This document shows, piece after piece, positions 1 through 47,107 of a DNA stretch of 47,107 nucleotides. Position numbers and translations under genes: made by a program. Positions within the stretch are counted from its first letter, which is position 1. The number at the start of each line of letters is the position of its first letter. Location: assembly GCA_019456225.1 (NCBI GenBank), contig VRUI01000034.1:1-47107 (forward strand), read 5' to 3'. Origin of the DNA: Planctomycetota bacterium. Lineage in GTDB: Bacteria > Planctomycetota > Phycisphaerae > Sedimentisphaerales > Anaerohalosphaeraceae. The notes under the pieces are model-generated. The model ran no database searches. It saw only the letters and a list, made by a program, of their open reading frames with translations, and was not told the DNA's origin.

Positions 1-109
1 TTTTTTCGCGTTTTCGTTCAATTAATTTCAATTAATTTCAAAAAATAACGCCCAAAACCATAGGTGGGAAATGTCCAGAATGTCTATAATGGGCCGGTTT
101 TCAGCTGTT

Positions 110-1396
110 TTAGCGTTTATTATTCTGGCGAAACTGCCCCGGCGTCATCCCGGCAATATCTTTAAACGTCCTTGTAAAATAGCTTTGGTTGTTGTATCCC
201 ACCCGATAGCATATCGTTGTGCAACTGTCGTCAGTCGTCAATAAAAGCCGTTTTGCGTGCGTAATACGCACATTTGTCAGGTAGTCGATCAGCGTGATCC
301 CCATCTGCTCCTTGAACAGGTGCGCAAGTCTCGAAACGCTCAGGTGCACCTGTTTGGCGATTTCAGGAAGCGTGATCTGACGGTCGAAATTTGCATCGAT
401 ATAGTCGATCGCAGGCTTCAACTGTGTGATCTTCTTAGCGTCCTGCGACGTGTAAACACTCTCAATAAAATCGTTGAGCCCATGACTGATCCACGCGCAT
501 AAGTCCTGCTGGGTATTGATGTTAAGTACCTTGCCTATATAGGCAAGGTTCTTTTCCAGCAGCAGATTGATATCGACCCCGCCTTCGGCGGCGGCCCTGG
601 ACAGGACGCTCAACAGTTCAACGAGCCTTGCTTTGAGGACATTGAGATCGCCGGGATTGCGAAACATGATCGTGCCCAGAATGGTGTTGAGGGTCTCTTT
701 TGCGCCTGTTCTGTCGCCGATCTTCACTTTAGCGATTAGCTTTTGTTCGCTCTCGTAGGGGTACTGGGTTATATGGCCGAGTTTTTTACTTTTCTGTATA
801 TGCTCGCTGATCTCGCTTTGCTGCTGGGCCTGCTGTCGGCGCCAGTGCACAGTGCTGGGGTCCAGTGTCGTCACCTCGTACAGCAGGATAAAGAGAAACT
901 CAGCAGCGTCGTGAATGCGTCGGCTTGGTATAAGAGGCAGGTTCCTGGCCGCTTCGATGAGTTTGGTACGGTTTAGCCGCAGCCCTTTAAGGCGCTTTAA
1001 AATGTCTTCCTCAGCGATATAGCTGAACTCATCGGTCAGGCACTTGCCAAAGAAAAGACCGCCCAGCGGAATATGCTGATCCATAATAGGAACGCATACA
1101 AAAACGATCCCGGCATGGCACAGCGAGGTATACGGCTGGCCGGTTTCGATAGCCAGGTTAAGGCTTCGCAGCCGATCCTGCCTGCAGCGGCTGGCGCCGG
1201 TCCGTGATGAACGAACGATCCTGCAAAACTCACGGCTGCAGCTGGAACTGCACATTGATCCGATCTCATTGCCGTCGATAGCAGCAGTTTCGATGCCAAG
1301 GGCGAAGTTCCTGTCAAACATCTTGTCAATACGCTCAAAATGCTTTTTCGTGAACATGTCGAGCAGCTCAACTGTTTTTGCCGATTTTTTAACCAT
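110..1396 (-). CDS. PocR-domain AraC-family transcriptional regulator
   Basis: The 428-residue product has an N-terminal PocR-type sensory domain (about residues 10-180) rich in cysteines (CSSSCSREFC near residue 49, then SLCHAGI) and a C-terminal AraC/XylS double helix-turn-helix (about 325-428, ending in the typical SYFTRTFKDIAGMTPGQFR). PocR domains are known to bind small molecules such as diols or sugars, so this is probably a ligand-responsive activator of a catabolic operon. The ATG at 1396 has only a weak upstream GATAGG as ribosome site. It lies about 730 bases from the remains of a beta-galactosidase gene facing the other way, so that locus may have been its target (inference). Three direct repeats upstream are candidate operators. 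The ligand cannot be read from the sequence. Confidence 0.9.
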   Translation of the reverse strand: MVKKSAKTVELLDMFTKKHFERIDKMFDRNFALGIETAAIDGNEIGSMCSSSCSREFCRIVRSSRTGASRCRQDRLRSLNLAIETGQPYTSLCHAGIVFVCVPIMDQHIPLGGLFFGKCLTDEFSYIAEEDILKRLKGLRLNRTKLIEAARNLPLIPSRRIHDAAEFLFILLYEVTTLDPSTVHWRRQQAQQQSEISEHIQKSKKLGHITQYPYESEQKLIAKVKIGDRTGAKETLNTILGTIMFRNPGDLNVLKARLVELLSVLSRAAAEGGVDINLLLEKNLAYIGKVLNINTQQDLCAWISHGLNDFIESVYTSQDAKKITQLKPAIDYIDANFDRQITLPEIAKQVHLSVSRLAHLFKEQMGITLIDYLTNVRITHAKRLLLTTDDSCTTICYRVGYNNQSYFTRTFKDIAGMTPGQFRQNNKR

Positions 1397-1443
1397 GAAA
1401 AACCTATCAAAATCCTGAGTTATTGCTATAAAAAGCCGCTTTT

Positions 1444-1502
1444 AGCAAGATAGCATCATTGTTTTTTAGCAAGATAGTATTATAGTCTTTTCAGCAGGAT
1501 AG
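1444..1502. promoter_or_regulatory. Three direct repeats upstream of the AraC-type gene, candidate operators
   Basis: AGCAAGATAG occurs at 1444-1453 and 1468-1477, and AGCAGGATAG at 1493-1502. The spacing is 24 and 25 bases, which puts the copies on nearly the same face of the helix. They begin 48 bases upstream of the regulator's start codon. AraC-family proteins bind direct repeats with helical phasing, so autoregulation or control of the divergent locus is plausible. No binding data are available. Confidence 0.45.
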
Positions 1503-3254
<1,752 letters not shown>

Positions 3255-3262
<8 letters not shown>

Positions 3263-3446
3263 TGCCGGTTAGGGTTGCTACCCCTAGAGCGGTGCCGAGT
3301 CCTTTGCCTGCGCAGACGAAATCATTCATGTTCTTGATGAATTTGCTGACAAAAATGCCAATACCCAATGAGATCATCGGGTATACTATGACAATAGCCC
3401 AGTCAACTGCAGTAAAGTTTGTTTCTGCTAATATATCAATACTCAA
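3255..3446 (-). pseudogene. 5' fragment of a sodium:solute symporter (SSS family)
   Basis: A TTG start at 3446 with GGGAG six to seven bases upstream opens a frame reading VDWAIVIVYPMISLGIGIF and ending in GTALGVATLTGTEL, the conserved first transmembrane segment and loop of SSS transporters. After codon 64 the frame runs antisense into the beta-galactosidase C-terminus and the homology is lost, so roughly 450 or more residues are missing. The two fragments were once convergent neighbours, as expected for a galactoside uptake and hydrolysis locus. The longer open frame to 2715 is only the shadow of the other remnant. Confidence 0.8.
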
Positions 3447-3525
3447 AATTGGCTCCCTGTTTAATTGAGTCTAAATCAACAATTTAGCAGGGTAACGGCA
3501 ATTTGGTATGTTTGCACGCATAAAA

Positions 3526-3559
3526 AAAACCGGCATCGCCTTTCAGCGGTACCGGTTTT
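3526..3559 (-). terminator. Rho-independent terminator of the small membrane protein gene
   Basis: A near-perfect 14-base stem (AAAACCGGTACCGC / GCGATGCCGGTTTT on the minus strand) with a short loop, followed on the minus strand by a T run (3522-3529). It lies about 20 bases after the stop codon at 3578. Confidence 0.85.
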
Positions 3560-3577
3560 CTTTTCGGCTTAACTGAG

Positions 3578-3853
3578 CTACTGCTCGTCAAGCCTGGCTT
3601 TGATCAAAGCCCCCACCTTCGAAGCCTTTTCCTCGGCGAAACTGTAAAACTTCAGTAAATCCTCGTGCACCTTTTTTGCGGCGACTTCGCCCCTGGTGAT
3701 CACATCTTTTTTACCGGAAGTTTTTCCTTCCGACATCTGATGCCGGGTAATTTCAGGTCCCTCTAAAGCTGGCGCCTGATAATAGATCGCAGATCCGAAA
3801 CCGGCGAAATAGATTATCAGGGCAACTAATAATTTGCCGCGTAAACCTCCCAT
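3578..3853 (-). CDS. Small single-pass membrane protein of unknown function
   Basis: The ATG at 3853 is preferred because GGAG stands 8 bases upstream; an upstream in-frame codon at 3919 would add 22 residues without a ribosome site. The 91-residue product starts MGGLRGKLLVALIIYFAGF, a single transmembrane or uncleaved signal segment, followed by a charged, probably helical region rich in Lys, Glu and Ala (HEDLLKFYSFAEEKASKVGA) to LDEQ. I recognise no family. It has its own terminator and stands alone between the symporter fragment and the MFS gene. Confidence 0.6.
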   Translation of the reverse strand: MGGLRGKLLVALIIYFAGFGSAIYYQAPALEGPEITRHQMSEGKTSGKKDVITRGEVAAKKVHEDLLKFYSFAEEKASKVGALIKARLDEQ

Positions 3854-4333
3854 ACTAATATCTCCAACAGAAATATAGTTGACTTTAGTTATACGATCCG
3901 GCTTGGGCAACGCGCCCAATAATTTGACCGTTTTGTACGAAAAAAAACATAATTTTTTGCGGGTTGTAACCCACTGTTCACACTTAAAATTTACGAAATA
4001 ACAGCGTTGCAGTCAAACGTCAGAGGGGGTGTTTTTTGAAGTTTATCAGAAATTGTTTTGGTCCTGTAATGATGTGGATTTTAGTGCCCGGAGGCATTTT
4101 AATGTGCATTGAGAGACGTTATTATTGGACGGATCATTATTTTTATTTTGCCGTTATTGACGATTTTATTGGACTTCTTTCCGGGCTTAGCAGGGGTTCC
4201 GGGCTTGACAGGTCGGTTGTTTAGGTAGGGTTTGGGGTTTTAATGAAATAGTCTGGATTTGATGCGTTTTATGGTTATAATGCTCGTGTGCTGTTAATAT
4301 AATACAGTTTGTGATTAAATAAAAGGTGAATAC
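3854..4333. other. Intergenic region, no supported gene; MFS promoter at its right end
   Basis: About 480 bases. A TTG-started frame at 4036-4224 was considered and rejected. A TATAAT box lies at 4276-4281 with a poor -35 candidate (TGGATT, 4254-4259), 53 bases before the MFS start. A perfect small inverted repeat, TTGGGC-aacgc-GCCCAA, lies at 3903-3919 in the leader of the minus-strand gene. Confidence 0.5.
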
Positions 4334-5755
4334 ATGAACAGTTTTGATGAGATGCAAAATGGCGGCCAAAAATATAATATGGGCTTTCTTTGGTTGATCT
4401 GTATTGTAGCTGCTATGGGAGGTTTGCTGTTTGGTTACGACTGGGTTGTCGTCGGGGGAGCAAAGGCTTTTTATGAGCCTCATTTCAACATTACTAAAGA
4501 TATGGACCTGATGCGCGGCTGGGCGATGAGCAGTGCTTTGTTTGGCTGTATTATCGGTGCGGTGCTGTCCGGTGTGCTGACGGACCGGTTTGGTCGTAAA
4601 CGATTGCTTATCCTTTCAGGCCTGTTGTTTACGGTTTCTGCAGTTACGACGGCTTTGTCGTGGGATTTTACTTCGTACAATGTTGCCCGCATCATCGGGG
4701 GGCTTGGGATCGGTCTTGCGTCGAACCTTTCACCGATGTTCATTGCCGAGATATCACCGGCGAAAATGCGTGGAAAGTTTGTTTCCATTAATCAACTGAC
4801 GATCGTCATTGGCATCCTGGCTGCGCAGATCGTTAATATGATGATAGCTCGGCCTGTTCCGGAAGATGCGACAATGGAGATTATCCGCGATTCCTGGAAT
4901 GGACAAACCGGCTGGCGATGGATGTTCGGCGCAGAAACCGTCCCGGCATTTTTGTTTTTCCTTTTGATGTTCTTTGTGCCGGAAAGCCCGCGATGGCTGG
5001 TTAAATATGGCAAAAACGAACAGGCAGAAGCGATATTAACGCGTATTGGCGGTTCGGAATACGGCAAAACGGAACTGGCGAATATTCAGCAGACGATCAG
5101 CAATGAGGAAGTGGCCAGAGTTAATTATAAAGATCTGCTTGAACCGAAACTCTTAATGATCTTGACGCTTGGAGTCTTTCTTGCCGTATTTCAGCAGTGG
5201 TGCGGTATCAATGTGATCTTTAACTATGCTCAGGAAGTGTTCGCAGCGGCTGGTTATGGTGTCAGCGCGATGATGTTCAATATTGTAATCACCGGTATCG
5301 TAAGTCTGTTCTTTACCTTTGCCGCTATCTATACTGTCGACAAATTGGGCCGGCGTCCATTGATGCTGTTTGGGGCCGCGGGTTTGGCGGGTATATACAT
5401 TATCCTGGGGATTTGCTATAAGCTTGAAAGCACCGGCATTCATATGCTGATCCTGGTGGTGTTGGCGATAGGTTGCTATTCGATGACGCTGGCACCGATT
5501 ACGTGGGTTGTGATCTCGGAAATCTTCCCCAACCGTATTCGCGGGGCGGCTATGTCGGTAGCGGTCTTTTCGCTCTGGATCGCCTGTACTGTGCTGACAT
5601 TGACATTCCCATATTTGGAAGCGAAATTAGGTATCCATGGAACGTTCTGGATATTTAGTTTCATTAGCATAATGGGTCTTATTGTAATTTGGAAAAAATT
5701 GCCGGAAACTAAAGGCAAAAGCCTGGAGCAAATTGAAAATGAATTGGTTGATTAG
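4334..5755 (+). CDS. Sugar-porter family MFS transporter (XylE/GLUT-like)
   Basis: At 473 residues with about 12 hydrophobic segments, this is a full-length sugar porter (TC 2.A.1.1). It shows the family's signature motifs in order: DRFGRKR after helix 2, PESPRWL at the end of helix 6, QQWCGINVI in helix 7, DKLGRRPL between helices 8 and 9, and PETKGKSLEQIE at the C-terminus. These proteins usually carry hexoses or pentoses into the cytoplasm with protons. The start has a good ribosome site (AAAAGGTGAA). It is monocistronic. The specific sugar cannot be read from sequence, but the neighbouring galactoside locus remnant and glycan-related genes fit monosaccharide uptake. Confidence 0.93.
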   Translation: MNSFDEMQNGGQKYNMGFLWLICIVAAMGGLLFGYDWVVVGGAKAFYEPHFNITKDMDLMRGWAMSSALFGCIIGAVLSGVLTDRFGRKRLLILSGLLFTVSAVTTALSWDFTSYNVARIIGGLGIGLASNLSPMFIAEISPAKMRGKFVSINQLTIVIGILAAQIVNMMIARPVPEDATMEIIRDSWNGQTGWRWMFGAETVPAFLFFLLMFFVPESPRWLVKYGKNEQAEAILTRIGGSEYGKTELANIQQTISNEEVARVNYKDLLEPKLLMILTLGVFLAVFQQWCGINVIFNYAQEVFAAAGYGVSAMMFNIVITGIVSLFFTFAAIYTVDKLGRRPLMLFGAAGLAGIYIILGICYKLESTGIHMLILVVLAIGCYSMTLAPITWVVISEIFPNRIRGAAMSVAVFSLWIACTVLTLTFPYLEAKLGIHGTFWIFSFISIMGLIVIWKKLPETKGKSLEQIENELVD

Positions 5756-5837
5756 TTTTTTGTCGGATTTGGAATAATTTGTTTTTTTGGGTATTGCTTA
5801 CAACTTTTGTTATGGCAGTTTTGTTTCTGGTGGTTAT

Positions 5838-5955
5838 TTTGCCACCGAGGAAAACGAGGAAAAGAGAGGGATAAGAGAAAAGAGTGTGAAAGGCAGAAGG
5901 CAGAAGTGAAAAAAGTGTGAAGGTGTGAAAAGTGCGAAGGTGCGAAAGGGGGGCG
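5838..5955. repeat. Purine-rich degenerate tandem repeat tract
   Basis: The plus strand is almost entirely G and A and carries repeated units such as AGGCAGA AGGCAGA, then GTGTGAAG, GTGTGAAA, GTGCGAAG and GTGCGAAAGG. Repeats of 7-8 bases recall the heptanucleotide tracts elsewhere in this window. It lies just upstream of the HzsA-like gene 1 promoter. No gene is present between 5756 and 6078. Confidence 0.55.
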
Positions 5956-5989
5956 GTATCGGGGATTTTTTTGTTTTTTTGCAATATAT

Positions 5990-6018
5990 TTGGGTTTTGG
6001 GGCGTTTTTTGGTATAAT
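5990..6018 (+). promoter_or_regulatory. Sigma70-type promoter of HzsA-like gene 1
   Basis: TTGGGT (5990-5995), 17-base spacer, TATAAT (6013-6018). The surrounding 40 bases (5981-6020) align without gaps to 25242-25281 upstream of HzsA-like gene 2 with 31 identities. The predicted leader carries a hairpin GTGGGC-acg-GCCCAC at 6045-6059. Confidence 0.65.
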
Positions 6019-6078
6019 AATGGCATTCTTGGTTTGGTTTCAGCGTGGGCACGGCCCACCCTACGGAAGGAATTTATT

Positions 6079-8484
6079 ATGCGTATTTTTGGTTTATTGG
6101 TTTTGTTTTCGGTTTCTTCGGTTTTTGGTGCTTCGGAGCCTTTTAGTGAGCTGCAGGTTCAGTTTGAGGTTCTTAAGGGGGATATTGCCAGACGGGGGCA
6201 AATGCAAAAGTATGCCGACCAGGTGTTTAATTCTGCATCGCTTGTTCTTAAGTCAGACCGTGATCCGCTTGATATTGTTTTGCGGCGGACGCAGGCTTTG
6301 TTTAATGATCTTCCTTTTGAAGCTGACGAAGTTAACCCGTTGTCGATGGAGCTTCGTGCGTTGAAGAAGGCTTCGGCGGGTGTTGAGGTTTCGGATGTGT
6401 CGGGGCGGTATGGGTTGTATGAGAAGGTTTGTAAACTTCGGCGTCGAATTGCTTTTAGTAATCCGCTGCTTGACTTCGATAAATTGCTGTTTATCAAAAG
6501 ACACCGGGCCACTTTCAATCATATGTGCGATCAGTACTATGGAATAAATATTAAACCGGGCGGGGGGATTTGTGTTTTGTCCGATCCGTTTGGGGATGAT
6601 CCTCAGGTTAAGGATATTCTTGCAGACTCTGTTGTTGAAAAGGGTCGTCTAAAGGGGCAAAAGCTTACGGACGGTTCGTTTCTTTCTCCTGATCTGTCTT
6701 ATGATGGCGACAAAATTGTGTTTGCGTATGTCGAGTGTAAGGGTGACAGGAAACACAGGCATCATACCGATCCTTCCAAAGGGCACTGGCATGACCAGCG
6801 GTGTTATCATGTCTTTAGTGCTAATGTTGACGGGACGGGGCTTAAGCAGCTTACGGACGGGACGTGGAACGATTTTGATCCTGTTTATCTTCCTAACGGG
6901 CGGGTTGCTTTTATTACGGAACGGCGGGGCGGGTATCTGCGTTGCGGTAGGGTTTGTCCGACGTATACGCTTTATGATATGAAAGAGGATGGGAGCGATA
7001 TTCGGTGTCTTAGCCCGCATGAGACTAACGAGTGGCACCCTAGTGTGACTAACGATGGAATGATCATTTATACGCGGTGGGATTATGTCGACCGGCATGG
7101 GTGTACTTCTCATCAGCCGTGGATTACTTATCCGGATGGTCGTGACTCACGTTCTGTACATGGTAATTTTGCGCCTCGTAAATCGCGGCCGGATATGGAG
7201 CTGGATATTCGGGCGATACCGGGCTCGCGGAAGTTTGTTTCGACGGCTGCGCCGCATCATGGGCAGGCGTTCGGGTCGCTGGTTATTGTTGATCCGCAGG
7301 TGGAAGATGACGACGCGATGGCTCCGGTGAAACGGCTTACGCCGGAGGTTGGCTTTCCTGAGAGTCAGGGAGGCGGGCAGGTATATGGGACACCGTGGCC
7401 TCTTAGCGAGAAATACTATCTTTGCACATACGATCCTTCGATGCAGCCGGGAGCCGGCAGGCAGGGCAGGAAAGCTGTCAAGGGCAGATATGGGATATAT
7501 CTTGTCGATGTGTTCGGCAATAAGGAGCTGATATACCGTGACGCGGAGATCGCGTCGCAAAGTCCTATGCCGTTTCGGGCGAGAAAAGCACCTCCAGTTA
7601 TCCCGGATAAATCTATTCGCGTCGCGGCCGGTGAAAAGGGCACTGGGACACTTGCAGTGATTAATGTTTATGATACTTTAAAGCCGTGGGATGAAAATAT
7701 TAAGATCACGGACCTTCGTGTTTATCAGATCATTCCTATGTCGGTTCCTTCGGGCAATCCTCCGCATGAGGTTTCTTTGCGTGAACCGACGAGCAAGGAT
7801 TCGGTTGTTTTGGCACGGTATATATTAGGTACGGTTCCGGTTGAGAAGGACGGCAGTGCGCACTTTTCGGTTCCGGCGGATACGGAGATGTTTTTTCAGG
7901 CGCTTGATGAAAATGGGCTGGCTATTCAGTCGATGCGGTCGGCGACTTATGTTAAGCCCGGCGAGAATCTGGTTTGCCAGGGGTGCCATGAACCCAAGCA
8001 GCGTGCGCCTCAGGCGATGAAGTCTATACCGCTGGCTATGCGGCGAGGGCCATCCAGACTCAAGCCTGATGTTGACGGGACGAATCCGTTCAGCTACCCG
8101 AGGCTTGTTCAGCCTGTGCTCGAGAAGAATTGTCTTGGGTGCCATAAGAAACATCCCAAGAAGGCACCGCGGCTGGATAGCGAGGTAATTACAGGCAAAA
8201 ACAAGAAGCAGAAGTGGTATGCGTCTTATCATAGTCTTGCTCCGAAGTATGGTTTTTGGAGCTATGGCGGTCCGCTGCGGACTAAGCCGGGGCAGTTTGG
8301 GGCGCGGGCTTCGAAGCTTTATCAGATGCTGAAAAAGGGACATCACGACGTTAAGCTCTCCGATGAAGATATGCACCGGATCACTGTCTGGCTTGACTCC
8401 TGCTCGATATTTTATGGGGTTTATGAAAAGGAAGGCGGCCAGGCTCAGTTGCGCGGGGAGATTGTTCGGCCTACTTTGGAGTGA
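6079..8484 (+). CDS. HzsA-like secreted dihaem beta-propeller protein 1
   Basis: The ATG at 6079 follows GGAAGG at 8 bases and gives 801 residues with a signal peptide (MRIFGLLVLFSVSSVFGA), so it is exported. A central PD40/TolB-like propeller is visible (SPDLSYDGDKIVFAY, TDGTWNDFDPVYLPNGRVAF, SPHETNEWHPSVTNDGMIIY). It leads into the segment LGTVPVEKDGSAHFSVPADT and two c-type haem sites, C633-C636-H637 (CQGCH) and C685-C688-H689 (CLGCH), 52 residues apart. The architecture matches hydrazine synthase alpha subunit and its relatives in non-anammox planctomycetes. The residue four after H637 is Gln, not the Tyr I recall as haem ligand in anammox HzsA. The likely role is periplasmic electron transfer or substrate oxidation; the substrate is unknown. 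Confidence 0.82.
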   Translation: MRIFGLLVLFSVSSVFGASEPFSELQVQFEVLKGDIARRGQMQKYADQVFNSASLVLKSDRDPLDIVLRRTQALFNDLPFEADEVNPLSMELRALKKASAGVEVSDVSGRYGLYEKVCKLRRRIAFSNPLLDFDKLLFIKRHRATFNHMCDQYYGINIKPGGGICVLSDPFGDDPQVKDILADSVVEKGRLKGQKLTDGSFLSPDLSYDGDKIVFAYVECKGDRKHRHHTDPSKGHWHDQRCYHVFSANVDGTGLKQLTDGTWNDFDPVYLPNGRVAFITERRGGYLRCGRVCPTYTLYDMKEDGSDIRCLSPHETNEWHPSVTNDGMIIYTRWDYVDRHGCTSHQPWITYPDGRDSRSVHGNFAPRKSRPDMELDIRAIPGSRKFVSTAAPHHGQAFGSLVIVDPQVEDDDAMAPVKRLTPEVGFPESQGGGQVYGTPWPLSEKYYLCTYDPSMQPGAGRQGRKAVKGRYGIYLVDVFGNKELIYRDAEIASQSPMPFRARKAPPVIPDKSIRVAAGEKGTGTLAVINVYDTLKPWDENIKITDLRVYQIIPMSVPSGNPPHEVSLREPTSKDSVVLARYILGTVPVEKDGSAHFSVPADTEMFFQALDENGLAIQSMRSATYVKPGENLVCQGCHEPKQRAPQAMKSIPLAMRRGPSRLKPDVDGTNPFSYPRLVQPVLEKNCLGCHKKHPKKAPRLDSEVITGKNKKQKWYASYHSLAPKYGFWSYGGPLRTKPGQFGARASKLYQMLKKGHHDVKLSDEDMHRITVWLDSCSIFYGVYEKEGGQAQLRGEIVRPTLE

Positions 8485-8576
8485 TTTCGTATGTAGAGAG
8501 CTTTGTTTTGAATAACCAATCCGTCACTGCTGCCGGATCTTCGACGTCGAACAAGGAATATTGAATAACCAATAGA

Positions 8577-8600
8577 ACCGGCCCTTGGTCGGTTTTTTTT
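8577..8600 (+). terminator. Rho-independent terminator after HzsA-like gene 1
   Basis: A 7-base stem ACCGGCC / GGTCGGT (one G-U pair) with a CTT loop, followed by eight T. It lies 92 bases after the stop codon. The 13-base direct repeat TTGAATAACCAAT (8508-8520 and 8561-8573) lies between the stop codon and the hairpin. Confidence 0.8.
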
Positions 8601-8719
8601 ATAATCTTACTAAAGGGGTATCCTTTAAGTGCCGAATGATTGATTTGTTGGACCGGGGCGGTTTCTGGTTGGGTTTTATACTTATAAATAAATCAATCGT
8701 ATGGCGGGGGCCATTTGAG

Positions 8720-10687
8720 ATGGTGCGAAAAAGGATATTTCTAGTGTTGCTAACTGCGATGTTTGTTTTGCCGGCGGCCGGTTTTGCGGCTGATGACCCC
8801 AACGACGGTGCTGTCGCGGCTGGGGGATTGTTTGGTTTGCCGCTTGAGGAATTGATGGATATGGAGGTTATTTCCGTTACGCGGACGAAGGGGCAGAGTG
8901 TTTTTACGTCGCCGGCTGCGATATATGTAATTACCCAGGAAGATATCCGCCGAAGCGGTCTGCAGTCTATTCCTGAGTTGCTGCGGCTTGCGCCTGGTGT
9001 TCAGGTTTCTCGTATAAGAGCCGATCAATGGGCTATTTCGATTCGTGGAGTTCCAGGCAGGTTTGCGAATAAAATGCTTGTTCAGATTGATGGTCGTGCA
9101 GTTTACTCCATGCTGTTTTCAGGTGTGCTCTGGGAAACACTGGATTTAGTGCTTGAAGATATCGAACGAATAGAGATCATTCGCGGGCCGGGATCGTCGC
9201 TTTGGGGGCCCAATGCAGTTCATGGAATTATCAATATAATCACCAAAAAAGTAAAAGATACGCAGGGGGGATATTTCGACGGTATCGGAGGCAACTACGA
9301 TTCAATCGGTTCATTACGCTACGGGGGTAAAGCAGGCGAAAACGGGTACTGGAGGGCCTGGGGTAAACAGAGATACTCGAATGATTTCCCAACTGTTAAC
9401 AGCGATTTTACCGATGACTATGGATTGACGACTATGGGTTTTCGGTATGACTGGGACGACGGCGACAGTGATACGTATACATTAGAAACAGGTGCATTTG
9501 ACGGTCGTTTTAGTACGTTTTTTCCCGTCGTCGACCTTAGTTCATCTACGATGTCTAACCAGGATACCGAGTTAAATCAGTATGGCGGAAATGTGCGAGG
9601 GCGATGGGAGCATGAGATAGACGATACTTCGTCAGTGTCGTTTCAGGCTTATATCAATATGAATACTTTTAGTATACCCGGCAATCAAATAGATTTCCGA
9701 ATGGACTGGAACCTTTTCGATATAGATTTTCAGCATAACTTCGAAGTCAATGACGATCATGCCATCGTATGGGGTTTGGAGTATCAGCATGATCATTTTA
9801 ACTCCAGAGGCAGTGAGAGGGTGTCGTTTGTTCCGTCAACGCGCAATTTTGACTTATTCAGCGGGTTTGTACAGGATTCATTTCCAGTTTTTACAGAAAA
9901 GTTAAAAGGTATGGCAGGTGTCAAACTGCTCGATAACACATTTACCGGTTTTGAATATCAGCCCTCAGCAAGGCTGGCATATCATTATGACGAGAGACAG
10001 GTTTTCTGGACTGCTTATTCACGTGCGATAAGGATACCCAGCCGTGCTAATCTGGATCTGCTCCTGAATACTATTGCTCCTTCTTCAACACTGATTACAA
10101 CGGGTACGGGCAATAAAGACCTGGTGAGCGGACGGGTAAACTCTTACGAAGCGGGGTGGCGATTATTGTTTAGTGACAAGTTATCGCTGGATGTTACAGG
10201 TTATATCATGAACAGCGACAATATTGTTGATGTCAGGTCACCGGTAATGCAAACAAATGATATAACTTCCAATACTGAAGGTATTGAACTTGCCGTTGAC
10301 TGGCAGGCTTCGGAGAGTTGGCGACTTAAAGGGACTTATTCCTGGTTCCATACTAAGGTTACAAGAGGAAGCAAAAACATTGAGGATAATACACCACAAA
10401 ATATGTTTACTATAAATTCATATAAGAACTTTTCGAAAGAAATCGAACTGAATACGAATATATTTTTCCAGGACAGGATAAACGAAGACACGGACGCTAA
10501 TATTGCTTCATGGTTTCGTTTGGATACAGGTTTAGTATGGCATATTAACAAAGATACAGAATTTGGCATCTGGGGCCAAAATCTTACTGATAATAAACAT
10601 CAGGAATTTACTCCAAGCAGATTTGTAAACACGGGTGCATCGGAGATGCCAAGAAGTTTTTTCTTTCAGTTGACGCGGAGTTTTTAA
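8720..10687 (+). CDS. TonB-dependent outer-membrane receptor
   Basis: The ATG at 8720 is chosen because it opens a clean signal peptide (MVRKRIFLVLLTAMFVLPAAGFA); the frame is open further upstream. The 655-residue product has an N-terminal LPLEELMDMEVISVTR segment, a plug domain (about 60-170: SPAAIYVITQEDIRRSGLQSI, SIRGVPGRFANKMLV, IERIEIIRGPGSSLWGPNAV, GIINIITKK) and a C-terminal beta-barrel ending in the aromatic residue Phe. This subfamily is typically encoded with YfiR proteins and large sensor kinases, as here: the next gene begins 6 bases downstream. The ligand is unknown. Its placement suggests a signalling or sensing receptor rather than only an importer (inference). Confidence 0.9.
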   Translation: MVRKRIFLVLLTAMFVLPAAGFAADDPNDGAVAAGGLFGLPLEELMDMEVISVTRTKGQSVFTSPAAIYVITQEDIRRSGLQSIPELLRLAPGVQVSRIRADQWAISIRGVPGRFANKMLVQIDGRAVYSMLFSGVLWETLDLVLEDIERIEIIRGPGSSLWGPNAVHGIINIITKKVKDTQGGYFDGIGGNYDSIGSLRYGGKAGENGYWRAWGKQRYSNDFPTVNSDFTDDYGLTTMGFRYDWDDGDSDTYTLETGAFDGRFSTFFPVVDLSSSTMSNQDTELNQYGGNVRGRWEHEIDDTSSVSFQAYINMNTFSIPGNQIDFRMDWNLFDIDFQHNFEVNDDHAIVWGLEYQHDHFNSRGSERVSFVPSTRNFDLFSGFVQDSFPVFTEKLKGMAGVKLLDNTFTGFEYQPSARLAYHYDERQVFWTAYSRAIRIPSRANLDLLLNTIAPSSTLITTGTGNKDLVSGRVNSYEAGWRLLFSDKLSLDVTGYIMNSDNIVDVRSPVMQTNDITSNTEGIELAVDWQASESWRLKGTYSWFHTKVTRGSKNIEDNTPQNMFTINSYKNFSKEIELNTNIFFQDRINEDTDANIASWFRLDTGLVWHINKDTEFGIWGQNLTDNKHQEFTPSRFVNTGASEMPRSFFFQLTRSF

Positions 10688-10693
10688 AGAGCA

Positions 10694-11362
10694 ATGAGAC
10701 AGAAAGGCAGTAAAAAATTAGTATTCTTGTTTTTGGCGCTATGTCTGTTTGCTCAGATATTTGCGTTTAAACGGTGCTTTGGTTCTGTCGCTCATGCTGC
10801 TGCGCCGACGAAAAAGGCTTCGGAGTATGAGATCAAGGCGGTTTATTTGTACAACTTTTTGCTGTTTGCCAGCTGGCCCGAGTCCGATGAAGAGGGTAAC
10901 GATGACGAGGGTAAAGTCGGCGATCTGTGCATTGGTATTGTCGGGAAAGATCCGTTCGGGAAAAGTTTTTCCGAGATCGAAGGCAAGGTTATCAAGTCGC
11001 TGAACAAAAGGCTTGTTGTCAAACGTTATGGCAGATATAAAAAAGGGCTTGGGCTGGAAGGATGCAAGCTGCTGTTTGTGTGTTCTTCGGAAAAGGGGAG
11101 TCTTTTAGAGATCATCAAGGAGCTTAAGGAGAGCAGGACGCTGACAATTGCCGACGTTGAGGGCTTTCTCAAGTATGGAGGGATGATAAACCTTGTGAAA
11201 GTAAAAAAGAAGATTCGCTGGGAGATCAATCGTACACCTCTAAAAAAGGCTAACATTCGGTTGAGTTCGCAATTGCTTCGCAGTGCGGTGAAGATCGTCG
11301 AGATTCCAAAGCTGTCTGAAAAGGACAAGGAAAGCGAGATTGCCAGGAGGACGAGGCGATGA
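10694..11362 (+). CDS. YfiR-family (DUF4154) periplasmic regulator
   Basis: The 222-residue exported protein has a signal peptide ending near VAHAAA, then the YfiR core: EYEIKAVYLYNFLLFASWP, GIVGKDPFG, GCKLLFVCSS, TIADVEGFLKYGGMINLV, and the C-terminal ANIRLSSQLLRSAVKIV. In Pseudomonas, YfiR is a periplasmic repressor that acts on the CHASE8-type sensor region of the diguanylate cyclase YfiN and responds to envelope redox state. The three mature-region cysteines (C79, C124, C130) could support redox control. It overlaps the next gene, a CHASE8 kinase, by four bases (ATGA), which argues strongly that the kinase is its partner. Confidence 0.88.
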   Translation: MRQKGSKKLVFLFLALCLFAQIFAFKRCFGSVAHAAAPTKKASEYEIKAVYLYNFLLFASWPESDEEGNDDEGKVGDLCIGIVGKDPFGKSFSEIEGKVIKSLNKRLVVKRYGRYKKGLGLEGCKLLFVCSSEKGSLLEIIKELKESRTLTIADVEGFLKYGGMINLVKVKKKIRWEINRTPLKKANIRLSSQLLRSAVKIVEIPKLSEKDKESEIARRTRR

Positions 11363-14300
11363 TAAAAATGCGCAATATGACAATCAGGAGTAAGCTGACA
11401 GTTATCATGATGGTTGTCAGTGCGGCAGCAGTAGCGCTTTCATGCGCGATTTTCATGGTATCTTCGTTTATTCTTCTTAAAATGGATCACCTTGATAAGG
11501 ACCATGTTCTGGCAGAGCTTACGTGCAGGAACAGCCAGGCTGCAATTATGTTTGATGTACCTGAAGATGCTGAGAAAATATTATCTTCGCTGGCTGCAGA
11601 TCCATCAATCGAGTTTGCGGCCATATATACGCCGGACGGAGAAGTGTTTGCGGTCTATAACAAGAATAGGGATGATGTGAGTATTGAAGCACCTCAGCTC
11701 GGTGAAGAGGGGCATGAATATTCAGGCGGTTATCTCAAGCTATTTCATCATATCCGTTTTGACGATAAAGTTATCGGTACGTTGTATTTGCTGGATAACC
11801 AGGAGGAGGTTTACGCGTCTTTCAGGTGGGATATGGTTACGCTTGGTATTGTGATGCTTATTACGCTGGCGAGTGCATATTTGATCGCCTTTAAACTTCA
11901 GACTGTTATATCCGGACCGATCCTTTCGCTCGCTGAAACGGCAGGGGCGATAAGCAAGACGGAAGATTATTCCATTCGTGCTATAAAACATGGAGGCGAC
12001 GAGGTCGGTGTGCTTATCGATTCGTTTAATTCGATGCTTAATGAGATCCAGGAGCGGGAAGATGCGCTCGCCGAAAGCGAAGCAAAATTCCGTTCGATCG
12101 TTGAAACGTCCAGTGACTGGATATGGGAAATTGACGCTGACGGGATATATATATATTCAAGTCCAAAGATAAAGGATCTGCTTGGATATGAACCGCAGGA
12201 AGTGCTGGGTAAGAGGCCTTTTGAGCTTATGACTCCTGATGAATCCGAAAGAATGATAGCTCACTTCACTGAATTATCAAAGAGAATCGAACCGTTCGAT
12301 AGTCTCGAAAATATAAACCTTCATAAAGACGGCAGACAGGTTATTCTTGAGACAAGTGCGGTGCCGATTTTTGACGAAAACGGCGAATTCTGCGGTTTCC
12401 GTGGAATTGATCGTGACATTACGGAACGCAAACGAGTTGAGGAGCAAATAGCAGTCCTGGCCAGATTTCCGGCAGAGAATCAGAGTCCTGTTCTTCGGAT
12501 ATGCAGAAACGGCAAACTTCTTTATGCCAACGATGCCAGCAAGCTCTTGTTGGACGAATGGAATTGTGCTGTTGGAGAACTTGTACCGGATTACTTACAG
12601 AGCAATGTGCATGACGCACTTTTGGGTAGACTGGAGCATAAAATCGAACTGGAGGTGGCAGGGAGAGTCTATTCTTTTCTGATCGCTCCGATTCCTGAAG
12701 CTGACTATGTGAATCTGTATGGGCGAGACATTACGGATCGCAAACGCTCCGAGGAGGCCCTAAAGATATCCGAGGCAAATTACCGTTCAATTTTTGATTC
12801 TGTAAACGACAGTATATTGATCCATGAGATCGATACCGGAAAAATAATCAATACCAACAGTCAGGCAGCGATGATGTTCGGCTATTCTCAAGAGGAATTC
12901 CAGGATATTACTATTGAGGATTTAAGTGTAATTGAAGAAAATTATACTCTCGATGAAGCGATGAAATGGATAAGAAAAGCAGGCGCTGGAGGTCCGCAGC
13001 TTTTCGAGTGGCACAGCAGGAATAAATATGACAGGGCCTTCTGGACCGAGATCAGTTTAAGGAGCGTGATTCTTGAAGGCAGGAAATGTTTGCTTGCACT
13101 TGTAAGAGATATAGATGAACGTAAGCGGGGCAAGGATGCTCTTGCATCGAGCGAGGCGAGGTTCCGTGCACTTGCCGAAAATGCCAACAGCAGTGTGATC
13201 TCATTAAACAATCGCGGACAGATAGTTTTCTGGAACCCGGCAGCTGAGAAAATGTTCGGCTATTCATCCGCCGAGGCGCTCAGTCAGTTGTTTTCGCTGA
13301 TCTTGTCCCAGCAGCATTATGAAGATTACAGTAACGATCTTGAGCAGATAAGGTTAACCGGTCAAAGCGGTTATACCAAAAAAATTGTTGAGTTTGTCGG
13401 CCTTAAGAAAGACGGTAGAGAATTTCCTATGGAGATGTCCCTTTCAAAGTGGAACACTCCGGAAGGTTTGTTTTTTACTGCAATGTTGACGGATATTACC
13501 GAACGAAAAGAAGCTGCCGATGCACTGCGTCTCGATGAGGCGCGTTTGCAGGTTCTCGTTGAGCTTAATCAGATGACAGATGTTACTGAAAAGGAGTTGG
13601 TTGACTTTGCTCTTGAGCAGACGATCCAGTTGACCAGCAGCAAGATCGGTTACATAGCGTTTTTGAACGAAGACGAAAGTGTTTTTAATATGTTCTCATG
13701 GTCAAAGGAGGTTATGGGGGAATGTATGCTGATGGAGGGTCCGGTTAGCGGGATGGGACTTGTGGGCGAGGCAGTGCGTCAGAGAAGGCCTATCATTTCG
13801 AACGATTACCAGGGGAATGAGCCGTTGAAGAAAGGGTATCCTGAGGGGCATGTGCGTATTGAGCGTCATATGAATATACCGGTGTTTGACGGCAGCAAGA
13901 TCATCGCTGTCGCAGGTGTCGGTAACAAGGAAGATGTTTATAACGATTCGGATGTGCGTCAGTTGACGCTGCTTATGAATGGGATGTGGCGGATTATACA
14001 GCGGAATAAAACCGAGGAGGAGCGAAAGGTTTTGCTTAAGACGCTCGCCTCAAAAAATGAAGAGCTTGAGAGCATTGTTTATACCGCTTCGCACGATCTG
14101 AGGTCTCCGCTGGTTAACATTGACGGATTCAGTTCTGAGCTTGCGTTGAGTTGTCAGGAAGTAACAGAGACGCTTATGCATACTCATCTTCCCGATAGCA
14201 TAGAGCATTCGCTACTGACGATATTGAACGAGGATATCCCCGCTTCGCTAAAATATATTCGTACAAGTGCCACTAAGATGGATATGCTTATGCGTGGGCT

Positions 14301-14787
14301 GCTCAAGCTGTCGAGGCTTGGAAGGGAGGCGACTGAAATTGAGACGCTGAATATGAACGAATTGATCGGCAATATCTGCCTCGGAATGCAGCATCAGATC
14401 AAAAAGCAGCATGTAGAACTTGTCATAGGCCCGTTGCCTGAGTGCCTTGGGGATAAAAGCCAGATAAGCCAGGTGTTTACGAACCTGCTCGATAATGCGA
14501 TCAAATATCTGGATCCGGCAAAGAAAGGAAAAATCCAGGTAAGCGGCGAGTCGCAGGCCGGCGAAAGTATTTACTCGGTAAGCGATAATGGCGTTGGTAT
14601 TGATCAGGAGTGTCATCATAAGATATTCGAGATATTCCATCGTCTGGACCCGGAAGGGACGGTAAGAGGCGAGGGGATCGGCCTTACGATAGTCAAAAGG
14701 ATCATTGATCGGCATAACGGCAGGATGTGGGTGGAATCTTCGGTCGGTGAAGGAACGACATTTCATGTGGCATTGCGTAATGAATAG
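11359..14787 (+). CDS. CHASE8-HAMP-multi-PAS-GAF sensor histidine kinase
   Basis: The order over 1142 residues is: membrane helix (about 12-37), CHASE8-like periplasmic domain (38-150), second helix (155-178), HAMP (180-236), PAS (240-360), a weak PAS-like domain (360-470), PAS (475-595), PAS (597-725), GAF (730-890), then the kinase core. The phosphoacceptor is H912 in SHDLRSPL; the N box (NLLDNAIKY), G1 (DNGVGI), F (IFEIFHRL) and G2 (GEGIGLTIVKR) boxes are all intact. There is no receiver domain and no response regulator beside it, so its output partner lies elsewhere. It would read envelope state through YfiR and the TonB receptor encoded upstream (inference). Its stop codon TAG overlaps a heptanucleotide repeat tract. 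Confidence 0.92.
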   Translation: MIKMRNMTIRSKLTVIMMVVSAAAVALSCAIFMVSSFILLKMDHLDKDHVLAELTCRNSQAAIMFDVPEDAEKILSSLAADPSIEFAAIYTPDGEVFAVYNKNRDDVSIEAPQLGEEGHEYSGGYLKLFHHIRFDDKVIGTLYLLDNQEEVYASFRWDMVTLGIVMLITLASAYLIAFKLQTVISGPILSLAETAGAISKTEDYSIRAIKHGGDEVGVLIDSFNSMLNEIQEREDALAESEAKFRSIVETSSDWIWEIDADGIYIYSSPKIKDLLGYEPQEVLGKRPFELMTPDESERMIAHFTELSKRIEPFDSLENINLHKDGRQVILETSAVPIFDENGEFCGFRGIDRDITERKRVEEQIAVLARFPAENQSPVLRICRNGKLLYANDASKLLLDEWNCAVGELVPDYLQSNVHDALLGRLEHKIELEVAGRVYSFLIAPIPEADYVNLYGRDITDRKRSEEALKISEANYRSIFDSVNDSILIHEIDTGKIINTNSQAAMMFGYSQEEFQDITIEDLSVIEENYTLDEAMKWIRKAGAGGPQLFEWHSRNKYDRAFWTEISLRSVILEGRKCLLALVRDIDERKRGKDALASSEARFRALAENANSSVISLNNRGQIVFWNPAAEKMFGYSSAEALSQLFSLILSQQHYEDYSNDLEQIRLTGQSGYTKKIVEFVGLKKDGREFPMEMSLSKWNTPEGLFFTAMLTDITERKEAADALRLDEARLQVLVELNQMTDVTEKELVDFALEQTIQLTSSKIGYIAFLNEDESVFNMFSWSKEVMGECMLMEGPVSGMGLVGEAVRQRRPIISNDYQGNEPLKKGYPEGHVRIERHMNIPVFDGSKIIAVAGVGNKEDVYNDSDVRQLTLLMNGMWRIIQRNKTEEERKVLLKTLASKNEELESIVYTASHDLRSPLVNIDGFSSELALSCQEVTETLMHTHLPDSIEHSLLTILNEDIPASLKYIRTSATKMDMLMRGLLKLSRLGREATEIETLNMNELIGNICLGMQHQIKKQHVELVIGPLPECLGDKSQISQVFTNLLDNAIKYLDPAKKGKIQVSGESQAGESIYSVSDNGVGIDQECHHKIFEIFHRLDPEGTVRGEGIGLTIVKRIIDRHNGRMWVESSVGEGTTFHVALRNE

Positions 14788-14827
14788 CGATTAGCGATTA
14801 GCAATTAGCGATTTGTGATTTGTGGTT
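14786..14827. repeat. Heptanucleotide tandem repeat (AGCGATT type), six units
   Basis: Units in register: AGCGATT, AGCGATT, AGCAATT, AGCGATT, TGTGATT, TGTGGTT. The first unit begins inside the kinase stop codon. Confidence 0.85.
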
Positions 14828-14893
14828 GAAATCTGATGCAGCATCTTGTATTATATGGCATTATGGTTTATTGAGTTTTTATGGAGATTTGTA

Positions 14894-15103
14894 ATGCCAT
14901 TATTTGAATATAAGTGCCGAAAGTGTGATGCTGTGACTGAGTTTCTGGAATCGGCTGAGACTAAAAAGAAACATGCCTGTGAGAAATGCGGAAGCGCGGA
15001 TATGTCGAAGATGTTTTCGACTTTTGCCCCTTTGGTGAAAGACAGGGCTCCGGGCGGTAAATGTGACAGCTGTCCCGAACACAAATGTCCTTATTCAAAC
15101 TGA
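14894..15103 (+). CDS. FmdB-type zinc ribbon protein
   Basis: The ATG at 14894 follows GGAG at 8 bases and gives 69 residues beginning MPLFEYKCRKCD, the usual FmdB-family start. Two CxxC pairs (CRKC, CEKC) form the zinc ribbon, with an acidic/serine-rich stretch between (TEFLESAETKKK). A C-terminal CDSCPEHKCPY adds three further cysteines that may make a second site. These small cytoplasmic proteins are called putative regulatory proteins after FmdB, but their function is not established. It sits between the kinase gene and the carbonic anhydrase gene on the same strand. Confidence 0.85.
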   Translation: MPLFEYKCRKCDAVTEFLESAETKKKHACEKCGSADMSKMFSTFAPLVKDRAPGGKCDSCPEHKCPYSN

Positions 15104-15122
15104 CCTGGCGGCCAGCTTGGAA

Positions 15123-15157
15123 TGTATAATGTCTATTGTATAATGTATAATGAAGAA
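15123..15157. repeat. Heptanucleotide tandem repeat (TGTATAA type), five units
   Basis: Units in register: TGTATAA, TGTCTAT, TGTATAA, TGTATAA, TGAAGAA. It occupies most of the gap between the FmdB-type gene and the carbonic anhydrase gene. Confidence 0.75.
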
Positions 15158-15180
15158 TTTTGAGTTTGGAATTTGATGCT

Positions 15181-15741
15181 ATGATCAGTGCTAATCCTAA
15201 TGGTGATGTTCCGCAGATCGATGGTGGTGCTTTTATTGATCCTACCGCGCGGATAATCGGTAATGTTTATATTGCTTGCGGTTGTTATGTTGGTCCATAT
15301 GCCGTTGTTCGGGCCGATGAGGTTGGGGCCGATGGTAAAGTTGCCCCGGTTTGCATTGGCGAAGATACTAATGTTCAGGATGGCGTTATTGTTCATGCGA
15401 TTGCCGGTACGAAGGTTACGATAGGGCGTCGGTGCTCTATCGCTCATGGTGCGGTCATTCACGGGCCGTGTACTATCGGTGATGGTTCTTTTGTTGGTTT
15501 TAAAGCGGTTGTTTACAGTTCGACTCTTGCGTCGGAGGTTTTTGTCGGTACGTCGGCAGTTGTTCAGGGTGTCGAGCTTGGGCAAGGCAGTCTTGTTGCA
15601 CCGGCTGCCGCGATCCTTTCGGAATATGATGTTATGCATTCTACCGGTAAGATCACTTCGGGTGAGAGAGGCTTTATGAATAGTGTAGTAGAGATCAATC
15701 TCTCGCTGGTAAAAGGCTACAAATCAGCGATTAGCGATTAG
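15181..15741 (+). CDS. Gamma-class carbonic anhydrase (Cam-like, left-handed beta-helix)
   Basis: The 186-residue protein is a hexapeptide-repeat beta-helix closely patterned on Methanosarcina Cam: NVQDGVIVHAI, SIAHGAVIHGP, DGSFVGFKAVVY and a terminal helix FMNSVVEINLSLVKGYKSA. The three metal-ligand histidines are present at H72, H89 and H94, with the family's five-residue step between the last two. It should catalyse CO2 hydration as a trimer with zinc or iron at subunit interfaces. The start is uncertain: an in-frame TTG at 15160 would add seven residues. The last codons (AISD, TAG) are made from the AGCGATT repeat that begins at 15726, so the C-terminal tail is repeat-derived. Confidence 0.85.
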   Translation: MISANPNGDVPQIDGGAFIDPTARIIGNVYIACGCYVGPYAVVRADEVGADGKVAPVCIGEDTNVQDGVIVHAIAGTKVTIGRRCSIAHGAVIHGPCTIGDGSFVGFKAVVYSSTLASEVFVGTSAVVQGVELGQGSLVAPAAAILSEYDVMHSTGKITSGERGFMNSVVEINLSLVKGYKSAISD

Positions 15742-15760
15742 CAATTAGCAATTAGCAATT
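15726..15760. repeat. Heptanucleotide tandem repeat (AGCGATT/AGCAATT), five units
   Basis: Units: AGCGATT, AGCGATT, AGCAATT, AGCAATT, AGCAATT. It is the same family as the tract at 14786 and supplies the carbonic anhydrase stop codon at 15739-15741. Confidence 0.85.
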
Positions 15761-15804
15761 ATACTACTTCTAATAAATAAACATGCGTCAATGTTTTGTG
15801 GCAG

Positions 15805-16449
15805 TTATTTTACGCTTTGCATTACTCTTGTTTCCGAGCCTTCCAGAAGGCGTTTAATGTTTTCGGCGTGGCGGACTACAACGAGTATCGGCATTAACAG
15901 TGCGACGATCAGCAACGGCCAGAGGTTTGAAAACTTCCAGGACTCTGCGACGATTATCGTGATGAAAAGTATTACAGGGAAGACGGCAGCTGCCAGGATC
16001 GAAGCGAGCGAAATGTACTTCCAGAGCAAAACTGCGAGTGCCCATACGGCGAAGGTGATGATTCCGGGGATCGTGTAATATGGGAAAAGACCCAGGACCA
16101 TTCCAAGGCTTGTGGCGACTCCCTTGCCGCCTTTGAATTTCAGGTATACCGGAAAAATGTGCCCTGAGATCGCTGCGCATCCGACGGCAAGCCATAGCCA
16201 TAGCATCGATGCTGTGGGTTGATCGGCGATCTGCGTTTTGGCGATCAGCATCGGTATAAGCCCTTTGAGGGCGTCGAGTATCATGCAGATAATTCCCCAT
16301 TTCCTACCGAGCACACGCCCGGTGTTAGTGGCGCCGATATTGCCCGAACCGATTTCGCGAAGATCCTTTCCGTGGTACCTTGCAATCAGGAATCCGAAAG
16401 GGACGGCTCCGAGCAGATACGCAAAAACGATCAAAAAAATAAATAACAT
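15805..16449 (-). CDS. plsY: Acyl-phosphate:glycerol-3-phosphate acyltransferase PlsY
   Basis: The 214-residue integral membrane protein transfers the acyl group from acyl-phosphate to glycerol 3-phosphate, the first step of phospholipid synthesis. All three PlsY motifs are visible: GSGNIGATN (about 34-42), GHIFPVYLKFKGGKGVAT (about 96-113) and RHAENIKRLLEGSE near the C-terminus. The length is normal. The start codon overlaps the stop codon of the upstream glycosyltransferase by one base (TAATG), indicating translational coupling; it is the last gene of the envelope operon. Confidence 0.95.
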   Translation of the reverse strand: MLFIFLIVFAYLLGAVPFGFLIARYHGKDLREIGSGNIGATNTGRVLGRKWGIICMILDALKGLIPMLIAKTQIADQPTASMLWLWLAVGCAAISGHIFPVYLKFKGGKGVATSLGMVLGLFPYYTIPGIITFAVWALAVLLWKYISLASILAAAVFPVILFITIIVAESWKFSNLWPLLIVALLMPILVVVRHAENIKRLLEGSETRVMQSVK

Positions 16450-17630
16450 TATTTATCTCTCCTGGTAATTATCTCTTTATAAAGTTCTATCATTTCGCGG
16501 CTGTGGCGTTTTATCGAAATACTGCCTTGCAGGTTATCGTCTTCGATAGCCGTTGATGCCGCCTGGATATTTTCCTTTATCGCGAAATATTTCATTGCTT
16601 CGGCCAGAGACTCTGCGTCGCTGCCGTCTGCGATTATCTTTCCGTGCCTGTTGTTTTCATAAGCCTCACAAGCTCCGTTAAAACGTGTCGTTATCGCAGG
16701 TTTCCCCGCGATGAGTCCTTCGAGAATAAAACGCGAACACGGGTCATAAAAACTCGGCAAAACCACAACGTCACTTGCTGCCAGGGCTTGCGGCATATTA
16801 CTTACTGCCCCGGCAAAAAGAACATTTTTGCTGATACCGTCGCTTTCGGCTAGCGTTTTATATCGGGCAATTTTTCCGTTTCCGGCGACTACTACAAAAA
16901 CATTGTGGCCGATCCCGCCGGACTTTAATATTCTAACAGCCTTTAGCAGTGAGGGCAAGCCTTTCAGGCGGAAGTTATTTGCCCCGAAGAGGAAAATGAC
17001 CGCTTTGGATGGGTTGGCGGCATTTAAATCATTTAACCAGTTATTTCGCAACTTATCTGATTCTATCGGATTTGAGATAATCTCAGTGTTTACGGCGTTT
17101 GCGATGACCTTGATACGTTCGCCGGCGATGTCGTAGTGGCGTTTGAATTGGTCGGCGACGTACTGGGAAAGAGCGGCGATGATCGTGTTGTTTTTCGCTG
17201 AGCAGAGATGTTTTTCCGCTCGTACCATTGCGTATCTCTTGAAATTTGTAAAGTGGGTCGCCTTTTTGAAATTCCGTACAAATGGGTTCGAATAGGTGTC
17301 TGCGTTTCTGATCATCGCTTCAAGGTAGCTGCCTCCGCGAGGCTGATAGATGTCGGCAAAGTCGAACGGCAGGGTGCTGTGGATGATGTCGTAGTCGTTT
17401 TCGCAGAGATGTTTTTTTAACGCTTCGCCAAAGACCTTTAGCGGTGTGCGTTTGCCCGGATAATTTTCGCAAAGTACCTTGATATTATCCGAATCGCCGC
17501 TACCCTTTGCCGCAAGTATCGTCACGTCGATGCCATCGGCGGAAAGCTGGGCGGAAAGTTCGCTAACCGACCGTTCGGCGCCGCCGAGGGAAACATCAAC
17601 ACGTTCAATTATAATCGCTGTCTTTATCAT
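16449..17630 (-). CDS. GT4 glycosyltransferase, WaaG-like
   Basis: The 393-residue GT-B enzyme begins with the GGAERSV donor-site loop (about 16-22) and carries the C-terminal nucleotide-sugar site with E in PSFYDPCSRFILEGLIAGKP. Elements such as YQPRGGSYLEAMIR, AEKHL and LSQYVADQFKRHY resemble WaaG/RfaG, the lipopolysaccharide core glucosyltransferase. It would add a hexose to the inner core at the cytoplasmic face of the inner membrane. It lies two bases after the WaaP-like kinase gene. The exact sugar donor is not certain. Confidence 0.88.
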   Translation of the reverse strand: MIKTAIIIERVDVSLGGAERSVSELSAQLSADGIDVTILAAKGSGDSDNIKVLCENYPGKRTPLKVFGEALKKHLCENDYDIIHSTLPFDFADIYQPRGGSYLEAMIRNADTYSNPFVRNFKKATHFTNFKRYAMVRAEKHLCSAKNNTIIAALSQYVADQFKRHYDIAGERIKVIANAVNTEIISNPIESDKLRNNWLNDLNAANPSKAVIFLFGANNFRLKGLPSLLKAVRILKSGGIGHNVFVVVAGNGKIARYKTLAESDGISKNVLFAGAVSNMPQALAASDVVVLPSFYDPCSRFILEGLIAGKPAITTRFNGACEAYENNRHGKIIADGSDAESLAEAMKYFAIKENIQAASTAIEDDNLQGSISIKRHSREMIELYKEIITRRDK

Positions 17631-17632
17631 TA

Positions 17633-18487
17633 TTATTTCGCAAACGGGACTTCTCTGTCGTGTTTAATATCGTGCATCGCTACACGCCATGCTTTTCGTT
17701 TAACCTTTCGCAAAAACTCCCTGTCGCTTTCGTCGGGTCTGTCCTTGCCGCGATACCGCAGGAAAAATCTTAACCGGTCGGCTTGCGAGATGAGATCGCC
17801 CGGCGATGAGTAGTGCAGCTGGGTGATGTCTTTTATGCGGTACCTCTCGGAGGAAAAACCCGGTTTAAAGCTTCTGTGCATGTCGATCAGGCAGAAATCC
17901 TTTTTGTCGACGAAGAAAATATGGCATAGATAGTAATCGCGGTGGCGGTATCCGGTGTCGTGGAATTTTCGGGTAAAGTCGGCGAGTTTGTTTATGAATT
18001 CGCACCGCAGTTTATGTCGTGACGGGAAATTGATGTCATAGAAATATTCCGGGAGTTTTTCTTCCAGCGATATGCCGCCTTCGACGTTTTCCATGAAGAT
18101 GAAACTTCGCTTGGCGAATATACTGCCCCATTGGCTGCCGTATGCTACTGTTTTCGGTGTGTCGATGCCTGCCGGTTTTAATTCGTATGTCGGAAGGCGG
18201 TCGTAATCTGCAGTGCTTGCTTTATTCTTTCTGCTGATCCAGTTCTTTAGCTGCGTGGACTTAGGAACGTGATTATACCGCTTCAGGAAAAGCGTCTTGC
18301 CCGTATCGGCAAGATCGAACTTCAGCCTGCTGCGGTGTTTTGCCATGTTGCTTTTGTGGAGGTTTTCGTCGCCCTGGAAATTGAATACCGCGTCTATTGA
18401 AGTAAGCCCAAGTTTACGGAACGAGTCTGCGTAGTCGGTGTCGACGAAAAAACCATCTTCAAATTTGATGAAATTGTTTTCGCTCAT
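17633..18487 (-). CDS. Lipopolysaccharide core kinase, WaaP/InaA family
   Basis: The 284-residue protein has the kinase-like fold of WaaP: a lysine-bearing strand in KTLFLKRYNHVPKS, the glutamate in FMENVEGG, the catalytic loop GYRHRDYYLCHIFF and the metal-site aspartate in DFCLIDMHR. WaaP-type enzymes phosphorylate core heptose (or Kdo) and tighten the outer membrane through divalent-cation bridges. It starts four bases inside the end of the heptosyltransferase gene (ATGA overlap) and is followed by the WaaG-like gene, the usual core-operon company. Confidence 0.9.
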   Translation of the reverse strand: MSENNFIKFEDGFFVDTDYADSFRKLGLTSIDAVFNFQGDENLHKSNMAKHRSRLKFDLADTGKTLFLKRYNHVPKSTQLKNWISRKNKASTADYDRLPTYELKPAGIDTPKTVAYGSQWGSIFAKRSFIFMENVEGGISLEEKLPEYFYDINFPSRHKLRCEFINKLADFTRKFHDTGYRHRDYYLCHIFFVDKKDFCLIDMHRSFKPGFSSERYRIKDITQLHYSSPGDLISQADRLRFFLRYRGKDRPDESDREFLRKVKRKAWRVAMHDIKHDREVPFAK

Positions 18488-19512
18488 ACGCAGCCTTTAC
18501 CGATCAGTTTTTCGACATTTTCCATTACCTTGTCGACGGTTATCGATTCCATGCAAATGTGATTTTTCTGGAAGCAATGTGGTTTTTCGCACGGCAGACA
18601 GTCGGCGGTTCCGACGATCTGGATTTCGTCCTGATAGCTGGTATGCGTCCATTGGGGGTCGTTTGGTCCGAACAGCGTAATCAGTTTTCGCTGTAGTGCG
18701 ATAGCGATATGCCTCGGTCCTGTGTCGTTTGTTATCATGAGGTCGCAGGCGGCGAAGACGGCTTTTAGCTGTCCCAGTGGAAGTTTGAATTCGCCGAGGT
18801 TGACGGCTTCGGCGGCAATGGAGCAGATCGCTTTGGCGGTTTTAAGCTCTTCTTCGTTCGGAGCGACAGAAACGAGTACCTGTGCATTGTATTTTTCTTT
18901 CAGAAGATTTGCGGTTTCACCGTATCTCTCTGCGGGCCAGCATTTACTCGGTCCGAACGCTCCGCCGGGTACCAGAATTACGACCGGTCCTTCTGCGCTG
19001 ATTATGTTTTTGATCCTGAGGTCTGCGGTACTGGCGGCCTCCCGGTTGACAGACAGTTCAAGATTTCTGTTCTGTATTTCGCAGCCGAGGGTTTCGGCGA
19101 TCTTTAAATAGTAATCGACCATCGGGGCGGGTCTGAATGTGCCGTCGGGATTTTTTTGCGGGGTGATACTGTCGGTTAGCAGCCAACTGCGTCTGTCCCG
19201 TCCATATCCGATACGTTTTTTTATCCCTGCAAGAAAAACCGCGAGCGCACAACTGAAAGAGTTCTTGAAAAGTATCGCGTCTGTGAAATCAGCTTTTCTA
19301 AGCCTGACGGCAAGAGCGAAAGGACCGCCTGCTGCCTTGATCCATTGGTCGTTAAAAATCCCGTCGGAAAGAACTGCCTTGACCGGGGCGTTGCCAAGAA
19401 AGCAAATCTCGGCGTCTTTGTATTTTTGGCGTATTGCCCTCAGTGCCGGAGTTGACATGACCGCGTCGCCAAGCGGCGAAGGAAGCCAGATAAGTATTCT
19501 CTGACTTTTCAT
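18484..19512 (-). CDS. waaF: ADP-heptose:LPS heptosyltransferase II (GT9)
   Basis: The 342-residue GT9 enzyme shows ILIWLPSPLGDAVMSTPALRAI at the N-terminus, LVPGGAFGPSKCWPAERY in the middle, and the donor site MITNDTGPRHIAIAL followed by TLFGPNDPQWTHT. Members transfer L-glycero-D-manno-heptose from ADP-heptose to the growing inner core. The GPSK-W-P-RY pattern favours WaaF over WaaC. It follows gmhB by four bases and overlaps the kinase gene. It indicates a heptose-containing lipopolysaccharide in this organism. Confidence 0.9.
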   Translation of the reverse strand: MKSQRILIWLPSPLGDAVMSTPALRAIRQKYKDAEICFLGNAPVKAVLSDGIFNDQWIKAAGGPFALAVRLRKADFTDAILFKNSFSCALAVFLAGIKKRIGYGRDRRSWLLTDSITPQKNPDGTFRPAPMVDYYLKIAETLGCEIQNRNLELSVNREAASTADLRIKNIISAEGPVVILVPGGAFGPSKCWPAERYGETANLLKEKYNAQVLVSVAPNEEELKTAKAICSIAAEAVNLGEFKLPLGQLKAVFAACDLMITNDTGPRHIAIALQRKLITLFGPNDPQWTHTSYQDEIQIVGTADCLPCEKPHCFQKNHICMESITVDKVMENVEKLIGKGCV

Positions 19513-19516
19513 GGGG

Positions 19517-20653
19517 CTACTTCCGCCAATTCATTATATAAAACGCTATCGCCATCAACTGAAAAACTATGGCATAGCCGATCATTGTATGAACAGAAGA
19601 GACTTCCTTCGTCTGGTCGAGCATGAACCACACGCTGATTAGCAGGCAGAAGAACACGGCGATCTGAACGATGCCGGCAAAGACCTTGAACATCGAAAAA
19701 TCCTCGTACATATCGGCCTGTTTGTGTTTGCCAAGACGGTTGGCGATCTTCCTGAGCAGATGGGTGTTCACCTCCTCCGGAGTAAGGTCCTCAGACTCGT
19801 CATACGTTCCCTCATGCACGTCATATTCTCTGTAATCGTCTCTCTTGTAATCGTTGTCTTCGGGGATGTATGTTTGCTGTTTGGTATTGTTGTCGTTATG
19901 GTCGTCGAGGGCATCGGGGTACGTGCTTGTTTCTTTTTGCTGGGATTGCATTTTGGTCTCCGACTGTGCTTGTTGAGCTTCGGCTTGCGATTGCTGGTTC
20001 ATCATTGTCGTTGTGTCGGTTTCTACTTCCGGAGCGGGACGCGTATTCGGGACTTTTCTTTTCTTGGCAACCTTAAAGGGCAGCTTGCCGTCCCTGATAC
20101 ACATTTTGATAATGTTGGCAGCTTCTTTGATATTGACGGCGATGCTGTCTGCTTCGGGATCGGAATATTCTTTGATCGTTGGATTGGTCGGGGAGTTTAT
20201 CAGTATTGTTCTGCATCCGGCCTGCTTTCCCGCCTCGATATCCCGGTATGAATCGCCGATCATCCAGGAATAGCCAAGGTCGATATCCATCTCTTCGGCC
20301 GCTAACATAAGCATACCCGGCGAAGGTTTTCGCAGACGACTTTCTTTGCGGTACTTTTCGATCACACCATCCGGGTGGAACGGGCAGTAATAGATCCCGT
20401 CGATCATAACGCCTTCGCTGCGAAGCAGTCCTATGAGCCGCTGGTGGATTTCCGAGAGCATCTCTTCTGTGACGATGCCCCGCGCGACTCCCGACTGGTT
20501 CGAGACGATGATGAGCTTATAGCCCATTTTTCTCATGTCAGAAAGGGCACTGGTTGTCCCTGGTAAAAGCTTTACCTGGTTCGGGTGGTTAATGTAACCC
20601 GGGTCTTCTATTATCGTGTTATCCCTGTCCAGGAATATCGCCTTAAAAGCCAT
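19517..20653 (-). CDS. gmhB: GmhB-type heptose bisphosphate phosphatase fused to a membrane domain
   Basis: The ATG at 20653, seven bases after AAGGA, gives 378 residues. Residues 1-190 are a HAD-IIIA phosphatase: FLDRDNTI (D9, D11), SNQSGVARG, LRKPSPGM and IGDSYRDIEAG. This fits D-glycero-D-manno-heptose-1,7-bisphosphate 7-phosphatase in the ADP-heptose pathway. Two things are odd. The GmhB zinc loop is mostly lost: the segment CPFHPDGVIEKYRKESRLRK lacks the two cysteines and the first histidine expected. A Gln/Asn/Asp/Glu-rich linker (about 205-310) then leads to two C-terminal transmembrane segments (VFAGIVQIAVFFCLLISVWF and MIGYAIVFQLMAIAFYIM). Usual GmhB is about 190 soluble residues. 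The extension may tether the enzyme to the inner membrane. Confidence 0.85.
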   Translation of the reverse strand: MAFKAIFLDRDNTIIEDPGYINHPNQVKLLPGTTSALSDMRKMGYKLIIVSNQSGVARGIVTEEMLSEIHQRLIGLLRSEGVMIDGIYYCPFHPDGVIEKYRKESRLRKPSPGMLMLAAEEMDIDLGYSWMIGDSYRDIEAGKQAGCRTILINSPTNPTIKEYSDPEADSIAVNIKEAANIIKMCIRDGKLPFKVAKKRKVPNTRPAPEVETDTTTMMNQQSQAEAQQAQSETKMQSQQKETSTYPDALDDHNDNNTKQQTYIPEDNDYKRDDYREYDVHEGTYDESEDLTPEEVNTHLLRKIANRLGKHKQADMYEDFSMFKVFAGIVQIAVFFCLLISVWFMLDQTKEVSSVHTMIGYAIVFQLMAIAFYIMNWRK

Positions 20654-20686
20654 GATCAAATCCTTTTTTTCAGGTAGCCTGATGTT

Positions 20687-22174
20687 TTATGCATTCTCCG
20701 TATTTTCCGACTGCATCTTTTCGATAGTCGCAGTCGAGCTTTTGCCCTCTATCATTTTAGCGAGTCTTACTTCGCCGCCGAGGGATTCGACAAATTCTCT
20801 GCCTATGACGCCTTTCTCTGCCCAGTCTTCGCCCTTGACGAGTATGTCGGGTCTGACTTTCATGATCGTCGCAAGCGGATCCGGTTCGTCAAAGATGACA
20901 ATGAAGTCAACGCTTTCCAGTGCCGACAGGACCTTTGCACGGTCGTGCTGGTTGTTGATCGGTCTTGTCGGGCCTTTCAATTCTTTGACGGAGCTGTCGC
21001 TGTTTAGACCGAGCACTACGATATTGCCCTGGTCCTTGCAGAATTTGAGATACTCGATATGTCCGGTGTGAAGCACATCGAAACAGCCGTTGGTAAAGAC
21101 GATCTTGTCTTTCTGGTGGCGATGTACGTCAAGCTCGTGGGCCAGCGTTTCCAGTGTGTGTATCTTGCCGCTTTTGCCGCGGCGCGATACGATTATTTCG
21201 TTCACGATCTCTTCTACGCTTACCGTGGCGCATCCGAATTTTTCGACCTCGATTCCGCCGGCGATATTTGAAAGCTCGACAGCCGATGCGAAATCTCCGC
21301 CTGCCGCGATTACCGTCGCTAATGTTGCCAGCACCATATCGCCTGCACCGGTGACATCGTATACATTTCTGGGTATTGTCGGCAGGTGTTCGCTATACTC
21401 GCTTGTGTGGAGGAATGCTCCGTCACGGTCGAGGGTTACTACTACGGCTTCGAGCTTGAGTTTTTTGGCGAGGATCGCGGCGGCTCGTTTAGCGTCGTCG
21501 ATAGTTTTTACATCGAAGCCGACGGCGATGGACGTCTCCTGCCGGTTGGGCGTTATCAGGCACGCGCCGGTGTATTTGGAGTAATCGCTTCCCATAGGCG
21601 GGTCGACAAGAATTCGTTTGCCGGCTTTAGAGGCTATCTCGACGAATTGCCTGCAAATATTTTCCGACAGAACTCCTTTGTTGTAATCCTGGAGGCAGAC
21701 GATGTCGACGGTTTTAAGGGCCTCTTTATATTTATTGATAAGTTCTTCATTTTGCTGCGGCGTAAGTGGTTCGGTGCTTTCATCATCGATGCGTAAAAGC
21801 TGCTGCCTGTGTCTGTGCTGGGCAAGGCCCACCATTCGCTGTTTATTGGTCGTCGGTCTGTCGCCGGCTTTGACCAGGCCGGATACGTCGGCTCCAAGAT
21901 CTTCGAGAAGTTTGCACAGGACCTTGCCGTTAGAGTCGTTTCCGATGACTCCCAGACAGATGGCTTTGGCTCCCAGCGTGGCAAGGTCGGCGGCTACCGA
22001 CGCCGCACCGCCGCAACTGTCTTTGCGTTCGATAACTTTCAATACCGCCACAGGCGCTTCCGGGCTTATACGCAGCGCGTCGCCATACACATAGCTGTCC
22101 AGGATGAAATCCCCGACAAGCAAGATTCGCGGCGAACCAAGGCTCGTTACCGTTTTTAATAATTTGTCATACAT
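20687..22174 (-). CDS. hldE: Bifunctional heptose 7-phosphate kinase / heptose 1-phosphate adenylyltransferase
   Basis: The 495-residue protein is a fusion of two cytoplasmic enzymes of ADP-heptose synthesis. Residues 1 to about 335 are a PfkB kinase (VGDFILDSYVYGD, CGGAASVAADLATLGA, LVDPP, and the catalytic VTGAGDMVLATLA). Residues about 355-490 are a nucleotidyltransferase (FTNGCFDVLHTGHIEYL with the HxGH motif, GPTRPIN, KGEDW, and SSTATIEKM in place of SST-II). The length matches E. coli HldE. It lies immediately upstream of gmhB, the step that acts between its two activities. Only the isomerase GmhA is missing from this cluster. Confidence 0.95.
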   Translation of the reverse strand: MYDKLLKTVTSLGSPRILLVGDFILDSYVYGDALRISPEAPVAVLKVIERKDSCGGAASVAADLATLGAKAICLGVIGNDSNGKVLCKLLEDLGADVSGLVKAGDRPTTNKQRMVGLAQHRHRQQLLRIDDESTEPLTPQQNEELINKYKEALKTVDIVCLQDYNKGVLSENICRQFVEIASKAGKRILVDPPMGSDYSKYTGACLITPNRQETSIAVGFDVKTIDDAKRAAAILAKKLKLEAVVVTLDRDGAFLHTSEYSEHLPTIPRNVYDVTGAGDMVLATLATVIAAGGDFASAVELSNIAGGIEVEKFGCATVSVEEIVNEIIVSRRGKSGKIHTLETLAHELDVHRHQKDKIVFTNGCFDVLHTGHIEYLKFCKDQGNIVVLGLNSDSSVKELKGPTRPINNQHDRAKVLSALESVDFIVIFDEPDPLATIMKVRPDILVKGEDWAEKGVIGREFVESLGGEVRLAKMIEGKSSTATIEKMQSENTENA

Positions 22175-22190
22175 TTTAAAAATCCATTCT

Positions 22191-22250
22191 AGCGATTAGT
22201 CCGCCTTCGGCGGATTTCACTTCGTTCAACTGCAATTAGCGATTAGCTGC
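22191..22250. repeat. AGCGATT-type heptad tract interrupted by a GC-rich palindrome
   Basis: AGCGATT at 22191-22197, then a 34-base interruption containing the perfect hairpin TCCGCC-ttc-GGCGGA (22200-22214), then GCAATTA and GCGATTA (22232-22245). The lpxK stop codon (22243-22245, minus strand) lies in the last unit. Confidence 0.7.
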
Positions 22251-23322
22251 TGATTGCTGCGTCTACCAGTGCCTCTATTTTATCAGCACCTTTAATAAAA
22301 TCAAGTTCGAGAGTAAGAAAAGCGAAATCAATATCGAATCTGTCTCTTACCAGCAAAGCCGTCTTTACCCAGTCTTTCTCCGTCGAAAGTATCAAATTTG
22401 TGTCTAGTTTTTTTGCTTCATCATAGATCGTCGCCATGTCCTCTTCGGTGAAGTCGTGATGGTCGTTAAAAACTTTCGATCCCTTGACATTAAATCCGTA
22501 GCTTTCCAGGTTGCCCAGAAACGCGTCTGGGTTGCCTACGCCGCAAAACGCGTAGAGATCAAGCTCTTTAAGCTCTTCTATAGAAAGTTCTCTGCCCTTC
22601 ATAATTTTTGCCGAAGTGTGCTTATGGACAGCTTTTGCGATAGTAATATCCGGGGCGATCCTTTTGATCTCGGCAACTAGCCTGTCAGTTTTTTCCGCCG
22701 AAGACTGGTTGTAATGGGTTATTACCACTGCCTGGGCGCGTTTTATCGCTGTTTTTGGCTCTCTAAGCAGCCCGGCAGGCAGCAAATGCCCGAAACCGAA
22801 CGGGCATGTCGCGTCGATAGCTACTATATCAAGATCGCGATGCAGTCTGCGATGCTGGAAACCGTCGTCCATGACCAGAGCTTTCGCGCCGTATTCACTG
22901 ACGGCTTTGGCGGCACCGGCTACCCTGTCCGGGTTGACAACGATTCTCGCATCGGGGCAGGCCCTTGCCAGGATCGCAGGTTCATCGCTGATTTCAGCAT
23001 CCTGGGCCTTATATCCACGCGTAAGTACCGCACACGGTATCGATTTGTCCTTAAGCATCTTGCAGAGCCAGATCACCAGCGGGGTCTTTCCCGTCCCGCC
23101 TGTCGTAATATTGCCGATGCTGATCACCGGAACCCCGGCCTTACGGCTGCTGGAAATACCCTTGTTATAACCGAAATTACGCAGAAAAACAGCGATTCTG
23201 TAGTCGATAGAGACAATGCGCAGCGAAATACGAAGAAGGGTTTTGAAAAAGCCCTTATCTGCCCCTGAAATAAGATTGCGAAAAGAATTCTGGTTCAAAA
23301 GCTTCTCCAGACTGGCGATCAT
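22243..23322 (-). CDS. lpxK: Tetraacyldisaccharide 4'-kinase LpxK (lipid A kinase)
   Basis: The 359-residue inner-membrane-associated kinase phosphorylates the 4' position of the lipid A disaccharide. It has an N-terminal amphipathic/hydrophobic start, the Walker A loop ISIGNITTGGTGKTP (about 68-81), VLTRGYK, the catalytic MDDGFQHRRLHRDLDI segment and GHLLPAGLLREP. The length is slightly above the usual 320-340. It is the first gene of the envelope operon, behind the promoter at 23343-23371. The C-terminal AISS and stop codon come from repeat sequence, as in the carbonic anhydrase. Confidence 0.95.
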   Translation of the reverse strand: MIASLEKLLNQNSFRNLISGADKGFFKTLLRISLRIVSIDYRIAVFLRNFGYNKGISSSRKAGVPVISIGNITTGGTGKTPLVIWLCKMLKDKSIPCAVLTRGYKAQDAEISDEPAILARACPDARIVVNPDRVAGAAKAVSEYGAKALVMDDGFQHRRLHRDLDIVAIDATCPFGFGHLLPAGLLREPKTAIKRAQAVVITHYNQSSAEKTDRLVAEIKRIAPDITIAKAVHKHTSAKIMKGRELSIEELKELDLYAFCGVGNPDAFLGNLESYGFNVKGSKVFNDHHDFTEEDMATIYDEAKKLDTNLILSTEKDWVKTALLVRDRFDIDFAFLTLELDFIKGADKIEALVDAAISS

Positions 23323-23342
23323 AATATAATATCAAGCCGAAT

Positions 23343-23371
23343 ATTCTAACAATATAAGGATTGGCTGTCAA
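23343..23371 (-). promoter_or_regulatory. Sigma70-type promoter of the lpxK-plsY envelope operon
   Basis: On the minus strand TTGACA (23366-23371, perfect -35), a 17-base spacer, then TAGAAT (23343-23348, five of six -10 positions). It lies 21 bases from the lpxK start codon. It is the strongest promoter match noticed in the window. Confidence 0.8.
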
Positions 23372-23399
23372 GCGTACTTTTCAGGGGTATGATGGACAG

Positions 23400-23438
23400 G
23401 TGAGTGAGATTTTTTTGTGGCAAAAAAATCTCACTCAC
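23400..23438. repeat. Perfect 18-base inverted repeat with 3-base loop
   Basis: GTGAGTGAGATTTTTTTG, loop TGG, CAAAAAAATCTCACTCAC. The sequence on its two sides (ATGGACAG and AT) and its centre (GTGGCA) reappear in palindrome 2 with centre and ends exchanged. Confidence 0.9.
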
Positions 23439-23443
23439 ATAGC

Positions 23444-23563
23444 AGTAGAAAATAGTGAGTAGAAAGTAGAAAAAGAGCATACTTGACATTAAAGACAGTT
23501 CAAAATACAGCAAAACTGCTACTGCGGTCTACTTTCTACTTTCTACTTTCTACTATCTACTTT
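23444..23563. repeat. Pair of inverted heptanucleotide tracts (AGTAGAA / CTACTTT)
   Basis: Units AGTAGAA, AATAGTG, AGTAGAA, AGTAGAA at 23444-23471, and CTACTTT x3, CTACTAT, CTACTTT at 23529-23563. The second array is the reverse complement of the first, so the two could pair across a 57-base loop. Confidence 0.8.
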
Positions 23564-23605
23564 CAGAAAACTGCGATAAGACCCGCTATACAAAGATATT
23601 ATAAA

Positions 23606-23658
23606 TGCCACTAAAAAATCTCACTCACATGGACAGCGAGCGAGTTTATTTAGTGGCA
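23606..23658. repeat. Imperfect 23-base inverted repeat related to the one at 23400
   Basis: The arms begin TGCCACTAAA at the left and end TTTAGTGGCA at the right, 19 of 23 positions pairing, loop ATGGACA. It shares AAAAAATCTCACTCACAT with palindrome 1. Confidence 0.85.
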
Positions 23659-23718
23659 ATAAGATCCCGAAGCGCGAGCGAAGGGACAAAAGCGATTAGC
23701 ATAAAGTTGTAATGAATA

Positions 23719-23746
23719 AAGGCCCTCGGTATTAATCGAGGGCCTT
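23719..23746 (-). terminator. Hairpin terminator of the NapC/NrfH-type cytochrome gene
   Basis: Perfect 10-base stem AAGGCCCTCG / CGAGGGCCTT with an 8-base loop, about 50 bases after the stop codon. The trailing minus-strand tract (TTTATTCATT) is only moderately T-rich. Confidence 0.7.
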
Positions 23747-23794
23747 CAGTAATGTTATTAGTCTCGGCCGTAAGGCCGAATTATCAATTTGTAA

Positions 23795-24385
23795 TTATTC
23801 GTCTTCATCTTCATCATCATCGTCTCTTACGTGTGCAGAATCTGCGTGGCATTCGATGCACTTAGCTGGTTCAGTGCCTTCCTCAGGATTGAAAACCATT
23901 TCGTCGTGAAAATCGGCAATATCTTTGTCGAACTGATTGTCTTTGATTTTGCTATGACACTTCAGGCACACTTCGTTGGTCATATGCTCTCTGACCTTTT
24001 TGCGAACTTCTTTAGCATCGTAATCGGCGCCTACGATATGAAGTAAAGAATCCTTGGCACCCGTATAAGCCTTTGCAGTCAGGTGTGAAAAGAATTTGTC
24101 CTTCGGCGGGAGGTGGCATTCGATACACCCAACCTCGACACCGGTACGGTTTACGGCATGCGGGCTTTTCTTCCAGCTGGCATAGACCTCATCCATCTCA
24201 TGGCATTTTCCGCAGAATTTGGGTTTGGAGGTAGGAACCAGTGCCGCTTCAATGATGACAAACAGGATCAATGCAATGATAATACCAGGAACAAAGATCA
24301 CGATGCATTTCTTGATCAGGCAGCACAGCGAACAAATACATCCTTTTTTCTTTTCGTCTTTAATTTCTTCTTTTTTTTCTTCCAT
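23795..24385 (-). CDS. Tetrahaem membrane-anchored cytochrome c, NapC/NrfH family
   Basis: The 196-residue protein has a charged N-terminus with several cysteines (CICSLCCLIKKC, residues 16-27), one membrane anchor (about 28-50) and four CxxCH haem sites: C58-H62, C87-H91, C140-H144 and C176-H180. This is the NapC/NrfH/NirT layout, which takes electrons from membrane quinol and hands them to periplasmic reductases. It ends in a strongly acidic tail (DDDDEDEDE), unusual for the family, which could dock a basic partner. No reductase gene follows it; the nearest redox genes are the exported dihaem HzsA-like proteins. GAGG stands about 10 bases before the ATG. Confidence 0.9.
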   Translation of the reverse strand: MEEKKEEIKDEKKKGCICSLCCLIKKCIVIFVPGIIIALILFVIIEAALVPTSKPKFCGKCHEMDEVYASWKKSPHAVNRTGVEVGCIECHLPPKDKFFSHLTAKAYTGAKDSLLHIVGADYDAKEVRKKVREHMTNEVCLKCHSKIKDNQFDKDIADFHDEMVFNPEEGTEPAKCIECHADSAHVRDDDDEDEDE

Positions 24386-24782
24386 GTGATACGTACCTCA
24401 AAAAAATGTGATTAGATTTCATTGACCATTGCTCAAAAAAGCAATGTCTTGCAATACGGCAAACCCTCGCATACAAGGGAGTTTGCGTAATATATCGACT
24501 AGGAAGACGATAAGCAAGCAGTTTTTCCCGGATAAAATTCGGCAAGCACTATTGAAATTTTCCCGAAATACGGCGGTTAATCGCTGTTTAGTTATAACGG
24601 TTGTGCGGAATATTTCGATTGAAGTCCTATAAGAACCGAAAAGGAGCTTTTTGGAAGGTCTTTACAAAAAATTATTAAAAATATTGCCAGAATTCGCCAA
24701 ATATCCTAAACAGCCCAGCTTAACTATGCCGATAAAAGAATCATTGCAATTAAGTTTACTATTTTAACGGAGTAACGAACTA
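24386..24782. other. Intergenic region between divergent genes; possible structured RNA
   Basis: About 400 bases with no supported gene. It holds a hairpin CATTGC-tcaaaaaa-GCAATG (24427-24446) and, beside it, a potential three-way fold closed by CTTGC (24448-24452) and GCAAG (24514-24518). I match it to no known riboswitch. Confidence 0.4.
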
Positions 24783-25106
24783 ATGGAAATGGACACAGCA
24801 GTAATTGAACAGCGTAGTGACACTCGTTCGGACCTTGCATGGCCTGTAAGTGTATGGCTTCCCAAAGCAAGCCGGTTTTTCAACGGAAAAAGCGTAAACA
24901 TCAGCAAAGGCGGGGTATTTCTATCAGTTCCGATGACTACTCCTGTCAAAGCCGGTCACGGAGTTGAGATTAATTTTCCGAGAACTGCCGCTCTTGCCAA
25001 GGAAAAGGGCAAATACGCCCGTATTAAGACCGGAAAAGTCGTCAGGGTTGACCGCAGCAATATGCTCGAAGAGGCCAGTATTGGTCTTGCGATCGAGTTT
25101 GAATAG
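24783..25106 (+). CDS. PilZ domain protein (cyclic di-GMP receptor)
   Basis: The 107-residue single-domain protein carries the two c-di-GMP binding motifs of PilZ: RxxxR as RSDTR (R11, R15) and N-x-S-x-x-G as NISKGG (N39, S41, G44), followed by a beta-barrel with VEINFP and IGLAIEFE. It is probably a stand-alone c-di-GMP effector in the cytoplasm. A GGAG lies upstream of the start. It is monocistronic, ending in a strong terminator, with no obvious functional link to its neighbours. Confidence 0.9.
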   Translation: MEMDTAVIEQRSDTRSDLAWPVSVWLPKASRFFNGKSVNISKGGVFLSVPMTTPVKAGHGVEINFPRTAALAKEKGKYARIKTGKVVRVDRSNMLEEASIGLAIEFE

Positions 25107-25186
25107 AATTTGATATAATAACCATTGCGATCGGTCCGCTGACAATGGAATGTGGAATTGATCACAATGGAGCAGATTTTCTTTTT

Positions 25187-25223
25187 ATGGCTGACAACAG
25201 AGATGTTGTCAGCCATTTTTTTT
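25187..25223 (+). terminator. Rho-independent terminator after the PilZ gene
   Basis: Perfect 13-base stem ATGGCTGACAACA / TGTTGTCAGCCAT, GAGA loop, followed by eight T. It isolates the HzsA-like gene 2 promoter from upstream transcription. Confidence 0.93.
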
Positions 25224-25249
25224 GCTAAAAGTTTTTTAAGAGCAATATT

Positions 25250-25279
25250 TTGGTCTTTTGGAGCGACTTATGGTATGAT
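25250..25279 (+). promoter_or_regulatory. Promoter of HzsA-like gene 2, similar to that of gene 1
   Basis: TTGGTC (25250-25255), 18-base spacer, TATGAT (25274-25279). The block 25242-25281 matches 5981-6020 at 31 of 40 ungapped positions, with runs GCAATAT, TTTTGG and GGTAT-ATAA conserved. Confidence 0.6.
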
Positions 25280-25324
25280 AATTATAAATTAAAGGCTTAC
25301 GTGTTTAAATTGGGTAAAGATGCC

Positions 25325-27745
25325 ATGCATTGCGGTCGAATCAAATGTGAATTCATGTTCTTGCTTTTTGTAGTTTGCTTGTTTGTTGTCAGCGGTTTTT
25401 CCGGCGAGATTGATAAAGAGTATGATTATCTTGCCGCCCAGATAAAGCAAAAACCTGTTGGTGACAGGCATGAACGCCTTGAGAAAGAAGTACTCGGCAA
25501 GGAAGCCTTGATCCTGAAGACAGACCGCGATCCGCTTGATGTTGTTTTGCGACGGACGCGGGCGTTGCTTGATGATCTTGGCGGGATGGATAACGCCCCT
25601 GATCTTGATAGAGAGGCCGTAGAACTTTCTAAATTTACCGAACTTTGCAAGACTATCCCGATCGATGACACCAGGCGAAAAGAGTATTTCACAAAAGTTT
25701 GCAGCCTCAGACGCAAGATCGCGTTTTCAAATCCATTGCTTGATTTTGATAAACTGGTTTTTGCCAAACGCAAAGTTCTCGGCCCAAGCGAGGGTGTCGG
25801 CAATCACATGTGTGATCAGTACTTTGGTTTTTACGCTATCAGAGGCGGCGGGGTATTTATTCTTGACGATATTTTTGGCAAGGCAAAGGTTCGCAATGTT
25901 ATTGCCGATTCTGTTTGTGTCAACGGACGCTTTAAAGGCAAGAAACTTGAAAACGGCAGTTTCCTTTCGCCGGACCTTTCTTTTGACGGTAAGACAATAG
26001 TTTTCGCCTGGACCGAGGCAGAGCCAACCAAGCGTGTCTGGACCGAGCGAAGCACGTTTCATATTTTCAAGGTCAATGTAGACGGCAGTAATCTTACTCA
26101 ACTGACCGACGGCAAGTGGAACGATTTTGATCCGTGTTTTCTGCCCAACGGTCGTATTGTTTTTATCTCCGAGCGGCGGGGCGGATTCGGCAGGTGTCAT
26201 GGTCGCCCGGTTCCGACTTATACCCTGCATTCGATGCGAGACGACGGCAGCGATATTATCGCCATCAGTTCGCACGAGACCAACGAATGGCACCCCAGCG
26301 TCGACAATAACGGCATGATAGTCTATTCGCGATGGGATTATGTCGACCGTGACAGCGACATTGCCCACCATATTTGGCTGACGTATCCGGACGGCCGTGA
26401 CCCGAGAAGTTATCACGGCAATTACCCGGTTAAGCGTGAGAGCCGGCCGTGGATGGAAATGAGTGTTCGGGCAGTTCCCGGCAGTCATAAGTACATCGCT
26501 GTATCTTCGCCTCATCACGGCCAGAATTACGGTTCGCTCGTGATGATCGACCACAGAATCGAAGATGACAACTCGATGAGCCAGGTTAAGCGGGTCACGC
26601 CAGAGGTTCATCTGCCCGAGTCGGAAAAGTCAGCCGGGTGGTCGACAGGTAATATAAGAGAACAGAAGGGCCATGCCAGAAAGGGGCACGTTTTTTCTAC
26701 TCCATGGCCTTTGAGTGAGGATTACTATATCTGCGTTTATGATTCACAAGCCTTCAATCACGGGATATATCTCGTTGACAGTTTCGGCAACCGCGAGCTT
26801 TTGTATCGCGACGATTCGATATCGTGTATTGATCCTATTCCGCTACAGGCGAGGGCAATGCCGGAGATCATCCCTTCCAGAACAATGCAGGCGGCCGAGG
26901 ATCGCATCGGCAAGGTTGAAAACAAAGGGACCATCGCCGTTACGAATGTCTATGACAGCGATTTTGATTGGCCCAAAGGAACTAAGATCAAGGCTTTACG
27001 TGTCATTCAGCTTTTCCCGAAGGCAACGCCGAATGCGAATAAGCCTAATATTGGTTTGGCCGCTCAGTCGCTTTGCAGAGGTGTCCTTGGTACGGTTCCG
27101 GTCGAAACCGACGGCAGTGCGTATTTCGAAGCACCGGCCGATATCCCGATGTATTTCCAGGCACTCGACGAAAAGGGCATGGCCGTAATGAACATGCGGT
27201 CGAATACTTATGTCCACGCCGGTGAACAGCTTACTTGTCAGGGTTGTCACGAACCTAAGTTGCGGACGGTAAGCAGTATGCCGAAGAGCAGGCCTTTGGC
27301 GCTTATGAGAGGTCCTTCAAAGTTAAAGCGTGATGTTGACGGTTCGTATCCTGTCCTGTATCCGAGACTCGTTCAGCCGGTGATCGACAAGAAATGCATC
27401 GGCTGTCACAGCAAAAAAGAAAAGGCCCCAAACCTGAGTACGGAGATAGTCAAGCATGGATGGACGCAGTCGTTTATGACGCTTTCAAAGTACGGCTGGG
27501 GCAAGAGCGGCGGTAATGGTGCGATACGCGGAAATAAGGGCAGCAGGTCGGTCATCGGTGACGTTGGGGCAGGCGGTTCAAAGCTGTATAAGATGCTAAA
27601 GAAGGGCCATCACGATGTTAAGCTAACCGACGAAGAGATGTACCGAATAACACTGTGGCTCGACTGCAACACAAATTTCTACGGAGCATACCGCGATACC
27701 GACAAGCAGGCAAAAGGCGAAGTAGTAATGCCTGAGATTTTTTAG
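25325..27745 (+). CDS. HzsA-like secreted dihaem beta-propeller protein 2
   Basis: The start at 25325 is chosen because it opens a signal peptide (MHCGRIKCEF then a hydrophobic run to SGFSG); the ribosome site is weak. The 806-residue product is a clear paralogue of HzsA-like protein 1: shared DPLDVVLRRTRALLDDL, SNPLLDFDKL, SPDLSFDGKTIVFAW, TDGKWNDFDPCFLPNGRIVF, SPHHGQNYGSLVMIDHRIEDD and LGTVPVETDGSAYFEAPAD. Haem sites are C638-C641-H642 (CQGCH) and C691-C694-H695 (CIGCH), 53 residues apart. The residue four after H642 is Leu. It lies between the c-type cytochrome gene and HzsA-like gene 3, so an electron partner may be close by. Its TAG stop is within a heptad repeat tract. Confidence 0.83.
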   Translation: MHCGRIKCEFMFLLFVVCLFVVSGFSGEIDKEYDYLAAQIKQKPVGDRHERLEKEVLGKEALILKTDRDPLDVVLRRTRALLDDLGGMDNAPDLDREAVELSKFTELCKTIPIDDTRRKEYFTKVCSLRRKIAFSNPLLDFDKLVFAKRKVLGPSEGVGNHMCDQYFGFYAIRGGGVFILDDIFGKAKVRNVIADSVCVNGRFKGKKLENGSFLSPDLSFDGKTIVFAWTEAEPTKRVWTERSTFHIFKVNVDGSNLTQLTDGKWNDFDPCFLPNGRIVFISERRGGFGRCHGRPVPTYTLHSMRDDGSDIIAISSHETNEWHPSVDNNGMIVYSRWDYVDRDSDIAHHIWLTYPDGRDPRSYHGNYPVKRESRPWMEMSVRAVPGSHKYIAVSSPHHGQNYGSLVMIDHRIEDDNSMSQVKRVTPEVHLPESEKSAGWSTGNIREQKGHARKGHVFSTPWPLSEDYYICVYDSQAFNHGIYLVDSFGNRELLYRDDSISCIDPIPLQARAMPEIIPSRTMQAAEDRIGKVENKGTIAVTNVYDSDFDWPKGTKIKALRVIQLFPKATPNANKPNIGLAAQSLCRGVLGTVPVETDGSAYFEAPADIPMYFQALDEKGMAVMNMRSNTYVHAGEQLTCQGCHEPKLRTVSSMPKSRPLALMRGPSKLKRDVDGSYPVLYPRLVQPVIDKKCIGCHSKKEKAPNLSTEIVKHGWTQSFMTLSKYGWGKSGGNGAIRGNKGSRSVIGDVGAGGSKLYKMLKKGHHDVKLTDEEMYRITLWLDCNTNFYGAYRDTDKQAKGEVVMPEIF

Positions 27746-27774
27746 TCGGTAGTTTTTAGTCTTCAGTTGTCTGC
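27740..27774. repeat. Heptanucleotide tandem repeat (TTTTAGT type), five units
   Basis: Units: TTTTAGT, CGGTAGT, TTTTAGT, CTTCAGT, TGTCTGC. The stop codons of both converging genes (27743-27745 plus, 27756-27758 minus) fall inside it. Confidence 0.65.
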
Positions 27775-28202
27775 GTTGTTTGCGTTTGCTCGTCGGCGGT
27801 TTCGATGGCAGGGGGCTGCGGTTTTGAGATGAACATTTTGAATGCTACTGCGATCAGAAGGACGACGAAACATTTTCTGATGAAACCGAGAGGGAGGTGT
27901 CTGACCAGGGTTGTTCCCATTAGAGATCCGGCGATGGCGCCTGCGACGATCAATGCCACAACTGTCCAGTTTATCGTGACATCTGGATTTTGCATGTATC
28001 TCAGCGTGCCGACTATTGCCAGCGGGACCATTACGGCAAGGGCGGTTCCCTGGGCGGTTTTCTGGTCGAACGCGGCTAGCAGGATCACAAGCGCCGGGAC
28101 CATTATAACTCCGCCGCCGATACCGAGCAGACCGCTTGCGATTCCCGCGATAATTCCGAGCAGGACGAATGCCCACCATGGGTTTGTAATTTCACCAAGC
28201 AT
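27756..28202 (-). CDS. Half-size TSUP-family (TauE/SafE) membrane transporter
   Basis: The 148-residue protein has about four transmembrane segments with the TSUP signature GIIAGIASGLLGIGGGVIMVPAL and the following TAQGTALAVMVPLAIVGT. TauE/SafE proteins export sulfite, sulfoacetate or similar organosulfur anions, and full-length members have about 250 residues in two such halves, so this one should act as a dimer. GGAG lies six to seven bases before the ATG. Given the sulfatases in this window, a role in exporting sulfur anions is an attractive but unproven reading. Confidence 0.85.
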   Translation of the reverse strand: MLGEITNPWWAFVLLGIIAGIASGLLGIGGGVIMVPALVILLAAFDQKTAQGTALAVMVPLAIVGTLRYMQNPDVTINWTVVALIVAGAIAGSLMGTTLVRHLPLGFIRKCFVVLLIAVAFKMFISKPQPPAIETADEQTQTTQTTED

Positions 28203-28336
28203 GTTTACTCCGTCAATTTAGATAGTTTATGTTCTTTTTGGCGTAATTGTAACCATAAATCGAAAGATTTGCAATAAATAGCACGTGTTTTTCGTTTTTA
28301 CTATCAAAGACGGGCATATATTGTCGTTGTCAGCTA

Positions 28337-28364
28337 TTGAAATTTGAGTGGTTTCTGCTATAAT
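28337..28364 (+). promoter_or_regulatory. Sigma70-type promoter of HzsA-like gene 3
   Basis: TTGAAA (28337-28342), 16-base spacer, TATAAT (28359-28364). The leader to the ATG at 28452 is about 80 bases. It does not share the promoter block seen at genes 1 and 2. Confidence 0.65.
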
Positions 28365-28451
28365 AGATCACGTAGTTGCGGTGAATAAGGCAATGCTTGA
28401 GAGCAACCTGTCCTCCGCGACAATCTTTAACTGGAAAGTGGAAAGAATAAT

Positions 28452-30965
28452 ATGAAGAGTTTTGGTGTTTTATTTCTCTGCGTAAGTTTAATATTTGTAA
28501 GTACCGCATTTTGCATGGTTGGTGAAATTGAGCCTGCTTTGAAATCTCTGACAGACGCGGTGAATGATCTGGGCAGTAAGTTTAAGGGGGATTATCCGGC
28601 AAAAGAATATTTGGCGGAAATTGCAAAGATCCGTCAGGCTATTCAGTCGGAAGGCGCTCAGATGTTTGAAGTCAAAGAGCGTTTGGTTCAATTACAGCGT
28701 CAGGCTCTATTGGCCAATCCTCTTTTGACGAAGTATCCAATACTTTACGTCTGTCGCGATCAGTATCCGTCGGACCACCACAATACGGCGACGATGTTCC
28801 AGACCGATGAGATCAATACAGGTAAGTATCGCGGTCGCGGTTATCTTAAAACAGTTGATTTTTCTAAAGACGGGAAAGTTACTACTCTTCTCGATCCCGG
28901 GGCGACTTCAATTCCGCGTGATCCTGAGGTGAGCTTTGACGGCAAGCGGATCGTTTTTTCAATGCGTAAGGATATCAAGGACAATTATCACGTTTATACC
29001 ATCAATTCAGACGGGAGCGGTTTAAAGCAGCTTACTTCGGCGGCGGGGGTTTTTGATATTGATCCGCTTTTCCTTGCCAACGGTCAGATCGCGTTTACTT
29101 CCTCGCGTGACCCGAAATACTGTATGTGCAATCGGCATATCATGGGTAACCTGTTCAAGATGGAGGCCGACGGTGCCAACATTCATCAGCTTGGGGTAAG
29201 CACGCTTTTTGAAGGGCATGGTTCGCTGATGCCGGACGGCAGGATATTGTACTACCGCTGGGAATATGTTGACCGTAACTTCGGCGACGCGCAGGGGCTG
29301 TGGGTTGTAAACGCGGACGGTACTAATCATGCTGTTTACTGGGGTAATAATACCGGATCGCCGGGCGGAGTTCTTGACGGAAGGATCATTCCGGGAACCA
29401 CGCTTTGTATTAGTACGCTCAGTTCGTGCCATGATCGGCCATGGGGTGCTATCGGTATTATAGACCGCAACAAAGGTATCGATTCGACTGATGCGATAAT
29501 CAGGACCTGGCCGACCGATGCCAAAAGGCTCTGGAACCCCCGTGGCAGTTTTGACAGTACCAAGGGTCTGAAGGTCAAATACGAGGACCCATTCCCGCTT
29601 TCGGAAAACTACTTTCTGGTCTCCAGACAGGTCGGCAAGACGATGGGTATCTGCCTGATCGATACGTTCGGCAATGAGATCGTTATACATACTGACAGTC
29701 AGGGTTGTTTCGATCCGATGCCATTGGCGCCTCGCCCGCGGCCTGAACCAAAGCCCGAGATGCGGGACTACAAAAACGACAAAGGCGTTTTCTATGTTCA
29801 GGATGTTTATATCGGTACGCATATGGAAGGCATCAAACGTGGCGATGTGAAATCCTTGCGTGTTATCGAATCTCCGCCGAAGAAGAACTGGACCAGCGGT
29901 CAGTGGGGCGGTCAGGGTGTGCACTGCCCGGGTATGAACTGGCATAATTTTGAAAACAAACGGATTCTCGGGACGGTACCGGTTGAAGATGACGGCTCGG
30001 CGCATTTCGAGTGTCCTTCGGATAAGTTTGTTTTCTTCCAGCTGCTTGATGAAAATGGGATGATGGTCCACTCTATGCGGAGCGGCACGATGATCCAGTC
30101 CGGTGAAACACAGGGCTGTGTCGGATGTCACGAAAACCGCACGGAAACGACAATGCCCAAGGTTGCAAGTGCCAAGGCCATGAGACGAGGCCCAAGCAAG
30201 CTTAACGGCTGGTACGGAAAGCCGAGAATGTTCAGCTTCCAGAAGGAAATCCAGCCGATATTTGATAAGCACTGCGTCAAATGTCATGACTTTGACAAAC
30301 CGGCTGGCGAAAAGCTCATACTTGCAGGTGATCGGACGATCAGCTTTAACGCTTCTTATATTGACCTTTGGAGCAAAGAGATTATCAAATGTGTCGGCGG
30401 CGGACCGGCTGCCATTCAGCAGGGCAAAAGCTGGGGTTCGCATCCAAGCAAGCTTATCAAGGTGCTTCGTGAAGGGCATAAAAAAGGTACGCCGGGGTAT
30501 GACAAACATAAGGGGATAAAACTTAGCGCCGAAGAAATGGACCGGCTGATCACTTGGGTCGATCTTAACGCGCCGTATTACCCGTACTATGAATGTGCTT
30601 ATCCGAACAATCCGTGCGGAAGGTCGCCTATCGATGGTAAGCAGTTTAGCAGGCTTAGGAAACTGACGGGGGCTCATTTTGTGACGGGACACGGGAAAAA
30701 TAAGCGTGCGATGATCTCATTTGATCGGCCGGTGCTTAGCCCATGCCTGAAAAAACTGGACAAAAACTCTACCCAGTACAAAGAGGCCCTGGCAATAATC
30801 CAGGCCGGTAAAGCACAGCTCGAAAAACTACCGCGCGGCGATATGGACGGCTTTGTCCCATGTGCCAAGGACAGCCAGAGACTACAGAAATATAATAAAC
30901 GCGTAGAGATCGAACTGCAAAACAGAAAAGCAATACGGCAAGGCAAAAAGATATACGATAAATAA
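28452..30965 (+). CDS. HzsA-like secreted dihaem beta-propeller protein 3 (divergent)
   Basis: The 837-residue product has a signal peptide (MKSFGVLFLCVSLIFVSTAFC) and the same plan as the other two: propeller repeats (DPEVSFDGKRIVFSM, DIDPLFLANGQIAF, EGHGSLMPDGRILYYRWEYVDR), then LGTVPVEDDGSAHFECP and haem sites C556-C559-H560 (CVGCH) and C608-C611-H612 (CVKCH), again 52 residues apart. It differs from them in having CMCNRHIMGNLFKM, SSCHDRPWGAIGI, and a long C-terminal tail (about 715-837) with further cysteines. The residue four after H560 is Thr. It heads a run of exported redox and sulfatase genes. Function unknown; periplasmic oxidation or electron relay in glycan use is inferred. Confidence 0.82.
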   Translation: MKSFGVLFLCVSLIFVSTAFCMVGEIEPALKSLTDAVNDLGSKFKGDYPAKEYLAEIAKIRQAIQSEGAQMFEVKERLVQLQRQALLANPLLTKYPILYVCRDQYPSDHHNTATMFQTDEINTGKYRGRGYLKTVDFSKDGKVTTLLDPGATSIPRDPEVSFDGKRIVFSMRKDIKDNYHVYTINSDGSGLKQLTSAAGVFDIDPLFLANGQIAFTSSRDPKYCMCNRHIMGNLFKMEADGANIHQLGVSTLFEGHGSLMPDGRILYYRWEYVDRNFGDAQGLWVVNADGTNHAVYWGNNTGSPGGVLDGRIIPGTTLCISTLSSCHDRPWGAIGIIDRNKGIDSTDAIIRTWPTDAKRLWNPRGSFDSTKGLKVKYEDPFPLSENYFLVSRQVGKTMGICLIDTFGNEIVIHTDSQGCFDPMPLAPRPRPEPKPEMRDYKNDKGVFYVQDVYIGTHMEGIKRGDVKSLRVIESPPKKNWTSGQWGGQGVHCPGMNWHNFENKRILGTVPVEDDGSAHFECPSDKFVFFQLLDENGMMVHSMRSGTMIQSGETQGCVGCHENRTETTMPKVASAKAMRRGPSKLNGWYGKPRMFSFQKEIQPIFDKHCVKCHDFDKPAGEKLILAGDRTISFNASYIDLWSKEIIKCVGGGPAAIQQGKSWGSHPSKLIKVLREGHKKGTPGYDKHKGIKLSAEEMDRLITWVDLNAPYYPYYECAYPNNPCGRSPIDGKQFSRLRKLTGAHFVTGHGKNKRAMISFDRPVLSPCLKKLDKNSTQYKEALAIIQAGKAQLEKLPRGDMDGFVPCAKDSQRLQKYNKRVEIELQNRKAIRQGKKIYDK

Positions 30966-30999
30966 AAACTGGCTGCTACTAGCTTGCCTATTTTGCCAA

Positions 31000-31018
31000 A
31001 AAGAAACCCGGTTTCTTT
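31000..31018 (+). terminator. Weak hairpin between HzsA-like gene 3 and the FAD oxidoreductase gene
   Basis: Perfect 8-base stem AAAGAAAC / GTTTCTTT with a CCG loop, followed by AATTT. It is A/T-rich and lacks a proper T run, so it may only attenuate. Confidence 0.35.
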
Positions 31019-31042
31019 AATTTAGCTGAAGGAATTATCGAT

Positions 31043-32977
31043 TTGTATATGAAGACAAAAATGTTAATAGTCATCGTGCTGTTGCTTTCAGTCGTATCGC
31101 TCACTGTCGCGGACTACAATGTCATCTGGCAGGAGGCGGAACAATTTGACTCTACCGGCAAATGGTCAAACGATCCGCAGCACATGGATATAATGGGCTC
31201 GCCATACTTGCTCGCGACAGGTCTCGGCAAGGGCGTCGATGATGCCGTTACCACGGTAAATGTAAAAAACAAAGGTCTATACACTCTCTGGGTTCGCTGC
31301 CGTGACTGGCTGCCTTCTCATAGCCCGGGGCAGTTTCAGGTTATAGTCAACGGCAAACCGTCTGATGTTATCTTTGGAAAAGCAAAAACCGATAAATGGC
31401 AATGGGTCGCCGGCGGTAAGTTCAAACTTGAGCAGGGCGATACCGAGATTCGACTTGACGACCTTACCGGATGGTGGGCTCGCTGCGATGCTGTTGTGCT
31501 GGCCGGGCAAGGCTTTATTCCTTCAAATGACAGAAAAGTCCTTTCTGCCCAGCGTCTTAAATATGCAGGCGTAAGCACTGCGATAAGGGATATGGGAACT
31601 TTCGACCTTGTCGTTGTCGGCGGCGGACCGGCAGGCATGGCCGCTTCAATAGCGGCAGCGCGCAATGGGATAAAGGTTGCGCTCATCCAGGACAGGCCGG
31701 TTCTGGGAGGCAATTCGTCTTCGGAAATTCAGGTTCCTCCCATGGGTTACATCGGAAAACCGCCGGATACACGAAACGTCACGGGGATTACCGCAGAACT
31801 ATTTCCAAAGCAGGGCTGGAGTAATTTTGCCGACTCTGAGAAGATGGAAAGAATAGTCCGCGCCGAAGATAATATTTCTTTGTTTTTGAATACCCGCGCA
31901 TTTGATGTTGAGATGGATTCCAAAACCCGGATTAAGGCTGTAATTGCGCAGAATGTTCACAGCGGTCAGCGTAAGCGATTTACGGCACCGTTGTTTGCCG
32001 ATACTACCGGACACGGCTGGGTTGGCTTCTATGCGGGCGCCCAGTGGCGAATGGGGCAGGAGTCGCGATCCGAGTTCAACGAATCGCTTGCCCCGGTCAA
32101 AGCGGGCAAACGTACTCAGGGCAACACTCTCTACAAATCTGTTATCACCACACGCAAAGAACCCGTTAAATTTGAATGTCCCGAATGGGCGTATCAGTGG
32201 AAAAGCAGTACCGATTTCGAAAAACCCGGTACACACAGGCGCCGCAAAGATACTGTTCGGCCGGAAAATTTCGACCGGCCCAGCCGCGGGAAAGGTCGAA
32301 ATCCGGGCAACGACCCTGACGGAGGGATCCTCTATAAGTGGTGGGTAGAATACGGCGGCATGGAAAGCACAATAGAAGATGCCGAGTACATTCGAGACGA
32401 ACTGTTCCGCATCAATCTCGGTCTATGGAACTATGCAAAGAACCATAACCCGGCGACAAAGAAAAAAAATGCAAATCGTCAGCTTGTATGGCTAAACTAC
32501 GTTCCCGGCGTTCGCGAGAGCCGCCGGCTGGTAGGTGACTATATGCTAAGTCAGCAGGACTATGACAAGCGGATCGTACATGACGATACGGTCGCTTTTA
32601 CGGACTGGGGCCCGGATTGCCACCATCCCGAAGGATTTTGGGTCAGAGGTAACGACTGCATCCATGTTTACCAGGGACGAAGAACAAGTATTCCCTACCG
32701 CAGTCTGTACTCGAAGAATATCGAGAACCTATTTATGGCCGGACGCTGCCTTTCGGCAACCCATATCGCACTGGGCGGTACGCGAGTGATGCGTCCATGC
32801 GCCGGCACAGGGCAGGCCGTAGGAACAGCCGCCGCGATCGCGACAAAGTGCAAACAAACCCCGAGAGGTGTCTACGAGAAACATATAAAGCAATTGCAGG
32901 ACACTCTTGTTAAAGACGGCTGCCGCCTGATGAACAAAGAGGGGGGCATGCGGGAACCAAAAAAGTTAAAAGATTAA
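31043..32977 (+). CDS. Exported FAD-dependent oxidoreductase with N-terminal beta domain
   Basis: AAGGA at 31029-31033 is nine bases from a TTG at 31043, which decides the start over the ATG at 31049. The 644-residue product has a signal peptide, then a beta-rich domain (about 25-175, WQEAEQFDSTGKW and LYTLWVRCRDW) like those attached to xanthan lyase-type and golvesin-type proteins. A FAD_oxidored flavoprotein follows with FDLVVVGGGPAGMAASIAAA (Rossmann glycines at about 193-198), the helix RPVLGGNSSSEI, ADTTGHGWVGFYAG and a C-terminal NLFMAGRCLSATHIALGGTRVMRPCAGTGQAVG. It probably oxidises a carbohydrate or glycan-derived compound in the periplasm and would need an electron acceptor such as the neighbouring cytochrome (inference). 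Confidence 0.87.
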   Translation: MYMKTKMLIVIVLLLSVVSLTVADYNVIWQEAEQFDSTGKWSNDPQHMDIMGSPYLLATGLGKGVDDAVTTVNVKNKGLYTLWVRCRDWLPSHSPGQFQVIVNGKPSDVIFGKAKTDKWQWVAGGKFKLEQGDTEIRLDDLTGWWARCDAVVLAGQGFIPSNDRKVLSAQRLKYAGVSTAIRDMGTFDLVVVGGGPAGMAASIAAARNGIKVALIQDRPVLGGNSSSEIQVPPMGYIGKPPDTRNVTGITAELFPKQGWSNFADSEKMERIVRAEDNISLFLNTRAFDVEMDSKTRIKAVIAQNVHSGQRKRFTAPLFADTTGHGWVGFYAGAQWRMGQESRSEFNESLAPVKAGKRTQGNTLYKSVITTRKEPVKFECPEWAYQWKSSTDFEKPGTHRRRKDTVRPENFDRPSRGKGRNPGNDPDGGILYKWWVEYGGMESTIEDAEYIRDELFRINLGLWNYAKNHNPATKKKNANRQLVWLNYVPGVRESRRLVGDYMLSQQDYDKRIVHDDTVAFTDWGPDCHHPEGFWVRGNDCIHVYQGRRTSIPYRSLYSKNIENLFMAGRCLSATHIALGGTRVMRPCAGTGQAVGTAAAIATKCKQTPRGVYEKHIKQLQDTLVKDGCRLMNKEGGMREPKKLKD

Positions 32978-33080
32978 GATCGTTGAGTTTAAAATAAATC
33001 TACCGCGGACCTTTAATCCCGGCAGATAGCGTTAAAATATGACTGTTAGAAAATACTACTGCAAATAGAAAGATAAAAAA

Positions 33081-34427
33081 ATGAGAAAACAATATTTAAT
33101 CATGATACTTATATTCGTTACTTTGCCAGTCAGCGGCTTTGCTGAAAGTCAGGCAAGAACCAATCGCGACAAGCCGAATGTCCTGCTTATTATATCAGAC
33201 GACCAGGCCTGGACCGATTATTCGATGTTTGGTCATGAACAGGTTAAAACTCCTCATATTGACAAATTAGCCCAATCCGGCGTGTTGTTTAGAAGGGGTT
33301 ATGTGCCGACAGCTTTATGTCGTCCGTCTTTGATGTCGTTGGCGACCGGACAGTACGCCCATGTTAACGGGATTACGGGCAATGATCCTCAGGGTAACAA
33401 AAGAAAGGATAAAGCCGAATTGATCAGTTTTATTCAAAACTTTGAAACGCTTCCGACACTTTTAAAGGAGCAGGGATATGTCAGCCATCAGTCCGGCAAA
33501 TGGTGGGAAGGCAACTTTAAAAATGGCGGTTTTACTCATGGGATGACGCAAGGTTTTCCGAATCCGGGCGGGCGTCATGGTGATAAGGGTTTGTCCATTG
33601 GACGCACTGGTCTGAAGCCATGTACCGATTTCATTGATATGGCGGTCAAAGACAACAAACCGTTTTTTATGTGGTACGCTCCTTTTTTGCCCCATACCCC
33701 GCATAACCCGCCTGAGCGATTGCTGAAGAAATACGAAAAATATGACATCCCCCTTCCCCATAAAAAATATTATGCCATGATCGAATGGTTTGATGAAACT
33801 TGCGGCGAGTTGGTCGGGTATCTGGAAAGCAAAGGGATAAGAGACAATACCTTAATAGTCTATGTCGGCGATAACGGTTGGATTTCAAGGGATGACAAAA
33901 CCGGCTTTGCGAGGCGGTCAAAGCTTTCGGCATACGAAGGCGGTGTGCGGCAGCCGACAATTTATTCATGGCCGGCAAAAATTAAACCCGCCGATCATCC
34001 CGGACTGGTCACCAGTATTGATATAGTTCCTACGATCTTAGCCGCTGCCGGCGCCAGGCAGCCGAAGAAGTCTTTGCCCGGCATGAATTTGCTTCCGGTG
34101 ATTGCCGGACAACAAGAAATCAAAGACAGGGCTGTCTTTGGTGAGAACTTTTCCCATAACATCGCCGACATACACAAGCCCGAAGGATCGCTATTACGCA
34201 GATGGGTCATCCAGGGTAACTATAAGCTGATCATCAGTTATGACGGTGTTGATAAAGGTTACGGTCGCGATAAACCAGATGCCAAGTCAGGCCCTATGTT
34301 ATTTGACCTTAGCAAGGATCCGCACGAAAAGAAGAATCTTTACAACACCTTGCCGGATGTTTATAAGTCGCTTCGGACTAAGATTGACAATTGGTACCCT
34401 CTAAAGGAAAGAAAAGCTTACAAATGA
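33081..34427 (+). CDS. Exported sulfatase with variant CRPSL active-site motif
   Basis: The 448-residue alkaline-phosphatase-fold protein has a signal peptide and PNVLLIISDDQAWTDYSMFG with the metal-site DD (D40, D41), then C80 in ALCRPSLMSLATG, QSGKWWEG, the second metal site VGDNGW and the C-terminal EGGVRQPTIYSWPA. The usual formylglycine motif is C-x-P-S-R; here the Arg is Leu. C80 should still be convertible to formylglycine, perhaps by an anaerobic radical SAM maturase, which is not in this window. It likely removes sulfate esters from glycans. Twelve bases separate it from the next gene, so they are probably cotranscribed. Confidence 0.9.
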   Translation: MRKQYLIMILIFVTLPVSGFAESQARTNRDKPNVLLIISDDQAWTDYSMFGHEQVKTPHIDKLAQSGVLFRRGYVPTALCRPSLMSLATGQYAHVNGITGNDPQGNKRKDKAELISFIQNFETLPTLLKEQGYVSHQSGKWWEGNFKNGGFTHGMTQGFPNPGGRHGDKGLSIGRTGLKPCTDFIDMAVKDNKPFFMWYAPFLPHTPHNPPERLLKKYEKYDIPLPHKKYYAMIEWFDETCGELVGYLESKGIRDNTLIVYVGDNGWISRDDKTGFARRSKLSAYEGGVRQPTIYSWPAKIKPADHPGLVTSIDIVPTILAAAGARQPKKSLPGMNLLPVIAGQQEIKDRAVFGENFSHNIADIHKPEGSLLRRWVIQGNYKLIISYDGVDKGYGRDKPDAKSGPMLFDLSKDPHEKKNLYNTLPDVYKSLRTKIDNWYPLKERKAYK

Positions 34428-34439
34428 AAGAGAGTTAAA

Positions 34440-35711
34440 ATGGCAGATAGAAGAAAATTTTTAAAGGGTTCAATGGCCGGTGCTGCCGGATTTGTAGTTG
34501 CATCGACAACTAGTTGCGCGATTGGCGAAAAGCTTAAGCCAACGACATCATTAACAGATAGTGATGTTACTGACAATGTTGATGTGCTTGTTGTCGGCGG
34601 CGGTACGGCCGGGACCATCGCCGCGATCCAGGCCGCTCGGATAGGCGCCAGGACCTTGCTGGTCGAACGAAACAGTAAGCTTGGCGGAACTGCTACTACC
34701 GGCGGTGTTTCGTTTCCGGGTTTATTCGATGCCTGGGGCAAACAGATTATCGCCGGTATCGGCTGGGAACTGGTCAAAGAATGCGTCGAACTAGACGGAG
34801 GAACGCTGCCTGATTTCTCCAAGGTGCCAAAAAGCCATTGGATGAACCAGGTTCGGGTCAACCAGTTTCTTTATCCCATACTTGCCGAAGAAAAGTGCCA
34901 AAAGGCCGGCGTCCAGATCGCTTACTATGAGTTTCCGCAGACCATCACCAAAACTACTAAGGGGTGGCAGATCGATTGCGCCGGTTTCGGAACCAGGCGT
35001 CGTGTTCTGTGCAAACAGATCATTGACTGCACCGGTGGCGCCGAGGTGGTAGGAATGCTGGGGCTGGCAAGACTTCGTGAAAAAGAAACACAGCCCGGCT
35101 CGATGCTGTTCAAACTGGATAAAGCAAATAACCCCGGACGCCCAAACGGGCCCGGAACCGGTTTGCTGGATGCTTTATACATCCATGGCGCCGATTCGAC
35201 AAACTCCCGCACCGTCACAGCGGCAAACCTGACTGGTCGTAAGGCCGTTCTCAAAAAAGTCCGTGCTGCGAAAAAACGCTTGATGCACATGCAGCCGGAG
35301 CCCGGCTTCCGCGAAAGCTACCGCATCGTCGGTGAAACGATGATTACGGTTGATGATTACACTTCCGGCAGGCGTTTTGACGATGCCGTTTGCAACGCAT
35401 TCTACCCGGTTGACCTTCATACAAAGACAGGTGTAAAACCAAAACCGCTCAAACCAGGAACCGTGCCGACGATACCGCTTAGAGCCCTCATACCTAAAGG
35501 AAGCCGCAATATCATAGTTGCCGGAAGATGTGTTTCAAGTGACCGTCTGGCAAACTCTGGCTTGCGCGTACAGGCGTCCTGTATGGCGATGGGCCAGGCA
35601 GCCGGTGTCGCAGCCGCACTTGCCGCGGCGCGTGGAACCACACCTCTGGATGTTCCGCTCAGCATAATCCGCAAACTTCTCCGTCAACACGCCGCAATTG
35701 TCCCGGAGTAA
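34440..35711 (+). CDS. Tat-exported FAD-dependent oxidoreductase
   Basis: The 423-residue FAD_oxidored-family flavoprotein begins MADRRKFLKGSMAGAAGFVV, a twin-arginine signal (R4-R5), with C26 in STTSC as a possible lipid-anchor cysteine. The FAD site is VDVLVVGGGTAGTIAAIQAAR (glycines about 53-58), then SKLGGTATTGGVSFPG, and a C-terminal NIIVAGRCVSSDRLANSGLRVQASCMAMGQAAG. Export by the Tat route implies folding with FAD in the cytoplasm. It is smaller than the oxidoreductase at 31043 and lacks its beta domain. GAGAG precedes the start. The substrate is unknown; its operon partner is the sulfatase. Confidence 0.88.
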   Translation: MADRRKFLKGSMAGAAGFVVASTTSCAIGEKLKPTTSLTDSDVTDNVDVLVVGGGTAGTIAAIQAARIGARTLLVERNSKLGGTATTGGVSFPGLFDAWGKQIIAGIGWELVKECVELDGGTLPDFSKVPKSHWMNQVRVNQFLYPILAEEKCQKAGVQIAYYEFPQTITKTTKGWQIDCAGFGTRRRVLCKQIIDCTGGAEVVGMLGLARLREKETQPGSMLFKLDKANNPGRPNGPGTGLLDALYIHGADSTNSRTVTAANLTGRKAVLKKVRAAKKRLMHMQPEPGFRESYRIVGETMITVDDYTSGRRFDDAVCNAFYPVDLHTKTGVKPKPLKPGTVPTIPLRALIPKGSRNIIVAGRCVSSDRLANSGLRVQASCMAMGQAAGVAAALAAARGTTPLDVPLSIIRKLLRQHAAIVPE

Positions 35712-35758
35712 GAAAAGGGTCACAAGTCTTAATGTAGTGCAGGATATGTTAAAATAGA

Positions 35759-37294
35759 ATGAAAAAAATGGCAAACAATTATCATCAAAAGACAAAATTC
35801 TATTTCACAAAGCCCGTCCGGATATTTTTGCAGATCATCCTCATCTCTACAGGCATTGCCGGCCTGATACATTTCGGCTATGCCGTCTGGCAATGGAAAG
35901 GATTGCTCCCCGTAAAGAGCGGCTATCGAGTCGCTTCTAATATTCATCAAGACTGGTATATCGACGCCTTGCCAACCGCGATTCTTTTACTTGCTTCGAT
36001 ATGTATATTGATCGCCGGCCTTCGCCGAAAGATGGGGGGATTGCTAATCCTTATTTGGGCTCTGATCTCCACGTTTATATTTTTCCAGTATGACATCTCA
36101 AATCATAACTGGCAGGTTCATACGGTTTTTCCTGATTTTAATCCTCATTCTCGTATACGTCAATATCATTACGCAAATTGGCCGTATTATAAATTGCCGA
36201 GAAACAACGAACGATGGGGTTATATAGACAAGGCTGGTGAGTTTGTAATTGAGCCGCGATTTAAGACTTTTGACCTGGCTTCATGGGGGAACTACCCTCT
36301 CAAGAGCTTTTCAGAAGGTTTGGCTCCGGCATACGATGGCAGTGCATGGGGATATATCGACAAAACAGGCGAGTATGTCATCCAGCCCCAATTCGAGCAT
36401 GCAGCACCATTTTCAGAGGGTCTGGCGATTGCTGACATCTCTTATAAGTCGGGGATCATTGACAAAACCGGCAAATTTATCCTTGAGCCAAAGTATAGTC
36501 GAATAGAATCTTTTTCTCAGGGACGGGCATATTTCACTGTCGATTATAATTATGATTATAAATATGGTTATCTTGACACAGAAGGAAATGTCGTTATTGA
36601 ACCGAAGTATGAATCTGGACGTCCATTTTCGCAAGGACTGGCATCTGTTAAGTTAGATGACAAGGCTATGCTCATTGATTTAGACGGTAACGTTATCGTA
36701 AAAACAGATTTTTCTGGAATAGGAAAGTTTTCCCAAGGATTGGCGAGCTTTGGGAAAGACGGCAAGTCCGGCTACATAGATACAAGTGGGCAGGTAGTTA
36801 TCGATAATAAGTACGATTATGCTTTTGGTTTCAAAAATGGTTATGCGTATATTCGCCTGAATGACAAAGGCGGCCTGATCGATAGAGCCGGTAATGTGGT
36901 AAAAGGATCAAAATATGAAATAGAAGGTTATTTCATAAATGACATATTTTTAGCCGCACCCAACAACAGGATCATATTAGTAGATCAAAGCGGAAATGTC
37001 ATTAAGAGGACCAACTGGATGGAGCTGGGTGATCTCCAGGATGGATTAGCATACTATACTGATGGAAGGAAATACGGTTTCGTTAATGAGTCAGGCGAAA
37101 TAGTGATCAAAGCAAAGTATAATGTTGCATATGGTTTTACTGAGAGCCTGGCCGTTGTCAGTATTCTACAAAATGCGATACCATTTTGGTTGGCTTATGC
37201 AGCAGTAGTAGCAATAGGGATTTTGCTGTTTGTTGCGCATAAGATCATCAAGAAAAACAGGTACACGACAAAAGCAAGGACTGATAAAACCTGA
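35759..37294 (+). CDS. WG-repeat membrane protein
   Basis: The 511-residue protein has three N-terminal transmembrane segments (about 20-42, 64-84, 88-106), about nine WG repeats (from NERWGYIDKAGEFVIEPRFKTF near 140 to RKYGFVNESGEIVIKAKYNV near 445), and one C-terminal transmembrane segment (about 477-500). Each repeat of 40-odd residues has the form G-Y/L-ID-x-x-G-x-V-V-I-x-P-K-Y...F-SQGLA. WG repeats form beta structures; the general function is not known. The loop is most likely extracytoplasmic. An earlier or later start is possible because the ribosome site is weak. Confidence 0.85.
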   Translation: MKKMANNYHQKTKFYFTKPVRIFLQIILISTGIAGLIHFGYAVWQWKGLLPVKSGYRVASNIHQDWYIDALPTAILLLASICILIAGLRRKMGGLLILIWALISTFIFFQYDISNHNWQVHTVFPDFNPHSRIRQYHYANWPYYKLPRNNERWGYIDKAGEFVIEPRFKTFDLASWGNYPLKSFSEGLAPAYDGSAWGYIDKTGEYVIQPQFEHAAPFSEGLAIADISYKSGIIDKTGKFILEPKYSRIESFSQGRAYFTVDYNYDYKYGYLDTEGNVVIEPKYESGRPFSQGLASVKLDDKAMLIDLDGNVIVKTDFSGIGKFSQGLASFGKDGKSGYIDTSGQVVIDNKYDYAFGFKNGYAYIRLNDKGGLIDRAGNVVKGSKYEIEGYFINDIFLAAPNNRIILVDQSGNVIKRTNWMELGDLQDGLAYYTDGRKYGFVNESGEIVIKAKYNVAYGFTESLAVVSILQNAIPFWLAYAAVVAIGILLFVAHKIIKKNRYTTKARTDKT

Positions 37295-37449
37295 CAAGTG
37301 TCTCGCTTCTTCAGGGGGCCAGTATGCTATGCTCCAGAGTGACATTCCGGGTGAATATATTCTGTAGCCGGTGTGTAGCGTATTGGCTTTGCCGCTATAG
37401 GCCATAAAAACGTCCTCAAACCAATATTTGTTGCAAATATCGCAGGGTG

Positions 37450-37478
37450 TTGTATATTATACCGCTACTATGTATAAT
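37450..37478 (+). promoter_or_regulatory. Sigma70-type promoter of the FAD/Fe-S dehydrogenase gene
   Basis: TTGTAT (37450-37455), 17-base spacer, TATAAT (37473-37478), 64 bases before the GTG start. Confidence 0.6.
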
Positions 37479-37542
37479 GAATGTTTCGTGCTGCTTAGAG
37501 TTATAGCGATATGAGATAACGCCTGTTAAAGAAAGACGATTA

Positions 37543-40404
37543 GTGTCGATTGATCAAATTCAAAAAATAAATACGGACCTCGCCAAACTTGTCGACGGCG
37601 ATGTAATGTCGGATATTTTTAACCGCATCGCCTATAGCACTGACGCCAGCATCTATCAGATCGTTCCGTCGTGCGTGGTTTGCCCAAAGAACAGCGAAGA
37701 CGTCGCCGCCGTGGTTAAATACGCATCGGTCAACAATATCCCGATAGCCGGTCGGGGCGCGGGCAGCGGTCTTGCCGGTGAGTGCCTCACCGAAGGGATC
37801 GTCATAGATTTTCGCCGATACATGAACAAGATAATCTCTATGGAGGCCGAGGGCACCCAGGTCGTCTGTCAGCCCGGCGCAGTCCTCGCCGACCTGAACA
37901 ATTACCTGGCGAAATTCGGCAAGAAGATCGGCCCTGACCCTTCCAGCGGAAACCGCGCTGTCATCGGCGGAGTCGTCGCTAACAACGCTACAGGAGCCCA
38001 CTCCCTACAGTACGGCTATATCGCCGAGCACGTTGCATCTATCGAAACAGTTCTGGCAAACGGCGAGATCGTCCGTTTCGAAAATAACTGCGACCCCGCC
38101 CGGTTAACCGGCCCAGCCGCCGAAATCGCCAAAAGCTGCCTGGACATTCTCACCGGCAAAGAAGAAACAATCGCCAAAGCTCAACCCCGAACAAAACGCA
38201 ATCGCTCCGGTTACAATATCGCAAATATCTGTCGCGACGGAAAGATCGACATGACCGCTCTGCTTGCAGGCTCGGAAGGTACCCTCGGCGTTTTCACCGA
38301 GATCACCCTCAAAACCGTCGACCTTCCAAAAGCCAAAGGACTTTTGCAGCTTGAGTTTGATTCGTTTGAAAATATGGCCTGCGCAGTACCGATAATCACC
38401 GCAGGCGGCGCGGCGGCATGCGAACTTATGGACCGAAAAGTCATGGACCTCGCCCTCGAAACTATGCCGGAATATTCGGACATCTTCCCTAGTTCCTGCC
38501 AAGCCGTTTTGCTCGTCGAGCAGGTCGGCGATTCACCCGCACAGGTCCTCGAAAGGATCGAGAAGTGCATTTCAGACGTAGGCAGCCTTTCGGGCGGATC
38601 GGGAATTTTCCTGGAAGAAGACGCTCAACTTCGCATCTGGAAATCACGCAAAGACGCAGTGCCCCTGCTAAGCAGAGAAAAGGGCCACCGCCGCCCGGTT
38701 CCGTTTATCGAAGATGTATCGGTAGAAAATGTCCAGCTCGCAAACTACGTAAACGGCATGGCAAAGATCGGCGAAAAATACGATATCCCAATGGCATTCT
38801 ATGGGCACGCCGGCGACGGCGAATTGCACCTTCGCCCGTACCTGGACCTTAGCGAAGACTCCGACATCCAGAAAATGAAAGACATCGCCAATGACGTATT
38901 CACCCTCGCCTGGTCACTGGGCGGAACGATCAGCGGCGAGCACGCAGACGGACTCGTTCGCGCCCCGTTTATCCGCAAACAGTACGGCGACGAATATTAC
39001 GAGTTATTGCGGTCGATCAAAAACGCATTCGACCCCGCCGCAATATTAAACCCCGACAAGATCATCTCCAGCGACCCGGATATTATGACCAGAAATCTTC
39101 GCGCATCCAGGAAGATGGACGAGTGCAAAGACACCGTCCTGAATTTTCAGCCCGACGAATTCCGCTTCGAGATCGGCCAGTGTAACGGATGTGGAGTCTG
39201 CACCTCCACCCAGCCCGGTACCGCACTGTGCCCGGTTTACAGGGCAACCGGCGACGAACTCGGCTGCTCGCGTGCAAAGGCCAACCTTCTACGCGCCGCC
39301 ATTACCGGCATGATCGACGAAAAGGATCTGAAGTCCGACGAATACAAAAGAATCCTGTCGCTTTGCATCAATTGCAAACGCTGCACTATAGAATGTCCAT
39401 CCGGCGTAGACATCTCTAAACTGATAATAGAAGCCCGAGCCCAACTCGCAAAAACCAAACCCTTCACAAGAACCGAAAAGCTCATGATCCACAACCGCCT
39501 TCTAAGCATGATGGGCAGCACCTTCAAACCGCTCAGTAATTTCTTCTTGTCCCTGGCTCCGTTCAAGTGGTTCCTGGAAAAAGCAGTCGGCCTCGACAAA
39601 CGCAGATCAATGCCGACTTTTGCCGGACGCTCATTCATACAAAAGGGCAGAAAGCACCTCAAATCCCTCGCCCCGATAAGTGAGCCTGTCGACAAAGTCG
39701 CATATTTCACAGACACCTACGCGGCATACAACGACCACGACCTCGGCTTTGCGGTAATCAACACACTGCACCACAACAATATCGAAGTGACCATCCCGGA
39801 CCAACGCCCTGCACCGTTGCCGGCAATGGCCTACGGAGACATAAAGACAGCCAGAAAGGATCTGACCTTCAACGTCGCCTCTCTCGCCAAAGCCGTCCGC
39901 GACGGTTACAAGATCGTCTGTTCCGAACCAAGTGCCGCACTGTGCCTAAAGGACGAATTGCGGCTTCTAATCGACAGCGATGACGCCAGAGACGTCTCTC
40001 AAAACACATACGAACTAATGGACTACCTCGCAGAGCTTAACGCCAAAGGCAAGCTAAAACCCGCCACGACCCCGCAAACCGCTGGCTACATATACCACAG
40101 CCCCTGCCACCTGAAAGCCCTCGGCGCCTCCGGTAAAAGCATAGCCCTTCTCGCCGACATTGCCGGCGTAAAAGTTACAGATGTCAATGCCGGCTGCTGC
40201 GGCCTTTCCGGAACTTTCGGAATGCAGAAGAAAAATTACGATTTATCCCTTGAGATTGCTCGTGACTTAGCCGATGCTATTGACACAGCCGACCAGCCGT
40301 GCGTCCTGACAGAGTGCGCCGCCTGCAAAATGCAGATAGCCCACCTCACCGGCAAAGAAGTAGTTCATCCAATAAAGGTACTGGCAAAGGCATACGGCAT
40401 GTAG
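37543..40404 (+). CDS. FAD-linked / Fe-S D-2-hydroxyacid dehydrogenase (GlcD-GlcF/DLD-like fusion)
   Basis: The 953-residue cytoplasmic enzyme joins three parts: a VAO-type FAD-binding domain (about 30-260: IAGRGAGSGLAGECL, GPDPSSGNRAVIGGVVANNATG), an FAD-oxidase C-terminal domain (about 270-520: GHAGDGELHLRPYLD, GGTISGEHADGLVRAPF), and a GlpC/GlcF-like iron-sulfur part. The last carries two 4Fe-4S clusters (CNGCGVCTSTQPGTALCP; CINCKRCTIECP) and a CCG-type domain (HSPCHLKALG, NAGCCGLSGTFG, LTECAACKMQI). Such fusions oxidise D-lactate, glycolate or D-2-hydroxyglutarate and pass electrons to quinone or another carrier. The GTG start has only a weak GAAAGA upstream. The substrate is not resolved. 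Confidence 0.9.
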   Translation: MSIDQIQKINTDLAKLVDGDVMSDIFNRIAYSTDASIYQIVPSCVVCPKNSEDVAAVVKYASVNNIPIAGRGAGSGLAGECLTEGIVIDFRRYMNKIISMEAEGTQVVCQPGAVLADLNNYLAKFGKKIGPDPSSGNRAVIGGVVANNATGAHSLQYGYIAEHVASIETVLANGEIVRFENNCDPARLTGPAAEIAKSCLDILTGKEETIAKAQPRTKRNRSGYNIANICRDGKIDMTALLAGSEGTLGVFTEITLKTVDLPKAKGLLQLEFDSFENMACAVPIITAGGAAACELMDRKVMDLALETMPEYSDIFPSSCQAVLLVEQVGDSPAQVLERIEKCISDVGSLSGGSGIFLEEDAQLRIWKSRKDAVPLLSREKGHRRPVPFIEDVSVENVQLANYVNGMAKIGEKYDIPMAFYGHAGDGELHLRPYLDLSEDSDIQKMKDIANDVFTLAWSLGGTISGEHADGLVRAPFIRKQYGDEYYELLRSIKNAFDPAAILNPDKIISSDPDIMTRNLRASRKMDECKDTVLNFQPDEFRFEIGQCNGCGVCTSTQPGTALCPVYRATGDELGCSRAKANLLRAAITGMIDEKDLKSDEYKRILSLCINCKRCTIECPSGVDISKLIIEARAQLAKTKPFTRTEKLMIHNRLLSMMGSTFKPLSNFFLSLAPFKWFLEKAVGLDKRRSMPTFAGRSFIQKGRKHLKSLAPISEPVDKVAYFTDTYAAYNDHDLGFAVINTLHHNNIEVTIPDQRPAPLPAMAYGDIKTARKDLTFNVASLAKAVRDGYKIVCSEPSAALCLKDELRLLIDSDDARDVSQNTYELMDYLAELNAKGKLKPATTPQTAGYIYHSPCHLKALGASGKSIALLADIAGVKVTDVNAGCCGLSGTFGMQKKNYDLSLEIARDLADAIDTADQPCVLTECAACKMQIAHLTGKEVVHPIKVLAKAYGM

Positions 40405-40419
40405 CGGCCATAAAAGCGC

Positions 40420-40435
40420 GGGAGCACAAGCTCCC
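40420..40435 (+). other. Small perfect hairpin between the dehydrogenase and AmrS genes
   Basis: GGGAGC-acaa-GCTCCC, 16 bases after the dehydrogenase stop. No T run follows, so it is not a normal terminator. Confidence 0.4.
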
Positions 40436-40479
40436 CGATAAAAACGATGCTGGTTTTAAAATGCCCAAAGGAGAAAACA

Positions 40480-41514
40480 ATGCCAAAAGAACAACCATTC
40501 AAAACCGCGGTATTGTGGGACAAAAAGGATAATGACAAAGTAGCCTGCAAACTCTGCAACTTTCGATGTGTTATCGCAGAAGGCAAGATCGGTCATTGCG
40601 CAGTTCGCAAGAATATCGACGGAGTGTTGTACTCGATGAATTATCACAAGGTATGTGCCGCAAGCGCAGACCCCATAGAGAAAAAACCCCTCTTCCATTT
40701 CCTCCCTGCCACCGCCAGTTACTCCATCTCCGCACCCGGCTGTAATTTCCAGTGCGACTTTTGTCAAAACTGGCAGATCAGCCAGATGGCCCAGGACTCC
40801 GGACGCATCGACGGTCAGGATTATCCGCCAAACCAGGTCATAGAAGAGGCAAAGATCAACCGTTGCGACAGCATCGCATACACCTACACCGAACCAACGA
40901 TTTTCATGGAACTATGCGCCGACTGCGGCACACTGGCAAAACAGGCAGGCCTCAAAAACATCTTCGTCAGCAATGGCTACATGACACCGGAAGCCGTAGA
41001 TTTCGCCTCCGAGTGGTTAGATGCGATCAATATAGACCTCAAGTCTTTCAGCGACGATTACTACAAAAAGCTTTGCAAAGCCAGGCTCGCCCCGGTCCTG
41101 GACACCATCAAATACATAGCAAACAACACAGACATCTGGATGGAGTTAACAACCCTGATAATCCCCGGTGATAACGATTCAGATGACGAGCTAAAGTCCA
41201 TCGCCGATTTCATTGCCGAAAACGCCGGCTGCGACACACCATGGCACGTAAGCCGATTTTTCCCGATGTACAAGATGGACTCCAAACATCCAACCCCGGC
41301 AGAGACTCTCGAAAGAGCCTACGAGATAGGAAAACAAGCCGGTCTTCGCTACATCTACATAGGCAACCTTCCCTCAGTAGATGCTGAAAGCACAGCATGT
41401 TATAACTGCGGCGAAACAGTAATATCCAGGGTAGGCTACACAGTCAAAGAGATCAACCTGCAAGACGGGACCTGCGCAAACTGCAAAACAAAAATAGCAG
41501 GCCGATGGAAATAA
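40480..41514 (+). CDS. amrS: AmmeMemoRadiSam-system radical SAM enzyme (AmrS)
   Basis: The ATG at 40480 is set by a strong AAAGGAG five to six bases upstream. The 344-residue protein has an N-terminal cysteine region (C23, C26, C30, C40), SISAPGCNFQCDFCQNW with the radical SAM cluster C88-x3-C92-x2-C95, and the conserved TYTEPTIFMEL, NIDLKSF, TLIIPGDND and WHVSRFFPMYKM of the AmrS family (formerly annotated as pyruvate-formate-lyase activating enzyme-like). A C-terminal CYNCGETV...CANCKTK adds a zinc-ribbon-like end. The usual partners, Memo and AMMECR1, are not in the window. The biochemical role of the system is unknown. Confidence 0.9.
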   Translation: MPKEQPFKTAVLWDKKDNDKVACKLCNFRCVIAEGKIGHCAVRKNIDGVLYSMNYHKVCAASADPIEKKPLFHFLPATASYSISAPGCNFQCDFCQNWQISQMAQDSGRIDGQDYPPNQVIEEAKINRCDSIAYTYTEPTIFMELCADCGTLAKQAGLKNIFVSNGYMTPEAVDFASEWLDAINIDLKSFSDDYYKKLCKARLAPVLDTIKYIANNTDIWMELTTLIIPGDNDSDDELKSIADFIAENAGCDTPWHVSRFFPMYKMDSKHPTPAETLERAYEIGKQAGLRYIYIGNLPSVDAESTACYNCGETVISRVGYTVKEINLQDGTCANCKTKIAGRWK

Positions 41515-41520
41515 AAAAAG

Positions 41521-41555
41521 ACTTACGACTCACGACTCACGACTTACGAACTAGA
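41521..41555. repeat. Heptanucleotide tandem repeat (ACTCACG type), five units
   Basis: Units: ACTTACG, ACTCACG, ACTCACG, ACTTACG, AACTAGA. The stop codon of the FHA gene (41551-41553, minus strand) lies in the last unit. Confidence 0.8.
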
Positions 41556-42411
41556 TCAATTCCATAATAGCCGCCGCATGGATCGACAACAGCATCAGAT
41601 AGTCAAGGTCCGCCATCGTATACGCTTCGTGCATTGAAGAGTTATTTGCATAAAGGACGCCATGGCATTTCCTGCCGCTAAGAATTGGAGCGATAATGAC
41701 GGATCGAACTTTCCCGCGAGGCAGTTGCGGCACGATAATATAGTGTTTTTTATCAGTCGCTTCATTGATCCTTTCGGCCATCATCAGGTCGGCAAGTTTA
41801 ACAGTTTCGCTCGATATCTTCCTTCCGCCCTCAAGGTCCATCGGACCATCGTCATCTTTCCTAAGAGCGACCCAGGCGTTTAGCGGTGCGAATTGGCTTA
41901 GGACAATATCCAGCAGTTGGCGGTGCAGCGATTTCATGCTTCTCACTTTGCTAAGAGCGCACGATGCTTTAAGAATGTCTTTAGTTCTTAAAGCCGGTAT
42001 CTTGATCATCGGGGCGCTCTTGGAATTTGCCACGCGAATATCGGCATGAATGTCAGGGTTGATCTCGGCGATAGTATCATCGAGATGTATCGCGGTTTTA
42101 TGGCTGTCATTTTCCGACTCGTCGTCTGTGATCTGTATCTTGATATTAAATTCACCGACATTGAGGGTATCGCCGTCTTTTATTGCGGATCGGTGGATGG
42201 CATGTTTATTGAGATAGGTCTTGTTAGCCGAGTCCAGATCCTCTGCCACCCACGCCCCGTTTTTGGCGGTATAAATTACAGCATGCTGACGCGAGACCGA
42301 TCGATCGGGCAGGAACACCTGGCTTCCCATCTGCCTGCCGATATAAATTGGCCCGACCGCAAAGTTATACTCATTGATCTTTTTGCCTTTTTGCCTGACC
42401 GTAAGTTTCAT
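41551..42411 (-). CDS. FHA domain protein with C-terminal GAF-like domain
   Basis: The 286-residue cytoplasmic protein has an N-terminal FHA domain (about 1-95) with the phosphothreonine-binding residues GR (G25, R26) and SRQH (S40, R41, H43) and the later N in LNKHAI. A linker follows, then a GAF-like domain (about 150-286: SMKSLHRQLLDIVLSQF, VRSVIIAPILSGRKCHGVLYANN). FHA-GAF proteins are often signal readers next to Ser/Thr kinases or adenylate cyclases, but none is adjacent here. The gene is convergent with amrS, separated only by the heptad tract. Confidence 0.87.
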   Translation of the reverse strand: MKLTVRQKGKKINEYNFAVGPIYIGRQMGSQVFLPDRSVSRQHAVIYTAKNGAWVAEDLDSANKTYLNKHAIHRSAIKDGDTLNVGEFNIKIQITDDESENDSHKTAIHLDDTIAEINPDIHADIRVANSKSAPMIKIPALRTKDILKASCALSKVRSMKSLHRQLLDIVLSQFAPLNAWVALRKDDDGPMDLEGGRKISSETVKLADLMMAERINEATDKKHYIIVPQLPRGKVRSVIIAPILSGRKCHGVLYANNSSMHEAYTMADLDYLMLLSIHAAAIMELI

Positions 42412-43100
42412 AGTTGGACCCCAGAAAAACTTATTTTACAAAGTTATTATAAGCTATATTACAAATTTTGTCAAGTCCATCTCCTAAACGACTGCCGGCA
42501 ATCCATGCAACCATGCAAACTCAGCAGAGGCAACCATTCCGCCAGATCAATGTCTCTGATTCTATCAATTATTCAGGCCAACCTTAATAACTTAATTCAA
42601 AACAAAGGCTCTGACACTCAAACAACCATAGGTACTGCGGTGGACAGTTTGGTAATGAGCATTTCCCGGTGGTCTGTGCAGTTAACGCCTTGAAAAACTA
42701 CACCATTACTACACCATTACTACACCGCTTTTTTGGGGGTTCGTTTTATAATATCCGGAATATCCTTTGAAAGTTGCGATTTGGGGCTTTTATTAGGGTT
42801 TTTGGGGGATTAACGATTCAATGGGCCTGCTGTTCTGTTTTATCGGGTTTTGGGGTGGATATTATGCTGTAAGGAGTGAAAATAACAGGTTTCTTTCAGC
42901 AAATATACATTTTTTAGCATTGTTAAGTGATTACTGAACCCTGGTTTTTTGGAAATAAAAAAAGCACGAGAAACGTTTTTTTATGAGGCAGATTAGCTTG
43001 TCAGGACGCCCTGGGTAGCTGAGCTTATATATACGATTATTTATGGGAAATCACAGAAAAAGGGTAAAAATGGTGATGAGCATTTAAAAGAGAGCCAGTT
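42412..43100. other. Long AT-rich spacer; one 11-base tandem repeat, no gene
   Basis: Nearly 700 bases upstream of the headless sulfatase. The sequence ACTACACCATT is repeated at 42697-42707 and 42708-42718 with a partial third copy to 42726. T/G-rich low-complexity sequence follows. No plausible coding frame or missing sulfatase N-terminus was found in it. Confidence 0.55.
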
Positions 43101-43112
43101 GAGCATCGAATT

Positions 43113-44081
43113 TTGAGCCACAATGGGAAAATCAAGCAGCGTAAGGGTAAAGGCTCGGTAATCCTGATGGACGAGGCGATAGCATTTATGAAGAAGCATA
43201 AGAATAATGATCGTCCTCTATTTACGGTGATATGGTTTCCATCTCCTCACGACCCGCATAAAGAAACGCCGCAAGGGGCTGCTCTTTACGACGGGAAAAA
43301 ACATGCGGGATATTACAGGGAGATCACACTGCTTGATCAGCAGGTTGGTCGGCTGCGAAGCGAACTGAAAAAAATGGGTATCGCCGGCAATACGATTCTT
43401 TGGTATTGCAGTGACAATGGCGGTCTTGTTGAGGAAACCTCCGGCGGCAGGGCGAGGAAGGGGAGTATCTATGAAGGCGGATTGCGAGTACCGTCGATCA
43501 TTGAATGGCCCGCTCGCAAGCTCAAAGGGCGAACTGCGGCGGCGGTTTCAACCAGTGATATGTACCCAACGCTGATGGCTATGGCCGGGGTGAAATTTAA
43601 ACCTGCACACAGGCTTGATGGAATTGATGTCAGCGGGATTATTGCCGGCAGGACAGACAAACGCAGCAAGCCTATAGGTTTCTGGCATGGTCTGCAGCGC
43701 GGGCAATCTACCTGGAGCGACCGGATTCTGAAGGCTGTCATGGAAAAGCAGCAAGCTGGTGCGCCATTGCCGCATGACCCTCCACGTATGCGGAAGGATG
43801 TAGATGAGTTCCCGCAGTTTCCGGAAGATGTCGCGTCAGGGCATACCGCCTGGAATGATTGGCCGTGGAAGCTGCATCTTAGAAATTCAAAAGTATACGA
43901 ACTTTATAATCTAAAAGATGATCCGATGGAAGCAGCAGATCTATCGGTCCGCCCCGAGCATCAACAGCGATTTGAACGCATGAAGAAAGAGCTGGATGGA
44001 TGGATGCGTTCTGTTGTTAGAAGCCTAAACGGAAAGGATTATGCGTTCACGCAGAAACCTGAACAGGAAAAAGGTTCCTGA
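43113..44081 (+). pseudogene. Sulfatase missing its N-terminal catalytic portion
   Basis: The frame encodes the middle and end of a sulfatase: LSHNGKIKQRKGKGSVILMD, PLFTVIWFPSPHDPHKETP, TILWYCSDNGGLVEETSGG, EGGLRVPSIIEWPARKL, TSDMYPTLMAMAGV and YNLKDDPMEAADLS. Full-length relatives have about 190 more residues at the front, with the N-terminal DD metal site and the C-x-P-S-R formylglycine motif. Here a stop at 43077 closes the frame shortly upstream and no matching sequence is seen in the other frames. The first codon at 43113 is a TTG without a convincing ribosome site. I call it a 5'-truncated, inactive remnant. Confidence 0.82.
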
Positions 44082-44174
44082 TGGGAATGGCGGTTGCTTA
44101 AGCGGCATTTTGCTCTCTCCACTGTTCCCTTGTCGTTTTTAGTACCGGTTAGAATTTTGGATTGTGGGCCTGTC

Positions 44175-44336
44175 TTAATTGGGGGGCGTATAACCCTTTG
44201 TTTTTTTTTGATCCTCAGGAATCTGATCCCAATGCAAACGACAGTAAGTCTTGTGGTTGTAGATACTCAAGATATGATCGCAAAGTGGAAATTGACATTT
44301 CCTGCCTTCAGACGAAGTCTTTAGAGCTTTTGCCAT
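44175..44336 (-). CDS. Small Cys/His protein, probable zinc-binding, function unknown
   Basis: The ATG at 44336 has GGGAG five bases upstream, a clear ribosome site that argues for a real 53-residue gene. The product reads MAKALKTSSEGRKCQFPLCD then HILSIYNHKTYCRLHWDQIP and carries a C-x4-C...C-x2-H pattern (C14, C19, C32, H35) like a small zinc finger, with a proline-rich polar tail. I believe similar LSIYN-containing mini-proteins occur in other bacteria but cannot confirm it here. It stands alone between the sulfatase remnant and the cold shock gene. Confidence 0.6.
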   Translation of the reverse strand: MAKALKTSSEGRKCQFPLCDHILSIYNHKTYCRLHWDQIPEDQKKTKGYTPPN

Positions 44337-44473
44337 TGTTACTCCCAATAAGTTAAACATCAATCAAAAAAGGTTTGAGTATCAGTGCGAAGACCAAAGT
44401 ACCCAAAGATCATAAAATCTTTAGTATTATATTGCTTTTGTAACTGTATCTTAAGATACAGGGTTTTTATGCT

Positions 44474-44504
44474 AAAAAAGCCCTGCTAACAATATAGCAG
44501 GACT
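44474..44504 (-). terminator. Rho-independent terminator of the cold shock gene
   Basis: On the minus strand AGTCCTGCTA, six-base loop, TAGCAGGGCT (one T-G pair), followed by TTTTTT. It lies 25 bases after the stop codon. Confidence 0.9.
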
Positions 44505-44528
44505 TTCGATTTCTTAGCTGAATCCGGG

Positions 44529-44732
44529 TTACGCAGGTGTTACTGCTGTAGCACACGGGCCCTTCTTGCCTTCGCCAACTTCAAAAGTTACTTTTTGATT
44601 TTCGTCGAGGCTTGCATATCCTTCAGTCTGGATCTCTGAATGATGAACGAAAAGATCGTCACCACCATCGTCCGGAGCGATAAAGCCAAAACCCTTACTT
44701 GCATTAAACCATTTTACTGTACCACTACTCAT
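44529..44732 (-). CDS. Cold shock protein, CspA family
   Basis: The 67-residue single cold-shock domain starts [20 protein letters not shown] and contains RNP1 (KGFGFI, 13-18) and RNP2 (LFVHHS, 27-32), the nucleic-acid-binding surface of CspA. It is an RNA chaperone of normal length. AAGGAG stands nine bases before the ATG. The roughly 100-base leader contains a direct repeat and a stem-loop, listed separately, consistent with post-transcriptional control as in other csp genes. Confidence 0.95.
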
Positions 44733-44745
44733 ACTACTATACTCC

Positions 44746-44822
44746 TTGGCCGTTATGTTGGCCGTTAAACTGTGCCTCTCTTAATTTAGTTGAATAGTTC
44801 CGTCTTTAGAGGCGAAAGACGG
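44746..44822 (-). promoter_or_regulatory. Leader of the cold shock gene: tandem TAACGGCCAA and a stem-loop
   Basis: On the minus strand the 10-mer TAACGGCCAA occurs twice (44758-44767 and 44746-44755, two bases apart), the second copy running directly into the AAGGAG ribosome site. Upstream is a perfect 8-base stem CCGTCTTT / AAAGACGG (44800-44822) with a 7-base loop, which would lie near the 5' end of the transcript. Confidence 0.55.
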
Positions 44823-44834
44823 CTTCTGCAAACT

Positions 44835-44862
44835 ATACTACACACTATCCGTAAATGTTCAA
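44835..44862 (-). promoter_or_regulatory. Probable promoter of the cold shock gene
   Basis: Minus-strand TTGAAC (44857-44862), 16-base spacer, TAGTAT (44835-44840). It places transcription start near 44828, just before the stem-loop. From 44863 to 45152 the spacer is AT-rich with nothing else recognised. Confidence 0.45.
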
Positions 44863-45152
44863 GAGAAAAACGATAAATATTTCTATTTTCATTTGTCTTT
44901 AAATTGGAGTAGCCTGAGAATCCAGCTTTTTAGGGCTTAACGCAGGAAAGCAACGATATTATGAATCATTTCTTTTTTAATAAAAAACCTTAAGCAACCG
45001 CCATTCGTTTCTGAGGTTTTTTTTAAACAGGCCCACTATTCCTGGTTTTGTAATAAGACTTTATTTCTCAAGAAAGATTTGATACTCTATTGGAAATCAG
45101 GCTTAGGAATTTGCTGCTGACATAATCAATGCACTTTTGGAAAGGTAAAAAA

Positions 45153-45672
45153 ATGAGAAAAATGAATGTCGCAATACTAACACTGGTTATAGTCTCTTTA
45201 TTATTTACCGGTTGCGGCAGTCAGAAAAGTAAAGCACAAATTTCTGGAAATATGAATGATGAATATGACGTTGCTGCTTATATTTGGCCTTCCTGTCATC
45301 ATGATGCGAGGTTTGGTGATATGCTTTGGCCCGATGGTGAAGGGGAGTGGGAGATCATAAAAAAAGGCAACCCGCGATTTGAGGGGCATTATCAGCCGAA
45401 AGTTCCTTTGTGGGGTTATGAACTTGATGACGATCCAAAGGTTATGGAGCGTTGGATCGATGCGGCTACGGATCATGGTGTTAATGTGTTTATATTCGAC
45501 TGGTACTGGTTTGATGATGGGCCTTTCCTGGAAAGCTAGCTTAACAACGGGTTCCTGAAGGCAAAGAATAACGAAAAGATGAAGTTTTATGTACCTTCTG
45601 CCTGATATGAAATATGGATTCGGTCATCTTGAAGCAGTTAAGAAGGTTATGAGGGGCAAATATGATAAATAA
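45153..45672 (+). pseudogene. Broken lipoprotein of the WbsX / GH99-like family
   Basis: The ATG at 45153 follows AAAGG at about 7 bases and opens a lipoprotein signal (VSLLFTGC). The sequence YDVAAYIWPSCHHDARFGDM, then KVPLWGYELDDDPKVMERWI and GVNVFIFDWYWFDDGP is typical of the N-terminus of WbsX/GH99-like proteins (normally 350 or more residues). A TAG at 45537 interrupts the frame, which then continues as LNNGFLKAKNNEKMKFY to a second stop at 45603-45605. A last piece, DMKYGFGHLEAVKKVMRGKY, lies in another frame and ends at 45672. At least one nonsense change and a large internal deletion are needed to explain it. Confidence 0.72.
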
Positions 45673-45680
45673 CAGGAAGC

Positions 45681-45705
45681 GGCGGGACTTTTCAACAGTC
45701 TCGCC
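45681..45705. terminator. Possible shared hairpin between convergent genes
   Basis: GGCGGGAC, 9-base loop, GTCTCGCC (one G-U pair). The plus strand continues into a pyrimidine-rich tract without a clean T run. Confidence 0.35.
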
Positions 45706-45728
45706 TGCCGTCTTTGATTTCTCGGAAT

Positions 45729-46331
45729 TTATTTTTTAATTACTGTTACTTTTCTCATCGGAAAGTGTTTTTCGAGATACTGGTCTTTTGCCGGCAGTCG
45801 GTGTATCTTGCGGACAACTTCCATTCCACTTACGACACGTCCGAATGCGGTGAATCCCCAGCCGTCGGGATTGCGTCGGCCTTTATAGTTTAGTTCCGGC
45901 TGATCGCCTATGCATATTGAAAATTCTATCGTCGCCGTCCCCGGCCCATAGCGTGCCATTGAAAGTGTACCGTCGAAATGTTCGACGCCGGTATCTTCGG
46001 TTGTTTCGTGTTTTATTGGCGGCAACAGGTCGGGGTTGTCCTCGTCATACAGACCTCCCTGAAGTACCTCTATCTTTACTTCATTGTCCGGCTGGTTATC
46101 CGGGCTTAGACGAACCACGCGGTAAAACCGTGCATCGCCGAGGCGGTCTTCTTTTATATAACGAAGGAAATTGGTAACGGTTATCGGAACCTTGTCTGCA
46201 TAGAGCACCGCCTCGATATTTCCGTAATCGGTTTGAATTAAAATATGCGGGTCAGTGTTTTTGATCACTGACTGATTACTACAGCCTGCCGCGGCGAAAA
46301 GGCACGACAGAATGATCAATAGTATTTTCAT
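45729..46331 (-). CDS. Cyclophilin-type peptidyl-prolyl isomerase lipoprotein
   Basis: The 200-residue protein has a lipoprotein signal with lipobox AAAGC (C17) and a cyclophilin domain: ILIQTDYGNIEAVLYADKVPITVTNFL, HFDGTLSMARYGPGTATIEFSI and GFTAFGRVVSGMEVVRKIHRL. These catalyse cis-trans isomerisation of prolyl bonds and, as a lipoprotein, this one would act on exported proteins at the periplasmic membrane face. The family's active-site Arg in FHR is replaced at FYRVV by an adjacent arginine in the same place. AGGA stands eight bases before the ATG. Confidence 0.92.
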   Translation of the reverse strand: MKILLIILSCLFAAAGCSNQSVIKNTDPHILIQTDYGNIEAVLYADKVPITVTNFLRYIKEDRLGDARFYRVVRLSPDNQPDNEVKIEVLQGGLYDEDNPDLLPPIKHETTEDTGVEHFDGTLSMARYGPGTATIEFSICIGDQPELNYKGRRNPDGWGFTAFGRVVSGMEVVRKIHRLPAKDQYLEKHFPMRKVTVIKK

Positions 46332-46662
46332 TTCTGAATCCTGTTAAATATCAAATTTTTTTTGAACGTTTATATCCCTCCGAGTCCAGGGGCATGTAAT
46401 GCCTGTCTGTCCCGTCGGTCAGCTACTATCACTACCGATATCCTATCACAAACGGATATTGTTTCAAATGAAATTTTAGAGGTCCCCGTAAGTATTGAAT
46501 ACCACAAGAAAGCCCTTTATAATGCAAAAAACTGCCCTGAAAAAGAGAAATCTTGATAGTTCAAGTTGAATTTTGTATGATTATTGGCATCTAAAGGCCT
46601 GAATTCTGTTTTGTAAAAGTTTAAATGTGAAATGTTAGTTAAAAAAAGGAAAAGGATTTATC
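46332..46662. other. Intergenic region, nothing recognised
   Basis: About 330 bases between divergent genes. A TTG-started frame at 46362-46556 shows no family features or ribosome site. The end (46640-46660) is A/G-rich and gives a usable AAAAGGA before the next start. Confidence 0.4.
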
Positions 46663-47107
46663 ATGCAAAGATTTGGTTTTCATATTTATAGTATATTTCT
46701 ATTGGCGTTTATTTGCGGTGGATGTTTGTCGTCAGCTGTTTCTCCTTCTGCTGCTGCTGATAGTTATAAAATTTATTCAGATCGTGATCAAGTCCATATT
46801 GTTGCAGGGGATTTGACCAGGACAATTATTCTTAAGGGTTCAGATGTTTACACAACAAGTATTGCCGTTGCTGGAGAAAAGATATTGGCAGCAGCAAATG
46901 AGCTGTCTTTTCGTATAGAAAAAGCTGTGCCAAACCGTTGTCCTGTTGGGCTGGACCCTAAAACCGGCGGGTCCGTCACCCAGAAAACAACGATGTCTGA
47001 TTCTACTGACGCTCTCAGTATTAAAAAAGAGTAACCGTTCACAGGGCATAAATGTGGATTATGGCCCCAGTAGTGATGAAAAAGGCTGATTGGAGAAATG
47101 AGCTTGG
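46663..47107 (+). pseudogene. Frameshifted N-terminus of a secreted protein, possibly glycoside hydrolase; runs off the window
   Basis: The ATG opens a lipoprotein-like signal (LLAFICGGC) and a beta-rich start: KIYSDRDQVHIVAGDLTRTI, SIAVAGEKILAAANELSFRI and NRCPVGLDPKTGGSV. This resembles the N-terminal domain seen before some alpha-galactosidase-like (GH36-type) enzymes, but the match is by memory and weak. The frame stops at 47034. Removing one A from the six-A run near 47022-47028 extends it as KKSNRSQGINVDYGPSSDE, and removing one A from the five-A run near 47080 extends it as KADWRNEL to the window edge. Two slipped A tracts therefore separate three readable pieces, by decay or by sequencing error. 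Confidence 0.55.

Follow-up and report, generated by a model that had tools for sequence, protein, structure and literature searches.

A TonB-dependent receptor, a YfiR-family protein, and a CHASE8 histidine kinase are encoded in tandem

The window analyzed here is a 47,107-nucleotide stretch of a Planctomycetota genome (assembly GCA_019456225.1, contig VRUI01000034.1). Between positions 8720 and 14787, its forward (+) strand encodes a TonB-dependent receptor (TBDR), then a YfiR-family periplasmic protein, and then a CHASE8-HAMP-PAS-GAF histidine kinase. The TBDR and YfiR genes lie 6 bases apart, and the YfiR and kinase genes overlap by 4 bases (ATGA); this spacing confirms the gaps of +6 and -4 from which the original prediction had treated the three genes as one unit, and the genes look cotranscribed. 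A terminator-like hairpin precedes the TBDR gene (positions 8574 to 8596), none lies in either intergenic junction of the triad, and a single weak plus-strand match falls inside the TBDR gene (position 9620); over the whole region, such patterns are not in excess (4 found versus 5.6 expected). Among the flanking proteins scanned, the upstream flank encodes a sugar transporter and an HZS_alpha-type protein, and the downstream flank encodes a zinc-ribbon protein, a hexapeptide protein, PlsY, and three lipopolysaccharide (LPS)-type or glycosyltransferase-type proteins. A single-protein scan of genome contigs found no relative.

The TBDR gene (8720 to 10687, +) starts with the ATG at 8720, and its stop codon ends at 10687. 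Its product consists of a Plug domain (8903 to 9229, +; 73.7 bits) and a beta-barrel (9332 to 10585, +; 76.7 bits), preceded by an N terminus in which a signal-peptide-like stretch can be seen by eye. The segment ahead of the plug, LPLEELMDMEVISVTR (8837 to 8884, +), contains an LE-x-LM-type motif and then a further stretch at the position where a TonB box usually lies. By eye, an LE-x-LM-type segment is visible in most of 48 TBDR rows, these being only the rows in which the pattern could find the segment. The domain search returned only Plug and barrel and no STN signaling domain, and a FecA-type transducer identity was rejected for this receptor on that ground.

The second gene (10694 to 11362, +) encodes a protein of the YfiR/HmsC family, with a PF13689 score of 113.8 bits against a cutoff of 24.9 and a YfiR domain spanning 10826 to 11287 (+) in the profile search. 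The fold was confirmed with an AlphaFold2 model (pLDDT, 85.5), for which the best 15 PDB matches in Foldseek were all YfiR or YfiR-complex entries; substrate-binding proteins ranked next. Residues W176-E177 (11219 to 11224, +) are equivalent to F162-E163 of Pseudomonas aeruginosa YfiR, part of the proposed docking patch described for that protein (PMC3375315, PMC4655355).

The third gene (11359 to 14787, +) encodes a 1,142-amino-acid kinase. Its periplasmic domain (amino acids [aa] 46 to 144; 11494 to 11790, +) is CHASE8-like by the HMM search on which the original prediction had staked this identity, scoring 50.2 bits against a cutoff of 27, and it carries AAIMF (aa 61 to 65; 11539 to 11553, +), the equivalent of the YfiN AAVVF motif that has been proposed to bind YfiR (PMC3375315). 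WalK is among the best Foldseek matches of the CHASE8 sensor model, together with further sensor domains of the extracellular kind. A HAMP domain (aa 184 to 232; 11908 to 12054, +; 29.1 bits), three PAS domains, and a GAF domain (GAF_2, 101.2 bits) follow. The HisKA-like phosphoacceptor stretch (14074 to 14322, +) is weak, at 17.3 bits against a cutoff of 26.9, but contains an SHDLRS box, and the catalytic HATPase_c domain (aa 1031 to 1140; 14449 to 14778, +) scores 89.4 bits, as befits a sensor histidine kinase. The domain search found no GGDEF match in the kinase, which rules out a c-di-GMP output for it; two GGDEF open reading frames (ORFs) occur elsewhere in the genome. The domain content thus bears out the predicted coupling of a CHASE8-HAMP input to a histidine kinase instead of a cyclase. 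The predicted lack of a receiver domain or adjacent regulator also held, as no receiver domain was found in the kinase at an E value of 0.1 or better or in the eight flanking proteins scanned.

Docking residues are conserved on both YfiR and the kinase

Across 205 paired YfiR and sensor sequences, the sensor residue F65, corresponding to the phenylalanine of AAVVF, is Phe in all 205 and is the most conserved sensor position listed. The YfiR Phe162 column (residue 176 in the window protein) is Phe in 175 sequences and Trp in 8, so that 183/205 carry one or the other. Since the docking residues described for Pseudomonas are kept on both partners, the window YfiR very probably docks on the window kinase.

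We also analyzed interprotein covariation by mean-field and pseudolikelihood methods, with four re-pairings for comparison. In the top-3 statistic, kinase window 58-67 ranked 1st among 215 mutually overlapping windows for coupling to six literature-derived YfiR patch residues, compared with ranks of 81, 129, 35, and 126 in the re-pairings. When a seventh patch residue (the Gln187 equivalent) was added, it still ranked 1st (re-paired ranks, 100, 131, 8, and 164), whereas with smaller patch subsets it ranked 9th or 4th. The mean score was uninformative because the motif also ranked 1st and 3rd in two of the four re-pairings, and the top 30 interprotein pairs were not enriched for the periplasmic part (15 versus 14.7 expected). 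By eye, the intraprotein signals looked sound, whereas the interprotein signals were mostly noise; covariation is therefore kept as a suggestion, pointing weakly to a possible coupling of the AAIMF region with the YfiR patch.

The triad recurs across many phyla

The neighborhood of YfiR homologs was surveyed in two broad draws. In the phylum around Geomonas, an even draw of 297 genomes contained 48 with PF13689, and 70 YfiR ORFs were examined: a CHASE8-HAMP protein was encoded next downstream in 54/70, a TBDR within 1.5 kb upstream in 58/70, and both together in 46/70. Among 398 Pseudomonadota genomes, 94 had PF13689, and the 89 YfiR ORFs examined had a CHASE8-HAMP gene downstream in 71 cases, a TBDR gene upstream in 45, and both in 35. 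The triad sought by the original prediction is thus recurrent far beyond chance, although among order-level relatives a TBDR lay within 1.5 kb upstream at only 16 of 37 YfiR places. Among named genomes, receptor-YfiR-CHASE8 triads are labeled as belonging to at least 10 phyla. The Yfi core is mainly known as a c-di-GMP switch; kinase outputs nevertheless outnumber GGDEF outputs on the YfiR-CHASE8 core in these draws, by 48 to 1 and 51 to 18.

NCBIfam already links the three proteins through the families TOL_0244, TOL_0243, and HK_near_YfiR_like (NF053590, NF053591, and NF053592), whose names derive from locus tags of Thalassolituus oleivorans. The window has the same adjacent order of TBDR, YfiR, and kinase, and each of the three proteins aligns with almost the entire model of the corresponding family. 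Since all three score below the curated cutoffs (507.7 against 645, 103.3 against 125, and 187.7 against 194, the last only just below), we regard them as diverged relatives rather than members. The receptor-YfiR-kinase arrangement is therefore widespread and partly catalogued already. That three functionally unrelated genes share an operon by accident is hardly credible, as it is contradicted by the same order and near-zero spacing recurring over many phyla and by the linked NCBIfam families.

The receptor could also be an ordinary transporter encoded in one operon with the proteins that regulate it, the YfiR-kinase pair sensing envelope or redox stress and controlling receptor expression. 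One genome (G013, 99% complete) has a YfiR-kinase pair (L044) but zero plug matches, which shows that such pairs can occur without a receptor. Pseudomonas YfiR, moreover, has redox-dependent disulfides (PMC4655355). The redox signaling suggested in the original prediction nevertheless went unsupported, as the positions of the two cysteine pairs of Pseudomonas YfiR are not kept: only 11/205 YfiR sequences have Cys at the Cys152 equivalent, and 4/205 have it at both the 79 and 124 equivalents. These column frequencies rule out a redox relay through such pairs as a conserved feature; some room is left for redox sensing because 176/205 sequences have at least two cysteines somewhere in the aligned part. 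Given that the receptor adjoins YfiR at 58/70 and 45/89 places in the two broader draws and that the window TBDR is the only plug match of its genome, we consider this transporter-plus-regulator explanation quite improbable.

A proposed relay from receptor to kinase

We favor the reading that the three genes encode a Yfi-type trans-envelope relay with a kinase output, in which the receptor switches the kinase via YfiR, and consider it probable, if far from assured. Against it count the pair in G013, which shows that the receptor is dispensable in places, the 16 of 37 YfiR places among order-level relatives, and genomes with extra TBDRs elsewhere, such as G001, which has 5 plugs but none beside its YfiR (L059). 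The original prediction had a TBDR taking the place of YfiB. Its positional part stands: among the locus neighbors examined, no gene for a YfiB-type PAL-like lipoprotein lies beside the YfiR-kinase pair, and a TBDR gene occupies that place. Its functional part is supported by this synteny, from which we infer that the TBDR is the outer membrane partner of YfiR.

Gene order, domains, and docking-residue conservation are observed directly, and the proposed relay would build on them as follows. The receptor would sit in the outer membrane, with YfiR as a soluble periplasmic go-between. The patch of YfiR around the conserved Phe/Trp176 would dock on the tip of CHASE8 that bears AAxxF, and YfiR would so hold the kinase in one state. 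Binding of a putative outside ligand would change the periplasmic face of the receptor (plug and N-terminal segment), which may contact YfiR and either capture or release it. Kinase autophosphorylation would then be switched through HAMP, and the phosphoryl group would pass to a response regulator presumably encoded at an unlinked site; the PAS and GAF domains may supply cytoplasmic inputs.

The window receptor is the sole TBDR detected in a genome without detectable TonB

What is new here is a sole detected TBDR in a genome without detectable TonB. The genome is 96% complete, and the only plug detected in it is that of the window TBDR; profiles PF03544 and PF13103 and a lineage-built profile gave 0 TonB matches there and none in 33 related genomes. 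A TonB hidden beside ExbD was also rejected, since neither of the genome's two ExbD genes has a TonB-like neighbor in the stretches read; the upstream side of the second is hardly visible because the gene lies near a contig start, and no Pfam family was found for the long gene after the first. Of 34 planctomycete genomes that bear YfiR but in which TonB was not detected, a TBDR is nonetheless present in 31. Eighteen TonB-negative planctomycete genomes have a single plug, and in 13 of them the receptor that carries it is encoded beside YfiR. Outside the planctomycetes, all 28 YfiR-bearing genomes searched had a TonB match, 26 of them to TonB_C and the remaining two to TonB_2.

These TonB counts bear on uptake-coupled sensing, in which the receptor would import a scarce compound that YfiR binds before regulating the kinase, so that receptor and YfiR never touch. 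The presence of TonB in the genomes outside the planctomycetes fits this explanation, as do the resemblance of the YfiR model to substrate-binding proteins and the report that TOL_0244, the namesake receptor, is up sevenfold on n-C28 alkane, which it was proposed to bind and import (PMC6304351). However, since TonB went undetected in the window's genome and its 33 relatives, energized import is doubtful there, and the inner membrane transporter gene closest to the triad, that for the sugar transporter, lies two genes upstream, with none directly adjoining. We regard uptake-coupled sensing as rather unlikely.

Within the favored relay, the receptor of this lineage, as the only one detected in its genome, may be a TonB-free, sensing-only receptor wired via YfiR to the kinase, with ligand-driven plug movement replacing TonB force; we put this forward tentatively, as a possibility to which we attach clearly less than even confidence. 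The main alternative explanation for the missing TonB is that TonB has diverged or that a different force transducer, e.g., a vWA-type protein, serves in its place, and incompleteness of the genome sequence (96% complete) may also account for it.

Comparison with known systems

Our literature searches, judged partly from titles and abstract openings, found no description of, or experiment on, the whole TBDR-YfiR-kinase triad. The NCBIfam TOL_0244 triad differs from that of the window in that the latter comes from a planctomycete in which TonB was not detected. The window shares with Pseudomonas YfiBNR the YfiR fold, the CHASE8-HAMP input, the AAxxF motif, and an aromatic residue in the YfiR patch, but it has a kinase instead of a diguanylate cyclase and a TBDR instead of the PAL-like lipoprotein YfiB, and the Cys152 equivalent is not conserved. 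Replacement of the cyclase by a kinase on the Yfi core is already known, kinase outputs on the YfiR/YfiN core having been reported by Malone et al. 2012 (PMC3375315), the main text of which does not contain the word "TonB."

WalK-YycH, a sensor kinase with a partner protein outside the membrane, resembles the sensor of the window kinase in structure, a model entry of it being the closest Foldseek match. Its hosts are Gram positive and lack an outer membrane. In Alcanivorax, the TBDR OmpS, which is 40.3% similar to TOL_0244, has been reported as essential for alkane detection (PMC6304351). FecA-FecR-type signaling likewise has a TBDR that passes a signal through the periplasm to the inner membrane (PMC11658791), but the relay here would consist of soluble YfiR and a kinase rather than FecR and a sigma factor, and the window TBDR has no STN domain. 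FecA signaling is reported to require TonB/ExbBD, one exceptional mutant aside (PMC11658791), whereas the profile searches detected no TonB here. Wild-type FecA does not signal without TonB (PMC11658791); whether a TBDR can is the question that these genomes pose, and Phycisphaerae with one receptor, a YfiR-kinase pair, and no detectable TonB offer a clean setting for it.

Organization of the triad

The window is a complete contig of 47,107 bases from a 4.45-Mb genome of 95.8% completeness. The original prediction described three genes with spacings of +6 (receptor/YfiR) and -4 bases (YfiR/kinase), and this description was accurate to the base. The TonB-dependent receptor (TBDR) begins with an ATG at 8720, and its stop codon ends at 10687; it is followed by the YfiR-like gene (10694-11362) and the kinase gene (11359-14787). 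Pfam assigns a Plug and a TonB-dependent barrel to the receptor, DUF4154 (YfiR/HmsC; 113.8 bits) to the YfiR-like protein, and CHASE8, HAMP, three PAS stretches, GAF_2, HisKA (a weak match) and HATPase_c to the kinase. The kinase input is CHASE8-like, as had been claimed (amino acids 46-144, 50.2 bits, then HAMP). The predicted lack of a receiver and of an adjacent regulator was likewise borne out by Pfam, which found no receiver domain in the kinase and no response regulator among the scanned flanking proteins.

Upstream lie genes for a sugar transporter and an HZS_alpha-type protein; downstream are those for a zinc-ribbon protein, a hexapeptide protein, PlsY, a glycosyltransferase, a Kdo/WaaP-family kinase and a heptosyltransferase-family protein. 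Elsewhere in the window, adjoining open reading frames (ORFs) at 2066-2722 and 2745-3269 carry between them the N-terminal part and the small-chain part of a beta-galactosidase-type enzyme, as might result from misassembly or from loss of an internal segment. Three long proteins (5932-8484, 25250-27745 and 28452-30965) each carry a hydrazine synthase alpha middle domain and CxxCH haem motifs.

The triad order recurs around YfiR genes

Profiles grown from the window proteins were applied to the neighborhoods of YfiR ORFs, which were scored for a CHASE8-HAMP protein as the next gene downstream, for a TBDR no more than 1.5 kb upstream, or for both. Among 37 YfiR ORFs of order-level relatives (loci L032-L068), whose genomes were picked for having a YfiR match, these counts were 33/37, 16/37 and 15/37, respectively. 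The set of named genomes, limited to the 80 top matches among at least 509 relatives and partly shared with the order-level set, gave 65/83, 63/83 and 53/83. The triad order recurred in even draws as well: 54/70, 58/70 and 46/70 in the phylum around Geomonas (297 genomes; 72 of 73 listed places), and 71/89, 45/89 and 35/89 in Pseudomonadota (398 genomes), where the 90 places come from the upper part of the match list, so that the weakest YfiR matches are underrepresented.

The downstream protein was called a kinase in 48 cases in the Geomonas-phylum draw and 51 in the Pseudomonadota draw (against 1 and 18 GGDEF calls), with some kinase calls uncertain, since the G1-box pattern was absent from 11/56 and 12/58 profile matches, respectively; the end of the sequence stretch explains 9 of the 11 and 10 of the 12. 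Three triads labeled Nitrospira, Nitrospiraceae and a gammaproteobacterium (L111, L116 and L147) have a CHASE8-HAMP-GGDEF-EAL protein (Pfam) in the kinase's place; their receptor and YfiR are as in the kinase triads, and the output differs. Given that some relatives encode a receiver-kinase protein directly after the kinase (L040, L055 and L061) and that a Geomonas kinase (L095) has its own receivers and Hpt, the window's missing regulator is one of several variants.

At locus L048 (G048:C53, 4528-16632), in a genome where TonB was not detected, four TBDR and two YfiR genes accompany one CHASE8 kinase, which may be common to several receptors. A tandem pair of YfiR ORFs adjoins a CHASE8 kinase at locus L117 (1588-3015), resembling a Thauera case in a passage of PMC3375315.

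Docking residues of YfiR and the kinase

In the relevant passages of Malone et al. (2012; PMC3375315), Pseudomonas aeruginosa mutations suggest two contacts: YfiR binds YfiN at AAVVF, which lies on the periplasmic domain's membrane-distal surface, and YfiN binds YfiR around Phe162. The YfiB-YfiR crystal structure, as excerpted from PMC4655355, uses a YfiR face that overlaps the YfiN-binding one. The window kinase has a counterpart of AAVVF, AAIMF, at 61-65. We found 225 YfiR-sensor pairs, 20 of which were dropped for gaps or identity. Across the remaining 205, kinase position 65 is the top-conserved sensor position (Phe in 205/205); YfiR position 176 is Phe in 175/205 and Trp in 8/205, and position 177, equivalent to Glu163, is Glu in only 114/205. 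A structure model of YfiR (pLDDT 85.5) best matched solved YfiR, and the sensor-domain model matched WalK and other extracellular sensor domains.

Covariation was scored by averaging the three strongest couplings between a six-residue YfiR patch selected from the literature (counterparts of F151, V160, F162, E163, I169 and L183) and each of 215 overlapping kinase windows, with four re-pairings within groups as the control. Kinase window 58-67 ranked first for this patch and 81st, 129th, 35th and 126th in the re-pairings; with the Gln187 equivalent added, it stayed first (re-pairings, 100, 131, 8 and 164). With smaller patch subsets, first place went to windows starting at 61 or 55. By a plain mean, the motif ranked first, yet two of the re-pairings also placed it high (first and third), so this ranking is obtainable from conservation alone. 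The strongest single interprotein pairs were not enriched in the periplasm (15/30 versus 14.7 expected). The covariation is only suggestive of YfiR-kinase docking.

A lone receptor in a genome lacking a TonB match

The genome contains no Plug match besides the window's TBDR and yielded no match to TonB_C, TonB_2 or a custom TonB profile. The latter, built from twelve TonB C termini (eleven from planctomycetes), recovered 3/3 TonB-bearing controls and 0/36 others. Among 34 planctomycete genomes without TonB by these profiles, 31 have one or more plugs, and 18 of these have a single one. This lone plug ORF adjoins YfiR in 13/18 (8 by listed place and 5 by Pfam on the neighboring receptor); it lies on another contig in four, two of which carry, at a contig end, a receptor fragment next to YfiR, and is unplaced in one. 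A strict receptor/YfiR-kinase link is weakened by one 99% complete genome (G013), which has the YfiR-kinase pair and zero plugs. TonB does occur elsewhere in the group (TonB_C in 11/38 family- or order-level genomes), and in two such relatives examined closely, it adjoins ExbB- and ExbD-like genes by eye. Non-planctomycete YfiR-bearing genomes had TonB_C in 26/28 and TonB_2 in the other two.

In the window's TBDR, an LE-x-LM-type motif is still followed by a stretch where a TonB box normally lies. This retention favors a surviving partner of some sort, which would be a force transducer or, putatively, YfiR itself. TonB could be substituted by vWA-type proteins; a 2025 paper (PMC12204202) describes such proteins from the PVC group, encoded next to TolQ/TolR-like genes and proposed as force transducers. 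Two ExbD genes are present in the window's genome, one of which (L161, G000:C87, 420-1319) lies near a contig start, adjoining an opposite-strand NikR-type nickel regulator gene.

Comparison with known systems

Three linked NCBIfam families match the triad: the TOL_0244 TBDR, the TOL_0243 YfiR-like protein, and "sensor histidine kinase, YfiR-like protein-associated." None of the three window proteins reaches its family's cutoff (507.7 of 645, 103.3 of 125 and 187.7 of 194, respectively); YfiR relatives from Geomonas (151.4) and a Desulfobacterales genome (148.9) exceed that of TOL_0243. Malone et al. had already reported kinases replacing the cyclase as output of the YfiR/YfiN core; the word "TonB" is absent from their text. 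As far as literature searches reach, with most subscription journals outside their coverage, no paper describes the triad, which as a whole is uncharacterized. In sections of PMC6304351, TOL_0244 is up sevenfold on n-C28 alkane relative to Tween 80 and shares 40.3% similarity with OmpS, which has been reported as a receptor essential for alkane detection; hydrophobic compounds are therefore one ligand candidate, and no more. The redox signals of the original prediction found no support; its central claim of a trans-envelope signaling module is sound, albeit less novel than proposed. We infer that the receptor contacts YfiR. Taken together, the triad is a real, conserved trans-envelope signaling cassette of an already catalogued kind, and the lineage-specific twist of the window's version is the lack of a TonB match in its genome.
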